Positions 1 to 43,012 of a DNA stretch of 43,012 bases are shown here, one piece after another. The position numbers and the translations under genes are program-made. Under the pieces are notes generated by a model. It saw only the letters and a list, made by a program, of their open reading frames with translations, was not told the origin of the DNA and ran no database searches. Source of the stretch: a virus; IMG/VR virus record IMGVR_UViG_3300031565_000100, positions 1 to 43,012 of that record; one strand, written 5' to 3'. Position 1 is the stretch's first letter; every line of letters starts with the position of its first letter.

Positions 1-512
1 TATTCTATTATGCAGCAAATGATCCAGCATATTCAGATCTGTTAGTCGGTTGCAAAGATGGATATATTCGTAAATTCAACAATTCACTGAAAAGTGACAA
101 TCTTGCTGCTGATGCTGTTGGTGTGGGTACATCAATTATAAGTAGTTATGTAGTTCTCGGGCCTATGCCGTTAAACAAAGATCCAGATAACTTTGGAAAG
201 ATAAGTATGATAAATGTTACAACTGCCGGTGGAGGAAGTGGAGGAACACAGGCTGATTCAAACGATATTCAATGTAGAATATTCACTGGTTATACGCCAG
301 AAGAAATTATAGAAAATGTAGTAGCAAATTCGGGATTTGATTTTACTGTGACGATCCTGGGACCAGCTAAGAGATTTGGCAAAGGACAAACATTACGACA
401 AAGGGCACGTGGAATGTATGCCGCTATCAGACTTGCCAATTCAACAGTAGATGAATCCTGGGCATTTGAACAAGTTACAGGCGTTATTCAACCTTCGGGA
501 AAAATGAGGTAA
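1..512 (+). CDS. C-terminal part of a structural (tail) protein, 5' truncated by the window edge
   Basis: The reading frame is open from base 3 to the stop at 510-512, so the gene starts outside the window; the GTG at 123 is an internal codon. The visible 169 residues begin with a DLLVGCKDGYIRKFN stretch, which resembles one blade of a beta-propeller as in tail-tube or stabilisation proteins, and then a Gly/Ser/Thr-rich segment and a GKGQTLRQRARG basic segment. It lies directly before an internal-virion-like gene and a tail fibre. A virion tail role is inferred from position and composition; no family is certain. Confidence 0.6.
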   Translation, partial: FYYAANDPAYSDLLVGCKDGYIRKFNNSLKSDNLAADAVGVGTSIISSYVVLGPMPLNKDPDNFGKISMINVTTAGGGSGGTQADSNDIQCRIFTGYTPEEIIENVVANSGFDFTVTILGPAKRFGKGQTLRQRARGMYAAIRLANSTVDESWAFEQVTGVIQPSGKMR

Positions 513-517
513 AGAAA

Positions 518-1423
518 ATGGCAAACGGAATCCCAACTTTAGGAAACATTTATTCAGAAATGATGGGCCGGTATGCTGAAGGCGGTTCTGCTTTGAAGTC
601 GGCATTGGGCGATATAGAAGCAGGAAAAAGAAGGGCTGTTTCAGAGGGCACACAAAATCTCATAAGCGGTGGATTGTTTGGCACGACCATAACTCCAACT
701 GTATCTGTAGCTGCTGAAGAAACAGCCGGGAGACAACGGCTTGCTGCACGTGGATCGCAGGAACAGATGCTTTCTAATTTACAATTAGCTTTAGCTCAAC
801 TGGCTGAAAGTGCCCGTGAAACTCAGACTCAAAGAGAATTTCAATCTGCTGAAGGAGAAAAGGAACGAGCCGCAGCATACGAGCGAGCACTCATAGGTCC
901 ACGTACTCAGGTTGGCTTAACAAGAGAGGCACAACAGTATCAGGCTCAACAGGAAATGGCAGCAAGAAATGCTGCAAATTATGCCAGTGGTAGTAATTAT
1001 ATGGCTAATCTATTTCCTGATGTATATGGCAGACAAGGAAGTGTGTTTAGTGGCAGTAGAGGAACGACTGGTGGTGGTAGTGGAACTTATGGCGGTGGTG
1101 GTATGGTATCGGCTTCCAACTTCCCAAATTTATTTGGTGGACAGGAATCATCTTGGATTGGTCCAACGCCACAGGAACAAATTTCGGCTGCTGAAGCCAG
1201 GGGTGCTGTTTATGACGCATCAGGAAATCTTGTACGTAGTGGGGATGGTGGCATTGAACAACAGACTAAAACACAAGTAACAGCAAATTTACCTGAATCA
1301 GCACAAGAATCGGGTGGATTTGAAGCACAAGGAATAACTACTAAACAAGAGACAGATAAGTTTGGTAAACCAATATTGGTTTATTATAAAAATGGTGTAC
1401 GTGTAGGATCAAGGAGTATGTAA
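518..1423 (+). CDS. Putative internal virion / tail protein, coiled-coil then Gly-rich
   Basis: 301 residues, ATG five bases after the upstream stop, with an AAAG-rich weak ribosome site. Residues about 60-165 are rich in Ala, Gln, Glu and Arg and look helical or coiled-coil. Residues about 175-205 are a Gly/Ser/Thr tract (GTTGGGSGTYGGGG), and the C-terminus ends with a short YYKNGVRVGSRSM segment. The stop overlaps the start of the tail-fibre gene (TAATG). This architecture is common in ejected or internal virion proteins, but no named family is recognised. Function is inferred from neighbours only. Confidence 0.6.
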   Translation: MANGIPTLGNIYSEMMGRYAEGGSALKSALGDIEAGKRRAVSEGTQNLISGGLFGTTITPTVSVAAEETAGRQRLAARGSQEQMLSNLQLALAQLAESARETQTQREFQSAEGEKERAAAYERALIGPRTQVGLTREAQQYQAQQEMAARNAANYASGSNYMANLFPDVYGRQGSVFSGSRGTTGGGSGTYGGGGMVSASNFPNLFGGQESSWIGPTPQEQISAAEARGAVYDASGNLVRSGDGGIEQQTKTQVTANLPESAQESGGFEAQGITTKQETDKFGKPILVYYKNGVRVGSRSM

Positions 1424-3957
1424 TGGGACTTGTACCAGTAATAAAACCTAATGATTGGAAAAGTGTTCAAGACGCTATTAGGAAACTTGCAACCATACGT
1501 CTTGGACCAACTGCAAGTCCAACTTTTGTAGGCGTATCTCTAACTGGATTAAGCGGTAATAGAATAGTCGCCACTGATGTTAATACTGCATTTGAATCTA
1601 TAGATCTTGTAGATTGGATAGCAGGAACAGCGAATCAAATAGTTGTTACCGATGATACTGATGGTACAGTTACATTATCCATAGATGATCCATTAACTGT
1701 ACCTGGTAAGGTGACAGCAGGTTCTTTTGGATCTCCGACAGATGTAACAGCAACCCGTAAATATGGGTTTGAGCTTCATTATTCTGGTAATAACTATGAT
1801 GTTACTGCATTACGTTCAAGGGCACAACTTGTAACGACAAACACAACTGCTTCTGCTATAGGAGCAGAAATACAAGCTGCCAATAATGCTGGTATCAATG
1901 CTGGTGTTTTAACTGGACTTCTGGCCGAAGCTATTGGTAAGGGTTCGTCAACTATAGGCACTATGCGTGGTGCATTGATAGGAGCAGAATGGGGAGTAAG
2001 TGACGTTATAACGGATCTCCGTGCCTTGCACGTGCGAGTGCATACACGAGATGCTGGCGACGTTACTGCGGGCTATGGAATATATCTTGAAAATGAAGCT
2101 GTAGGTGGAAATGGTGAAACCCTCGATGCTGGCATATATTTTAAGGATACTAATATATCGGGTGGCAATTATGCTTTTACATACGGCATAGACTTTACTG
2201 GTGGAACTTACGCAACTGCTGATATTAAAATGTCAGCAAGCGGTGTGCTGGATGTAAATGACGGCGATATAGTAAATTTATCCGATCCTGTAAGTGCCCA
2301 AGATGCAGCTACAAAGGCTTATGTGGATAGCGGTGGTGGGGGAGCAATAGCCCATAGTTCATTGTCAGGTCTTACCGTTGGTGACGACCACACACAGTAT
2401 GTCTTGAATAATGGCGAGGCTACTGATATTACTAATGGCACATTTGGCCTTACAACTACAGGTTTGGGTACGTTTGGTTCACTTACGGTTGATAATATCA
2501 CTCTTGATAATGCCAACATTGATTTTGGAGCCATTGCAGCTACTCTGACTTCAATTAATGACATTGGAATTATAGCACAGACTGACCTTGCGTTGACTGG
2601 TACAGCTCAAGTGGTGATGAATGGCAATTATATCAGCATATATTCTGATAGTACCGGTATAGACATAACCTCTGCTACAGAAATAAATGTAATAGCGGAA
2701 GATGGTTCAATAGTCTTTGACGCAACAGGAGATGGCGAGGTAATATCTTTTACGGCAGAGGGATTAACTTTTATAGCGGAAGCAAGCGGAATTTCCTTCA
2801 CAAGTCTTTCGTCCATGCTTTTCAGGCCGAGCGGGGATAATACCAATTATTTTGTCTTTCAGACTGCCGGAGGCGTGCCGAATCTACATACTTCAGGCAG
2901 TTGCAATCTCAAGATAACCTCTGCCGGTGGCACGATAGATTTTGACAATGATAACTTGATTGGTACAGGTTATTGCCAATTTGACTTGGGGTATAACACT
3001 GCGAGAGATGTCACATTAACTGGCGGTATGGATAGCCAATTTTATTTGAAAAAGGTTACAACGTCTTGGCTTACAATTACTGGTGATATTACGGGTAATA
3101 TGACTATCTCTGCGGATGTGGCTGGAAAAAGTTTAACACTAAGCTCTGGTGCAGGTACGAATACCGTTACGGTAGCACAGGCCAAAGCTGCTTATACCCA
3201 TTCACAAATAGCCGGTGGCGATTCGGTTCACGTTTCTACTACCGAGAATACTAATTGGGACGCAGCCTATGCCCATATCTCAAATAATGGCACAGACCAT
3301 TCTTACATTGACCAAGACGTTACTACTACCGGCACGCCGCAGTTTGCATCGGCAACCCTTACGGGCGCAACTCCGCTGGACCTCACCAACGGCACACCCA
3401 TTATAGACTACGGCGATGCGGGAGCAATAGACTACTTGAATTTTAAGGGCAATGGCACTATTGCAAATCAGGTCCAGTTTTCCGCAGCGGGCTACGCTAA
3501 TGTTTTTGGTCTTACATTAACATCCGCGGGGTCGGCGTTTGCAACCGCCGGAAACCTGTCTTTTTCTTCTTTTGATCAAGCCATAAGTTTTTCGGCAGCT
3601 ACGGCGGGGAAAGATATAACCCTGGCTTCGCCGAGCGTGAAGGTTGACGGCAAGTTTGGATTCATAAGCAGAACCAGTCTGGCCATAAGCACTGGTTCAA
3701 TTACGCCAACAAAAAGTTATCACACTGTTTCGGGTGGCAGCGGGGCCGGTTCTTACGACCTCGATACGATGGTCGGAACCTACGATGGGCAGATAGTTGT
3801 TATTCGCCCCAACTATGACGACAGAACCATTGTAGTCAAAAATGGAACGGGCAATATCGTCTGCGGAAAGACCGGGGGAGACGTAACCCTTGACGATTAT
3901 ACGGATACGTTTATGGCGATATACGACACCACGTTATCGAAATGGCTGGAACTATAG
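1423..3957 (+). CDS. Tail fibre / receptor-binding-type protein
   Basis: 844 residues, translationally coupled to the upstream gene (TAATG). It is rich in Thr, Gly, Asp and beta-forming residues. It carries signatures seen in phage fibre proteins: LSDPVSAQDAATKAYVDS near residues 285-303, HSSLSGLTVGDDHTQYV just after it, repeated Gln-Phe/Thr-Leu-Thr beta-helix-like segments, and a compact C-terminal domain with VVIRPNYDDRTIVVKNGTGN and a final TLSKWLEL. These features are consistent with a trimeric fibre used for host recognition. The C-terminal third is visibly more GC-rich than the N-terminal part, suggesting module exchange. No enzymatic motif seen. Confidence 0.8.
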   Translation: MGLVPVIKPNDWKSVQDAIRKLATIRLGPTASPTFVGVSLTGLSGNRIVATDVNTAFESIDLVDWIAGTANQIVVTDDTDGTVTLSIDDPLTVPGKVTAGSFGSPTDVTATRKYGFELHYSGNNYDVTALRSRAQLVTTNTTASAIGAEIQAANNAGINAGVLTGLLAEAIGKGSSTIGTMRGALIGAEWGVSDVITDLRALHVRVHTRDAGDVTAGYGIYLENEAVGGNGETLDAGIYFKDTNISGGNYAFTYGIDFTGGTYATADIKMSASGVLDVNDGDIVNLSDPVSAQDAATKAYVDSGGGGAIAHSSLSGLTVGDDHTQYVLNNGEATDITNGTFGLTTTGLGTFGSLTVDNITLDNANIDFGAIAATLTSINDIGIIAQTDLALTGTAQVVMNGNYISIYSDSTGIDITSATEINVIAEDGSIVFDATGDGEVISFTAEGLTFIAEASGISFTSLSSMLFRPSGDNTNYFVFQTAGGVPNLHTSGSCNLKITSAGGTIDFDNDNLIGTGYCQFDLGYNTARDVTLTGGMDSQFYLKKVTTSWLTITGDITGNMTISADVAGKSLTLSSGAGTNTVTVAQAKAAYTHSQIAGGDSVHVSTTENTNWDAAYAHISNNGTDHSYIDQDVTTTGTPQFASATLTGATPLDLTNGTPIIDYGDAGAIDYLNFKGNGTIANQVQFSAAGYANVFGLTLTSAGSAFATAGNLSFSSFDQAISFSAATAGKDITLASPSVKVDGKFGFISRTSLAISTGSITPTKSYHTVSGGSGAGSYDLDTMVGTYDGQIVVIRPNYDDRTIVVKNGTGNIVCGKTGGDVTLDDYTDTFMAIYDTTLSKWLEL

Positions 3958-3964
3958 GAGAAAC

Positions 3965-4087
3965 TTGAAAATATGCCCTGAAAAATACGATGAAGCAATA
4001 GGAAACGGCATCGGACTCACGCTCACTATTGTTCTCTGGTTATGGACCATTTTCTGTATATTACCATCCGAATTGCTTAGGAGATAA
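3965..4087 (+). CDS. Small single-span membrane protein, TTG start
   Basis: 40 residues. The start is TTG at 3965, chosen because AGGAG (3956-3960) sits four bases upstream. ATG codons at 3973 and 3990, in the other two frames, run into stops after two or three codons. The product has a polar N-terminus (KICPEKYDEAIG) followed by one hydrophobic helix, GLTLTIVLWLWTIFCILP. Its stop is followed by another small gene whose ribosome site lies inside its last codons. Position after the tail fibre and the single helix would fit a lysis accessory or membrane-anchoring peptide, but the role is unknown. Confidence 0.5.
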   Translation: MKICPEKYDEAIGNGIGLTLTIVLWLWTIFCILPSELLRR

Positions 4088-4091
4088 TACC

Positions 4092-4226
4092 ATCGCTGAC
4101 ATACCTTTATATTATCGCAGGGAACTACCACCGGACAGGGCGGGAATGGCGAAGCCGCCTCATGGCCTTACCGACCGGTCGGGCGAGATAGGTTTTGGCC
4201 CAACGCCGGGGAGGAGTAGCAGATGA
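4092..4226 (+). CDS. Small hypothetical protein with apparent non-canonical ATC start
   Basis: The frame reads (M)ADIPLYYRRELPPDRAG then MAKPPHGLTDRSG and ends at a TGA that overlaps the next gene's ATG (ATGA at 4223-4226), the junction used throughout this genome. AGGAG (4079-4083) lies eight bases before ATC at 4092, and the context ACC-ATC-GCT-GAC looks like an ATG with its last base changed. In-frame alternatives are TTG at 4029 without a ribosome site, or ATG at 4146, which would lose half the protein. Codon third-base pattern supports coding. Function unknown. Confidence 0.4.
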   Translation: MADIPLYYRRELPPDRAGMAKPPHGLTDRSGEIGFGPTPGRSSR

Positions 4227-4501
4227 GCGACGAGAAAATAATGCCAGAGTGGTGGCCGACGAACCCGTACTCTGAAACTATTTTCCCGATGCCGCGCGAG
4301 AAGTACGGCGAGATTGTACCGGATCCAAAAACGCGGACAGCGTTGAGCGGGATGCTGGGCAGGGAATTTTGGGATATAGCCTCACGGGCGATTTGGGAAG
4401 CATATCTTGACCAACAAGACAACCTTGCGGAGCAGCTTGCGGCGGCGGAGGCAGGGAATTACAAGCCAAAAATGCTGTTGAAATTCCATCGAACAACTTA
4501 A
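4223..4501 (+). CDS. Hypothetical phage protein
   Basis: 92 residues, ATGA-coupled to the preceding small gene and preceded by GGGGAGGAG. Composition is Trp/Pro-rich at the N-terminus (PEWWPTNPYSETIFPMPREKYG) with a helical middle (REFWDIASRAIWEAYLDQQDNLAEQLAAAEAG) and a basic tail. No domain recognised. It lies between the fibre cassette and an internal-virion-like protein and belongs to the same GC-richer patch as the fibre C-terminus. A structural or accessory late role is inferred from position only. Confidence 0.55.
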   Translation: MSDEKIMPEWWPTNPYSETIFPMPREKYGEIVPDPKTRTALSGMLGREFWDIASRAIWEAYLDQQDNLAEQLAAAEAGNYKPKMLLKFHRTT

Positions 4502-4516
4502 TAGAGGTAACTTAAT

Positions 4517-5383
4517 ATGCCAAACAATATTACTCCAGAAAGTGTATTTGACGAGCAGATTCGTTCCGGGCAAGAGGCCATACAACAGGAATTTGAAACT
4601 AACCTGAATCTGCTTAACAATCAGCGTAAACTCAATCTCATAGAACCTGATAAATATCAGTTTGAGGCTCAGAAAATATATACATCGGCAAAACAAAAGG
4701 CCGGTCAATATACGATGAAAATGAATGAGACTAAGCAGAAGCTTCAGAATATGCGAAGTCTGGTAGATCAGGGATCTATAGATCCAGCCCAGGCAGATGC
4801 CGCTGCCTGGAAGATGATGGGTATAACTATTAGTCAACCCCAGGAACGAACCCCATCTGGTATGCCGTTTTCTCCACAACAGCAAATAGGTTATGAACCT
4901 TCCATAGATCAATATACAGAGGCAGTCAAACCCCATTTCTGGACCAATGTTCCGCAGGGTAAACTGATTGGGCAATACCTTAAATGGAGAGAGATGCAGG
5001 GATATTCAGATCGCACTCCCCGACAACAATATCAACTTGATAAAATATGGGATGCTAAGATGAAGTCTGATGATGATCTGAAGTGGAACCCCGAAGATGC
5101 TGCCATCATTCAACTACGGGCCAAATCAACTGATATATTTCAGCGTGTTCACACAGCCAGGTTATCAACCCCGCTATCCTCGCATTTAACTGCTGCGAAA
5201 CCAAAGCCTTCTGGACCAGATAAATCTGCGGCTGAAGTTGCACCGATGCGGTTTCATGCGTTTACGGGGCATCAGTTGGCTACACCCGCAAGATCAGAAC
5301 CAGTTATTTATGCACGTAATTCCAAAACTGGTCAAAGAATTATGTCTAATAATGGTGGGAAAACATGGCAACCAGCGAAATGA
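4517..5383 (+). CDS. Putative internal virion protein, helical with short C-terminal domain
   Basis: 288 residues, ATG preceded by AGAGGTAACTTAAT. Residues 1-95 are strongly helical and Gln/Glu/Lys-rich (QEAIQQEFETNLNLLNNQRK). The C-terminus, YARNSKTGQRIMSNNGG then KTWQPAK, resembles the short terminal motif on phage proteins encoded just before large ejected proteins. Its last 19 bases overlap the start of the 1698-residue polyvalent protein, implying coupled translation. No enzymatic motif. It may be a companion or adaptor of the following protein in the virion (inference). Confidence 0.6.
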   Translation: MPNNITPESVFDEQIRSGQEAIQQEFETNLNLLNNQRKLNLIEPDKYQFEAQKIYTSAKQKAGQYTMKMNETKQKLQNMRSLVDQGSIDPAQADAAAWKMMGITISQPQERTPSGMPFSPQQQIGYEPSIDQYTEAVKPHFWTNVPQGKLIGQYLKWREMQGYSDRTPRQQYQLDKIWDAKMKSDDDLKWNPEDAAIIQLRAKSTDIFQRVHTARLSTPLSSHLTAAKPKPSGPDKSAAEVAPMRFHAFTGHQLATPARSEPVIYARNSKTGQRIMSNNGGKTWQPAK

Positions 5384-8300
5384 ATTTACCCCCTGGGTTT
5401 GAATTAGAAACAGAGACAGAGACACCGGCTGAAGTACCCGAAGGATTTGAAGTAGAGCCGATGAATCTTCCTGAAGGATTTGTTCTCGAAGAAACACCGG
5501 CTATGCCGGAGCAAGAGGGAGATGTGCTAAGTCAAATTGGTGGTGCTTTCATGCGTGGGTGGATGAGTCTCGGAACTGCTGTGGTTGATATGCCTAAGCA
5601 TATTGTGACCCAGGTTAAACTCCCGGTTATGGCAACTATGGCTGATGAAGTTCTTGGGGCCAAAGACCCAAAACAGAAAATGACTAAACTTCAGGATATG
5701 CGTAAAGTAGAGGATTTCTTTGGAACCGTTACTACTGAACTTGGTCGTGCTGGTGAATGGCATAGAGAAGGAGTTAAGGCCATAGTTGATAAACACCCTG
5801 AATGGGAAACTGAACCTCCTAAAAACTTTGTTGATCTGGTAACAAGCCCGGATAAGATTGCTGTTGCCCTGGCTGAATCAACTCCTATTTTGCTTGGAGC
5901 GGGTATATTTACTGCTGCTGGAGTGCCTAATATGGCTATAGGGCTTATGTATGCCGCTGAGGGTCAACAGGCTTACGATCAGGCCATACAGGACAATGCC
6001 TCTAAAGATGATGCTGAAGCTGCTTATCATATTTATGGATCTGTGTCGTGTGCTCTGGAACAGATGCAACTTCAAGGAATAATGAAAATAGGCAAGGGAA
6101 TGTTTAATGCCGTAACAAAGAGAACGGCACAAAAAGTTGCTGCTAAGGGAATGAAAAGTCTGACTATGGACGTTATCAGAGTAGCCGGTCAGGAAGCCTT
6201 GGAAGAAATATCACAGGCTGCCTGGCAGGACATGACAGCGAAAATAGTTTATGATAAATCTATTCCAGGAGGTATAACAGGGACCATAGATCGGTATGCT
6301 CAGGCAGGTTTGATCGGTGGACTCATGGGTATTATACCCGGTGCTGGTGGTGCAGCCGTTGGTAAATTCGCTGTAGCTACATCTGATGTCCGGGGGCACG
6401 TGCTGTCTGGTGTGGCCGAGGAAGATATAGCCCAAGATCCAGATTTAGCAGATGAGGAAAAAGAAAAACGTCAGCTTATTGTGGGCAATATCCGTACCAG
6501 GCTTGTACAGAATGTTGTTCAACAATTTCCTAAAGAAGTGACTAATCAGGCCACGCTTCAGGAAGTTGGCGATGCTATAGCAGGGCATCTTGGGGTAGAG
6601 AAGAAAATAAATTGGATGTGGTCTACCCGTCCAGTTTTTAAGAGAATGGGATGGCATAGGAGCCGGGGGCCAAAGCAAAGTGAAATTACTATCAATGCTG
6701 AACACCCTCGTCATATCAATGATCAAAAGGCCATCAAAGAAACCATCATACATGAAATAGGCCATATTATGCGACCCCCGGAGGTAACAACTAAGGGTAG
6801 GCGTAAGATTCATCACAAAGCTTTCAACCAGTGGTATGAAAATAATAAAGGTGCTTTGGAACAACTTGTAGAACAACAAGAGCCTGTGGCAGAGCCAGTG
6901 GGAATGGACGTAACACCACCATCTATAGATTATAGTGTGGCAACCACAAAGTCAGCTTTGCCGGATCGCAGGGGTGGCAAAAATCTATGGATGCGAAAGC
7001 AACATGATGCTGCCAGCAACAAAGGCAGACATTTACTAATTCAGTTTTCTTCACCATTGTTGACCACTGAAGAAGATCCAGAGGCTAAGGCATATTTTGA
7101 CAAACTCTATAGTACACGTAAAGGTTATGATAGGCTTGAAGATTTTTGGGAAGTACCCGGTTGGATGGGAGCAGTAGCAAACACTGTTCCTAATTCCGAT
7201 GCCTATGTTGTCAGGGATGTAGATGAGGCTATACAGTTTCTTGCCAAATCTGGGTACAAGAAAATATTCTTTAGTTCACTTGATATAAATAAAGACTTTA
7301 TCCGTCAGATAGCGGAGAATTTTGACGGTGAAGTAATAGTGGGAGGATATGCACCGGCAGGATATTTTAAGGGCATAGATAACGTAAAAACATACAATAG
7401 CATAGAGGAAATGGCTAAGGTTGAAGGCTATGGGTTCAAGCCTGGTATTGATATGAGTTTCTTTGCCGGGTCAAGTGTGCAGGCCCGTTTGTGCATGTCT
7501 AAGGGTTGTTTGCATAAGTGTGCTTTTTGTACTGTGCCCAAGGGAGTAACTGAAGTAACGGATGAAATGATAGACAGCCAAATTGAAGCTATGGCCGATC
7601 TTGATGCCGAATATGTATACCTGGATGATAAGACCTTTGGACAGAGTAAAAACTACAAGAAACTTGTGGGCATAAGAAAAAAACTTCAAAAGAAAAATCC
7701 AAGATTCAAGGGCTTTATAGTGCAGACTACTGCTGCTCAGATGGAGAAATTCTCTGATGAGTTTTTGCAGAAATCTGGAATTAAATATATAGAACTTGGC
7801 ATTGAATCGTATAATGACCCGATTCTTAAAAAACTCCATAAACCAGCGAGAGAAGCACTCATAGATAAGGCCACAGAAAAACTTCGTAAAAACAGTATTG
7901 CCCTTATTCCAAATATTATGATCGGTCTGCCTGGTGAAGATGCTACTACGTATAGGCGTACCCTGGATTTTATTCGTCGTAATTTTGATATAATATCTCA
8001 TCTCAATATCAACAATTTAGCTTTGTACGAGGGTACAGAACTGGCTGATGTTTTGGAGGCCAAGTCCACTCTTGATGTTGATGAAAATACAGTAGTAAAG
8101 TCATTCCACGATAATCCGCAGGACCATATCAATTTTTCTAAAGAGGTATTTGCCCTGGGTAATGAACTACTGGATAAACCTTCAATAATTGAACTTGCTG
8201 AACCTCCGGCTGAAGCCAGAGTGGAGAAACCCACTAAAGATATACGCCGACAGTTTCTTATCAAAGGCCACCAGATCCCACGTCAACTCGGAATGGACGA

Positions 8301-10461
8301 AATAGAACGACGCAAGTATATGGGGGCTATCACAGGCAAGACTTCCATGAAAGATATGACGCTGAAGGAGATGCGTCAGTACGTGGGCCAACTGGAAGCG
8401 GCTGCTGTTGAGGTTGGCATTACTCCTGAGACTCCTGAGATGCCTGAAGATCCCACCGGAGAAATGATTCAGTCCATAGATCAGGCACGTCGTAAACCGA
8501 TCCCGGAAGATATTGAAGAATTAAATAAACCTAAATTGCAACAGTGGTGGGACCAAACAAAGAATATGCTTACTACTGCGTATGATCAGTTCCGTAGGAT
8601 GGAGCGTACTCTCGAATTTCTTGATGGGCATAAGGAAGGTCCAAACTATAACAATATATGGAAACCCATTAAAGCCGCTGAAGAAGCTACCGTTGAAACG
8701 ACCAATAGCGACATAGCCAATTTCATGTCGATCCTGGAGGAAAAAAATATACCTGTTGACCAATGGGTAGGCAAAGCCCAGGATATAGAAGGAGAAACAA
8801 TCTCCGGCAAGAAACGTACCTTCAGGCTTACCCCGGCACAGCGTATCGGTGTTCACACCCTAAAGCAGAATAAGAATGGTCTACGCTATCTGCGACGCGG
8901 CATGGGGTTTTCTGATGTTGATCTCCAGCGTATAGAAGAATCTATGAGTAATCAGGAGAAGGAAGTTGCTGAGTGGTTGCTCGATCAATATGATAAACAG
9001 TTTCCGATCCTGGAAAAGACAGCCAATATTGTAGGTTTAACCGTAGGGAAAGAGATTAGATATGCCCCAATTATACGGAGAGATCTGGATCTTGAATTTC
9101 AACCCGATTTCTTGTCCGAACTTGCCAGTACATTTACTTCCGAAAAGACCGGCCCCGAAGCTGGTATGATCCAGGAACGTAAACCTGGGGCCTATGGAAA
9201 ACTGGAATTGGATGCTTTTGTATCCTATATGTATAATCTAAGCCGGGTTAATAGGTTTATCAACATGGCTCCGGTTGCAGCTAATCTCCAGATAATAATG
9301 CGAAACAAGGAATATAAAGCTACTGTTAATTCAAGGACCGCAGGCCAGGGGACAAGGTTACTCAATACTTTTATAAAGGATTCTGTGCGTGGTACAACTG
9401 GTGAATCATATACTTGGTTTGAGCGTTTTGTTTCTATTTTTAGACGAAACGGCATAGCATACGCTATCGGCTGGAGCATACCGTCAAGTCTCAGGCAGAC
9501 GCTATCAATGTCTAATGCTGTAGCCGTAGACCCACTTATGACTAAATACACGCCTATAAATATAGCGAGGGCTGCTTATCCAAAGGGCTATCAGGCTATG
9601 GAAAAATTTGTCCATGACCGATCTGCTGTAGCCAGGACCAGAAGTTTTGATCGAGATCTGAGAAGAATTTGGAATAAACGGACCATAACAAAACGGCTCA
9701 AAGGCAAGTCATTATCCCCCCCATCCCTGGCCTGGATACGTTGGATGGATCGTCATACTGTCGTAGTGGCCTGGAAATCTCTATATGACACGGCCTTAGA
9801 AAAGGATATGAAAGAACAGGATGCTATAGCATACGCCGATAAGTGGATCGGGCGAACTCAGCCTATGGCAAATCCGAAGGATCTCCCGGCGTTCTACAGG
9901 GGTGGAGTAATGGAACGGCTTGTCACCACATTCCAAAACCAGGTTAATCAAAACTTCAACTTCTATCTGCATGATATAGGTGGGGCATATAGATACGGCA
10001 AGATCAGCCCCGCTATAGTTGCCTATAGAACTATGTTTTCCTGGATCTTACCGGCCATATTATATGGCATGATTGGCCGGGCGAGATTGCCTAAAAAACC
10101 GAGCGAACTTATTATTGATCTTGCAACATATCCACTTGCCGGTGTTGTACTGTTTGGCCGATGGATTCAGGCAGCTATTAAGGGATGGGGGGATAGTGGA
10201 ACTGTTGCAACCATAGCTCCAACAGAAGCACAGAAAACCGTAGCTGCTGCCAGACGGGGCAATCTTTTTGATGTGATAATTCACGCCAGTAAAGCCATTG
10301 GTGCCGCTACTGGAATGCCGACTGCTCAGATGGTTCGCACAGCAGAAGGGGCAGTAGCCCTTGCAAAAGAAGAAACAAAAGATCCCCGTAGGTTGATCTA
10401 TAGTAAATGGGCACTTGAAGAAGGCAAACCAAAAAAGAAAAGAGGATTGTATTATGACTAA
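5365..10461 (+). CDS. Giant polyvalent (probably ejected virion) protein with HExxH metallopeptidase motif, radical SAM domain and LPD-type C-terminus
   Basis: 1698 residues. Domains in order: three short repeats of (L/V)P(P/E)GF(E/V)(L/V)E at residues 8-15, 24-31 and 35-42; a helical region with hydrophobic Gly/Ala segments near 170-195 and 310-335 that could cross or disturb a membrane; a zinc-metallopeptidase-type motif HEIGH at 463-467; a Rossmann-like segment about 585-700 resembling the N-terminal part of B12-binding radical SAM proteins; a complete-looking radical SAM domain about 705-895 with C715, C719 and C722 (CxxxCxxC), a GIES strand and an IMIGLPGED strand; then a long helical C-terminus (about 1075-1620) with GWSIPSSLRQTLSM and IGRTQPMANPKDLPAF, resembling the LPD38-type domain of phage polyvalent proteins. 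Known family behaviour is delivery with the DNA as a multi-effector protein; the substrate here is unknown. Radical SAM in such a protein is the odd feature. Confidence 0.85.
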   Translation: MATSEMNLPPGFELETETETPAEVPEGFEVEPMNLPEGFVLEETPAMPEQEGDVLSQIGGAFMRGWMSLGTAVVDMPKHIVTQVKLPVMATMADEVLGAKDPKQKMTKLQDMRKVEDFFGTVTTELGRAGEWHREGVKAIVDKHPEWETEPPKNFVDLVTSPDKIAVALAESTPILLGAGIFTAAGVPNMAIGLMYAAEGQQAYDQAIQDNASKDDAEAAYHIYGSVSCALEQMQLQGIMKIGKGMFNAVTKRTAQKVAAKGMKSLTMDVIRVAGQEALEEISQAAWQDMTAKIVYDKSIPGGITGTIDRYAQAGLIGGLMGIIPGAGGAAVGKFAVATSDVRGHVLSGVAEEDIAQDPDLADEEKEKRQLIVGNIRTRLVQNVVQQFPKEVTNQATLQEVGDAIAGHLGVEKKINWMWSTRPVFKRMGWHRSRGPKQSEITINAEHPRHINDQKAIKETIIHEIGHIMRPPEVTTKGRRKIHHKAFNQWYENNKGALEQLVEQQEPVAEPVGMDVTPPSIDYSVATTKSALPDRRGGKNLWMRKQHDAASNKGRHLLIQFSSPLLTTEEDPEAKAYFDKLYSTRKGYDRLEDFWEVPGWMGAVANTVPNSDAYVVRDVDEAIQFLAKSGYKKIFFSSLDINKDFIRQIAENFDGEVIVGGYAPAGYFKGIDNVKTYNSIEEMAKVEGYGFKPGIDMSFFAGSSVQARLCMSKGCLHKCAFCTVPKGVTEVTDEMIDSQIEAMADLDAEYVYLDDKTFGQSKNYKKLVGIRKKLQKKNPRFKGFIVQTTAAQMEKFSDEFLQKSGIKYIELGIESYNDPILKKLHKPAREALIDKATEKLRKNSIALIPNIMIGLPGEDATTYRRTLDFIRRNFDIISHLNINNLALYEGTELADVLEAKSTLDVDENTVVKSFHDNPQDHINFSKEVFALGNELLDKPSIIELAEPPAEARVEKPTKDIRRQFLIKGHQIPRQLGMDEIERRKYMGAITGKTSMKDMTLKEMRQYVGQLEAAAVEVGITPETPEMPEDPTGEMIQSIDQARRKPIPEDIEELNKPKLQQWWDQTKNMLTTAYDQFRRMERTLEFLDGHKEGPNYNNIWKPIKAAEEATVETTNSDIANFMSILEEKNIPVDQWVGKAQDIEGETISGKKRTFRLTPAQRIGVHTLKQNKNGLRYLRRGMGFSDVDLQRIEESMSNQEKEVAEWLLDQYDKQFPILEKTANIVGLTVGKEIRYAPIIRRDLDLEFQPDFLSELASTFTSEKTGPEAGMIQERKPGAYGKLELDAFVSYMYNLSRVNRFINMAPVAANLQIIMRNKEYKATVNSRTAGQGTRLLNTFIKDSVRGTTGESYTWFERFVSIFRRNGIAYAIGWSIPSSLRQTLSMSNAVAVDPLMTKYTPINIARAAYPKGYQAMEKFVHDRSAVARTRSFDRDLRRIWNKRTITKRLKGKSLSPPSLAWIRWMDRHTVVVAWKSLYDTALEKDMKEQDAIAYADKWIGRTQPMANPKDLPAFYRGGVMERLVTTFQNQVNQNFNFYLHDIGGAYRYGKISPAIVAYRTMFSWILPAILYGMIGRARLPKKPSELIIDLATYPLAGVVLFGRWIQAAIKGWGDSGTVATIAPTEAQKTVAAARRGNLFDVIIHASKAIGAATGMPTAQMVRTAEGAVALAKEETKDPRRLIYSKWALEEGKPKKKRGLYYD

Positions 10462-10636
10462 AAGAGAGAATGAACAACTTGCTCAGTTACAAACTGATAT
10501 GTGTTGGGTCAAGAAGATCCTCGGCAATCACCTGCAACATCACCAGAAGTTAAATATAGCCCTTTTAGTCGTGGCTCTCTCCGCTGTTGGGGGTCTTGTC
10601 GTCAACATCCTCGTTGTTTATACCAGATCCCGCTAA
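10454..10636 (+). CDS. Holin-like (XhlA-type topology) small membrane protein
   Basis: 60 residues. Start ATG at 10454 is chosen because AGAGGA (10441-10446) is seven bases upstream; a longer reading from 10415 would lie wholly inside the polyvalent gene. An N-terminal amphipathic helix (ENEQLAQLQTDMCWVKKIL) is followed by one C-terminal hydrophobic span, LNIALLVVALSAVGGLVVNI, and a short basic tail. This arrangement matches XhlA-like holin accessory proteins. It is the last rightward gene and overlaps the 3' end of the oppositely oriented gene by 72 bases. No endolysin is seen next to it. Confidence 0.55.
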   Translation: MTKRENEQLAQLQTDMCWVKKILGNHLQHHQKLNIALLVVALSAVGGLVVNILVVYTRSR

Positions 10637-10918
10637 AAGTATCCTGGCTACTTTAGATGATACAGGCGTACCCATTTCCCAATGTAATGTAGAGTTCCAG
10701 GATTTCTCAGTCTTACTTAATTTTTGACGCATTATAATAGTTTCTATGGCATCTTTTATAAATTCAATAGGTATAAGAGTAAATGCACCTTTATATTCCA
10801 ATAATATTGGTGCAGGATTAGAACATATTTCATCAGTTGCCCGCACACAGAATTTTGGTTGGATGCTTTTGCTTATGCCTTGTGAAATAGCTTTTCGATA
10901 ATAGAATTGTCCGATCAT
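10565..10918 (-). CDS. Hypothetical protein, last gene of the leftward operon
   Basis: 117 residues, ATGA-coupled to the gene upstream on the same strand. Composition is soluble and mixed; the C-terminal half is polar (RQKLSKTEKSWNSTLHWEMG then acidic DVDDKTPNSGESHD). No domain recognised. Its 3' end overlaps the holin-like gene on the opposite strand by 72 bases, so the leftward and rightward transcripts converge and are mutually antisense here. Could have regulatory significance, but function unknown. Confidence 0.5.
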   Translation of the reverse strand: MIGQFYYRKAISQGISKSIQPKFCVRATDEICSNPAPILLEYKGAFTLIPIEFIKDAIETIIMRQKLSKTEKSWNSTLHWEMGTPVSSKVARILLAGSGINNEDVDDKTPNSGESHD

Positions 10919-11136
10919 TCATTTACCTCTTTTAGAAATTCTGTAACCCATTCTTCAGTAGTAAAGGGGTGACATCCACGCAATTCAACTTTAAGTTTTA
11001 TTATACGTTGGCTATAACTTGCCTTACCTGTATCGGCCCATCTTCTAAGAGAATAATAGCTAACCCTTTTCCCGGTTAGTTTTAGGATTAACCGAGGGGC
11101 ATCTTTGAGTTTTATGAAGTCTTTGTAAGGTTTCAT
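10915..11136 (-). CDS. Putative small DNA-binding protein (excisionase / HTH-like)
   Basis: 73 residues from ATG at 11136; a longer reading to 11280 is a shadow of the neighbouring gene. The middle reads LILKLTGKRVSYYSLRRWADTGKAS, a pattern of two helices with an RRWADTG turn like MerR/excisionase-type winged helices that recognise DNA. It ends ATGA-coupled to the next gene. The GGAG upstream is about 15 bases away, so the exact start is uncertain, and it overlaps the 3' end of the upstream gene by 77 bases. A regulatory role is tentative. Confidence 0.45.
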   Translation of the reverse strand: MKPYKDFIKLKDAPRLILKLTGKRVSYYSLRRWADTGKASYSQRIIKLKVELRGCHPFTTEEWVTEFLKEVNE

Positions 11137-11449
11137 AGCGAATAGGATTGTCTCCAGAATAAAGATTGTTTGGTTTATTGCCAACCCAATTTTCCCAGGG
11201 TATATCCTTAAGAACATCGGTAACAAGACTGTTCCTCGTCCATCCAGAATACCACACACCAACATCCCAGGTTTTTCCAAATCGAGAAGTTACACGGACG
11301 ATCCAGCCTGGGGAAAATTTTCCTGGTATAGCCGGAACAAACCCACCAAGATGTTCTATCGGCTGACCTTCCCGGATAGCCCGGCGTATACACGGCCTTG
11401 GCCCATGTTCCTCGATCCAGTTTATTAACTGTTTGCGTGTACGGATCAT
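11060..11449 (-). CDS. Hypothetical phage protein
   Basis: 129 residues from ATG at 11449, chosen because this ATG overlaps the stop of the upstream small gene (ATGA); an ATG four codons earlier at 11461 has no better ribosome site. The protein is basic and Trp/Pro/Gly-rich (GPRPCIRRAIREGQPIEHLG, IPWENWVGNKPNNLYSGD). The segment WENWxGxxPxNxLYxGDxP is of a type I associate with small phage accessory proteins of unknown role. No catalytic motif. Function not assigned. Confidence 0.55.
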   Translation of the reverse strand: MIRTRKQLINWIEEHGPRPCIRRAIREGQPIEHLGGFVPAIPGKFSPGWIVRVTSRFGKTWDVGVWYSGWTRNSLVTDVLKDIPWENWVGNKPNNLYSGDNPIRYETLQRLHKTQRCPSVNPKTNREKG

Positions 11450-11574
11450 TTCTTCACCCAATAATTATATACTACGATACTCAATATAAGTACACACTCA
11501 ATACCAAGTACCCACCATATTTTACCAGAGTGGAAAAAATTACACCACCAACATCCATCACAATAATGTAACAT
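11446..11574 (-). CDS. Small Cys/Trp-rich single-span membrane protein
   Basis: 42 residues. N-terminus MLHYCDGCWWCNFFHSGK contains three closely spaced cysteines (CxxCxxC); then one hydrophobic helix WWVLGIECVLILSIVVYNYW and a KK end. AAAGGA lies eight bases before the ATG and the stop overlaps the next start (ATGA), which supports that it is real despite its size. Could be a holin, pinholin or regulator; nothing in the sequence decides. Confidence 0.5.
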   Translation of the reverse strand: MLHYCDGCWWCNFFHSGKIWWVLGIECVLILSIVVYNYWVKK

Positions 11575-11586
11575 TAGTTTTCCTTT

Positions 11587-11820
11587 CTATTCATTCCACA
11601 AAAAATGGCCTATTACTATTCCCCACATGACGTGGGTAAACAATATCCAGCTGCCAAAATACCATACAGCAGACATAGTTAAAATCATTATAACTTTATC
11701 AACTGCTTTTGGGAATAGCCCTTGAATACGCTGTGATATTGTTGGTTGCTTTTTATAAACTAAGTATAGGTCGTAGATTCCCATTAGAATCAATGCTATA
11801 AATAGAATTATGTTAATCAC
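11587..11820 (-). CDS. Two-span membrane protein, GTG start, holin-like topology
   Basis: 77 residues. GTG at 11820 is preferred because AAAGGCGG lies directly upstream; an ATG at 11850 would overlap the previous gene. First hydrophobic span INIILFIALILMGIYDLYLV, then a basic linker (YKKQPTISQRIQGLFPKAVDK), then a second long hydrophobic region VIMILTMSAVWYFGSWILF continuing to HFLW. Two hydrophobic segments with a charged loop fit a class II holin, but lysis enzymes are not adjacent. Membership in the membrane-protein cluster at 11.4-12.5 kb is clear. Confidence 0.55.
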   Translation of the reverse strand: MINIILFIALILMGIYDLYLVYKKQPTISQRIQGLFPKAVDKVIMILTMSAVWYFGSWILFTHVMWGIVIGHFLWNE

Positions 11821-11839
11821 TTGACACCGCCTTTCTGTT

Positions 11840-11992
11840 CTAAACACCATACGGGTCTATGGCGTCAGGCCCGATTGGATGGAAAGACCTGCCGACACAT
11901 TCTTGCTTCTGCAATGCCTGTATCTCCGCAAGTTGTTTTTTTAACGACCTAACCTGCCGCCTTAACTTCTTAATCGCTTCTTTCTCGTTCAT
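11840..11992 (-). CDS. Small coiled-coil protein
   Basis: 50 residues, ATGA-coupled to the membrane-lipoprotein-like gene upstream. Residues 1-30 form a charged heptad-like helix (MNEKEAIKKLRRQVRSLKKQ then LAEIQALQKQE), followed by a Pro/Gly-rich tail (GRSFHPIGPDAIDPYGV). A short coiled coil next to membrane proteins resembles spanin-like or holin-antagonist partners, but there is no signal sequence. Function unknown. Confidence 0.5.
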   Translation of the reverse strand: MNEKEAIKKLRRQVRSLKKQLAEIQALQKQECVGRSFHPIGPDAIDPYGV

Positions 11993-12513
11993 AAATTACC
12001 ACCTTCCTTAATCTTCTTAACTATAGCCTGGGTTTCGGGAGATTGGACTTTGGATAAAAGTCTATTGGCCTTCTGTCGTTCTACAACTAATACTCCTTCA
12101 TCTTTAACATTCTGCACCCCAGTTATAATCTGGAGTAATGCCTTCCGATTGAGGTATATGGTCAGAGCCGGTAGGCCAATGGCACAAGCTCCAGTGATCC
12201 AGGCTACCCAAGTTCCATATCGGGTAATCCATAAGGTAATACCCAGGACCACTAAACAGGCGGCAGCAAATTTAATGCCCTTTAGATGTCCATTAAAAAA
12301 AGCGTAAGCTCCACCGCCTATACCAAGTATAGCCAGGGTAACTAACCAATCGGTTTTCATCACTGTCCGATATAGAACTTGTGTCGGCGTAATCGGTTCA
12401 ATAATTGGACCAGGATCAGTGTGAATTAGACTACAGCCAGCCGGAAGTGTAACCAGAACAATAAATAATATAACCAACAATATTAAGATAAAAGTAGTTA
12501 TAGCTATTTTCAT
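11989..12513 (-). CDS. Membrane protein with lipobox-like N-terminus
   Basis: 174 residues. Residues 5-22 are hydrophobic and followed by LPAGC at 23-27, a plausible signal peptidase II lipobox. Then come a Pro-rich linker (DPGPIIEPITPTQV), about three further hydrophobic spans near residues 55-70, 78-95 and 103-120, and a charged helical C-terminus (VVERQKANRLLSKVQSPETQ). Starts with ATG at 12513, overlapping the end of the next upstream gene. It may be a lysis or superinfection-exclusion membrane protein; context (membrane cluster) supports only membrane location. Confidence 0.55.
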   Translation of the reverse strand: MKIAITTFILILLVILFIVLVTLPAGCSLIHTDPGPIIEPITPTQVLYRTVMKTDWLVTLAILGIGGGAYAFFNGHLKGIKFAAACLVVLGITLWITRYGTWVAWITGACAIGLPALTIYLNRKALLQIITGVQNVKDEGVLVVERQKANRLLSKVQSPETQAIVKKIKEGGNL

Positions 12514-12683
12514 AATTTAACTCCTAACTTAAACAGTACAGATTTTGCTCGTTTGCCTTTATCTTCACTTACTTTATCAGGATAACTTTCTTCAGAGGCA
12601 TAAAACTGTAAAACTTCTATGACCCTGGTAATGTCGATCTTCTGTAATTTTTTATTCAAAATGATGAATCGTGTTTTTTCCAT
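12510..12683 (-). CDS. Small hypothetical protein
   Basis: 57 residues from ATG at 12683, which overlaps the stop of the primase-helicase gene (TAATG); a longer reading would start inside that gene. Sequence is basic and helical (MEKTRFIILNKKLQKIDITR, VIEVLQFYASEESYPDKVSE). No recognised domain. Translational coupling to the primase-helicase suggests co-expression with replication functions. Confidence 0.5.
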   Translation of the reverse strand: MEKTRFIILNKKLQKIDITRVIEVLQFYASEESYPDKVSEDKGKRAKSVLFKLGVKL

Positions 12684-14929
12684 TATGGTTTTCCTAAAAA
12701 GTCCTTGTAAACCCATGCTCTTATTCTAAGGCCGTTATAAATAGGAACAGATCTATCTTGCCTTGTAGAAACATCCATAGAAATATCGGGCAATACACAC
12801 ATAAGCTTCTGGCAGAACTGAGCCTGGAAACCTGGATGCAGCCCATGTATACCACACCATCCCCTCCATGCTTCATAGAGGTCATTAACATCTGCCGTAC
12901 CATTGCCTATCTCACAACATTCATTTATGAATGAAGAAGCCGGAGTAGTAACAGCCCTAAACTCATTTATAATAGGTTCCGATGATGTTGGTATGATCAA
13001 ATCTTTTTCTTCTCTGAGATCTCGTAAGCCATCTAAGGCCCACATACATATTCCTTGGGCCTCGGCTTGAATTTTACGTTTTAGGCTTCTATCCTCTCGG
13101 CCCACATAAGAATTTGGAAAGTGCAAAAGGGCAAGCCGTGATTCAAGAGCCTGGGCATGATCAGGCAAAGATGGTAGCACGTTGACAGCTATAGTGAATC
13201 GGCATTTTAACTGGATATTTGGGAGTGCGGCCAGGCATTTTCTATTTATACTAACCGGATCTCTACCAGTTATGGCTAAGATTCTTTCCAATGCCTGTCC
13301 CGCGTCCACACGCCTTGAAATTCTGGCATCGCTAAGGAGTGCGGCCAGCTTACCTATAAGTGGTTGTAGCCCAAAGGGACCACAGATTTCGGCAAAGCTT
13401 ATGGAAGCGACTTGTTCAGACCCAAGCATAGCTGTCAGGGCCGATATAACAGTCCCTTTACCTGAACGTGGTCGACCCACAAACACCATTAGCCTTTCCA
13501 AACCCATATCAGGTACGAGGTTATACCCAAACCACTGTTGAAGAAGTCTTATGCGTTCTGGATCTTTGTTGAAAACGTCGTTAAGAAAATTTAACCATAC
13601 TTCAGGCTTCTTGGCCTTTTCCCAGGGATAAGGCAAAGCCGTAAAACTAAAGTATTTTGGGGTTGGGGGCTTTAGGATATTGTGGTTACATTCCAATATA
13701 CCATTTTCAAATACTATAAGATCAACCGGATCAAAGTTTTCTTTATCATCAAGCCATACCGGAGGATCTTCTCCTATCGGACACCATTGACAACAGGCAT
13801 CCAATATGTCACTTACTTTGGAACGAGTGGGTTTATATGGAGTTATGGTAATGCCGCCTTTTGCGTCTGTCCTTGGATATTTTTTATCTTCAAGAAACCT
13901 GTATACATCACCCCGCACTCGTTCAATGAGAAGCTGAATGTATTTATTGCCGTTGTATTCTACCCACTGGCCTTTCCAATTTCGTAGCATACATTGGTCA
14001 ATAAGATTATACTTGTTCTTTAGATATACTTTAGCAATATCAGCAGCTACGTCACTTGGCAAAATATCGGGATCTATCTCCGTGTCACTGTGTTGGTCCA
14101 CGTATTTGAGAAGGGTTTCGAGTTTAAGCTCCCCTCTATTTTTCCAGTCCCGAAGATCCTTAAAACCTTCCAGTGGTAGTATCTTATTAACTTTTGGACA
14201 AACGGATTTGAGCGTTTGGAAAGCTGCCTCCATTCCTTCCTTGCCTGCACCGGAATCATTTTCTCCAACAACAATAATGTTTCTACCGGCACATACTTTC
14301 GCCAGAAGATCCATTTTACCCTGTGCAGAGGGTCTGCCTACAGCAACAAAACCCATTTCCATAGCAGCAATAACATCCGAGTGACCCTCGACCACAATGA
14401 CCGGATATTCTGATACTGGCAGCAATCCTCTTGTGGTGTTAGCCATTGACCGGGCTTGATCGAGAATATGGAGAAACCCCGCTGCCCCAGGTATGGGTTT
14501 GACTGATCCATCTCGAACTTTGGTACATAATACGGCGGCGGGATTTCCTGGAGATTCACTTGATACCATGCAGTATTTAATCCTTTGACAAATAGGACAT
14601 GGCCGATCCTTAGTTGTTCTGGTCCAGTTATGTTTTCCTGGGGCATAACGCTTTTCTCCTCTTTCATAATTTTGGTTTAGGTAATAGGCAAGACCCCGGT
14701 TAGAACCTGTTTCCATGAACTTTTTGCCGTCTATGCCGCGATAAACAATTCCTATAATCTTGCCTTTTTCATCGCGTTCTGCAAATGCCCAAGACTGATA
14801 ACGCGGGCAGAAGCCGACACCTAATTTATCAATATAAATGGGATCAAGCTGGAGATCTTTCGCCAATACATCCAACATAGCCGATGAAACATTGGTGCAG
14901 TAAGTCTCAAAAAGTAAGGCTAAGTCCAT
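12683..14929 (-). CDS. Bifunctional primase-helicase (TOPRIM-like plus SF3 helicase)
   Basis: 748 residues from ATG at 14929; GGAG stands eight bases upstream, whereas an earlier ATG at 14992 lies in hairpin-rich leader sequence. Residues 36-65 have the GVGFCPRYQSWAFAERDEKG type of motif found in phage primases. C111, C114, C120 and C135 could bind zinc. The TOPRIM-like fold shows VVEGHSD (E181) and VVGENDSGAG (222-229). The C-terminal half is a superfamily 3 / poxvirus D5-like helicase: Walker A GRPRSGKGT at 485-493, Walker B-like LLSDA near 531-535, motif C-like AVNVLPSLPD at 581-590 and Arg 598. It would prime and unwind DNA at the fork with the split polymerase and RecA-like ATPase encoded upstream. 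A hairpin with a short T-run precedes it and may reduce its expression. Confidence 0.85.
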   Translation of the reverse strand: MDLALLFETYCTNVSSAMLDVLAKDLQLDPIYIDKLGVGFCPRYQSWAFAERDEKGKIIGIVYRGIDGKKFMETGSNRGLAYYLNQNYERGEKRYAPGKHNWTRTTKDRPCPICQRIKYCMVSSESPGNPAAVLCTKVRDGSVKPIPGAAGFLHILDQARSMANTTRGLLPVSEYPVIVVEGHSDVIAAMEMGFVAVGRPSAQGKMDLLAKVCAGRNIIVVGENDSGAGKEGMEAAFQTLKSVCPKVNKILPLEGFKDLRDWKNRGELKLETLLKYVDQHSDTEIDPDILPSDVAADIAKVYLKNKYNLIDQCMLRNWKGQWVEYNGNKYIQLLIERVRGDVYRFLEDKKYPRTDAKGGITITPYKPTRSKVSDILDACCQWCPIGEDPPVWLDDKENFDPVDLIVFENGILECNHNILKPPTPKYFSFTALPYPWEKAKKPEVWLNFLNDVFNKDPERIRLLQQWFGYNLVPDMGLERLMVFVGRPRSGKGTVISALTAMLGSEQVASISFAEICGPFGLQPLIGKLAALLSDARISRRVDAGQALERILAITGRDPVSINRKCLAALPNIQLKCRFTIAVNVLPSLPDHAQALESRLALLHFPNSYVGREDRSLKRKIQAEAQGICMWALDGLRDLREEKDLIIPTSSEPIINEFRAVTTPASSFINECCEIGNGTADVNDLYEAWRGWCGIHGLHPGFQAQFCQKLMCVLPDISMDVSTRQDRSVPIYNGLRIRAWVYKDFLGKP

Positions 14930-14945
14930 ACAAATATCTCCAAAA

Positions 14946-14975
14946 GGCCGGTAGCGGCTGGTCCCACTACCGGCC
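14946..14975 (-). terminator. Terminator-like hairpin before the primase-helicase gene
   Basis: Perfect 9-bp inverted repeat GGCCGGTAG (14946-14954) and CTACCGGCC (14967-14975). Read on the minus strand it is followed by TTTTGGAG, so a T4 run directly precedes the primase ribosome site. A second palindrome TGCCCGCGGGCA (14980-14991) lies just upstream. The pair could act as a leaky terminator or processing site, giving more transcript for the upstream ssDNA-binding-like gene than for the primase. Confidence 0.45.
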
Positions 14976-15001
14976 ATAATGCCCGCGGGCACAAGGGACT
15001 G

Positions 15002-15817
15002 TTAGAACTTTATTTTGTTGACTGCTTCTACAGTAGCTTCGGCTATTCTGCCCCACTCTACGGGTGAAATATTTTTGTCATTGTCTTGCCCAGGACAGAT
15101 AATTCCAATGGCTCTGGTCCATTCCTCTGCCCTTAGTGCATCATCGTAGCCCTCAGTTTTTTCAACTGTATATTCCCATGCCAGTTGCTTTGACATTGCT
15201 TTGGTCTTTTTGGGAGTAGCGAGGACTGGAGGCTTGGTAACAGGAGCAGGCGGTGTCTCAGTTGGTACTGTGGGTTCTGGCGGAGTCGAAGCCGGGACAG
15301 TAGCCTCAGACTTTACTATAGCCTTTTTTCCTTTAGCCGGTGCTTTGGCAGCTTGAACTTTACCACCAGTGAGAAACTTAGACCACTTCTTGTCAAGATT
15401 CTTTAGCCCCTCAGAATCGAACTTCTTTACAGCACGGCCAGGGACAGCATCATATTCATCTATCCAGTTGACCTTGATCTGTGGCTTTCCCTCATATACA
15501 GATTCTTCAACCCTAAACTGTACCGGAGTTTCAGCATATTGCCCATCGTTAAGTTCGGCAAAAGAATTGCCTGACCAACCAAAAACCTTTTTGATCTGCT
15601 CACAGTTTAGAGTGGCCTGGCCCTTGCTGTCATATAAAACCAGATAGGCTGTGATTTCAGGGTCACCTTCTACCGCATACCATTGCTGATCTTCTGGATC
15701 CCAAACTTCCTGTGCAAATAATGACACACAGAATTGAGGAAACCCATTTCTTGTTTCATTGACGCCCCAATCTGTAGGGGCACCACGATAATTTGCAGCT
15801 TGTGTAATTAAACCCAT
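15002..15817 (-). CDS. Putative single-stranded DNA-binding / replication accessory protein
   Basis: 271 residues, preceded by AGGAGAAAATGT. N-terminal domain (1-140) has the pattern NGFPQFCVSLFAQEVWD, LNCEQIKKVFGWSGNSFAEL, VEESVYEGKPQIKVNWIDEYD, resembling the DUF669-like phage proteins encoded next to RecA-like recombinases and thought to bind ssDNA. Residues about 150-205 are a Pro/Ala/Thr/Lys-rich linker, and the C-terminal about 60 residues form a separate small helical domain (QLAWEYTVEKTEGYDDALRA). The position between RecA-like ATPase and primase supports a replication role. Family assignment is by pattern, so moderate confidence. Confidence 0.55.
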   Translation of the reverse strand: MGLITQAANYRGAPTDWGVNETRNGFPQFCVSLFAQEVWDPEDQQWYAVEGDPEITAYLVLYDSKGQATLNCEQIKKVFGWSGNSFAELNDGQYAETPVQFRVEESVYEGKPQIKVNWIDEYDAVPGRAVKKFDSEGLKNLDKKWSKFLTGGKVQAAKAPAKGKKAIVKSEATVPASTPPEPTVPTETPPAPVTKPPVLATPKKTKAMSKQLAWEYTVEKTEGYDDALRAEEWTRAIGIICPGQDNDKNISPVEWGRIAEATVEAVNKIKF

Positions 15818-15835
15818 ACATTTTCTCCTATTGAA

Positions 15836-16018
15836 TTATCGAACTCTAAAGTATACTTTTACGGGTGTTACTTGTGATTCTTCAAAAAGGTCAATTTCTC
15901 CAGTTGCCAAATGAACAGCACTTTCTCCACCTGAATCTTTGATATACAGTTTTCTTTTGTGCCTAAAATACTGTCCAGTTTTAAGTTCTTCAAACTTTAC
16001 TTTCTTTTGTCTTGCCAT
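15836..16018 (-). CDS. Small basic hypothetical protein
   Basis: 60 residues; start ATG at 16018 has AGGAAAAAACAG upstream and overlaps the 3' end of the SEC-C gene by 29 bases. Beta-rich composition: [44 protein letters not shown]. It resembles small phage proteins of unknown function in replication operons. No motif assigned. Confidence 0.55.
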
Positions 16019-16184
16019 CTGTTTTTTCCTTATAAATTTTCTGTATTTCTTCAGCTATTAACACTTCCATTATCTTACGGGCAGCATCCTCCACTAAAGC
16101 TTGTTTAATTGGATCACCATGACACTTTTTATACTTCAGCCCGCTTCCACACGGACATTTAGCATTTCTCGGAATCTTACCCAT
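15990..16184 (-). CDS. Small SEC-C zinc-motif protein
   Basis: 64 residues. Residues 9-22 are [14 protein letters not shown], the SEC-C zinc-binding motif first known from the SecA C-terminus, used for protein or nucleic-acid contacts. The rest is a charged helix ([20 protein letters not shown]) and a basic tail. ATG overlaps the end of the RecA-like ATPase gene by eight bases, so the two are probably co-translated. A free-standing SEC-C domain this small is most likely an adaptor; the partner is unknown. Confidence 0.75.
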
Positions 16185-17013
16185 TGTAATTATCCCCTAA
16201 CAAAAATCTCCAAAGGCTATCATCTTGTGGTGTGTCAAACGAAATAACGGGTTTTCGGAGTGTCCGAGATTTGGCATAAAAATGAACATCCCCATCGGCA
16301 AAAATAACCCTGGTAGTATCGCCAGTAGCCTTACGTTCCTTGACCTGAAACTGCTGGTAGCCGATATGGAATATATGATCAGCCCACTCTGCAACCTGGG
16401 CCATATTGCTTGGTTTTCCGTTGTAAAGTCTTGGACCATATTTCAGATAATCCTCACCACCAGGATACGGTATCTTGTGGCTGTCAGCCTGGCAAATAAG
16501 GATAACGTGCTTGCCCATTCGTTTTAGGCCGTCAAGATCCTGGAGTATACGCGAGAAAGCATCATACAAATGCTTGTAACCTTCATTCCATCCGTATGCT
16601 TTCAAATTAGTAACTGGCTGGCCCTTAGAATTTGGTACGTGTGAAAATAACCAGGGTTCAGCAAGCATTTCCAAATAGGTTGCGGTATCAATGCACACGC
16701 CCTTAGCATCATCAAATAGAGCTATCTGCTGTAAAGCATCACGGACATCTTGATAAGACTTTACTTCAGGCACATAAAGAAGATCCTCGCTGGTAATCGG
16801 GTTTTTTATCTTGGACCCGCCATCGTCCAAACCGATAAATACCATCCCTGTCATTTGGGCAACAAGGGTAGTTTTACCCATACCGGAATCGGCATAAACA
16901 ACAACCTTTTCCCCTTCTTTTTCACCACTCCAGCGTTTTACCGAGAATGTTTTCTTTGGCTTCGGCGGCATTGGTGGTGGTCCAGCGGATTTTTTAATAG
17001 GTAACTTTCCCAT
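16177..17013 (-). CDS. RecA-like ATPase (Sak4-type phage recombinase / AAA_24-like)
   Basis: 278 residues. After a Pro/Lys-rich N-terminus ([17 protein letters not shown]), a Walker A motif lies at residues 41-50 ([10 protein letters not shown]). [13 protein letters not shown] strand and a Walker B-like [12 protein letters not shown] strand follow. [18 protein letters not shown] is the expected sensor-like segment. This is the layout of phage Sak4-type single-strand annealing or recombination ATPases, which load on ssDNA with an SSB. It lies between the PD-(D/E)XK nuclease and the SSB-like gene, making an exonuclease-recombinase-SSB set. AGGAG is upstream of the ATG. Confidence 0.75.
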
Positions 17014-17016
17014 ATT

Positions 17017-18210
17017 TTACTCCTGAATAGAATGTTCTTGTCTGAATATTATTTCAAAACCATCCGGGGGATTATTTGGATCTACTGCCACATCATAGTA
17101 GCAAATAGGAACATAGGGACATCTAAAGGTTGCCTCACACTGAGTATCATTCTGCCACCACAGGCCGCGTTTTTCCATAGCCCTTGCAACCTGGTAGATG
17201 TTATACATTTCCTGCTCAAACTTATCCAATTTATCATCTATTGTTGAGACTTCCCTGCGGGCAAAATAATACTCAGGTCGTGATGCTATATCTGAATATA
17301 ACCTGGCCCCAAACATATCAGGCGTTTCCCGGATAGCAAAGGTTCCTTCTTTAGCTCCAGGTTCTATTTCGGCAGCTACGCCATTTATTCGTATTAGATT
17401 ATCATCAACCTTAAATGGCATCCCACAATATAAACCATCAGTTACAAACTTTTTGCTGTCGGCCTGGGTAAGTTTCTTTGGCCGAATCTGTGGCTTATGC
17501 CAAACATCATGGTATACGCCAGTGATCAATGGATCTGTGGCCGATAGACAGTCCAGCTTACCTTGTGTTTGATACACCCTACCAGCATACGGATATAGAT
17601 TAAACTGAGGATCGAGCCTGAGATGTTGCCAATATAATGAATCCGATTCAATGCTTTTGCTGGTAGACTTATGCTCCATCAGTCTAATCACGCCATTTGA
17701 TAGCCGCACAATCTTGTCGATCTTTCCCAAAACTATAACATCAGGAAGCGTAGCCCCGGTGAGAGGATTACATAATTTTAACCGGAACGGAATTTCAGTA
17801 TCAATGACTTCGATCTCATCATCTTCCCAATATTTCTGATAGGCCAAAAAGCTATAGTAGAGGATATTGCGTTCCACTTCCCATTCATCAGTTGATTTAT
17901 TGATTGGGCATGTTTCATACGCTGCATTGAGATACCTGGTGACAGCCTCAACAGGATCAGGCATAGCACCTGTACCATCACAGATAGGACATTTTCCGTG
18001 CCCCCCACCACCAGCACAATTTGGGCACATAGCCCCCTCTGGAGTGTTGCCAATCTCCAGAACACTATGCCAATTACTTCCCATTCGCAGGGCATCCGTT
18101 TCTTCAATGGGCCGCAGGCCCATAACGTATGCGTATTTGCACCGCATGGGACATGCCTTGAAACATTTCAACCAGGATGCAGACAATCGCCATTCATCTC
18201 TTTGGGTCAT
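17017..18210 (-). CDS. PD-(D/E)XK exonuclease of Cas4/AddB type with zinc-finger insertion and Fe-S-type cysteines
   Basis: 397 residues. N-terminus LSASWLKCFKACPMRCKYAY is the usual start of Cas4/AddB-like nucleases. Nuclease residues: D165 in GKIDKI, E179 and K181 in RLMEHKST, and Q202 with Y206 in DPQFNLYPY. Cysteines C16/C20/C24 near the start and C358, C364, C370 near the end fit the one-plus-three arrangement of a 4Fe-4S clasp. Residues 62-81 carry an extra CPNC...CPICDGTG DnaJ-like zinc module. ATGA-coupled to the VRR-NUC gene upstream. Probably resects DNA ends for the RecA-like ATPase. Confidence 0.8.
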   Translation of the reverse strand: MTQRDEWRLSASWLKCFKACPMRCKYAYVMGLRPIEETDALRMGSNWHSVLEIGNTPEGAMCPNCAGGGGHGKCPICDGTGAMPDPVEAVTRYLNAAYETCPINKSTDEWEVERNILYYSFLAYQKYWEDDEIEVIDTEIPFRLKLCNPLTGATLPDVIVLGKIDKIVRLSNGVIRLMEHKSTSKSIESDSLYWQHLRLDPQFNLYPYAGRVYQTQGKLDCLSATDPLITGVYHDVWHKPQIRPKKLTQADSKKFVTDGLYCGMPFKVDDNLIRINGVAAEIEPGAKEGTFAIRETPDMFGARLYSDIASRPEYYFARREVSTIDDKLDKFEQEMYNIYQVARAMEKRGLWWQNDTQCEATFRCPYVPICYYDVAVDPNNPPDGFEIIFRQEHSIQE

Positions 18211-18821
18211 TCTATTATCCTCAATTCAATTAGCTTAGTTCTGAGTTCATCTGCCGAATGAACAAGCAGGTATACGCCATTATTTGCTTCTATATTAGCC
18301 TGAAACCATTCTTGATCCGGGCTTTGCTTGCCGCCTACTCTACGCTTTACTTCAATAGCCAGGAATTTGCCATCAGGACAAATGCCAATAATGTCTGAAG
18401 ATCCTTTGGTCCCAAAGCCGATATATCTTGATCCCATTTGAAATACGCCAGTATTATTACGCCAGGCGAATATGCCAACTTTTTTTAGAAACGCTTTACA
18501 CTCTTTAAGTACAGTCGCTTCGAGATCTTTTTTGGGCTTTCTTGGTTTTCGTTCTGGAATTTTGGGCGTAACATCCAGTTGAGGATCAAATGTCACTTCA
18601 AGAGCAAGGGCATCTGGACTAAAATTGAGCTTTTGTGCTGCCATTTTCCAGCCAGCTTCCCATAGTTTATATGCTTCTGTTCCTGGACGATATGGATTTG
18701 GTATTGCAAGTGTTGATTCAGGATTATATGCTTTACCACCCTCGGCCATGATAGCGAATTTCTTTGCTTGCTTTTGTAGTTTAGCCTTTTCTATTAGGAT
18801 ATTTTGCCGTCTATTTCTCAT
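18207..18821 (-). CDS. VRR-NUC domain nuclease
   Basis: 204 residues. C-terminal half (about 100-200) matches the VRR-NUC fold of the PD-(D/E)XK superfamily: ATVLKECKAFLKK, GIFAWRNNTGVFQ, GTKGSSDIIGICPDGK with catalytic Asp, FLAIEVKRRVGGKQSPDQ with E-x-K, and NNGVYLLVHS. The N-terminal half is a linker-like basic segment unique to this protein. Such proteins act on branched or flap DNA in phage replication. Start overlaps the polymerase gene by 11 bases and its stop is coupled to the Cas4-like nuclease. Confidence 0.8.
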   Translation of the reverse strand: MRNRRQNILIEKAKLQKQAKKFAIMAEGGKAYNPESTLAIPNPYRPGTEAYKLWEAGWKMAAQKLNFSPDALALEVTFDPQLDVTPKIPERKPRKPKKDLEATVLKECKAFLKKVGIFAWRNNTGVFQMGSRYIGFGTKGSSDIIGICPDGKFLAIEVKRRVGGKQSPDQEWFQANIEANNGVYLLVHSADELRTKLIELRIIE

Positions 18822-19686
18822 ATTTCTTTCCCGTTGCTATTTCAACATCTACTGGTAATCCCGCTGCCCACTCCGGTACAGACTTCATTATCTGTTCTAC
18901 AATCATAGAAGTAAGCAATATATCTTTATCGGGTACAATACATACCACTTCATCGTGGACATGGAGCACAATAGGTATGCCCTGTTTTTCTATTTCCAAT
19001 ATCCACCACCCCAACAGGTCACGGGCTATGGCCTGGATTATGTTCTCCACCAGGCTACCACCCCACAGTGCTCCATAATGCCACCGGATTTCAGATCTAT
19101 TGAGGGTCCGTTTGAGCCGGGCGTGGCGGTATCTGAGGCATCGACCCGATGGAAGTTGGATTATGGCTGTTCCATCTTCATTCCAAAAAGTAAGCAATGT
19201 TTTGGCTACCCATCCTTCAGACACAAAGTCACTACCGTAAGCCATTACTTTATCTGGATATTTCAACACCCACTTAAAACACTTTTCAACCGTATTCCAT
19301 AGTTTAGGGATTCTGGCATACTTACTACGATACGTATCTATAATATACTTTATGAATGGAAGATTATATTGCCCAGATTCAAATAGGGGTCTAAGTGCAT
19401 CATTCTCCAGACATCGAGAATAAAATTTGTCAGCACCCATCCCGTATCCTGCACCAAGTATGGCATCTTTTCCAAATCCACGCCGCAACTTCAGCAGCTT
19501 CGCAACAGGCTCAGGATCAGTTTCATTCGGCTTGTGAATATGACATTTGAATAATTCTGCTGCAAGGGTAGAATATATATCTTCATTGTTGGCAAAGCCC
19601 TGGGTAAGATCATCTTGACCGGCTAACCATGCCAATGCCCTTGCTTCAATCTGAGCAGAATCAGCTATGATCATAGATTCATTCAT
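18811..19686 (-). CDS. Family A DNA polymerase, palm/fingers subunit (C-terminal half of a split polymerase)
   Basis: 291 residues. Motif A is IIADSAQIEARALAW (D9, E14, R16), motif B is RRGFGKDAILGAGYG (R69, K73, Y81), followed by QAIARDLL near 218-225 and motif C HVHDEVV (H244, D245, E246). All polymerase catalytic residues are therefore here, but the thumb and exonuclease are in the upstream gene. The start ATG overlaps the stop of that gene (ATGA at 19683-19686). Together the two make about 676 residues, a normal family A length, so nothing seems missing. Two subunits probably assemble into one enzyme; motif A has Ser-Ala in place of the common Tyr-Ser. Confidence 0.88.
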   Translation of the reverse strand: MNESMIIADSAQIEARALAWLAGQDDLTQGFANNEDIYSTLAAELFKCHIHKPNETDPEPVAKLLKLRRGFGKDAILGAGYGMGADKFYSRCLENDALRPLFESGQYNLPFIKYIIDTYRSKYARIPKLWNTVEKCFKWVLKYPDKVMAYGSDFVSEGWVAKTLLTFWNEDGTAIIQLPSGRCLRYRHARLKRTLNRSEIRWHYGALWGGSLVENIIQAIARDLLGWWILEIEKQGIPIVLHVHDEVVCIVPDKDILLTSMIVEQIMKSVPEWAAGLPVDVEIATGKKYEK

Positions 19687-20840
19687 TCGGTTATTATCAA
19701 CTCCCGTATTTGCCCGATCAATGGATGCAATGCTCTCATTCTACCCCGGCCACCAAAGTTTTGCGGATTTATGCCTTGGGTTCCACTCCAACGGCCCGTA
19801 TGTCCACCATAATAATATAGAGGTATCCGCAGTTTACCTCCAGAGGCTTTGGCTTGGGCAACCATAGACTTGATACGTTTTATATGATTGGGCCAGGAAC
19901 TTATGGCCTGTTTTGCTATTGCTAATTGTCTAACCTCTGGATTCTTATGCTGGAGAAGATACTTCATTCCATCATCATTCTGTGCCAGGGCCGGTATTTT
20001 TCCAGGACCAGTGATCGGGATCATGTTTTTAGTAGGTTCGCCTGGTTTTACTGGTAATAGTTCCTTGCCCAAAGCCTCTTGAATTATCCTGGCGAACGAA
20101 ATGTCACCCGATATATCTTCAGCCGTATGCCCTGTAGCTTCGACAGCAGCATCCAATTCTGCTTGCATTTGTTCTATTAGTTCTTTGGCTTTAGCATAAT
20201 CTAATGTCAACCGGGGTTCAAGATACATTTTCAGAGTATGCCGCTGAAGCGGTATTTCAAGTTCTGGATTTGTGAGTAATGGTAGAAACTTTCGGAATAA
20301 TTCTACTTCTATTTCAATATCATTGCGACAATACTCAACCATAGCTGCTATATCAATTTCGGCTGTATGCTTACCGAGGAATTGTTTAGTATCACCTTTC
20401 GGCTGTAAACCACAGGCAGGAGCTACATCCTTCATTTTATGACTCATACGAGCATCATAATATCGCAATAGATTATCAATATCAATAATATACAGTGGTA
20501 CAATGCCAAAATGGACTTGCATTAGGGTAATATCAAACATTGCATTTTTGACTACTACAGTACAGCGTTCCAGGTTCTTGCCGTAATTTGTTTGCAATAT
20601 ATTGATCCATTGGCTTATCCTATCTGCATCTATGAATTGAGAATTAGCGTTGACCGCAGCAAATGGCTGGTGCATTTCAAATATGCCGAAACCGTGTAAT
20701 TCAAAACGAGGATCGGTCAGGTATTCTATCGTTGACATTTTACTAAGGCTGTACTTGCTGTCGAAATACGTTTCAAAATCAATGATCAGGGCCGTTGTGG
20801 GCCAATTAACAGATTGTAGAACATCTTGCCAGTTCATCAT
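19683..20840 (-). CDS. Family A DNA polymerase, 3'-5' exonuclease and thumb subunit (N-terminal half of a split polymerase)
   Basis: 385 residues from ATG at 20840, chosen because it overlaps the stop of the upstream gene (ATGA); an ATG five codons earlier is possible. Proofreading exonuclease motifs: IIDFETYF with D21 and E23 (Exo I), VVKNAMFDITLM with D103 (Exo II), EYCRNDIEIEV with Y170 and D174 (Exo III). A helical thumb follows. The C-terminus HTGRWSGTQGINPQNF is the conserved polymerase segment just before motif A, ending in LIGQIRELIITE. The protein then stops, and motif A begins in the next gene. Works with it at the replication fork. Confidence 0.88.
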   Translation of the reverse strand: MMNWQDVLQSVNWPTTALIIDFETYFDSKYSLSKMSTIEYLTDPRFELHGFGIFEMHQPFAAVNANSQFIDADRISQWINILQTNYGKNLERCTVVVKNAMFDITLMQVHFGIVPLYIIDIDNLLRYYDARMSHKMKDVAPACGLQPKGDTKQFLGKHTAEIDIAAMVEYCRNDIEIEVELFRKFLPLLTNPELEIPLQRHTLKMYLEPRLTLDYAKAKELIEQMQAELDAAVEATGHTAEDISGDISFARIIQEALGKELLPVKPGEPTKNMIPITGPGKIPALAQNDDGMKYLLQHKNPEVRQLAIAKQAISSWPNHIKRIKSMVAQAKASGGKLRIPLYYYGGHTGRWSGTQGINPQNFGGRGRMRALHPLIGQIRELIITE

Positions 20841-21016
20841 ATAAAATCTGGACAATCGGCGGGTATAATGTGGTAGGTATAAGAGTTTAAGTGTTCAAAC
20901 CGCCAAACACATTCTAACCAGCACCACCTACCATCTTTAAGTTGAACAGGATACCACGCAAACCATTTTGTTTGCCGGTGTATTTTTTGTTCTTTGTATG
21001 TTTTACCCCATATCAT
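20837..21016 (-). CDS. Small Trp-rich hypothetical protein
   Basis: 59 residues beginning MIWGKTYKEQ and containing WFAWYPVQLKDGRWCWLECVW. It is flanked on both sides by ATGA overlaps (start at 21014-21016 with the upstream gene, stop at 20837-20839 with the polymerase exonuclease half), which strongly supports translation. The aromatic sheet-like pattern resembles small phage proteins of unknown role. Function not assigned. Confidence 0.6.
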   Translation of the reverse strand: MIWGKTYKEQKIHRQTKWFAWYPVQLKDGRWCWLECVWRFEHLNSYTYHIIPADCPDFI

Positions 21017-21309
21017 CTCACATCCTCCAAGTTCACGGCGTCAAGTTCACTTATAGGTCCATTCTCCAAACGCTTTTTGTTTTCATAAGGATTCATTACA
21101 GCATTGTTATACTCATCAAGGGCATCAGCTAAAATTGATTTTCCTTCGCTACGGGCCATATAATTATACGCAGGACATGCATATTTAACCCATTCATGCG
21201 CTAACTTTGAAATAGCATAGGTAATGTCGCCCTTAAATAAGTGTTTATTTAAGATTTCAGCAATCGCTTTATCAATATCAACTCTACGTTCAGGGTCTAT
21301 GTACGGCAT
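21013..21309 (-). CDS. Conserved phage protein of the MPYI family (DUF6899-like)
   Basis: 98 residues beginning MPYIDPERRVDIDKAIAEIL, with KGDITYAISKLAHEWVKY and LADALDEYNNAVMNPYENKK. The opening MPYI..R..(I/L)D..I and the G(D/E)(I/L)(T/N)YAI block are characteristic of a common small phage protein family without assigned function, usually encoded with replication genes. Start overlaps the stop of the upstream gene (TAATG). Confidence 0.6.
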   Translation of the reverse strand: MPYIDPERRVDIDKAIAEILNKHLFKGDITYAISKLAHEWVKYACPAYNYMARSEGKSILADALDEYNNAVMNPYENKKRLENGPISELDAVNLEDVR

Positions 21310-21704
21310 TATTTTTTCTCCAATTCATAGCCTTTAATTCTATCACCTTCGAGCACAAAAGCATCCAGTCCTCGCCCATCTATTTCTTCAAGCTGATCCA
21401 GGACTTTTTCAAATTTTCCATGATCGCTCCCGCCACTCCATAAAAAACAGGCATGTTGAACTAATGCAAGTACACACGCCCGTTTTCTTCCTCGCTGTGC
21501 TTTGGGAGCAGTATATTGAAATACTGGATAGGTATCGGGAGCACTATCAAGACAATTAGCAAACCGTAACAATGAATCGGCATCACCTGGGTGTTGTTTT
21601 GCTATTGTGCTGCTTAGTGCCTGGAGCACACGTAGAAAGCGTACCCGCAGGGCTACTTCTTCCTGGTACTTTTCAAAATCTCCAAAGGGTGTTTCTTTAA
21701 TCAT
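21309..21704 (-). CDS. Hypothetical protein
   Basis: 131 residues from ATG at 21704, with GGAG nine bases upstream. Mainly helical (FEKYQEEVALRVRFLRVLQA, SLLRFANCLDSAPD), with a basic patch KAQRGRKRACVL and an acidic C-terminal helix (KFEKVLDQLEEIDGRG). No domain recognised. Position within the replication operon, TAATG-coupled to the MPYI-family gene. Confidence 0.55.
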   Translation of the reverse strand: MIKETPFGDFEKYQEEVALRVRFLRVLQALSSTIAKQHPGDADSLLRFANCLDSAPDTYPVFQYTAPKAQRGRKRACVLALVQHACFLWSGGSDHGKFEKVLDQLEEIDGRGLDAFVLEGDRIKGYELEKK

Positions 21705-21900
21705 TTTTCCATCTCCAAACTGCAAAATAGATTTTGAAGCACAAAATTTCCATTGAAATAACGAAATATTTGGTTTTTGTAAAAAAGGGTTCGCAAACCC
21801 AGGAAATGCAGAATGGAAAGGCTATATTTCCATTTTTCCTATCAAAAGTATGACCAATATAAAGATGATAATCAGGATTTTTTCCCCAATGAAATTCCAT
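21697..21900 (-). CDS. Small hypothetical protein
   Basis: 67 residues with a strong ribosome site (GGGAGG) upstream of ATG 21900. N-terminal part MEFHWGKNPDYHLYIGHTFD is polar; the remainder is aromatic and hydrophobic (ISWVCEPFFTKTKYFVISME). The second half partly overlaps the leader of the next gene. Function unknown. Confidence 0.45.
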   Translation of the reverse strand: MEFHWGKNPDYHLYIGHTFDRKNGNIAFPFCISWVCEPFFTKTKYFVISMEILCFKIYFAVWRWKND

Positions 21901-21903
21901 TAT

Positions 21904-22068
21904 TTATTCCTCCCACGTAAATTTGGTAATGCGTATCATAAAGCATAAAAACAATATAAATAGGTGGCGGCAATAAAAACCCCGATCATAACCTATTCCC
22001 AGGGCTAAAGCCCATCTTCGCAGTCCATAGCTAATTTGAAGCTGGTATCGCCCGCGATCAAATATCAT
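21904..22068 (-). CDS. Small basic/hydrophobic protein
   Basis: 54 residues starting MIFDRGRYQLQISYGLRRWA, with a hydrophobic segment HLFILFLCFMIRITKF. Start ATG at 22068 overlaps the upstream stop (TAATG) and the stop lies just inside the next gene's ribosome-site region. The start resembles small phage proteins with a (M)xF(D/R)RGRYxLxxxxG motif. Possible membrane association. Function unknown. Confidence 0.5.
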   Translation of the reverse strand: MIFDRGRYQLQISYGLRRWALALGIGYDRGFYCRHLFILFLCFMIRITKFTWEE

Positions 22069-22322
22069 TAACTATCCCCCCTTACTGAAATATTAACATC
22101 CACAAACCTATCAATATTGCAGAGTGTACCTGCGTTTTCCCAAGTAGCAATCGGGCTATCAGCAAGTATAATCGCGGAATAGGTAATGAGATAAAGACCA
22201 TATCCACCTTGGCTACATGTGCCCAAAAAAGCAGTTCTTGTCTCCTTGAAATTTGCTCCTATAAGCTGGCCGACATGACAGATTTGTTTCCCCTGATTTT
22301 TAGATTGATCTACAAAATTCAT
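22068..22322 (-). CDS. Hypothetical protein
   Basis: 84 residues, coupled on both sides (ATGA at its start, TAATG at its end). Contains AFLGTCSQGGYGLYLITYSAII and a final NIDRFVDVNISVRGDS; beta-rich and soluble. Sequence of this kind is found in small phage proteins of unknown role. No motif assigned. Confidence 0.5.
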   Translation of the reverse strand: MNFVDQSKNQGKQICHVGQLIGANFKETRTAFLGTCSQGGYGLYLITYSAIILADSPIATWENAGTLCNIDRFVDVNISVRGDS

Positions 22323-22468
22323 AATCCACGCTCCAAAATAATTTCAACATAGGCATCTTCATTCGGTTTGACAATACGCTTGACCTCAGCGATCTGACAA
22401 TCATTTATTTTAACCTGATCTAAACATGCAAATTCCTCTAACGCTTGTACCAATTCTTCAACAGTCAT
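22319..22468 (-). CDS. Small acidic hypothetical protein
   Basis: 49 residues: MTVEELVQALEEFACLDQVK then VKRIVKPNEDAYVEIILERGL. Start and stop both form ATGA overlaps with neighbours, so it belongs to the chain of coupled small genes at 22.0-22.9 kb. A helix followed by a small beta segment; function unknown. Confidence 0.55.
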   Translation of the reverse strand: MTVEELVQALEEFACLDQVKINDCQIAEVKRIVKPNEDAYVEIILERGL

Positions 22469-22695
22469 TCTCCAGCATCCTTATACACTTGACGACCAGC
22501 TAATTCATTAGCTTTAATCCTGAGCTTCTTTCGTTTTACTTCACAGAAGGCACATTTACAAATATTTTCAGCCGCACAATGATTACAATCACAACCCTCT
22601 GGATGTGACCTGGGAAGTGCAAATTTCTTAGTATGGATCAGTTCCCAATTAACCCGATATAATTCACTTGTGGGCTTTTGCTTTTCGTTGATCAT
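22465..22695 (-). CDS. Small Cys-rich, probably zinc-binding protein
   Basis: 76 residues with a clustered cysteine/histidine segment, HPEGCDCNHCAAENICKCAFC (seven cysteines around residues 35-51), followed by a basic helix KRKKLRIKANELAG. Likely coordinates zinc and may bind nucleic acid or protein. ATGA-coupled to the next gene. No named family. Confidence 0.55.
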   Translation of the reverse strand: MINEKQKPTSELYRVNWELIHTKKFALPRSHPEGCDCNHCAAENICKCAFCEVKRKKLRIKANELAGRQVYKDAGE

Positions 22696-22801
22696 TCTGT
22701 ATTTGCCAATACTTTTTTAATAGATATTGTCCATGCAATCTAAATTTTTTAGGACAAGCCGCATATTTTTTACATGCTGTTTCTTCTATGTAAAAGTTCA
22801 T
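22664..22801 (-). CDS. Small hypothetical protein
   Basis: 45 residues beginning MNFYIEETACKKYAACPKKF, with GGAG nine bases upstream and its ATG overlapping the stop of the preceding tiny gene (ATGA). It overlaps the next gene by 32 bases. Two cysteines and many lysines; no function assigned. Support is mainly the ribosome site and coupling. Confidence 0.45.
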   Translation of the reverse strand: MNFYIEETACKKYAACPKKFRLHGQYLLKKYWQIQNDQRKAKAHK

Positions 22802-22902
22802 TTATTCTTTCTCCGGCCCCAGGCTGAAGCAGTCAGACCCTTTAGGAGCTTTCGCCTTGCTTTTTTGCGTTCATTTCGTGACGGTTTTATTTTCTTGGAC
22901 AT
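22798..22902 (-). CDS. Very small, highly basic protein
   Basis: 34 residues, MSKKIKPSRNERKKARRKLL then KGLTASAWGRRKNK, about 40 percent Lys/Arg. AGGGAAAAAG precedes the ATG and the stop is ATGA-coupled to the next gene. It starts inside the 3' end of the HAD gene. A nucleic-acid-binding or charge-neutralising peptide is plausible. Confidence 0.45.
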   Translation of the reverse strand: MSKKIKPSRNERKKARRKLLKGLTASAWGRRKNK

Positions 22903-23272
22903 CTTTTTCCCTGATCATTTTCAAAGTTTCTTGTGCTGTTTCTAACCAATCACCTTTATGCTGAACAGCCCGATCATCTATATATGCCATTGCAAATGGT
23001 TTACCAGGATTTACAAGAATTTCATCATAGGGGAGGTTGTGAACTGACATATATGTTTCTATAATAGAAAGATGTTTACATTGGGATGCAAAACCCCAAT
23101 TTTTATTAATCCTAATAGAATGAATCACTATCTCAAAGCCTGCATTTTTTAGCTTTTGTAATCCCTCTTGAACATGCGGTTCTGGTGGTCCAGTATCAGG
23201 AAAGGCAAAACCACAGATTGTTCCATCAAAGTCAACAATAATACGCTTTGGATAGGGCCTATCATTTTCCAT
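22871..23272 (-). CDS. HAD-superfamily phosphatase
   Basis: 133 residues from ATG at 23272 (a GTG ten codons earlier is possible). HAD motif I is IIVDFDGTIC (D14, D16). A GFEIVIHSIR segment is motif II-like, and KPFAMAYIDDRAVQH gives the motif IV Asp-Asp pair. The small size matches single-domain phage HAD proteins that act as nucleotide or polynucleotide 3'/5'-phosphatases. It overlaps the metallophosphoesterase gene by 11 bases, which suggests a joint role in nucleotide or DNA-end processing. Substrate not determinable. Confidence 0.75.
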   Translation of the reverse strand: MENDRPYPKRIIVDFDGTICGFAFPDTGPPEPHVQEGLQKLKNAGFEIVIHSIRINKNWGFASQCKHLSIIETYMSVHNLPYDEILVNPGKPFAMAYIDDRAVQHKGDWLETAQETLKMIREKDVQENKTVTK

Positions 23273-23966
23273 TTCGCAATTTATCCTTGCTGAATTTTTC
23301 ACTTGGATTTATGGGCATAATCTCATGGTAAGGTGTGCCATTTATGACCACGCCACAAGCTAACACCGGGCGTTCCTTGATATGCCTGCCGTATGCAAAT
23401 TGCCATGCCTTCACGTCCACGCCACAGCCAACGTCCATTGCAAATATCCTCGTAATCGGATTCACTTTCCACTTGACCCCGGCCCTGGCATGGCAATGGC
23501 CCATAACAACAGACATGAGCATTTTACATGCTACGTTATAGGCGGGATGGATTCCACCGTGACCTGTGCCGTGAAGATAATATACATTATCAATAACAAA
23601 GTCATAATCCCATTTCCATCCAGGCGTTCCCCATATTTTCTTATCGTCACGGAGATATTTCACTGGTATGTTGACAGATTCAGCTAATCGTCTAATACGA
23701 TCATCGTGATTTCCAATACAGACACAAGCCTTTGGAAATGCTTTATACCATTTACGAATAGCCTGTTTAGTCAAAAGTCGTTCATCTTCTGGTCCTGGAC
23801 ATTGCGGATTGCTGGCATGAAAGCTAATAGCCTGGAGATCGGCTATATCACCAATAAGTACTGTCTTGTTGCACTTATATTTCTTCCCGATAGACTTACA
23901 GAACGGCAGATATTGTGGGTGTGAAACAGGTTCATGGATGTCACCGCAGACTAAAACACGCGCCAT
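23262..23966 (-). CDS. Calcineurin-like metallophosphoesterase
   Basis: 234 residues with all family motifs in order: GDIH (8-11), GDIAD (39-43), GNHDD (85-89), HGTGHGG (132-138) and GHCHA (156-160), which bind the two metals. GAGGTTATAAT precedes the ATG. Phage members hydrolyse phosphodiesters or phosphomonoesters, for example DNA ends or nucleotides. Lies with HAD and deoxyribosyltransferase-like genes, so nucleotide or end processing is likely; exact substrate unknown. Confidence 0.85.
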   Translation of the reverse strand: MARVLVCGDIHEPVSHPQYLPFCKSIGKKYKCNKTVLIGDIADLQAISFHASNPQCPGPEDERLLTKQAIRKWYKAFPKACVCIGNHDDRIRRLAESVNIPVKYLRDDKKIWGTPGWKWDYDFVIDNVYYLHGTGHGGIHPAYNVACKMLMSVVMGHCHARAGVKWKVNPITRIFAMDVGCGVDVKAWQFAYGRHIKERPVLACGVVINGTPYHEIMPINPSEKFSKDKLRNGK

Positions 23967-23967
23967 A

Positions 23968-24345
23968 TTATAACCTCAAAATAAGATCAATGTCAATGGG
24001 ATCAGTTACTATCATTATCTGTTTATTTGCTACAGAAGCAGCATCATGCTCTTTTTTCATGCCCAATGAAAGTTCGCCTTCAAAGTTATAAAATATCACA
24101 AGGTCTGACGCTGTTACAATTTGACAGTCTATGGCAAGAATCTGTTTTATAGTCAAATAGCCTTCGTCAAATGCCCGTGATATAAAATCCTCGGATTCAG
24201 CAGGAACGTAAAGACCAATATCAGGCCGTATTGCCCGAATAATCTTAGCTAATCGCTTGGCCCTATCGCAATTAGCCCGCTGCATAGCAGGCGTGGCGTG
24301 TACCCCGGCAAACCCTCTGATCGGATGGCTTAAATATGCTTTCAT
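23968..24345 (-). CDS. Nucleoside 2-deoxyribosyltransferase-like protein (DUF4406 type)
   Basis: 125 residues. Starts MKAYLSHPIRGFAGVHATPA, then NCDRAKRLAKIIRAIRPDIG, YVPAESEDFISRAFD, and ILAIDCQIVTASDLVIFYNF: the YLSHPIRG start, the small Rossmann-like alternation and the Asp before a hydrophobic strand are typical of this family, which cleaves or exchanges bases on deoxynucleosides. It is placed between a metallophosphoesterase and a dATP/dGTP diphosphohydrolase-like gene, supporting deoxynucleotide pool work. Catalytic competence cannot be judged by eye. Confidence 0.65.
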   Translation of the reverse strand: MKAYLSHPIRGFAGVHATPAMQRANCDRAKRLAKIIRAIRPDIGLYVPAESEDFISRAFDEGYLTIKQILAIDCQIVTASDLVIFYNFEGELSLGMKKEHDAASVANKQIMIVTDPIDIDLILRL

Positions 24346-24348
24346 TAG

Positions 24349-24825
24349 TTACCCCCCACATCCCGAGCAAACAATAGCAGATGGAACAGGTGGACAAAAC
24401 AGTTCATTGCATATTGCACATCGCTTAGGCTGTCGAAGTCCATCAGATGATCTAACCTGCTGTCCCGCTGCTTCTGCTGGTGAGGGTATGTCTGCCAACT
24501 CCGCAGGCAATATACCCTGCCGTATCCGCAATTTAGTGGCAAGATATACCACAGCACACCACGCAAGTGCCCGGTCGTGACTTTCATCTGTTAGGCCCAT
24601 TTTTTCCTGGGCGATATGCCGTTCAAGTGAGTTTATTAGCTCACTTAGCGGTATTCCTTTTTCCCAATTTCTACCACCGTGTAAAACAGCACCTTCTTCA
24701 AAATGTTTGCATATTTCAAGGTAGGCATCCCCAGGAAAAAGAACAGGAGTACCCTTATCTTTAGCTGGTTGTTTGTGTGCTCCGGTGCTAAATTGACGTG
24801 CTTCGCCTTCTTCTTTTTTGATCAT
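24349..24825 (-). CDS. dATP/dGTP diphosphohydrolase-like protein (DUF5664 type) with C-terminal zinc ribbon
   Basis: 158 residues. N-terminal block ARQFSTGAHKQPAKDKGTPVLF, CKHFEEGAVLHGGRNWEKG, LINSLERHIAQEKMG and SHDRALAWCAVVYLATKLR matches the all-alpha pyrophosphohydrolase family, in which the Glu/His helices bind Mg and dNTP. The C-terminus CAICNELFCPPVPSAIVCSG is a CxxC...CxxC zinc ribbon fused to it. Known relatives shape dNTP pools; some are linked to base-modified phage genomes. TAATG overlap with the upstream gene. Confidence 0.7.
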   Translation of the reverse strand: MIKKEEGEARQFSTGAHKQPAKDKGTPVLFPGDAYLEICKHFEEGAVLHGGRNWEKGIPLSELINSLERHIAQEKMGLTDESHDRALAWCAVVYLATKLRIRQGILPAELADIPSPAEAAGQQVRSSDGLRQPKRCAICNELFCPPVPSAIVCSGCGG

Positions 24826-25268
24826 TATTTTATCCTCACTTGATCCAGGGTAACAACATCGTTATAGTATCTTATGCTGGATTTTTCATTCTCCTGTAGC
24901 CAAGCATTAGTAAGCCGTCCATCTTCAGCAACACAAATAATTTGACCCTTGTAGGTGGAGCGTAAAATGTAATCTGGTAATCGCAGAATCACGCGGTCAT
25001 ACGCCGGTCCGCTAAATTTTCCCAACCTCACTGCTGATAGTGGAACGGGTTCTTGCCTCTTGGTAAAAACTTCTTCACCATCAAGGAGTAGCTTTATTTC
25101 ACCCTTATGTGCATCAACTGAAAAGCTCAAACTTTCTTTGCCTGCAAATAATTGTACTTTCATACTTTTCTCTTTTCTAACATACCACCATGTTTGTCCA
25201 CAAAAATCAACATATTTGGTTCCCAACGAATATTGTGGAGTCTTGTCAAATTTACTTGTATCTATCAT
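24825..25268 (-). CDS. Hypothetical protein with YxxGTKYVD N-terminal motif
   Basis: 147 residues. N-terminus TPQYSLGTKYVDFCGQTWWY is similar to that of the small gene at 25571-25747 (KYRIGTRYIDGIKQVFRYV), so the two share a motif or short domain. The rest is beta-rich (VQLFAGKESLSFSVDAHKGE, LRLPDYILRSTYKGQIICVA). No catalytic motif recognised. Coupled to neighbours on both sides (ATGA at start, TAATG at end). Function unknown. Confidence 0.55.
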   Translation of the reverse strand: MIDTSKFDKTPQYSLGTKYVDFCGQTWWYVRKEKSMKVQLFAGKESLSFSVDAHKGEIKLLLDGEEVFTKRQEPVPLSAVRLGKFSGPAYDRVILRLPDYILRSTYKGQIICVAEDGRLTNAWLQENEKSSIRYYNDVVTLDQVRIK

Positions 25269-25543
25269 TCTTCCAATGGATAGCCAGAGGCCAAATCATC
25301 AAATTCAGAATCACCGTCTATCCATTGACGAGCCTCTAATGCAGCAGGCACAACTTCCTCGTCAATACCGCTATGACCATATTTATCAAAAATGTCAGTG
25401 CTATCTAAGTTATTTTCCAAAACATCAATTTGAGCATCTAATTGAACCAAATTGTCAGTCCCAAATACGCTATAAGGACGAACTTTTGGTCTGACTTTTT
25501 TCAATGCTTCAATCTGTATTTTTATTTCTGCTGGAGTTTTCAT
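25265..25543 (-). CDS. Hypothetical phage protein (conserved type)
   Basis: 92 residues from ATG at 25543, with GGAG nine bases upstream. Sequence MKTPAEIKIQIEALKKVRPK then FGTDNLVQLDAQIDVLENNL and ALEARQWIDGDSEFDDLASG; this helix, middle and acidic tail pattern recurs in small phage proteins of unknown function. ATGA-coupled to the downstream gene. Confidence 0.55.
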   Translation of the reverse strand: MKTPAEIKIQIEALKKVRPKVRPYSVFGTDNLVQLDAQIDVLENNLDSTDIFDKYGHSGIDEEVVPAALEARQWIDGDSEFDDLASGYPLEE

Positions 25544-25570
25544 AGTATTTTTCTCCAATAATTATATCTA

Positions 25571-25747
25571 TTATTTTACCCTTATCCACCTATACAATAT
25601 ACACCGTATTGTTTTTCCATTTATCTTTCCCAATGAACCGAAGTCCATTTTGACATACCTAAATACTTGTTTTATCCCATCTATATATCTTGTTCCTATC
25701 CGATATTTTCGTTTGGAGTCTATTTTACTTAGGTCCGGGTACGGCAT
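25571..25747 (-). CDS. Small protein sharing a motif with the 24825-25268 gene
   Basis: 58 residues from ATG at 25747, preceded by GAAGGA. MPYPDLSKIDSKRKYRIGTR then YIDGIKQVFRYVKMDFG: the YRIGTRYID block mirrors YSLGTKYVD in the neighbouring gene. First gene after a promoter and structured leader (25773-25924), so it probably reports the regulation of that operon. Function unknown. Confidence 0.55.
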   Translation of the reverse strand: MPYPDLSKIDSKRKYRIGTRYIDGIKQVFRYVKMDFGSLGKINGKTIRCILYRWIRVK

Positions 25748-25772
25748 TATTACATCCTTCAAAAAAGAGGAT

Positions 25773-25858
25773 GGGGCCAGCGGAGGTAACTGGCCCCGGT
25801 GAGTGAATAGGAATGATTGCCGGGGGTGTGTGCCGCAGATTGCTCAAGCCCCACACCC
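25773..25858 (-). promoter_or_regulatory. Attenuator/riboswitch-like structured leader
   Basis: Between the minus promoter (25897-25924) and the gene starting at 25747. Reading 5' to 3' on the minus strand there are three overlapping pairings: GGGTGTG (25858-25852) with CACACCC (25830-25824); CCCCGG (25825-25820) with CCGGGG (25799-25794); and GGGGCCAG (25797-25790) with CTGGCCCC (25780-25773), followed by ATCCTCTTTTTT. The second shares bases with the first and third, so the pairings are mutually exclusive, as in terminator/antiterminator leaders. The loop of the third holds ACCTCC. No known riboswitch class recognised. Confidence 0.45.
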
Positions 25859-25896
25859 ATCCTAAAATGATACGTACCGTGTATAAACATACTTAT

Positions 25897-25924
25897 AGTA
25901 TAGCACTTCATATCAAAAAGTCAA
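25897..25924 (-). promoter_or_regulatory. Sigma70-type promoter, leftward
   Basis: On the minus strand TTGACT (25924-25919) and TATACT (25902-25897) are separated by 16 bp. Start site would be near 25890, giving a leader of about 140 bases to the ATG at 25747. The -35 box overlaps the stop of the upstream zinc-ribbon gene. The spacer differs from that of the promoters near 29.5-30.1 kb. Confidence 0.7.
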
Positions 25925-26070
25925 GTCTTTTTTTCTGCTCCGGCCATTTTTATTTCCATCCGGCATCTATAACAGTGTTTACCCTTCTTGGTAAATTGCT
26001 TGACAGGCTTTACAAATAAACAGCCTCTACAGAACCGCGTCATTATGGGACCAGGGTGTTTACGTGGCAT
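25921..26070 (-). CDS. Small zinc-ribbon protein
   Basis: 49 residues from ATG at 26070. FCRGCLFVKPVKQFTKKGKH then CYRCRMEIKM gives a CxxC...CxxC zinc ribbon, with a Lys-rich tail. The start overlaps the previous gene by 11 bases. Similar small zinc ribbons are frequent in phages and may bind nucleic acids. Function unknown. Confidence 0.55.
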   Translation of the reverse strand: MPRKHPGPIMTRFCRGCLFVKPVKQFTKKGKHCYRCRMEIKMAGAEKKT

Positions 26071-26224
26071 CTTGTTCCCGTTTCTGGTGATGTTCACCTT
26101 CACAGTGATTTTGACCCCGGTTATGGTAGCCACAGACACACCATTTATCGGATGTACGCGGAGTCTTGGGAATGGGGTGTTTATTCGCTCTGCAATAGGT
26201 CAGCCCTTGTTCATTTTTTCTCAT
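26060..26224 (-). CDS. Small Cys/His-rich protein
   Basis: 54 residues: MRKNEQGLTYCRANKHPIPK then SDKWCVCGYHNRGQNHCEGE, with four cysteines and several histidines, so metal binding is likely. A strong GGAGG lies upstream of ATG 26224, and the 5' end overlaps the preceding gene by 14 bases. Function unknown. Confidence 0.5.
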   Translation of the reverse strand: MRKNEQGLTYCRANKHPIPKTPRTSDKWCVCGYHNRGQNHCEGEHHQKREQDAT

Positions 26225-26714
26225 CTGATACCTCCACTATTTGTAATGGTAATCCCCACGTTTGCTTTCTGGTATGCCGGTCAAATTTTCTCATGCCAAC
26301 AGAAGGAAGGGACGGCATAAGTGTTCTTAATATACGCCCAAAATGATTGCGTGATATAGAATATCCTGCATATTTTTTCTGTAGCCATTCGGAAAAATAG
26401 GCATAGATTTTTTCATTTGGCACAAACTTATCAGCATCAGAGCAAACCCTGAACACCCCCATCCATGCCCGAACCACATCTTCCGCAGATATTTTCTTAG
26501 AAGGAAAACATTCATAGAATAACTGCATCAGGGTTTCTTTACTGTTCGGACAATCCTGAAGGTCAGGTCGTGTCGCTGCCCACGCTAAAAAATGGGCATA
26601 AAACCCATCCTCATTCATTACTTTACTCCGCTTGATTATTTTCTGCCGTATCAAGATTCTGACACATTCCCGATAGAATAGTCGTATCAGAATTAGCTTA
26701 CCTTGTTTTGTCAT
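26211..26714 (-). CDS. Putative DNA-binding protein resembling the C-terminal winged helix of phage primases
   Basis: 167 residues from ATG at 26714 (ATGA-coupled); an internal ATG at 26618 with GGAG is an alternative start. EKIYAYFSEWLQKKYAGYSI followed by SRNHFGRILRTLMPSLPS and KFDRHTRKQTWGLPLQI is the F..Y..W.....S...FGR.L.......R pattern seen in the C-terminal domain of D5/P4-type primases. Here it stands without the ATPase. May help initiation or regulate; tentative. Confidence 0.5.
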   Translation of the reverse strand: MTKQGKLILIRLFYRECVRILIRQKIIKRSKVMNEDGFYAHFLAWAATRPDLQDCPNSKETLMQLFYECFPSKKISAEDVVRAWMGVFRVCSDADKFVPNEKIYAYFSEWLQKKYAGYSISRNHFGRILRTLMPSLPSVGMRKFDRHTRKQTWGLPLQIVEVSDEKK

Positions 26715-27373
26715 TGGTAAAATTCCTCCGCTTCTTCCTTAGTCATAAAGAAGTGAATGCCGTGTGAACATTCAACGCGAATATCATCATCGAAGCTATC
26801 AGCGTGAACAATTTTACCTTCTTCATAATAAAGTTTTTTTATTGGTGAGTATCCGCTTCCCTTCAAAACTTTTACAAACGCGGCCCTGCATTTACGGCCC
26901 ACAAGAGAAGAAATACGTTTAGCCGACGCTGGTATGCGTATTTTGATAACGCCGTTTCCAGTTTTTTTCCACGCATCAAATGCACCAGTTTCAGGGCATA
27001 TCTGAAAGTCAGGCAGGTTTGCTCCCTGTAGGTCCGCATCCCGCAGGTTTGCCCCCCGTAGGTTTGCTCCCCATAGATTTGCCCCCCGTAGGTTTGCATC
27101 CTGTAGGTCCGCATCCTGTAGGTCCGCTCCCTGTAGGTCCGCATCCTGTAGGTATGCCCACCGTAGGTTTGCATCCTGTAGGTCCGCTCCCTGTAGGTCC
27201 GCATCCTGTAGGTCCGCATCCTGTAGGTCCGCTCCCTGTAGGTCTGCCCCCCGCAGGTCTGCCCCCCATAGGTCTGCTTCCCGCAGGTCTGCCCCCCGCA
27301 GGTCTGCCCTTACACCTTCTAATTTACCCTGAATCCATAATTCATGTTTCTCTAAAATTTCTTGTAAATTCAT
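26711..27373 (-). CDS. Pentapeptide-repeat protein with C-terminal domain (DUF5758-like)
   Basis: 220 residues from ATG at 27373 with GGAG upstream. Residues about 22-120 are about twenty tandem A(D/N)LxX pentapeptides (for example ADLRGADLREADLWG), which fold as a right-handed beta-helix, a DNA-mimic-like rod in some proteins. The C-terminal about 100 residues (CPETGAFDAWKKTGNG, AKRISSLVGRKCRAAFVKVL) match the domain often attached to phage pentapeptide proteins. Target unknown; gyrase or host-enzyme inhibition is one known role of the fold. Confidence 0.8.
   Translation of the reverse strand: MNLQEILEKHELWIQGKLEGVRADLRGADLREADLWGADLRGADLQGADLQDADLQDADLQGADLQDANLRWAYLQDADLQGADLQDADLQDANLRGANLWGANLRGANLRDADLQGANLPDFQICPETGAFDAWKKTGNGVIKIRIPASAKRISSLVGRKCRAAFVKVLKGSGYSPIKKLYYEEGKIVHADSFDDDIRVECSHGIHFFMTKEEAEEFYQ
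27016..27310. repeat. 15-bp tandem repeat array encoding the pentapeptides
   Basis: Nearly identical 15-bp units (plus-strand core GTAGGTCCGCATCCT) recur about twenty times inside the pentapeptide gene. Several adjacent units match at every base, so identity exceeds what protein conservation requires. This implies recent expansion by slippage or recombination, and copy-number variation among relatives is likely. Confidence 0.8.
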
Positions 27374-27403
27374 TTTAAGCTCCAATATTTTTCTATCCGT
27401 ATT

Positions 27404-27586
27404 TTATATTCCATTATACGCGATAAAACTTTCTCGATTTTTTGCAGACGATATAAAGACAAATGACGGCACAAAGCCCCATTTTTGTATAATCCATTGC
27501 TTGCATCGGGCATACGTTTGCCAATCGGTACGAATAATGTGTTGTTTGCCGTCGTCTTTCGTCCATACTCTATATTGCCTGGTCAT
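27404..27586 (-). CDS. Small hypothetical protein
   Basis: 60 residues from ATG at 27586 with GGAG upstream. MTRQYRVWTKDDGKQHIIRT, DWQTYARCKQWIIQKWGFVP: a compact alpha/beta-looking protein rich in Trp/Tyr/Lys. No recognised motif; lies between a pentapeptide gene and a possible HhH-type gene. Function unknown. Confidence 0.5.
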   Translation of the reverse strand: MTRQYRVWTKDDGKQHIIRTDWQTYARCKQWIIQKWGFVPSFVFISSAKNRESFIAYNGI

Positions 27587-27598
27587 ATTAGTCTCCAA

Positions 27599-28210
27599 TC
27601 AAAATGGAATATATTCTTCTTCTTCTTCTGCAAACGCAAATACCTGTTGATTTTGGTCTTGCCCAACACTATAAAAACTAACGGGCCGATAGCCTGCATC
27701 GGCTCGCGTTCCTGTCCATATTATAGCCTGAAGCTCCATCGCTGTCAAGCTAAAAATATCCGCATACCTGCGAATTTTTTCGGCATATTGATTATAGCGG
27801 AATTTTGCGTTCATAATGCGATTTTGCACTTTCAATTCGGTTATGCCAAAGAATACCAACATCCATGTATCTATAGTTACGTGGTCTGCATCACCGATGA
27901 GATTATGATAAAAACTGTTGACTTTATAGCCTGATAATTCTTCCCCCGCAAATGCCCGTTTGATATTCGGTATATGGCAGGGGAGCAATTCCCGATAATC
28001 CGGATTGTGCCCGCGTAAATAACCTTTGAGTAAACGCACAGCAAACCGCCAGTTCCTTTGCACATGAATACGCGGGGACGTTGCTGCCAACAGAGCACAG
28101 AATAACCGGGCGTGCTCACCAAACAAATGCTCGACCTGAGCATAGCTGTTGGCATACCACTGACCATAATATTCGTAATCCCGAATATACCGTTTTATTT
28201 TACGTTTCAC
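27599..28210 (-). CDS. Phage helical protein, possible HhH-GPD-like (DUF7178-like)
   Basis: 203 residues. ALLAATSPRIHVQRNWRFAV, then LSGYKVNSFYHNLIGDADHV and TIDTWMLVFFG. The arrangement Gly-x-Lys followed by VT(I/V)DTWM resembles the helix-hairpin-helix lysine and the following aspartate of HhH-GPD DNA glycosylases. The family in phages is of unknown function and I have not confirmed it. C-terminal acidic stretch EEEEEYIPF. If enzymatic, it could excise damaged or host bases. Confidence 0.45.
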   Translation of the reverse strand: MKRKIKRYIRDYEYYGQWYANSYAQVEHLFGEHARLFCALLAATSPRIHVQRNWRFAVRLLKGYLRGHNPDYRELLPCHIPNIKRAFAGEELSGYKVNSFYHNLIGDADHVTIDTWMLVFFGITELKVQNRIMNAKFRYNQYAEKIRRYADIFSLTAMELQAIIWTGTRADAGYRPVSFYSVGQDQNQQVFAFAEEEEEYIPF

Positions 28211-28505
28211 TGGTATGCTTGCTCCAATGCTTCATGTCTGTTGGTTTTTTGCCTGTACTTATCAACGTCCCATTGTGACTATAAACATACCACACCACCG
28301 TTCCCGATAACATTTTTTGTTTTTTATACTTGCTCCAGATAGCTTTAGCCAGTTTATACCACGTCAAATTGTGTAATATAATCTGTGTTTGCAGACGACA
28401 AGCATAATATCCGCTTAACTGCGAATAATCACAAAAGCTACCATGTTTGGCATACCATGCCGTTAGCGGCGTACCGATTATCAGGTTATATAAATACACT
28501 TTCAT
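28200..28505 (-). CDS. Small hypothetical protein
   Basis: 101 residues from ATG at 28505; the codon lies only 4 bp from a GC-rich inverted repeat (28509-28553). Aromatic and basic: MKVYLYNLIIGTPLTAWYAK, LAKAIWSKYKKQKMLSGTVV, SHNGTLISTGKKPTD. No domain recognised. Overlaps the following gene by 11 bases. Confidence 0.5.
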   Translation of the reverse strand: MKVYLYNLIIGTPLTAWYAKHGSFCDYSQLSGYYACRLQTQIILHNLTWYKLAKAIWSKYKKQKMLSGTVVWYVYSHNGTLISTGKKPTDMKHWSKHTSET

Positions 28506-28508
28506 AAT

Positions 28509-28553
28509 GCCCACGTTGCGTTTGCCGCTACGGCCTTGACTGCCGACGTGGGC
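28509..28553 (-). promoter_or_regulatory. Leader hairpin over the start of the 28200-28505 gene
   Basis: 8-bp inverted repeat GCCCACGT (28509-28516) and ACGTGGGC (28546-28553) encloses a second hairpin GCCG-CTA-CGGC (28524-28534). On the minus strand the right arm ends three bases before the ATG at 28505, so the only G-rich pre-start sequence (GTGGGC) is inside the stem. Could regulate translation or end transcription; no U-run. Confidence 0.4.
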
Positions 28554-28559
28554 CGATGA

Positions 28560-28835
28560 TTAGTTTATTGTATAATCTTCTTCATAGTATGTTTCATCTG
28601 GACCGTTTTCATCTTGGGTGTCATTGTCAATTATCGTGACCGACACACCCGCGTCTTTTTTGGTGACTTCGGCCACACCACTGGTCACTTCGATAATCAC
28701 TTCCATATTTTTGTCCCCTTTCTTTTGCTTGCATTGGTTATGGCAAATGTCTTGCCCGTCGATATTTTTTGCCAATGGCTGCTGGCACGTTTCACACCGC
28801 TTGATACTCTTTTCGTCCCAATCAACTTTGTCCAT
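28560..28835 (-). CDS. Zn-finger-like fusion / nested small phage protein
   Basis: 91 residues. The first 43 have CETCQQPLAKNIDGQDICHN with a CxxC and a later CxxxC, likely zinc binding. The rest, MEVIIEVTSGVAEVTKKDAG then VSVTIIDNDTQDENGP, looks like a separate small phage protein family of beta-type. An internal ATG at 28706 with GGGG eight bases upstream could give the 48-residue form alone, so one ORF may yield two products. Confidence 0.5.
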   Translation of the reverse strand: MDKVDWDEKSIKRCETCQQPLAKNIDGQDICHNQCKQKKGDKNMEVIIEVTSGVAEVTKKDAGVSVTIIDNDTQDENGPDETYYEEDYTIN

Positions 28836-28851
28836 CGTTCTAATCCCCCAA

Positions 28852-28977
28852 TCAACATAAGCTCAGGTATGCAGCCAGGGACAGATAGAATATACGTTTC
28901 AATTCTGCTATCGTGGCTGCATTTAAATACTGTTTATTCCGTTTGATAAACACCCTAATTTTTTCCCGAAGCTTCAT
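28852..28977 (-). CDS. Small basic helical protein
   Basis: 41 residues from ATG at 28977 with GGAGGA upstream: MKLREKIRVFIKRNKQYLNA then ATIAELKRIFYLSLAAYLSL. Strongly amphipathic with basic N-terminus and hydrophobic C-terminus. Start overlaps the AT-hook gene by 23 bases. Function unknown. Confidence 0.45.
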   Translation of the reverse strand: MKLREKIRVFIKRNKQYLNAATIAELKRIFYLSLAAYLSLC

Positions 28978-29212
28978 TATACTTATCCTCCAGATACTTG
29001 TTGCTTGCCGTAATTTTTTCGTACAATAGCCTTGCAATTCGCCCGGCTGTTGCACCACCAAACCGGGCAATGAAAACTGTTTTGTAATATTCTGCGGCTT
29101 CAGGCCCGGTCAATTCCTGCTTCTTTGCCGGTTTTTTCTTCGCCGGTGATTTCAATTCCGGGCACGGTGGTATTTTCTTTTTCTTATTTTTACTGCCCTT
29201 TGGTCGTCCCAT
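28955..29212 (-). CDS. AT-hook-like basic protein
   Basis: 85 residues. The N-terminus MGRPKGSKNKKKKIPP is an AT-hook-type minor-groove binding motif (GRPKGSKNKK). A Lys/Pro linker and a helical C-terminal region (GPEAAEYYKTVFIARFGGAT, IARLLYEKITASNKYLEDK) follow. May bind the AT-rich phage or host DNA and act as a regulator. TAATG-type overlap with the upstream gene. Confidence 0.6.
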   Translation of the reverse strand: MGRPKGSKNKKKKIPPCPELKSPAKKKPAKKQELTGPEAAEYYKTVFIARFGGATAGRIARLLYEKITASNKYLEDKYNEASGKN

Positions 29213-29466
29213 TATACAAACTTTGCCTCCACGTCTAATACTTGCACTAATACTGATTCTTGCCGATTCTCTTTTTTGATTCGATAGCTCAGTTTAATTA
29301 TACTATCATAATCATCGGTCACAATTTCGATTATTAGGCTGTGCTCACTGTGACCATGCCAATAACCTTCGGCCTTGATAATCGTGAACGATTCAAAATG
29401 CTCGGCAACAGTTTTTGTTATCCATGCATAGCCTATATTTTCTGTGCATATTCGGTATAGCTTCAT
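29212..29466 (-). CDS. Small hypothetical protein, first gene after the 29.5-kb promoter
   Basis: 84 residues from ATG at 29466, preceded by GGGGAATAAGACT. Alpha/beta composition: MKLYRICTENIGYAWITKTV, FESFTIIKAEGYWHGHSEHS, IIEIVTDDYDSIIKLSYRIK. Similar to small phage proteins with no function. Leader from the promoter at 29492-29520 is about 20 bases. Confidence 0.5.
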   Translation of the reverse strand: MKLYRICTENIGYAWITKTVAEHFESFTIIKAEGYWHGHSEHSLIIEIVTDDYDSIIKLSYRIKKENRQESVLVQVLDVEAKFV

Positions 29467-29491
29467 AGTCTTATTCCCCAACTATATTTAT

Positions 29492-29520
29492 AGTATACCA
29501 TATACTCAGGCCAATGTCAA
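29492..29520 (-). promoter_or_regulatory. Leftward sigma70 promoter (copy 1 of a repeated element)
   Basis: Minus strand TTGACA (29520-29515), 17-bp spacer, TATACT (29497-29492): consensus boxes and spacing. The 40-bp sequence 29492-29531 is an exact copy of 29994-30033. It includes AGTATA-CCA-TATACT, a palindrome over the -10, and GTGGATAATCC adjoining the -35. Drives the gene ending at 29212. Confidence 0.8.
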
Positions 29521-29543
29521 GTGGATAATCCGCAGGCCTCCAC

Positions 29544-29873
29544 TTATTCTGGTTTGCATACGTCTAATCGTTTGTAAACCTCGTCAAACCGTTCACCGCA
29601 TGACAGGCAAATATGTTCATAAACTATCTGGCCTGGATTAGGATAGTTTACGTCACCTATGTCAAATTGGCCCATGCCTTCTTCGTTACAAGTGGGACAC
29701 CTCAATTCGACACAAGCGTTATCCTTGATTGCCCGATTCAGAATATCGCGGTGCTGCTGATTCTTCACCGTGAAAAATGACAAGTCGGCTATAGCAAAAG
29801 CAAAACTTGCCAAGTCTCCGGTCTTTCGATATTCCTCAAATGCCTTTTGTGTTTTGTCTGTTATTGCTCCCAT
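29544..29873 (-). CDS. Zinc-ribbon protein with helical N-terminus
   Basis: 109 residues from ATG at 29873, with GGGAG upstream; a GTG at 29918 has no ribosome site. Helical start MGAITDKTQKAFEEYRKTGD, then CPTCNEEGMGQFDIGDVNY and CLSCGERFDEVYKRL forming CxxC...CxxC (zinc ribbon). It is the first gene of the leftward block and has a structured leader, so may be an early regulator. Function inferred only from motif. Confidence 0.6.
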   Translation of the reverse strand: MGAITDKTQKAFEEYRKTGDLASFAFAIADLSFFTVKNQQHRDILNRAIKDNACVELRCPTCNEEGMGQFDIGDVNYPNPGQIVYEHICLSCGERFDEVYKRLDVCKPE

Positions 29874-29934
29874 TGTCTTATTCTCCCAATACTTTGTTAG
29901 GACGTAGCTACGCACCACGTCGATATTATTACAA

Positions 29935-29980
29935 GGCCCGTAGGTTTGCCAGCAAACATGCCCTTCAGGTGCTACGGGCC
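29935..29980 (-). promoter_or_regulatory. Structured leader (three-way-junction-like)
   Basis: 9-bp inverted repeat GGCCCGTAG (29935-29943) and CTACGGGCC (29972-29980) closes a region with inner hairpin GTTTGC-CA-GCAAAC (plus 29944-29957) and a small CC-TTCA-GG. It lies between the -10 at 29994 and the ATG at 29873, followed by CGTAGCTACG, a 10-bp palindrome (29903-29912). May be a regulatory RNA in the leader; no known class recognised. Confidence 0.4.
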
Positions 29981-29993
29981 GGAATACTTATAG

Positions 29994-30022
29994 AGTATAC
30001 CATATACTCAGGCCAATGTCAA
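29994..30022 (-). promoter_or_regulatory. Leftward sigma70 promoter (copy 2 of a repeated element)
   Basis: Minus strand TTGACA (30022-30017), 17-bp spacer identical to copy 1, TATACT (29999-29994). The -35 is flanked by GTGGATAATCCAC (30023-30035), a perfect 13-bp palindrome. Expected to start the structured leader and the zinc-ribbon gene at 29873. Confidence 0.8.
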
Positions 30023-30058
30023 GTGGATAATCCACGCAACGTGCCAATATACAATTAT

Positions 30059-30087
30059 AGTATAGCATATATTCAGGCCCATGTCAA
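30059..30087 (-). promoter_or_regulatory. Leftward sigma70 promoter (diverged third copy)
   Basis: Minus strand TTGACA (30087-30082), 17-bp spacer TGGGCCTGAATATATGC, TATACT (30064-30059). The spacer keeps the GGCCTGA-TATATG core of the other two copies. The 11-mer CCAGACACCCA lies 23 bp upstream (30121-30111). Confidence 0.75.
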
Positions 30088-30110
30088 ATATATTATTGTG
30101 TATTTTAGCA

Positions 30111-30121
30111 TGGGTGTCTGG
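30111..30121 (-). promoter_or_regulatory. 11-bp element CCAGACACCCA upstream of the leftward promoter
   Basis: Reads CCAGACACCCA on the minus strand, 23 bp before the -35 at 30087. The same 11-mer occurs on the plus strand at 30659-30669 and 30714-30724, the latter 25 bp before the rightward -35. The symmetrical placement suggests a shared activator or initiator site (inference). Confidence 0.45.
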
Positions 30122-30125
30122 TGAA

Positions 30126-30340
30126 TTTACGGTATATTGCTCTTGACTATTTTACTGTAAATATGTTCTGGCTTTTTAACTGTAATTGGTATTGACTTTT
30201 TTGACCATTTCGTAAATGTTCTTTCCAATGTTGCGATTTTGAGCTGATATTCAGGATTATTAGATAGATAGATAGAAGGTGAGATAATTATTAACTTGTT
30301 TACATATAGGAAAAATAAATAGAGATATAGTACCGTAAAA
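30126..30340. promoter_or_regulatory. Four copies of a TTTTAC(T/G)GTA-like element
   Basis: TTTACGGTA (30126-30134), TTTTACTGTAA (30150-30160), TTTTAACTGTAA (30174-30185) and, inverted, TACCGTAAAA (30331-30340). The second is nearly palindromic (TTTAC-T-GTAAA). Could be operators for a repressor or iterons for an initiator. Copies differ slightly, so significance needs a statistical test. Confidence 0.35.
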
Positions 30341-30431
30341 TGTCAAGGATATAATTACACAATGATATTTTTTTCTCTATAGGGGTAAACAAGTCAGTTT
30401 TCAAACGACGACCTATCTATCTATCTAATAA
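30257..30431. other. Candidate replication origin: nested inverted repeats
   Basis: A 19-bp perfect inverted repeat, TTATTAGATAGATAGATAG (30257-30275) and its complement (30413-30431), encloses 137 bp of AT-rich sequence. Inside it is a second perfect 10-bp inverted repeat ACTTGTTTAC (30294-30303) / GTAAACAAGT (30385-30394). No plausible gene lies in the interval. Position between divergent promoters and strand switch of the genes fits an origin or centromere-like site. No experimental support. Confidence 0.45.
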
Positions 30432-30749
30432 AGCGTGATTTTGAATTGGAAATGAGGAAATGCCAGATATACATTGCATTTCTAAACATTTTGATTTGTT
30501 TGTTATATATCTAACATTCAGGACAGCATATGTAGGTAATCATTTAACACATCATATAGTGTGTCAGCCGATTGACCACACACCACATCTTGTGGGTGCT
30601 TGTCGGCTATACCACAAGGGATGGGGGGTGGTACCCTTGACCCCGTGCTGCTGGAGTCCCAGACACCCATACCTGGACTCCCCCCACACCTAATTTTCCC
30701 TATCGTAAATCATCCAGACACCCACAGGTAAAAAAATATAAGATTTCAC
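30432..30749. other. Non-coding stretch with GC-rich structured island (candidate ncRNA or protein-binding region)
   Basis: No credible gene (an ORF at 30460-30693 was rejected). Within about 30563-30690 are several pairings: AGCCGA (30566-30571) with TCGGCT (30603-30608); CACCACA-TCT-TGTGGGTG (30581-30598); GGGGGG (30623-30628) with CCCCCC (30680-30685); GGAGTCC (30653-30659) with GGACTCC (30675-30681). The 11-mer CCAGACACCCA occurs at 30659-30669 and 30714-30724. The GC content contrasts sharply with the AT-rich surroundings. Confidence 0.4.
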
Positions 30750-30778
30750 TTGACTTTTAGGGCCAGGTATGGTATAAT
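30750..30778 (+). promoter_or_regulatory. Rightward late-block sigma70 promoter
   Basis: TTGACT (30750-30755), 17-bp spacer TTTAGGGCCAGGTATGG, TATAAT (30773-30778). The spacer shares GGCC...TATGG with the leftward promoters. Start site about 30785, then AAAGGGG and the ATG at 30807. An upstream CCAGACACCCA (30714-30724) and an A-rich tract (30729-30740) precede it. Confidence 0.8.
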
Positions 30779-30806
30779 AGGAGTACAATTAAAGGGGCAT
30801 TACTTT

Positions 30807-31337
30807 ATGCAATGGCTTGAACGGCTAATATCGGCAATTCTTGACCTATTTCCTCGTATTTGGATGATCTTCCCGGATGAAGCAGGTATACGAATCACCG
30901 GGGGAAGTCGTTTCAGGCCCAAAGGACCGGGTTGGTACGCCTACTGGCCCATCATACAAGAGTGTGTGAAGATCACAGTCACACCACAAATAATAGATCT
31001 TAGGGACCAGAGCCTTACGACCTCCGATGGACACGTCATAGCGATCTCCGGGGCCGTTGAATACTCCATACGGGACGCTAAGAAGGCCATCCTGGACGTA
31101 CAAGATCTCGATAAGTCGTTACCGGCCCTGTGCCTGGGCAAGATAACCGAGTATGTAGAGGTTCACACGCTGGCCGAGTGTCGGGCCGAAAGCCTTAAAG
31201 ATGAATTGAAGATGGCTATACGTAGTCACGTAAACGATTGGGGTATTAAACTGCGGGAAGTGTTCATAACAGACGCGGCTAAGGCACGTGTGATACGGCT
31301 TATGCTGCCTATAAAACAAGGAGAATCGTATGTCTAA
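30807..31337 (+). CDS. SPFH / band-7 domain protein (HflK/prohibitin-like)
   Basis: 176 residues from ATG at 30807 with AAAGGGG upstream. An N-terminal amphipathic/hydrophobic segment (LERLISAILDLFPRIWMIFP) could touch the membrane. Then a band-7 core: VKITVTPQIIDLRDQSLTTS, DGHVIAISGAVEYSIRDAKK and LGKITEYVEVHTLAECRAES, with the paired TLAE and WGIKLREVFITDA typical of stomatin/prohibitin/HflKC. Known family members scaffold membrane proteins and modulate FtsH-type proteases. First gene of the rightward operon, a few genes before a DegP-like protease. Could protect phage proteins or exclude superinfection (inference). Confidence 0.75.
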   Translation: MQWLERLISAILDLFPRIWMIFPDEAGIRITGGSRFRPKGPGWYAYWPIIQECVKITVTPQIIDLRDQSLTTSDGHVIAISGAVEYSIRDAKKAILDVQDLDKSLPALCLGKITEYVEVHTLAECRAESLKDELKMAIRSHVNDWGIKLREVFITDAAKARVIRLMLPIKQGESYV

Positions 31338-31668
31338 TCATGTTATTCCTGAAGATAATAACGAAAATCAATCAGCATGGCCTGAGATCGTAGATCCGGT
31401 AGCTGCGTCGGGAGTCCGGTTGACTAACGCAACGGCTAACACCGACACGGAGACTACAGTAGTTGAGGGTGGTGTGTACGTGTTCACGTCATTGATAGCG
31501 GGCGGGTTTTACTTCGGACTGGCTGCTGTGACTACGGAGGATAATGTGCGATGGGTAGCTCCGCTGTACCGCAGTATAATCATACGGATACCGCTTGGTG
31601 GCGGTACGTCGCTGCACTACGCAACGGACACTACCAACGGGATAGGATACTTGCGGAGGTTATCATAA
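31330..31668 (+). CDS. Small beta-rich hypothetical protein
   Basis: 112 residues with AAGGAGAATCGT before the ATG, overlapping the SPFH gene by eight bases. VDPVAASGVRLTNATANTDT, VVEGGVYVFTSLIAGGFYFG: Ser/Thr/Gly-rich beta pattern, no signal peptide. Resembles small virion-associated proteins. The stop overlaps the next ATG (TAATG). Function unknown. Confidence 0.5.
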   Translation: MSNHVIPEDNNENQSAWPEIVDPVAASGVRLTNATANTDTETTVVEGGVYVFTSLIAGGFYFGLAAVTTEDNVRWVAPLYRSIIIRIPLGGGTSLHYATDTTNGIGYLRRLS

Positions 31669-31859
31669 TGCCGGAGATCGAAGAAGAATGTACGTTTGAA
31701 GTCAGTACGAAGAACTGTAGTTTTGAAACACAAATGAACGGAACGGATCGACTGATCCTGTCTAAGATGGATCTGTCACCGGAAACTGCTGCGAGTCTGG
31801 CTTGGTTAGTAAATCAACCTGGTACTACATTGAGATTTGAGGTAAAGCAAAATGTGTAA
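31668..31859 (+). CDS. Small acidic hypothetical protein
   Basis: 63 residues from ATG at 31668, which overlaps the previous stop (TAATG) and has GGAGG upstream. MPEIEEECTFEVSTKNCSFE, LSPETAASLAWLVNQPGTTL: a short beta/alpha protein. A longer reading from 31551 would overlap the upstream gene and is rejected. Function unknown. Confidence 0.5.
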   Translation: MPEIEEECTFEVSTKNCSFETQMNGTDRLILSKMDLSPETAASLAWLVNQPGTTLRFEVKQNV

Positions 31860-32532
31860 ATGGATAGCTGGGATAGGACTGGTGCTATGTGTGGTGGCTA
31901 TAATTATATTACCTGTGCCTAAACAGGGTAACAAGATCGACAATATGTTGAAAGCCAGTGTCTATATTGAAGCTATGGATGAGGGTTATAGTCTATGGTC
32001 AGGAAGTGGAGTCGTCGCAGGTGGGCGTATTATAACGGCTGCTCACGTGCTTGAAGGTGCTGGTGACTTGCGGATACTGGATGTGAACGGCAACGAGGTA
32101 GAGTATGGGGAATTTTATTATAGCGAGGACAATGACTTCGGGTTTATTATTCCTATGGATAGTAATCTGCCATCTGTTCCTATAGTGGACTCCAACAGTC
32201 TTTATTATGGAGATGTAGTGTATATCGTTGGTGCTCCATTCGGTCTGGACATGTTTCCCACCGTGACATGCGGGATAGTGTCCGGGTTGAACAGGCGGTT
32301 CGATTTCTTTGGCAAAGACTTTCAGAGTCAGGTCGATGCTCAGTCTTGGCCGGGTAACAGCGGCGGGGGTGTGTTCAACGAGCGTGGTGAGCTTGTCGGC
32401 ATACTGATAGGCGGTATGTGGGGGACAGATGGAATGTCCATTATAACACCTTCTGAAGTTATCCTTGATGATTGGTATCTGAGTCCGTTGTATGAAAGAG
32501 AAAAAGATAAAGTGGAAGTGCCCGTGCTGTAA
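31852..32532 (+). CDS. Trypsin-like (DegP/HtrA-type) serine protease, membrane anchored
   Basis: 226 residues. N-terminal hydrophobic anchor (residues 5-20, IAGIGLVLCVVAIIIL), then protease domain with catalytic His65 in ITAAHVLEG, candidate Asp95 in SEDNDFGFI, and Ser170 in WPGNSGGGVF. GAPFG and TCGIVSG segments fit the chymotrypsin fold. No PDZ domain is visible, so shorter than DegP. Encoded near the SPFH gene. The active site would lie on the outer side of the host membrane if the anchor is a signal anchor. Maturation of virion proteins or host quality control are possible roles. Confidence 0.8.
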   Translation: MCKWIAGIGLVLCVVAIIILPVPKQGNKIDNMLKASVYIEAMDEGYSLWSGSGVVAGGRIITAAHVLEGAGDLRILDVNGNEVEYGEFYYSEDNDFGFIIPMDSNLPSVPIVDSNSLYYGDVVYIVGAPFGLDMFPTVTCGIVSGLNRRFDFFGKDFQSQVDAQSWPGNSGGGVFNERGELVGILIGGMWGTDGMSIITPSEVILDDWYLSPLYEREKDKVEVPVL

Positions 32533-32665
32533 GTTTACTGTGGAGTTCGATGATAGGATTGTCAGAACACAGTGCATATTGTGTAATACTTGGATGAAAT
32601 GGTCTTATGTCAAAGGAAATAAAAGAGATATACAAAAGCCGGGGAGTAGCGGCCCCAAAATGTGA
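32492..32665 (+). CDS. Small zinc-ribbon protein in overlapping frame
   Basis: 57 residues beginning MKEKKIKWKCPCCKFTVEFD and with TQCILCNTWMKW: CxxC...CxxC as in a zinc ribbon. It overlaps the protease gene by 41 bases and the next gene by 59 bases, which is heavy for this genome. Coding is supported by the motif being complete, not by spacing. Function unknown. Confidence 0.4.
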   Translation: MKEKKIKWKCPCCKFTVEFDDRIVRTQCILCNTWMKWSYVKGNKRDIQKPGSSGPKM

Positions 32666-32801
32666 ACGTGGTGGTCCACACCACAGTGCTGCCTTTCATC
32701 GTTATGTGGCCGGTATGAAGGCCAGTGGTAAAGGCGGCATAAATCCGTATGCAATCGCTACTGCTAAATTACAGAAAGAAGGAAAAAAGGTATTCAAATG
32801 A
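32607..32801 (+). CDS. Small hypothetical protein
   Basis: 64 residues: MSKEIKEIYKSRGVAAPKCE, HHSAAFHRYVAGMKASGKGG then INPYAIATAKLQKEGKKVFK. The KxSGKxGxNPYAIATAxL pattern is seen in phage proteins of unknown role. ATGA-coupled to the next tiny gene. Confidence 0.5.
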   Translation: MSKEIKEIYKSRGVAAPKCERGGPHHSAAFHRYVAGMKASGKGGINPYAIATAKLQKEGKKVFK

Positions 32802-32881
32802 AAGAAATATTAGCGTGTCTAACTTTGATCATCATCGGAGTTTACTTTGTTGTGAAATTCTTTAGGGTGAGTAATAGATGA
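32798..32881 (+). CDS. Tiny single-span membrane peptide
   Basis: 27 residues MKEILACLTLIIIGVYFVVK then FFRVSNR. Start and stop each form an ATGA overlap with neighbours, which supports translation. One hydrophobic helix and a basic end; possibly a membrane-anchored accessory of the head operon. Function unknown. Confidence 0.45.
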   Translation: MKEILACLTLIIIGVYFVVKFFRVSNR

Positions 32882-33255
32882 GTAAACGCGGGGCAAAGAC
32901 AAAAGCCGGTATTCTGTTATCGCGGTTCATCAAAGAAATATCAACAGAGGAAACTGAAGTTGCTGAAGATGGCGAACCTAAAATGATAACTAAAGCCGAG
33001 GCACTTGCCAGGCAGATATGGAAATGTGCTCTCGGATATACTGAAGTCGCTACAGAACGAAAAGGTGAGGTACTGGTTGAGCACACAAGGAAGGTTAAAC
33101 CCGATAAAGGGTATGTTGATTTGATCCTTGATCGTATGGAAGGCAAAGTTGGCATGATTGGAGAGGCTAATAAACGTCCGCAGACCATTGCTGAGAAAAT
33201 TGGCGAACAGGGTAAGAGGCGAATAAATAGTGTTATTGACCAAACCCAAGCTTAA
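32878..33255 (+). CDS. Candidate small terminase subunit
   Basis: 125 residues directly upstream of the large terminase, whose GTG start overlaps its last bases. Basic N-terminus (MSKRGAKTKAGILLSRFIKE), then TKAEALARQIWKCALGYTEV and PDKGYVDLILDRMEGKVG. The A..L...W..A........ P....  ILDR(M/L)EGK pattern occurs in small terminase-like or terminase-associated phage proteins. DNA recognition for packaging is inferred from position; no HTH is unambiguous. Confidence 0.55.
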   Translation: MSKRGAKTKAGILLSRFIKEISTEETEVAEDGEPKMITKAEALARQIWKCALGYTEVATERKGEVLVEHTRKVKPDKGYVDLILDRMEGKVGMIGEANKRPQTIAEKIGEQGKRRINSVIDQTQA

Positions 33256-35143
33256 AGAACCATTTCCAGATACGCCGGAAATATGGACCTGTCCTAAGGC
33301 CGGATTGAAGGTTCCCAAACGGCCTAATGCCAATGTTGAGTGGCGGGAAAGACTGCTTGCTGAGGCAGAGAATGATCCTATGCTTCAGACCGATTTGCTG
33401 GCAGCTTGCAATGAATCACTATTATTCTGGATTAACGCTTTTGTATGGACATTCCATCAGTTCGATGTAGAAGGTGGCGAAAGAGTAGAGTCTGAATTTG
33501 CCGATGTCCCGTTTATAACTTGGGAGATTCAGGACACGTTATTTAATGACTTTCAAGCACATCTTAAAAAAGGTGAGGATATTCTAATTGATAAATCGCG
33601 TGACATGGGTGCATCGTGGTGTTGTACGGCATATTTACATTATTTATGGTTATTTAGATCAAGAAGCCAGCTTCTTGAAATGTCACGTGTACGAGAATAT
33701 GTAGATCAGACAGGGAATATGAAGGCACTATTTCAGAAACACGACTATATAAATAAATGGTTGCCTGAATGGATGTGCCCCCCCGATACTGCACCAGGAC
33801 AGAAATATCGTTCTAAAATGCACATGTTGAATCCACTTAATCAAAGTTGTATAGATGGTGAATCAACTACGGAACATGCTGCATCAGGTGATAGGCGTTT
33901 GATCATTTTATTGGATGAATTTGCAAAAGTTGAAAATGGAGCAGCTATGCGTAGTGCTACAAGAGATGCTGCTCTTATGCGTATAATAAACTCCACACCG
34001 GCTGGTGCTGGAACTGAGTATAGCCGATGGAAGAAGTCAGGAAAGATAAAGGTATTCATACTCCCATTTTGGGAGCATCCAGATAAAGGTGCGAATCGCT
34101 ATCTTAAACAGAATGATATAACTGGAGATTGGGAGATTAGATCACCCTGGTTCGATAAAGAAGAAGAAGTAAGATCTCCGAAGGAATTAGCACAGGAAGT
34201 TTTGCGGAAAGACCTTGAAGCCGGGGATACTTTCTTTTCTATATCCAATATTGAAAAACACATGGCCATCTTTGGTGCAGAACCTAAATCAACGTGGAAT
34301 ATACATCTGAACAAAGAAATATCCGATGATGGCGTTTTAGATATTATAAGAAGGCGTGATATTTCTGCTGTTAAAGCAAGGCAGGTTAAGAATGGACAGT
34401 TGAAAATGTGGTGCGAGCTTCCTTATGGTCGGCCCGATCAGACAAAGACGTATGTTATGGGAATTGACCTTGGAAAAGGCCAGGGGGCTACGCCATCTGT
34501 TATATCTATAAAGTGTAAAGAAACCGGAGAGAAAATCGGAGAATGGTATAGCAATGTTGTGCCGCCTTATGAGATGGCAAGAATTGCCGCTGCTGTTGCG
34601 TTGTGGATAGGTGGGGCCAATCCCAAACGGATACCCTTTATGAAATGGGAAATGAATGGACCGGGATGGGACTTTGGTAAATTGATGGTAAAGGATTTTC
34701 ACTATCCACATTACTATGTAGATAAAACTATAGGCAAGGTGACGGATAGACAGACTCAAAAGTATGGTTGGCACTCCAGTAGGGATAGAAAAGCTGCTAT
34801 TTTATATCTATATGATAGGATGCTTGCTCATGGTGGTTATGTAAACCATTCTCTGTTTGGTCTTGAACAGGCTAAATACTACATTCACTATCCTGGTGGT
34901 GGTATTGGTCCGAGTGAATTGGCTGATGTTAAAGAGGAACTGAAAAAAACGCATGGAGATATAGTCATAGCCGATGCTCTCACACTCGACGATAAAGGAG
35001 TATATAAGCCAAAGTACGAAGGCCCAAAACTTCCTGTTAATAGTTGTGGGTATCGTAAACAGAAAGTGTTTAAGACTAAGGTTGAACAAAAGAAACGGGC
35101 TAAACAGTGGCGTAGAGTCTTTGATTTTAGTAAAACGAGATGA
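33230..35143 (+). CDS. terL: Large terminase subunit (ATPase-nuclease)
   Basis: 637 residues, GTG start at 33230 with AAGAGG upstream. Packaging ATPase: Walker A-type DKSRDMGASW (121-130), Walker B LIILLDE (224-230) with the coupling Glu, and INSTPAGAG motif. C-terminal RNase-H-like nuclease: MGIDLGKG (D413) and DIVIADALTL near 568-577. It packages DNA into the procapsid through the portal encoded downstream. ATGA coupling with the next gene. Confidence 0.88.
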   Translation: MLLTKPKLKEPFPDTPEIWTCPKAGLKVPKRPNANVEWRERLLAEAENDPMLQTDLLAACNESLLFWINAFVWTFHQFDVEGGERVESEFADVPFITWEIQDTLFNDFQAHLKKGEDILIDKSRDMGASWCCTAYLHYLWLFRSRSQLLEMSRVREYVDQTGNMKALFQKHDYINKWLPEWMCPPDTAPGQKYRSKMHMLNPLNQSCIDGESTTEHAASGDRRLIILLDEFAKVENGAAMRSATRDAALMRIINSTPAGAGTEYSRWKKSGKIKVFILPFWEHPDKGANRYLKQNDITGDWEIRSPWFDKEEEVRSPKELAQEVLRKDLEAGDTFFSISNIEKHMAIFGAEPKSTWNIHLNKEISDDGVLDIIRRRDISAVKARQVKNGQLKMWCELPYGRPDQTKTYVMGIDLGKGQGATPSVISIKCKETGEKIGEWYSNVVPPYEMARIAAAVALWIGGANPKRIPFMKWEMNGPGWDFGKLMVKDFHYPHYYVDKTIGKVTDRQTQKYGWHSSRDRKAAILYLYDRMLAHGGYVNHSLFGLEQAKYYIHYPGGGIGPSELADVKEELKKTHGDIVIADALTLDDKGVYKPKYEGPKLPVNSCGYRKQKVFKTKVEQKKRAKQWRRVFDFSKTR

Positions 35144-35277
35144 AGGTTAAATGCAAAAAGTGCGGTGTAAAAAAACATTGTCCTCTATTAAAGTCTTTGG
35201 AAGAAGTTCACAAAGGGCACGGAGTAGAGGCCATGATAGATAAGTGTCAAGGTGGCAAGGAGAAGTTAAATGGCTGA
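35140..35277 (+). CDS. Small Cys-rich protein between terminase and portal
   Basis: 45 residues MKVKCKKCGVKKHCPLLKSL then EEVHKGHGVEAMIDKCQGG: four cysteines and three histidines suggest zinc binding. ATGA overlap with the terminase and eight-base overlap with the portal. Function unknown. Confidence 0.5.
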   Translation: MKVKCKKCGVKKHCPLLKSLEEVHKGHGVEAMIDKCQGGKEKLNG

Positions 35278-37078
35278 AGTCGTCGAACCGCAAAAGGTGA
35301 TGCTGGCCGTTAAAAAAGGCTTTGATAGGTTAAAACGCTATCGTGCTGCCAGGACTATGTTCATAAAAGAATATGTGGGCCAGTATTATGCTAAAGATAA
35401 AGGCCTTACTGGAGATCAACCAATAAATTTGATTTTCCATGCTATTAGGACAATAGTTCCGAACATAGTTATGCAAAATCCCCTGAATGAAGTTATCACA
35501 GAATATCTTTCATATAAAACATACGCTGAACTTCTCGGTATGGGCCTTGATGTAGCACAGAGGCAGTTACGGCTTAAAGAAATTCTACGTGCCTGGATAG
35601 TTGACGCTATATTTGCCGTTGGTATTTTGCAAATAGGGTTGAATAGTTCGCAGACTATTATAAAAATTGATGATGTTGACGTTGATCCTGGACAGATATT
35701 TGTTGATCGAGTAGATCTTGATGATTTTGTTGTAGATCCAGTGTGTAAAGAATTTACAAAGGCTACATTTGCTGGCAACGCTGTACGTGTTCCAAGACAA
35801 ACATTACTTGATGATCCTTATTGTGATCACGATCTTGTAACACAATTACCATCGTCAAACTCGAATCCTTCAAATAGGAATAAAATTGAATCATTGACGC
35901 AGGAAAGTGCCTATGATATGGATATGAACCAACTTCAGGATATGGTTGATGTTGTTCAATTATGGGTTCCCTCAGCAGATGCGTTTTTGATTATGCCAGA
36001 TCCGAGAGTGCAGACTTTTGACAAATACATAAAACTAACAGATTATTATGGGCCAAAAGAAGGTCCATATGTGTATTTGTGTTTGACCCCGCCTGTAGCC
36101 GATAATCCGATGCCGGTAGCTCCTGTTAGTATATGGTATGATCTTCATAGAGCCGCCAACAAGATGATGAGTAAGATGTTGGATCAAGCAACAAGACAAA
36201 AGGACATTACCTTCTACAAACCCGCTGCTGCTGATGAAATGCAGGATGCTATAGATGCCGATGATGGTGCTACAGTTGCATCAGAAGATCCCAAAGCTTT
36301 TCAGACAGTTAGTTTTGGTGGTCAGCGTCCAGAAAATGAATCTATGTTGCGACAGTTACAAGTGTGGTTTAACTATATGGCTGGTAATCCTGATCTTATG
36401 TCGGGGGCAAGGCAACCATCAGGTTCAACTGGAAAAATGACAGCAACACAATCTTCTATTTTGCAAAGTAATGCTTCTCTTTCTACTGAGGATTCTCGTG
36501 ATCTTATATATACTGGAACTGAACAAGTTAGTAACAGGATGGCTTGGTTCTTACACACCGATCCGCTTATAAATATATTATTAGCCAAACGTATGCCCGG
36601 TGGTGAATATGTGCAGGTTATGCTTACACCGGAACAACGGTGTGGTGACTTTAATGATTTTATATTTACGATTATACAGAGATCAATGTCAAGGTTAGAC
36701 CCAGAAACACGGCAACGAAGGATCATTGACTTTACAGTTAATGTAATTCCTGCTGCTGTTGCTACTGCAATGCAATGTTTGCAAATGGGTATCCCATTTA
36801 ATTTACAACGCTACCTTTCTAAGGCTGCTACCGAACTTGGTATAGGTGATTGGATACAAGATATTTTCAATGATCCTGAACATCAGCAAAAGTTAATGGC
36901 GTATATGATGCTTGGCCCGCAGAATCCGGGTAAAGGGCAGATCATAACTCCTGGGGCCATACAACAGAATGGTGGTTATCCACTGGCAAGACCTGTTCCA
37001 ACGGCACAACAGGAGTTTAACCAAAATAGTCAAAGGATTGCTGGTGAACAGCAATCCGAAAATTTTGGAGTATACTAA
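35270..37078 (+). CDS. Portal protein
   Basis: 602 residues immediately after the large terminase. Helical N-terminus (FDRLKRYRAARTMFIKEYVG), then INLIFHAIRTIVPNIV, VDVDPGQIFVDRVDLDDFVV and a long helical region (YDLHRAANKMMSKMLDQATR), followed by a Gln/Pro-rich tail. This is the order and size of the dodecameric portal of tailed phages. Stop overlaps the next ATG (TAATG). The gene order terminase, portal, scaffold, capsid supports the call. Confidence 0.8.
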   Translation: MAEVVEPQKVMLAVKKGFDRLKRYRAARTMFIKEYVGQYYAKDKGLTGDQPINLIFHAIRTIVPNIVMQNPLNEVITEYLSYKTYAELLGMGLDVAQRQLRLKEILRAWIVDAIFAVGILQIGLNSSQTIIKIDDVDVDPGQIFVDRVDLDDFVVDPVCKEFTKATFAGNAVRVPRQTLLDDPYCDHDLVTQLPSSNSNPSNRNKIESLTQESAYDMDMNQLQDMVDVVQLWVPSADAFLIMPDPRVQTFDKYIKLTDYYGPKEGPYVYLCLTPPVADNPMPVAPVSIWYDLHRAANKMMSKMLDQATRQKDITFYKPAAADEMQDAIDADDGATVASEDPKAFQTVSFGGQRPENESMLRQLQVWFNYMAGNPDLMSGARQPSGSTGKMTATQSSILQSNASLSTEDSRDLIYTGTEQVSNRMAWFLHTDPLINILLAKRMPGGEYVQVMLTPEQRCGDFNDFIFTIIQRSMSRLDPETRQRRIIDFTVNVIPAAVATAMQCLQMGIPFNLQRYLSKAATELGIGDWIQDIFNDPEHQQKLMAYMMLGPQNPGKGQIITPGAIQQNGGYPLARPVPTAQQEFNQNSQRIAGEQQSENFGVY

Positions 37079-37329
37079 TGGCAAAAAGCGAAAAAGAGTT
37101 GGTTAAGTGGGTGGGAAGAAAACTAAGGGAGATCTATTACGGTGAAAAAGCATATGGTCCCGCGTTACCAAAATCAAAAAAGAAAAAGAAAGAGAAAAAG
37201 GAAGTAATTCCAAAGATAAGGTCAGAGTCTATTAGGATTCCGCGAACTACAGCAACTATGGAAGATCTGAGAGAAGCCGGTATGTCTGAGAAAGAAATAA
37301 GAAAGTTTCTTGATTTAGGAGCACAGTAA
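37078..37329 (+). CDS. Small basic hypothetical protein
   Basis: 83 residues, with a Lys-rich tract (KSKKKKKEKKEVIPK) and a C-terminal helical segment TTATMEDLREAGMSEKEIRK. Coupled to portal (TAATG) and to the next gene (TAATG). In head operons such small basic proteins may be assembly or DNA-contact factors. Function unknown. Confidence 0.5.
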   Translation: MAKSEKELVKWVGRKLREIYYGEKAYGPALPKSKKKKKEKKEVIPKIRSESIRIPRTTATMEDLREAGMSEKEIRKFLDLGAQ

Positions 37330-37532
37330 TGATTGGAGAAATATCTAAGAAAATTGATGGTTTTGACAGGTTTGAAGTCGAAAGTGGGGCTGATACACTA
37401 ATAAGGGCGAAAGAAATATGCAATAGGCCAAAATTTTATGCCACTGTTAGAAAGGAACTTATTAAGAGGGCAAAAGCTGCACAAGAAGCCGCACTTGAAG
37501 CTAAAGTTGGTAAAAAACTAAGGAGTTTATGA
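37329..37532 (+). CDS. Small helical hypothetical protein
   Basis: 67 residues MIGEISKKIDGFDRFEVESG then FYATVRKELIKRAKAAQEAA; helical and basic at the C-terminus. Coupled to neighbours by TAATG and ATGATG overlaps. Head-assembly context; function unknown. Confidence 0.5.
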   Translation: MIGEISKKIDGFDRFEVESGADTLIRAKEICNRPKFYATVRKELIKRAKAAQEAALEAKVGKKLRSL

Positions 37533-37876
37533 TGCCGAGATATACGGCCAAGTGTACCGTTTGTGATAGGCGAGAAGAAATAATATGCTCTCCGTCTAAT
37601 ATTATATATCCAGAATGTTGTGGGCAGACTATGACCCGTGATTATAAAACTGATTTACCACATACTCAGTCTGATTCATATCGCAGGCCGATAGTGTCAG
37701 ATTCACTGGCTATGAATCCATCACAGATACCGGAACACAATAGGATGTTTCCAGATATTGAGGTATTGCCGGATGGACGGCCCGTATTTGATAAATTTAG
37801 TTCACATGAAGCTTACTTGAAAAAAACCGGATTTGTCAAATTACCAGGTAGACAAAAAAGAACAACGACTCCGTAG
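37529..37876 (+). CDS. FmdB-type zinc-ribbon phage protein
   Basis: 115 residues. N-terminus RYTAKCTVCDRREEIICSPS and PECCGQTMTRDYKTDLPH form CxxC...CCG, an FmdB-like zinc ribbon. The C-terminus has MNPSQIPEHNRMFPDIEVLP and FDKFSSHEAYLKKTGFVKLP, typical of proteins encoded just before phage scaffolds. Probably a head-assembly accessory (inference from position). Confidence 0.65.
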   Translation: MMPRYTAKCTVCDRREEIICSPSNIIYPECCGQTMTRDYKTDLPHTQSDSYRRPIVSDSLAMNPSQIPEHNRMFPDIEVLPDGRPVFDKFSSHEAYLKKTGFVKLPGRQKRTTTP

Positions 37877-37887
37877 ATTATTCTACC

Positions 37888-37902
37888 CTCGGACATTCCG
37901 AG
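37888..37902 (+). other. Small hairpin before the scaffold gene
   Basis: CTCGGA (37888-37893), loop CAT, TCCGAG (37897-37902). No T-run. Lies between the FmdB-like gene stop and the scaffold ribosome site, perhaps an mRNA processing site for the head operon. Confidence 0.3.
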
Positions 37903-37923
37903 CAGTCTAATAAAGGAGAATAT

Positions 37924-38973
37924 ATGAAAGATTCAGAACAAACTGAAACCACTGTCGCAGATAAAATAGCTAATGAGACAGTGAAGGACGAACAAGAAGT
38001 TCTTGATGCTACTACTAAAAGGTTGAAAGAAACTTTTAGTGAAAAAGAAGAAGATCAGGATACGGCAGATGCCCCTGAAGAACAGGAAGATCCTACCCCT
38101 GAGTCTAAAGTTGAGACTGAGGCAGACGAACCTGAGAGTAAGGAAGATTCTACCCCCGAACCTGATAAAGAAGAAAAAGGATTGCCGGAAGCGTATGTGC
38201 GTTCAGCCGTTCATCAGGGATGGACTGAAGAAAAGGTTCAAGCTTTCTTCAAGGCTGATCCAGAAGGATCTCTTGAAATATTGAAAAACATCCATGATAG
38301 CAATAACAAGTTGACTGAAACATTTTCTAATCTCGGTAGAAAGGCAATGGAATCAACTTCTATTCCTGGGCCAAAAGAAAAAACCGAGATTAAGCCACTT
38401 GTAGATATTGACAAACTCCGAGAACAATATGATGGAGATCCGCTACTTGAAGTTATCGAGGCTATTAACAAGGCCCATGCGGAACAGACTGCTATCCTTA
38501 GCCAACGGCCAACGGGTCAGGCACAAGTTGATCCTGTTAAAGAACAAGCCGATGCTATGATAATACAACAAGTAGATAACTTTTGGACCAGTGATGTAAT
38601 GAACAAATATAAGAGTTTCTATGGTAAAGGAACGATGGGCGAAAAAGATGTTTTACAAATGACGGGTGAACAACAAAATCGTCGCTGGAAAGTTCTCAGA
38701 GAAGCCGATCTTATAATGGCTGGAGCACGTGTACGTGGTCAAGATATGGATGTTAATCAAGCTTTGGAACGGGCACATTTATTAGTGTCAGAACCAGAAA
38801 GAGAACGGGTTGTAAGATCCGAACTCAAATCGGCAGTTACTAAGAGGGCTAAAGGGGTAGTGTTGGCACCTTCCTCATCTTCCAAAAAGACTGAGGATAC
38901 CTCTGGAAAACAAATGTCTGCTAAAGAACTTGAAGCCAAGACTGCCGAGCGACTTAGAAAGGTATTTGGATAA
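37924..38973 (+). CDS. Scaffold / capsid assembly protein
   Basis: 349 residues with AAAGGAG before the ATG. Residues 1-90 are very acidic (EEDQDTADAPEEQEDPTPES). Then GLPEAYVRSAVHQGWTEEKV, a helical coiled-coil-like middle and a basic C-terminus (SELKSAVTKRAKGVVLAPSS, ELEAKTAERLRKVFG). Acidic start, helical body and basic C-terminal capsid-binding tail, together with position right before the major capsid gene, are the scaffold signature. Confidence 0.75.
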   Translation: MKDSEQTETTVADKIANETVKDEQEVLDATTKRLKETFSEKEEDQDTADAPEEQEDPTPESKVETEADEPESKEDSTPEPDKEEKGLPEAYVRSAVHQGWTEEKVQAFFKADPEGSLEILKNIHDSNNKLTETFSNLGRKAMESTSIPGPKEKTEIKPLVDIDKLREQYDGDPLLEVIEAINKAHAEQTAILSQRPTGQAQVDPVKEQADAMIIQQVDNFWTSDVMNKYKSFYGKGTMGEKDVLQMTGEQQNRRWKVLREADLIMAGARVRGQDMDVNQALERAHLLVSEPERERVVRSELKSAVTKRAKGVVLAPSSSSKKTEDTSGKQMSAKELEAKTAERLRKVFG

Positions 38974-38987
38974 AAAGGAGATAGAAG

Positions 38988-40091
38988 ATGGGTATACCAA
39001 ATTCAGAACTTGCAGATCTGATTGCAACTACTCTTAATGATCTTCCCAAGCAGTATTTTGAAGTTGCCTGGGACAATCAAGATTATGAGGCTTGCCGGAT
39101 CTATCAAAATGAAAGAATGGTAGTTGACGGTGGGGAACAAATTGAGCGTCAGGTTATGCTTGATCCCCTCGGAAACGCCAAGTATCGTAGATGTTACGAT
39201 ACGGATGAACCCAAAGTTGGCCAGGTTATGAGCAAGATTCTTGTTCCCTGGACACAAATTGGTACTGACTTTTCCTGGGATAAATTTGAAATTCTTCGTA
39301 ACAAGAACTCGGCCAAAGGATTTATCAACTTGATGAAAGTCAAGAGAACCGAAGGTTATTGGAGTTTAGCTAATCTTATTGAAACACGTTTTTGGCTTGC
39401 CCCGATAAGTGCAACCGATGATTTGAACCCCTATGGTGTTCCTTATTACATCAACTGTCTTAATGCCAATGTTACTACGCCTGGCTTTAGCGGGCAGACC
39501 ATCCGTTATCAGAACGTCAGTACAGGCACTATCTGTGCGGGCATTGACGCAGCTAATGAGGCCAAATGGCGTAATTATGCTGCTACTTATACCCAGGTGG
39601 ATAATGCTCTGTTGACAACCTTTAGATTAGCATTTATGAACACCAGATTCAAAGCTCCGCTGATCGTAAATGATCCCTCACAGAAGCGAAATGCTGCAAA
39701 GCGGGTATATGCTGATTTTAATGTATGTGCTGATCTTATGGCTTTAGCTGATGCTAAAGACGATAAGCATACAGGCAAGGAAGTCCTTGGAAATCTTAGA
39801 GTTGATGAGGGTGGCCTTGTCACGCTCAACCGTTTACCTGTGGTTCCGATTCCGCAACTGGTAGGTGTTACTGATCCCGTTACATCTACGTTACTTGCCC
39901 CGATTTATTGCATCAACTTCGAGAAGTTTATTCCTTACGTCCATGATGGTTATTGGATGGAGGAAGGTGAGCCTATGTATGATCGTGGACAGCATACTAC
40001 GTTTACAGTATTTGTTGATGGGGCACATAACAACCTGTGTACCAACAGGCGTGAAGCAGGCTTTGTTATTCATAAGCCTATCGTTTCGTAA
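38988..40091 (+). CDS. Major capsid protein
   Basis: 367 residues with AAAAGGAGATAGAAG upstream. It starts directly without an obvious cleaved delta domain. Segments such as PLGNAKYRRCYDTDEPKVGQ, PWTQIGTDFSWDKFEILRNK and EEGEPMYDRGQHTTFTVFVD fit a HK97-fold coat protein. Placement after scaffold and before a decoration-like protein supports it. Forms the icosahedral shell. Confidence 0.8.
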   Translation: MGIPNSELADLIATTLNDLPKQYFEVAWDNQDYEACRIYQNERMVVDGGEQIERQVMLDPLGNAKYRRCYDTDEPKVGQVMSKILVPWTQIGTDFSWDKFEILRNKNSAKGFINLMKVKRTEGYWSLANLIETRFWLAPISATDDLNPYGVPYYINCLNANVTTPGFSGQTIRYQNVSTGTICAGIDAANEAKWRNYAATYTQVDNALLTTFRLAFMNTRFKAPLIVNDPSQKRNAAKRVYADFNVCADLMALADAKDDKHTGKEVLGNLRVDEGGLVTLNRLPVVPIPQLVGVTDPVTSTLLAPIYCINFEKFIPYVHDGYWMEEGEPMYDRGQHTTFTVFVDGAHNNLCTNRREAGFVIHKPIVS

Positions 40092-40115
40092 TCAAAAATA
40101 AAGGAGAAAATTATC

Positions 40116-40919
40116 ATGGCAAAAGGTAAGGCACAAGTAAATTATCTCCATCGGGCGGGCCTTGTGAGCAGTATAGATGCACCTGATTGGGGATTCATCT
40201 ATGAGACCTCTCTCATTAAAGATTCCAAGTGGAATATTGGGGATCGGGTTGTGTTGCCCGATGGTCGTGAATACATTTATTCCAAGTCGGCAGGTGCTTG
40301 TATATCCGGTCAGGGTGCTGAATTTACCTATGCTGGTTATACGGCATATACAGCATTTGGTGTAGCGGCTGCTGTAGGTGATAAAGAAGTTACTGTTCCT
40401 GCTGCTACTCATGCGGTATTAACCGAAGATGAATTGCGTGGTGGATATATCTGTATTTTCGATGGTTCTACTAATAGTGTCCAGTTTAGAGGTATCATCG
40501 GAAATGCTGCTGCTGCGGCAAATGTGGCTTTCAAGGTTTATCTCGATGGTCCTCTTACGGAAGCAGTTGTTGCAAGTACGTCAGCTTGTGAAACATATCA
40601 GAATCCTTATGCTGCTTTACAAACTGGTACTATGAACTATAACCCCAAAGCTGGCATACCGGCTGTAAAGGTTACTGCTGCAAATACCTATTTCTGGTGT
40701 CAGCGAAAAGGATTCGCGTGGGCTGCTCCGCAGGGCGGCAAACTTGGGACTACGGAAGGCGGCTATTGCGGCGGTTTCTGGAGTGATGTTGGCAATATTT
40801 CCGACGCCAACACAAGTCTTGGTGTTACTGTAGCCACAGGGCGTGGATCACAGTATGCTGGTTATGCAGTATTAGGTGATGCCGATAACATCGGCCCTTT
40901 GTTTATGTTACAAGGTTAA
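40116..40919 (+). CDS. Capsid-associated structural protein (possible decoration protein)
   Basis: 267 residues, AAAGGAGAAAATTATC before the ATG. Beta-rich with many Gly/Ala/Thr: DREYIYSKSAGACISG-like start, AVGDKEVTVPAATHAVLTED, FDGSTNSVQFRGIIGN, VTVATGRGSQYAGYAVLG. Follows the major capsid gene and is followed by a terminator. Capsid decoration or head-fibre function is likely; no named family. Confidence 0.55.
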   Translation: MAKGKAQVNYLHRAGLVSSIDAPDWGFIYETSLIKDSKWNIGDRVVLPDGREYIYSKSAGACISGQGAEFTYAGYTAYTAFGVAAAVGDKEVTVPAATHAVLTEDELRGGYICIFDGSTNSVQFRGIIGNAAAAANVAFKVYLDGPLTEAVVASTSACETYQNPYAALQTGTMNYNPKAGIPAVKVTAANTYFWCQRKGFAWAAPQGGKLGTTEGGYCGGFWSDVGNISDANTSLGVTVATGRGSQYAGYAVLGDADNIGPLFMLQG

Positions 40920-40928
40920 TTAGTTTCT

Positions 40929-40979
40929 AACCCGTTACCTGGCTCTCTGTTTAGTACGGGGGGCCAGGGCGGGTTTTGT
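40929..40979 (+). terminator. Rho-independent terminator after the capsid genes
   Basis: Stem in two blocks: AACCCG (40929-40934) with CGGGTT (40970-40975), and CCTGGC (40938-40943) with GCCAGG (40963-40968), followed by TTTTGTT. Placed ten bases after the stop of the capsid-associated gene, so it probably limits read-through from the abundant head transcript. Confidence 0.7.
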
Positions 40980-40995
40980 TGAAAGGAAAAAAAAA

Positions 40996-41121
40996 ATGTT
41001 ATTAAAACATGCCAAATATATAGTGCAAGAACCGCGATATGTAGAAGCTTGTAAAGTAATTGCTGAGGCTGAAGCTGAGGCTAAAGTTGAGGCTGAGGCT
41101 GAAGCTGAGGCTAAAGAATAA
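40996..41121 (+). CDS. Small repetitive Glu/Ala peptide
   Basis: 41 residues starting MLLKHAKYIVQEPRYVEACK then VIAEAEAEAKVEAEAEAEAK. GAAAGGAAAA precedes the ATG. The second half is a tandem DNA repeat of GCTGAGGCTGAA, giving a single long acidic helix. Between the capsid terminator and the neck genes. Function unknown. Confidence 0.5.
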   Translation: MLLKHAKYIVQEPRYVEACKVIAEAEAEAKVEAEAEAEAKE

Positions 41122-41151
41122 TTTATTAACCCCGTACTAATGGAGATGAAT

Positions 41152-41490
41152 ATGAAGAAATATGAATTACAAGTAGCTGACTTTGATGTAACATATCCTA
41201 TAAGGGATGAAAAAGGTACTGTTACAGATAAAACTGAAACTTACAAATTTAGGGAAATGGTAGGTAATCTACTTAGGGCAATGGGTGTTTTCAAAACTGG
41301 AGAGGAAATTGTAGAGGCCATCACATTAGCCAAACAAATACGTGATTGTGAAAATGATATGATTACTCTGGATGAAAAGGAAGCTGATACATTAAAGAAA
41401 TGTCTTAATGTTCACATATCCAAAAACAGCTTCGGTGGAATTATACACGAAACTGCCATATTGCGGATATTCAATATGAAAGAGGTTTGA
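41152..41490 (+). CDS. Hypothetical head-tail region protein
   Basis: 112 residues from ATG at 41152, with GGAG six bases upstream; an ATG at 41140 lacks a site. MKKYELQVADFDVTYPIRDE, KFREMVGNLLRAMGVFKTGE, ITLDEKEADTLKKCLNVHIS; alpha/beta. Two bases from the next gene. May be a head completion or tail chaperone-type protein; not recognised. Confidence 0.55.
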   Translation: MKKYELQVADFDVTYPIRDEKGTVTDKTETYKFREMVGNLLRAMGVFKTGEEIVEAITLAKQIRDCENDMITLDEKEADTLKKCLNVHISKNSFGGIIHETAILRIFNMKEV

Positions 41491-41491
41491 C

Positions 41492-42772
41492 ATGGCTGAA
41501 CCAACCACAGCTTTAACATATACGGATCTTGTAAAAGAAGTTGCCCTTACAGCAAGTACGGCATATTACGGTGCGACTGGTACAGATAGAGCATTGCCAC
41601 CTGTCAATAACGTACACGATCTTGATGAGTGTAAACGTGCGGTAACAAACGGAATAAGGATGTTCATAAATGATGCCCCGGTTAGAGGCTGGAGATGGAT
41701 GCGTAGAATAATGTCTATTACATTTGTCCCGGCTATAACAGGAACGGCAGAGGCAGGTACGTCAACTTCTCTTACAGATACTACTATTGCTGATACATAC
41801 GCCGACAATTATTTCAACACCTTTACGATCAAGATAATTGGTGGTACTGGCGAAGGTGAAACTGCTACAGTGACAGGCTATACCGGATCAGGTGGCAAAT
41901 TCGATTTCAGCGGTGGTTTATCTGGTGGGTCTACACCGGACGACACAAGTGAGTACAGGATATGCCGATCCTTGTCAGTAATAGATGCCGATCCCGCCCG
42001 ATATTTGATGGATGAAAATTTCGGTGGAACTGTGGATGGTAAAATACTTTATGCCGCTAATTCTAATCTCGGTCATATAGAATGGAGAGATGAGAGTTAT
42101 ATCAGAGAGCGTAAAGAGATTAGCCGAAATACGGGTTATCCTACTGCGGCGGCTATCAGACCATATGAACCCACATCCAATGCTCTTTTAGCAACAAGGA
42201 GATTTGAGTTTATTGTAGATCCTGATCCAAGCACAGCAGACACAGTGGAATTTCCGTATACCCTGTACTTCAATGATTTTATCCTCGAAGGTGGAGTAGC
42301 AGATACTCCAGCGGATGCTACTACTACTCTTATAGATGCCACCAGGACAGAACCGGATGATTTTTTCATTGGATATGTAGTTAGGATAATCGGCGGCACA
42401 GGTAAAGGAAGTTACGCTACTGTGACTGGTTATGCCGGATCTACAGGTACATTTACTGTAGCCGATTGGCTCGATCAATCTGGTAATGCCGATGGCACAG
42501 ATCCGGTTGCTGATAGTGTGTACGTTGTTGAAGCTACTACCAATGTTCATCCGGCTGGTTTTAGGTTTGACGATACCATTCTTGCTGCATGTTTGGCACG
42601 TGCCGAGATGGACATAGAAAATTTTCCGGCTGGATATATGGATTACTATATGAAAAAGGCACTACCAAATGCTTATAATATAGATGCTCGTAGTGCTCCA
42701 AAACGACTCGGATCTATGAACTATGGTCCTAAAATTCGTGAACGAATATGGAAAGATGTTGAATCTGTTTAA
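41492..42772 (+). CDS. Head-tail connector / tail-adaptor-type structural protein with duplicated beta domain
   Basis: 426 residues. N-terminal helical part VHDLDECKRAVTNGIRMFIN then GWRWMRRIMSITFVP resembles head-tail adaptor proteins of podovirus-like phages. Two inserted copies of IIGGTGxGxxATVTGYxGSxGxF at residues 115-139 and 299-321 are internal duplicates of a small beta domain. The C-terminus ends with EMDIENFPAGYMDYYMKKAL and a basic tail. Connector role is inferred from position and the adaptor-like N-terminus. Confidence 0.6.
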   Translation: MAEPTTALTYTDLVKEVALTASTAYYGATGTDRALPPVNNVHDLDECKRAVTNGIRMFINDAPVRGWRWMRRIMSITFVPAITGTAEAGTSTSLTDTTIADTYADNYFNTFTIKIIGGTGEGETATVTGYTGSGGKFDFSGGLSGGSTPDDTSEYRICRSLSVIDADPARYLMDENFGGTVDGKILYAANSNLGHIEWRDESYIRERKEISRNTGYPTAAAIRPYEPTSNALLATRRFEFIVDPDPSTADTVEFPYTLYFNDFILEGGVADTPADATTTLIDATRTEPDDFFIGYVVRIIGGTGKGSYATVTGYAGSTGTFTVADWLDQSGNADGTDPVADSVYVVEATTNVHPAGFRFDDTILAACLARAEMDIENFPAGYMDYYMKKALPNAYNIDARSAPKRLGSMNYGPKIRERIWKDVESV

Positions 42773-42797
42773 TTGTGAAACAATATTTATTAACTAA

Positions 42798-42832
42798 TTC
42801 TGAGTCTCTCAGAAGGAAAACCCCCTATGGGG
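42798..42832 (+). other. Two tandem hairpins before the last gene
   Basis: TTCTGAG (42798-42804) and CTCAGAA (42808-42814) form a 7-bp stem with TCT loop; CCCC-TAT-GGGG (42822-42832) forms a second. No T-run follows, so they may be mRNA processing or stabilising hairpins. They sit just before GGAAAGGAG and the ATG at 42846. Confidence 0.4.
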
Positions 42833-42845
42833 AAAGGAGCTTAAC

Positions 42846-43012
42846 ATGAGTCTTAATCCAGCAACATTTCTAAAACGATTAGAAGCAGTAATTACCGGCG
42901 AAGGATTTAAGAAGGTAATCCCCGGTCTGGATATCAACAGTTTACGCCTTACTACTGGTGCTATACTGGCCGCTGATAGTGGCAATCCCATGAGAGCATC
43001 ATTGGAAACAAG
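42846..43012 (+). CDS. N-terminal part of a structural protein, truncated by window edge
   Basis: 55 codons from ATG at 42846, preceded by AAAGGAG; continues past the window. MSLNPATFLKRLEAVITGEG, FKKVIPGLDINSLRLTTGAI. No motif yet; by position a tail or neck protein. It does not join in frame with the truncated gene at the left edge. Confidence 0.6.
   Translation, partial: MSLNPATFLKRLEAVITGEGFKKVIPGLDINSLRLTTGAILAADSGNPMRASLET

Follow-up and report, generated by a model that had tools for sequence, protein, structure and literature searches.

A long, imperfect nested dyad in the gap between two divergent gene modules is, in a reading that we hold with moderate confidence, a replication origin onto which two helicase rings are loaded head-to-head. 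The dyad lies in a viral DNA of 43,012 nucleotides (IMG/VR record IMGVR_UViG_3300031565_000100), the whole of which was analysed and is termed the window. The contig circularity check gave no terminal overlap, and annotated phages include no close relative of the window at the DNA level. The dyad consists of the following parts.

30257 to 30275, plus strand: left outer arm TTATTAGATAGATAGATAG, 19 bp, perfect, about four TAGA units
30413 to 30431, minus strand: right outer arm CTATCTATCTATCTAATAA, 19 bp, perfect
30294 to 30303, plus strand: left inner arm ACTTGTTTAC, one of the 10-bp pair
30385 to 30394, minus strand: right inner arm GTAAACAAGT, the other of the 10-bp pair
30236 to 30453, no strand: whole imperfect nested dyad, candidate origin core, single axis at 30344, about 218 bp
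30304 to 30384, no strand: AT-rich centre flanked by the inner arms, with partial pairing, 74% AT, putative melting region

The 19-bp perfect inverted repeat with a spacing of 137 bp and the 10-bp pair inside it are present as an earlier note on this DNA described them. Both pairs share the centre 30344 and thus form a single imperfect dyad; the repeat finder merges them into one 47-nt arm pair that is 74% complementary, and the region 30236-30453 contains 61 Watson-Crick pairs. The 19-bp arms are the sole perfect inverted repeat longer than 12 bp in the 43-kb window when spacers of up to 400 are allowed, and the longest perfect inverted repeat in 20 whole-window Markov shuffles is 11-13. The z score of the dyad is the highest of the window (6.6, versus 4.2-5.0 in shuffled windows) and rises to about 9 against shuffles of the divergent gap, first-order Markov shuffles being the nulls. 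The AT content is 74% in the dyad and 66-74% in the gap around it, as compared with 57.5% in the window, which agrees with the AT-rich character given in the earlier note; the position at the switch of gene direction is likewise confirmed. The GATA-type units that it regarded as iteron-like are the arms themselves, with about four TAGA units each, and form no separate array in the window; the iteron-like character is weakly developed there and well supported in several relatives.

The architecture was followed in relatives with the help of a conserved box. About 120 loci, on viral contigs and on four MAG contigs, were obtained by TerL searches, and a conserved box of fixed direction occurs in their divergent gaps.

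30615 to 30720, plus strand: GC-rich conserved box, consensus approximately gACCCCcCGGGTAgTACCCTTsG - about 35 nt - tTGGACCCC

The box (GACCCCCCGGGTAGTACCCTTsG ... TTGGACCCC) lies between the dyad and the rightward genes, and its copies include those at 30615-30720 in the window, 5998-6101 in L087, 5132-5235 in L142, 6506-6609 in L113 and about 30 more. It is oriented toward the terminase genes in every case. The copy in the window is divergent and was located by exact pattern, not by profile. RNA structure was not found for the box, the matches to its pattern outside the family are mostly chance coding matches, and the box is apparently specific to the family of the window's phage.

The box served as a dyad-independent anchor, from which 900 bp upstream was scanned at 26 loci including the window. 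At 13 of these loci, a hairpin upstream of the box scores above every one of the 100 shuffles, as compared with 1 of 26 inside TerL and 3 of 26 downstream for controls of the same length; the median hairpin z is 4.35 upstream of the box and about 0 in the controls. Half of the box-bearing loci are without a significant dyad, and several of these have repeats. Repeated 10-mers are enriched (z>4) in 19 of the 26 loci (controls, 1 and 3). Clusters of short repeated words are weak in the window and clear in L129, L135, L150 and L120: AACATAGGCCA occurs 8-9 times in L129 and TACCTAGACACA six times in L135, without copies in the rest of the locus of about 20 kb, and phage-specific words are strongly concentrated upstream of the box in L150 and L120. 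An energy-based scan of the upstream regions, used in a reduced form and noisy, served as a guide only. Sequence is shared at E<0.01 by 2 of 91 pairs of dyads and by 120 of 630 pairs of boxes. The conservation in relatives that the earlier note proposed to check is one of architecture, which is present, and not of the exact repeats, which are absent from every relative found.

Dyads at the corresponding position are also found in cultured phages. From the hit list, six isolates whose primase-helicase is homologous (25-32% identity) were hand-picked, such that they provide a lead rather than a survey, and the stretch read per isolate is the whole genome or 50 kb of it. In four of the six, namely three Vibrio-collection phages and one E. 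coli phage, a divergent gap holds the strongest dyad of the stretch read.

43419-43709, Vibrio phage 2.044.O (MG592661): dyad, score 60, fills the gap 43420-43710
41391-41690, Vibrio phage 1.050.O (MG592432, L186): dyad, score 65, overlaps a 162-bp annotated ORF
Vibrio phage 159E43-1b (OZ196825, L182): dyad, score 43, overlaps small annotated ORFs
55852-56086 of the record, E. coli phage HelliStehle_Bas95 (PQ850607): dyad, score 26

The shuffle maxima for these four isolates are 15-20. The gap dyad is tied for best in OX241555 and ranks fourth in KY002061. Small ORFs are annotated inside the dyads at 41628-41789 in MG592432 and at 40073-40168 in OZ196825; those of the Vibrio-collection phages may be annotation artefacts. 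Base-pair compensation between related Vibrio phages is weak, with compensatory changes at 2 of 9 changed pairs in a pair of phages that are 94% identical. Doubly changed pairs are kept in two distant relatives at 6 of 18 and 14 of 26.

In the window, the dyad is flanked by leftward genes on one side and rightward genes on the other. The gap is about 930 bp long and extends between in-frame ATG starts at 29873 (minus strand) and 30807 (plus strand), both of which have ribosome-binding-like sequences. The leftward module encodes Pol A in two frames, an SF3 primase-helicase, a PD-(D/E)XK exonuclease, a Sak4-like annealing protein and a resolvase-like nuclease, and the rightward module encodes an SPFH protein, a trypsin-like protease, terminase, portal and a probable capsid protein. 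The family A DNA polymerase (18811-20855, minus strand) is represented by a separate 3'-5' exonuclease ORF and a polymerase ORF, and a pentapeptide-repeat protein with a DUF5758 domain is encoded at 26711-27385 (minus strand) in the leftward module. The first rightward gene encodes the SPFH/Band-7 protein (30807-31337, plus strand) and is followed by that of the trypsin-like protease (31852-32532), both of which are unexpected directly upstream of a terminase gene; no relatives were found with the neighbour protein 30750-31337 as query. Strong sigma70-like promoters are predicted to face outward on both sides of the dyad, with -35 boxes at 30087 and 30022 (leftward) and 30750 (rightward).

30059 to 30087, minus strand: leftward sigma70-like promoter 1, TTGACA-17-TATACT, 11/12 consensus
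29994 to 30022, minus strand: leftward sigma70-like promoter 2, within a 61-bp tandem duplication
30750 to 30778, plus strand: rightward sigma70-like promoter, TTGACT-17-TATAAT
30111 to 30134, minus strand: 24-nt motif TACCGTAAATTCACCAGACACCCA, 23 bp upstream of the -35 box of leftward promoter 1, putative shared regulator site
30701 to 30724, plus strand: 24-nt motif TATCGTAAATCATCCAGACACCCA, 25 bp upstream of the rightward -35 box, partner of TACCGTAAATTCACCAGACACCCA

The tandem duplication (29971-30031 and 30036-30096) places the two leftward promoters in series. The two 24-nt motifs match at 20 of 24 positions, which is attained in 0 of 300 shuffles, and have the identical orientation to transcription. 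This likeness suggests that a common activator may act on both promoters.

The main rival to the origin reading is that the dyad is a long operator array, on the mirrored arms of which a phage regulator co-ordinates both divergent promoters without taking part in the start of replication. The strong outward promoters on both sides agree with such an array, the gap appears to be a shared control region because the 24-nt motif is located 23 and 25 bp upstream of the respective -35 boxes, and clustered inverted words fit operators as well as origins. However, the edges of the dyad are about 150 bp from the left -35 box and about 300 bp from the right one, a repressor or HTH family was not found among the proteins scanned, and the dyads of the cultured phages, at 235-408 bp, are long for operators. 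We therefore regard an operator array as rather unlikely. A recombination site, which the earlier note had also considered, is argued against by the lack of a recombinase among the proteins scanned.

The dyad is always located upstream of the terminase genes (by about 3 kb in the window), and the nearby box has a fixed orientation to TerL, as might be expected for a packaging-initiation (pac/cos-like) site to which the small terminase subunit binds. This function is improbable for the dyad: pac sites are usually located in or beside terS, the contig ends of the long relatives do not fall at the box but are scattered, the nearest being 731 bp away, and the packaging enzyme is conserved, yet the dyad has no conserved sequence.

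It is very improbable that the dyad is an inverted duplication without function or an insertion of MITE-like type, even though its terminal 19-bp inverted repeats have TA at each outer end and template switching can produce inverted duplications. Several copies would be expected of a mobile element, but no second copy of the dyad was found in the window genome and none elsewhere, exact-motif scans of viral contigs for the arm sequences having returned unrelated loci only. Random insertions, moreover, are not expected to appear repeatedly, in many phages and with unrelated sequences, at a single position. As a separate observation, viral contigs unrelated to the window's phage contain intergenic tandem or nested hairpin units of the form GGATAGATAG...CTATCTATCCTTAATGAATT (L055 9802-9952, L061 6318-6577, L063 1083-1236, L066 722-1194 and L067 739-892).

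The mismatches in the stems comprise 51 G·T and 46 A·C in 14 stems, and 26 G·T and 22 A·C in the four cultured phages. Because one of these classes should prevail in the stems of an RNA of one polarity, their balance suggests that the constraint on the stems is more likely on DNA than on RNA. A long structured RNA or a terminator hairpin is the least probable of the readings, since, although the RNA fold z of the dyad is -6.4 on the plus strand and -6.3 on the minus strand, the G·T and A·C mismatches are without strand bias, no tRNA or Rfam match and no intrinsic terminator was found, and the dyad is located between divergent, not convergent, operons.

The candidate initiator for the origin reading is encoded in the leftward module.

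12683 to 14992, minus strand: primase-helicase, putative initiator, with zinc finger, Toprim, D5_N, SF3 helicase and C-terminal winged helix

All 23 long relatives tested encode a homologue of this protein, even where a clear dyad is lacking. The structure model (pLDDT 85.5) has a winged-helix-like C-terminus at 683-768, and its best PDB match is the SaPI5 primase-helicase (Rep; 7ola). The C-terminal domain of SaPI Rep recognises and binds the iterons of the origin (PMC7581432). An origin with opposed SF3 rings is consistent with the two-fold symmetry of the dyad, its AT-rich centre and fixed position, the turnover of its sequence and an enzyme of initiator type. The candidate origin of the earlier note is supported in part and is the best-supported reading on account of the dyads and repeat clusters at the same position in relatives and of a primase-helicase of an origin-binding type, and we infer the functional steps of binding, melting and initiation at the dyad.

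According to the origin reading, the origin core would sit between the leftward replication and early genes and the rightward structural genes. The initiator, most likely the phage Toprim-SF3 primase-helicase acting through its C-terminal winged helix, would bind phage-specific words in the mirrored arms, and the mirror-image arms would load two helicase rings in opposite polarity. The AT-rich centre would then melt, the primase domain would prime both strands, the phage Pol A would extend the primers, and forks would depart bidirectionally.

Several observations count against the origin reading. Half of the box-bearing loci have no significant dyad, and no clear cluster of iterons is seen in the window. 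The primase-helicase gene, near which no comparable dyad was found, is about 15 kb distant from the dyad, unlike the replication genes that the pRN1 and SaPI origins adjoin. The cumulative GC skew, proposed in the earlier note as a check, has its global minimum at 30080, inside the gap, and its maximum at 10516; this agreement is confounded with gene direction, because the skew extremes coincide with switches of gene direction, so that transcription alone predicts it and skew does not separate replication from transcription, and in two cultured Vibrio phages the minimum is located away from the dyad.

More tentatively, phages with a SaPI-Rep-like Toprim-SF3 enzyme might share an undescribed class of origin, a long dyad at a fixed position between divergent modules, the symmetry of which is kept while its sequence is fully turned over, because the symmetry itself, either as two opposed helicase rings or as a cruciform, is recognised or selected. 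Origins are unmapped in most phages that carry their own replication enzymes, and a rule that the origin is the genome's best dyad, placed in the divergent gap that precedes the terminase genes, would allow them to be predicted from the sequence only, both for an uncultured lineage of large size and for Vibrio and E. coli phages in culture. A further question is how symmetry persists while sequence is replaced.

The element resembles several known origins in part. The pRN1 origin is a stem-loop with conserved structure but not sequence, which is essential for pRN1 and has been proposed for BIP-1 phages (PMC4234260). Likewise, a long hairpin-forming element is found here together with an SF3 helicase-primase with a winged helix, and the stem-loop structure is kept without sequence conservation at about half of the loci. 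However, the pRN1/BIP-1 origin is located just 3' of the replication gene, rather than about 15 kb from it in a divergent gap, the primase is an archaeo-eukaryotic prim-pol, rather than the zinc finger/Toprim type found here beside SF3 and winged helix, and the window dyad is longer. SaPI Rep, P4 alpha and SCCmec Cch2 use iteron origins (PMC7581432; P4 as reviewed in PMC4234260). They have in common with the window a D5/SF3 primase-helicase with a C-terminal winged helix, which is predicted here from the model, and their origins have repeated words, but the window has mirrored arms instead of a clear iteron array, and these are not beside the rep gene. In lactococcal c2-type phages (Ceduovirus), as in the window, a non-coding origin region lies between divergent early and late modules, and this region is of unrelated sequence types among related phages (PMC7150918). 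In contrast to the element described here, the c2 origin works in plasmids without phage proteins, and a long nested dyad is not reported for it in the parts of the source that bear on it (PMC7150918). In the V. cholerae PLE, the long non-coding region that contains the origin has semi-palindromic repeats (PMC7145576), but the initiator is RepA_N, not SF3. The window element is not classed with pRN1 or SaPI, because the gene adjacency of both and the prim-pol of pRN1 are lacking; by analogy, it would work like the origins of pRN1 and SaPI if the proposed steps hold.
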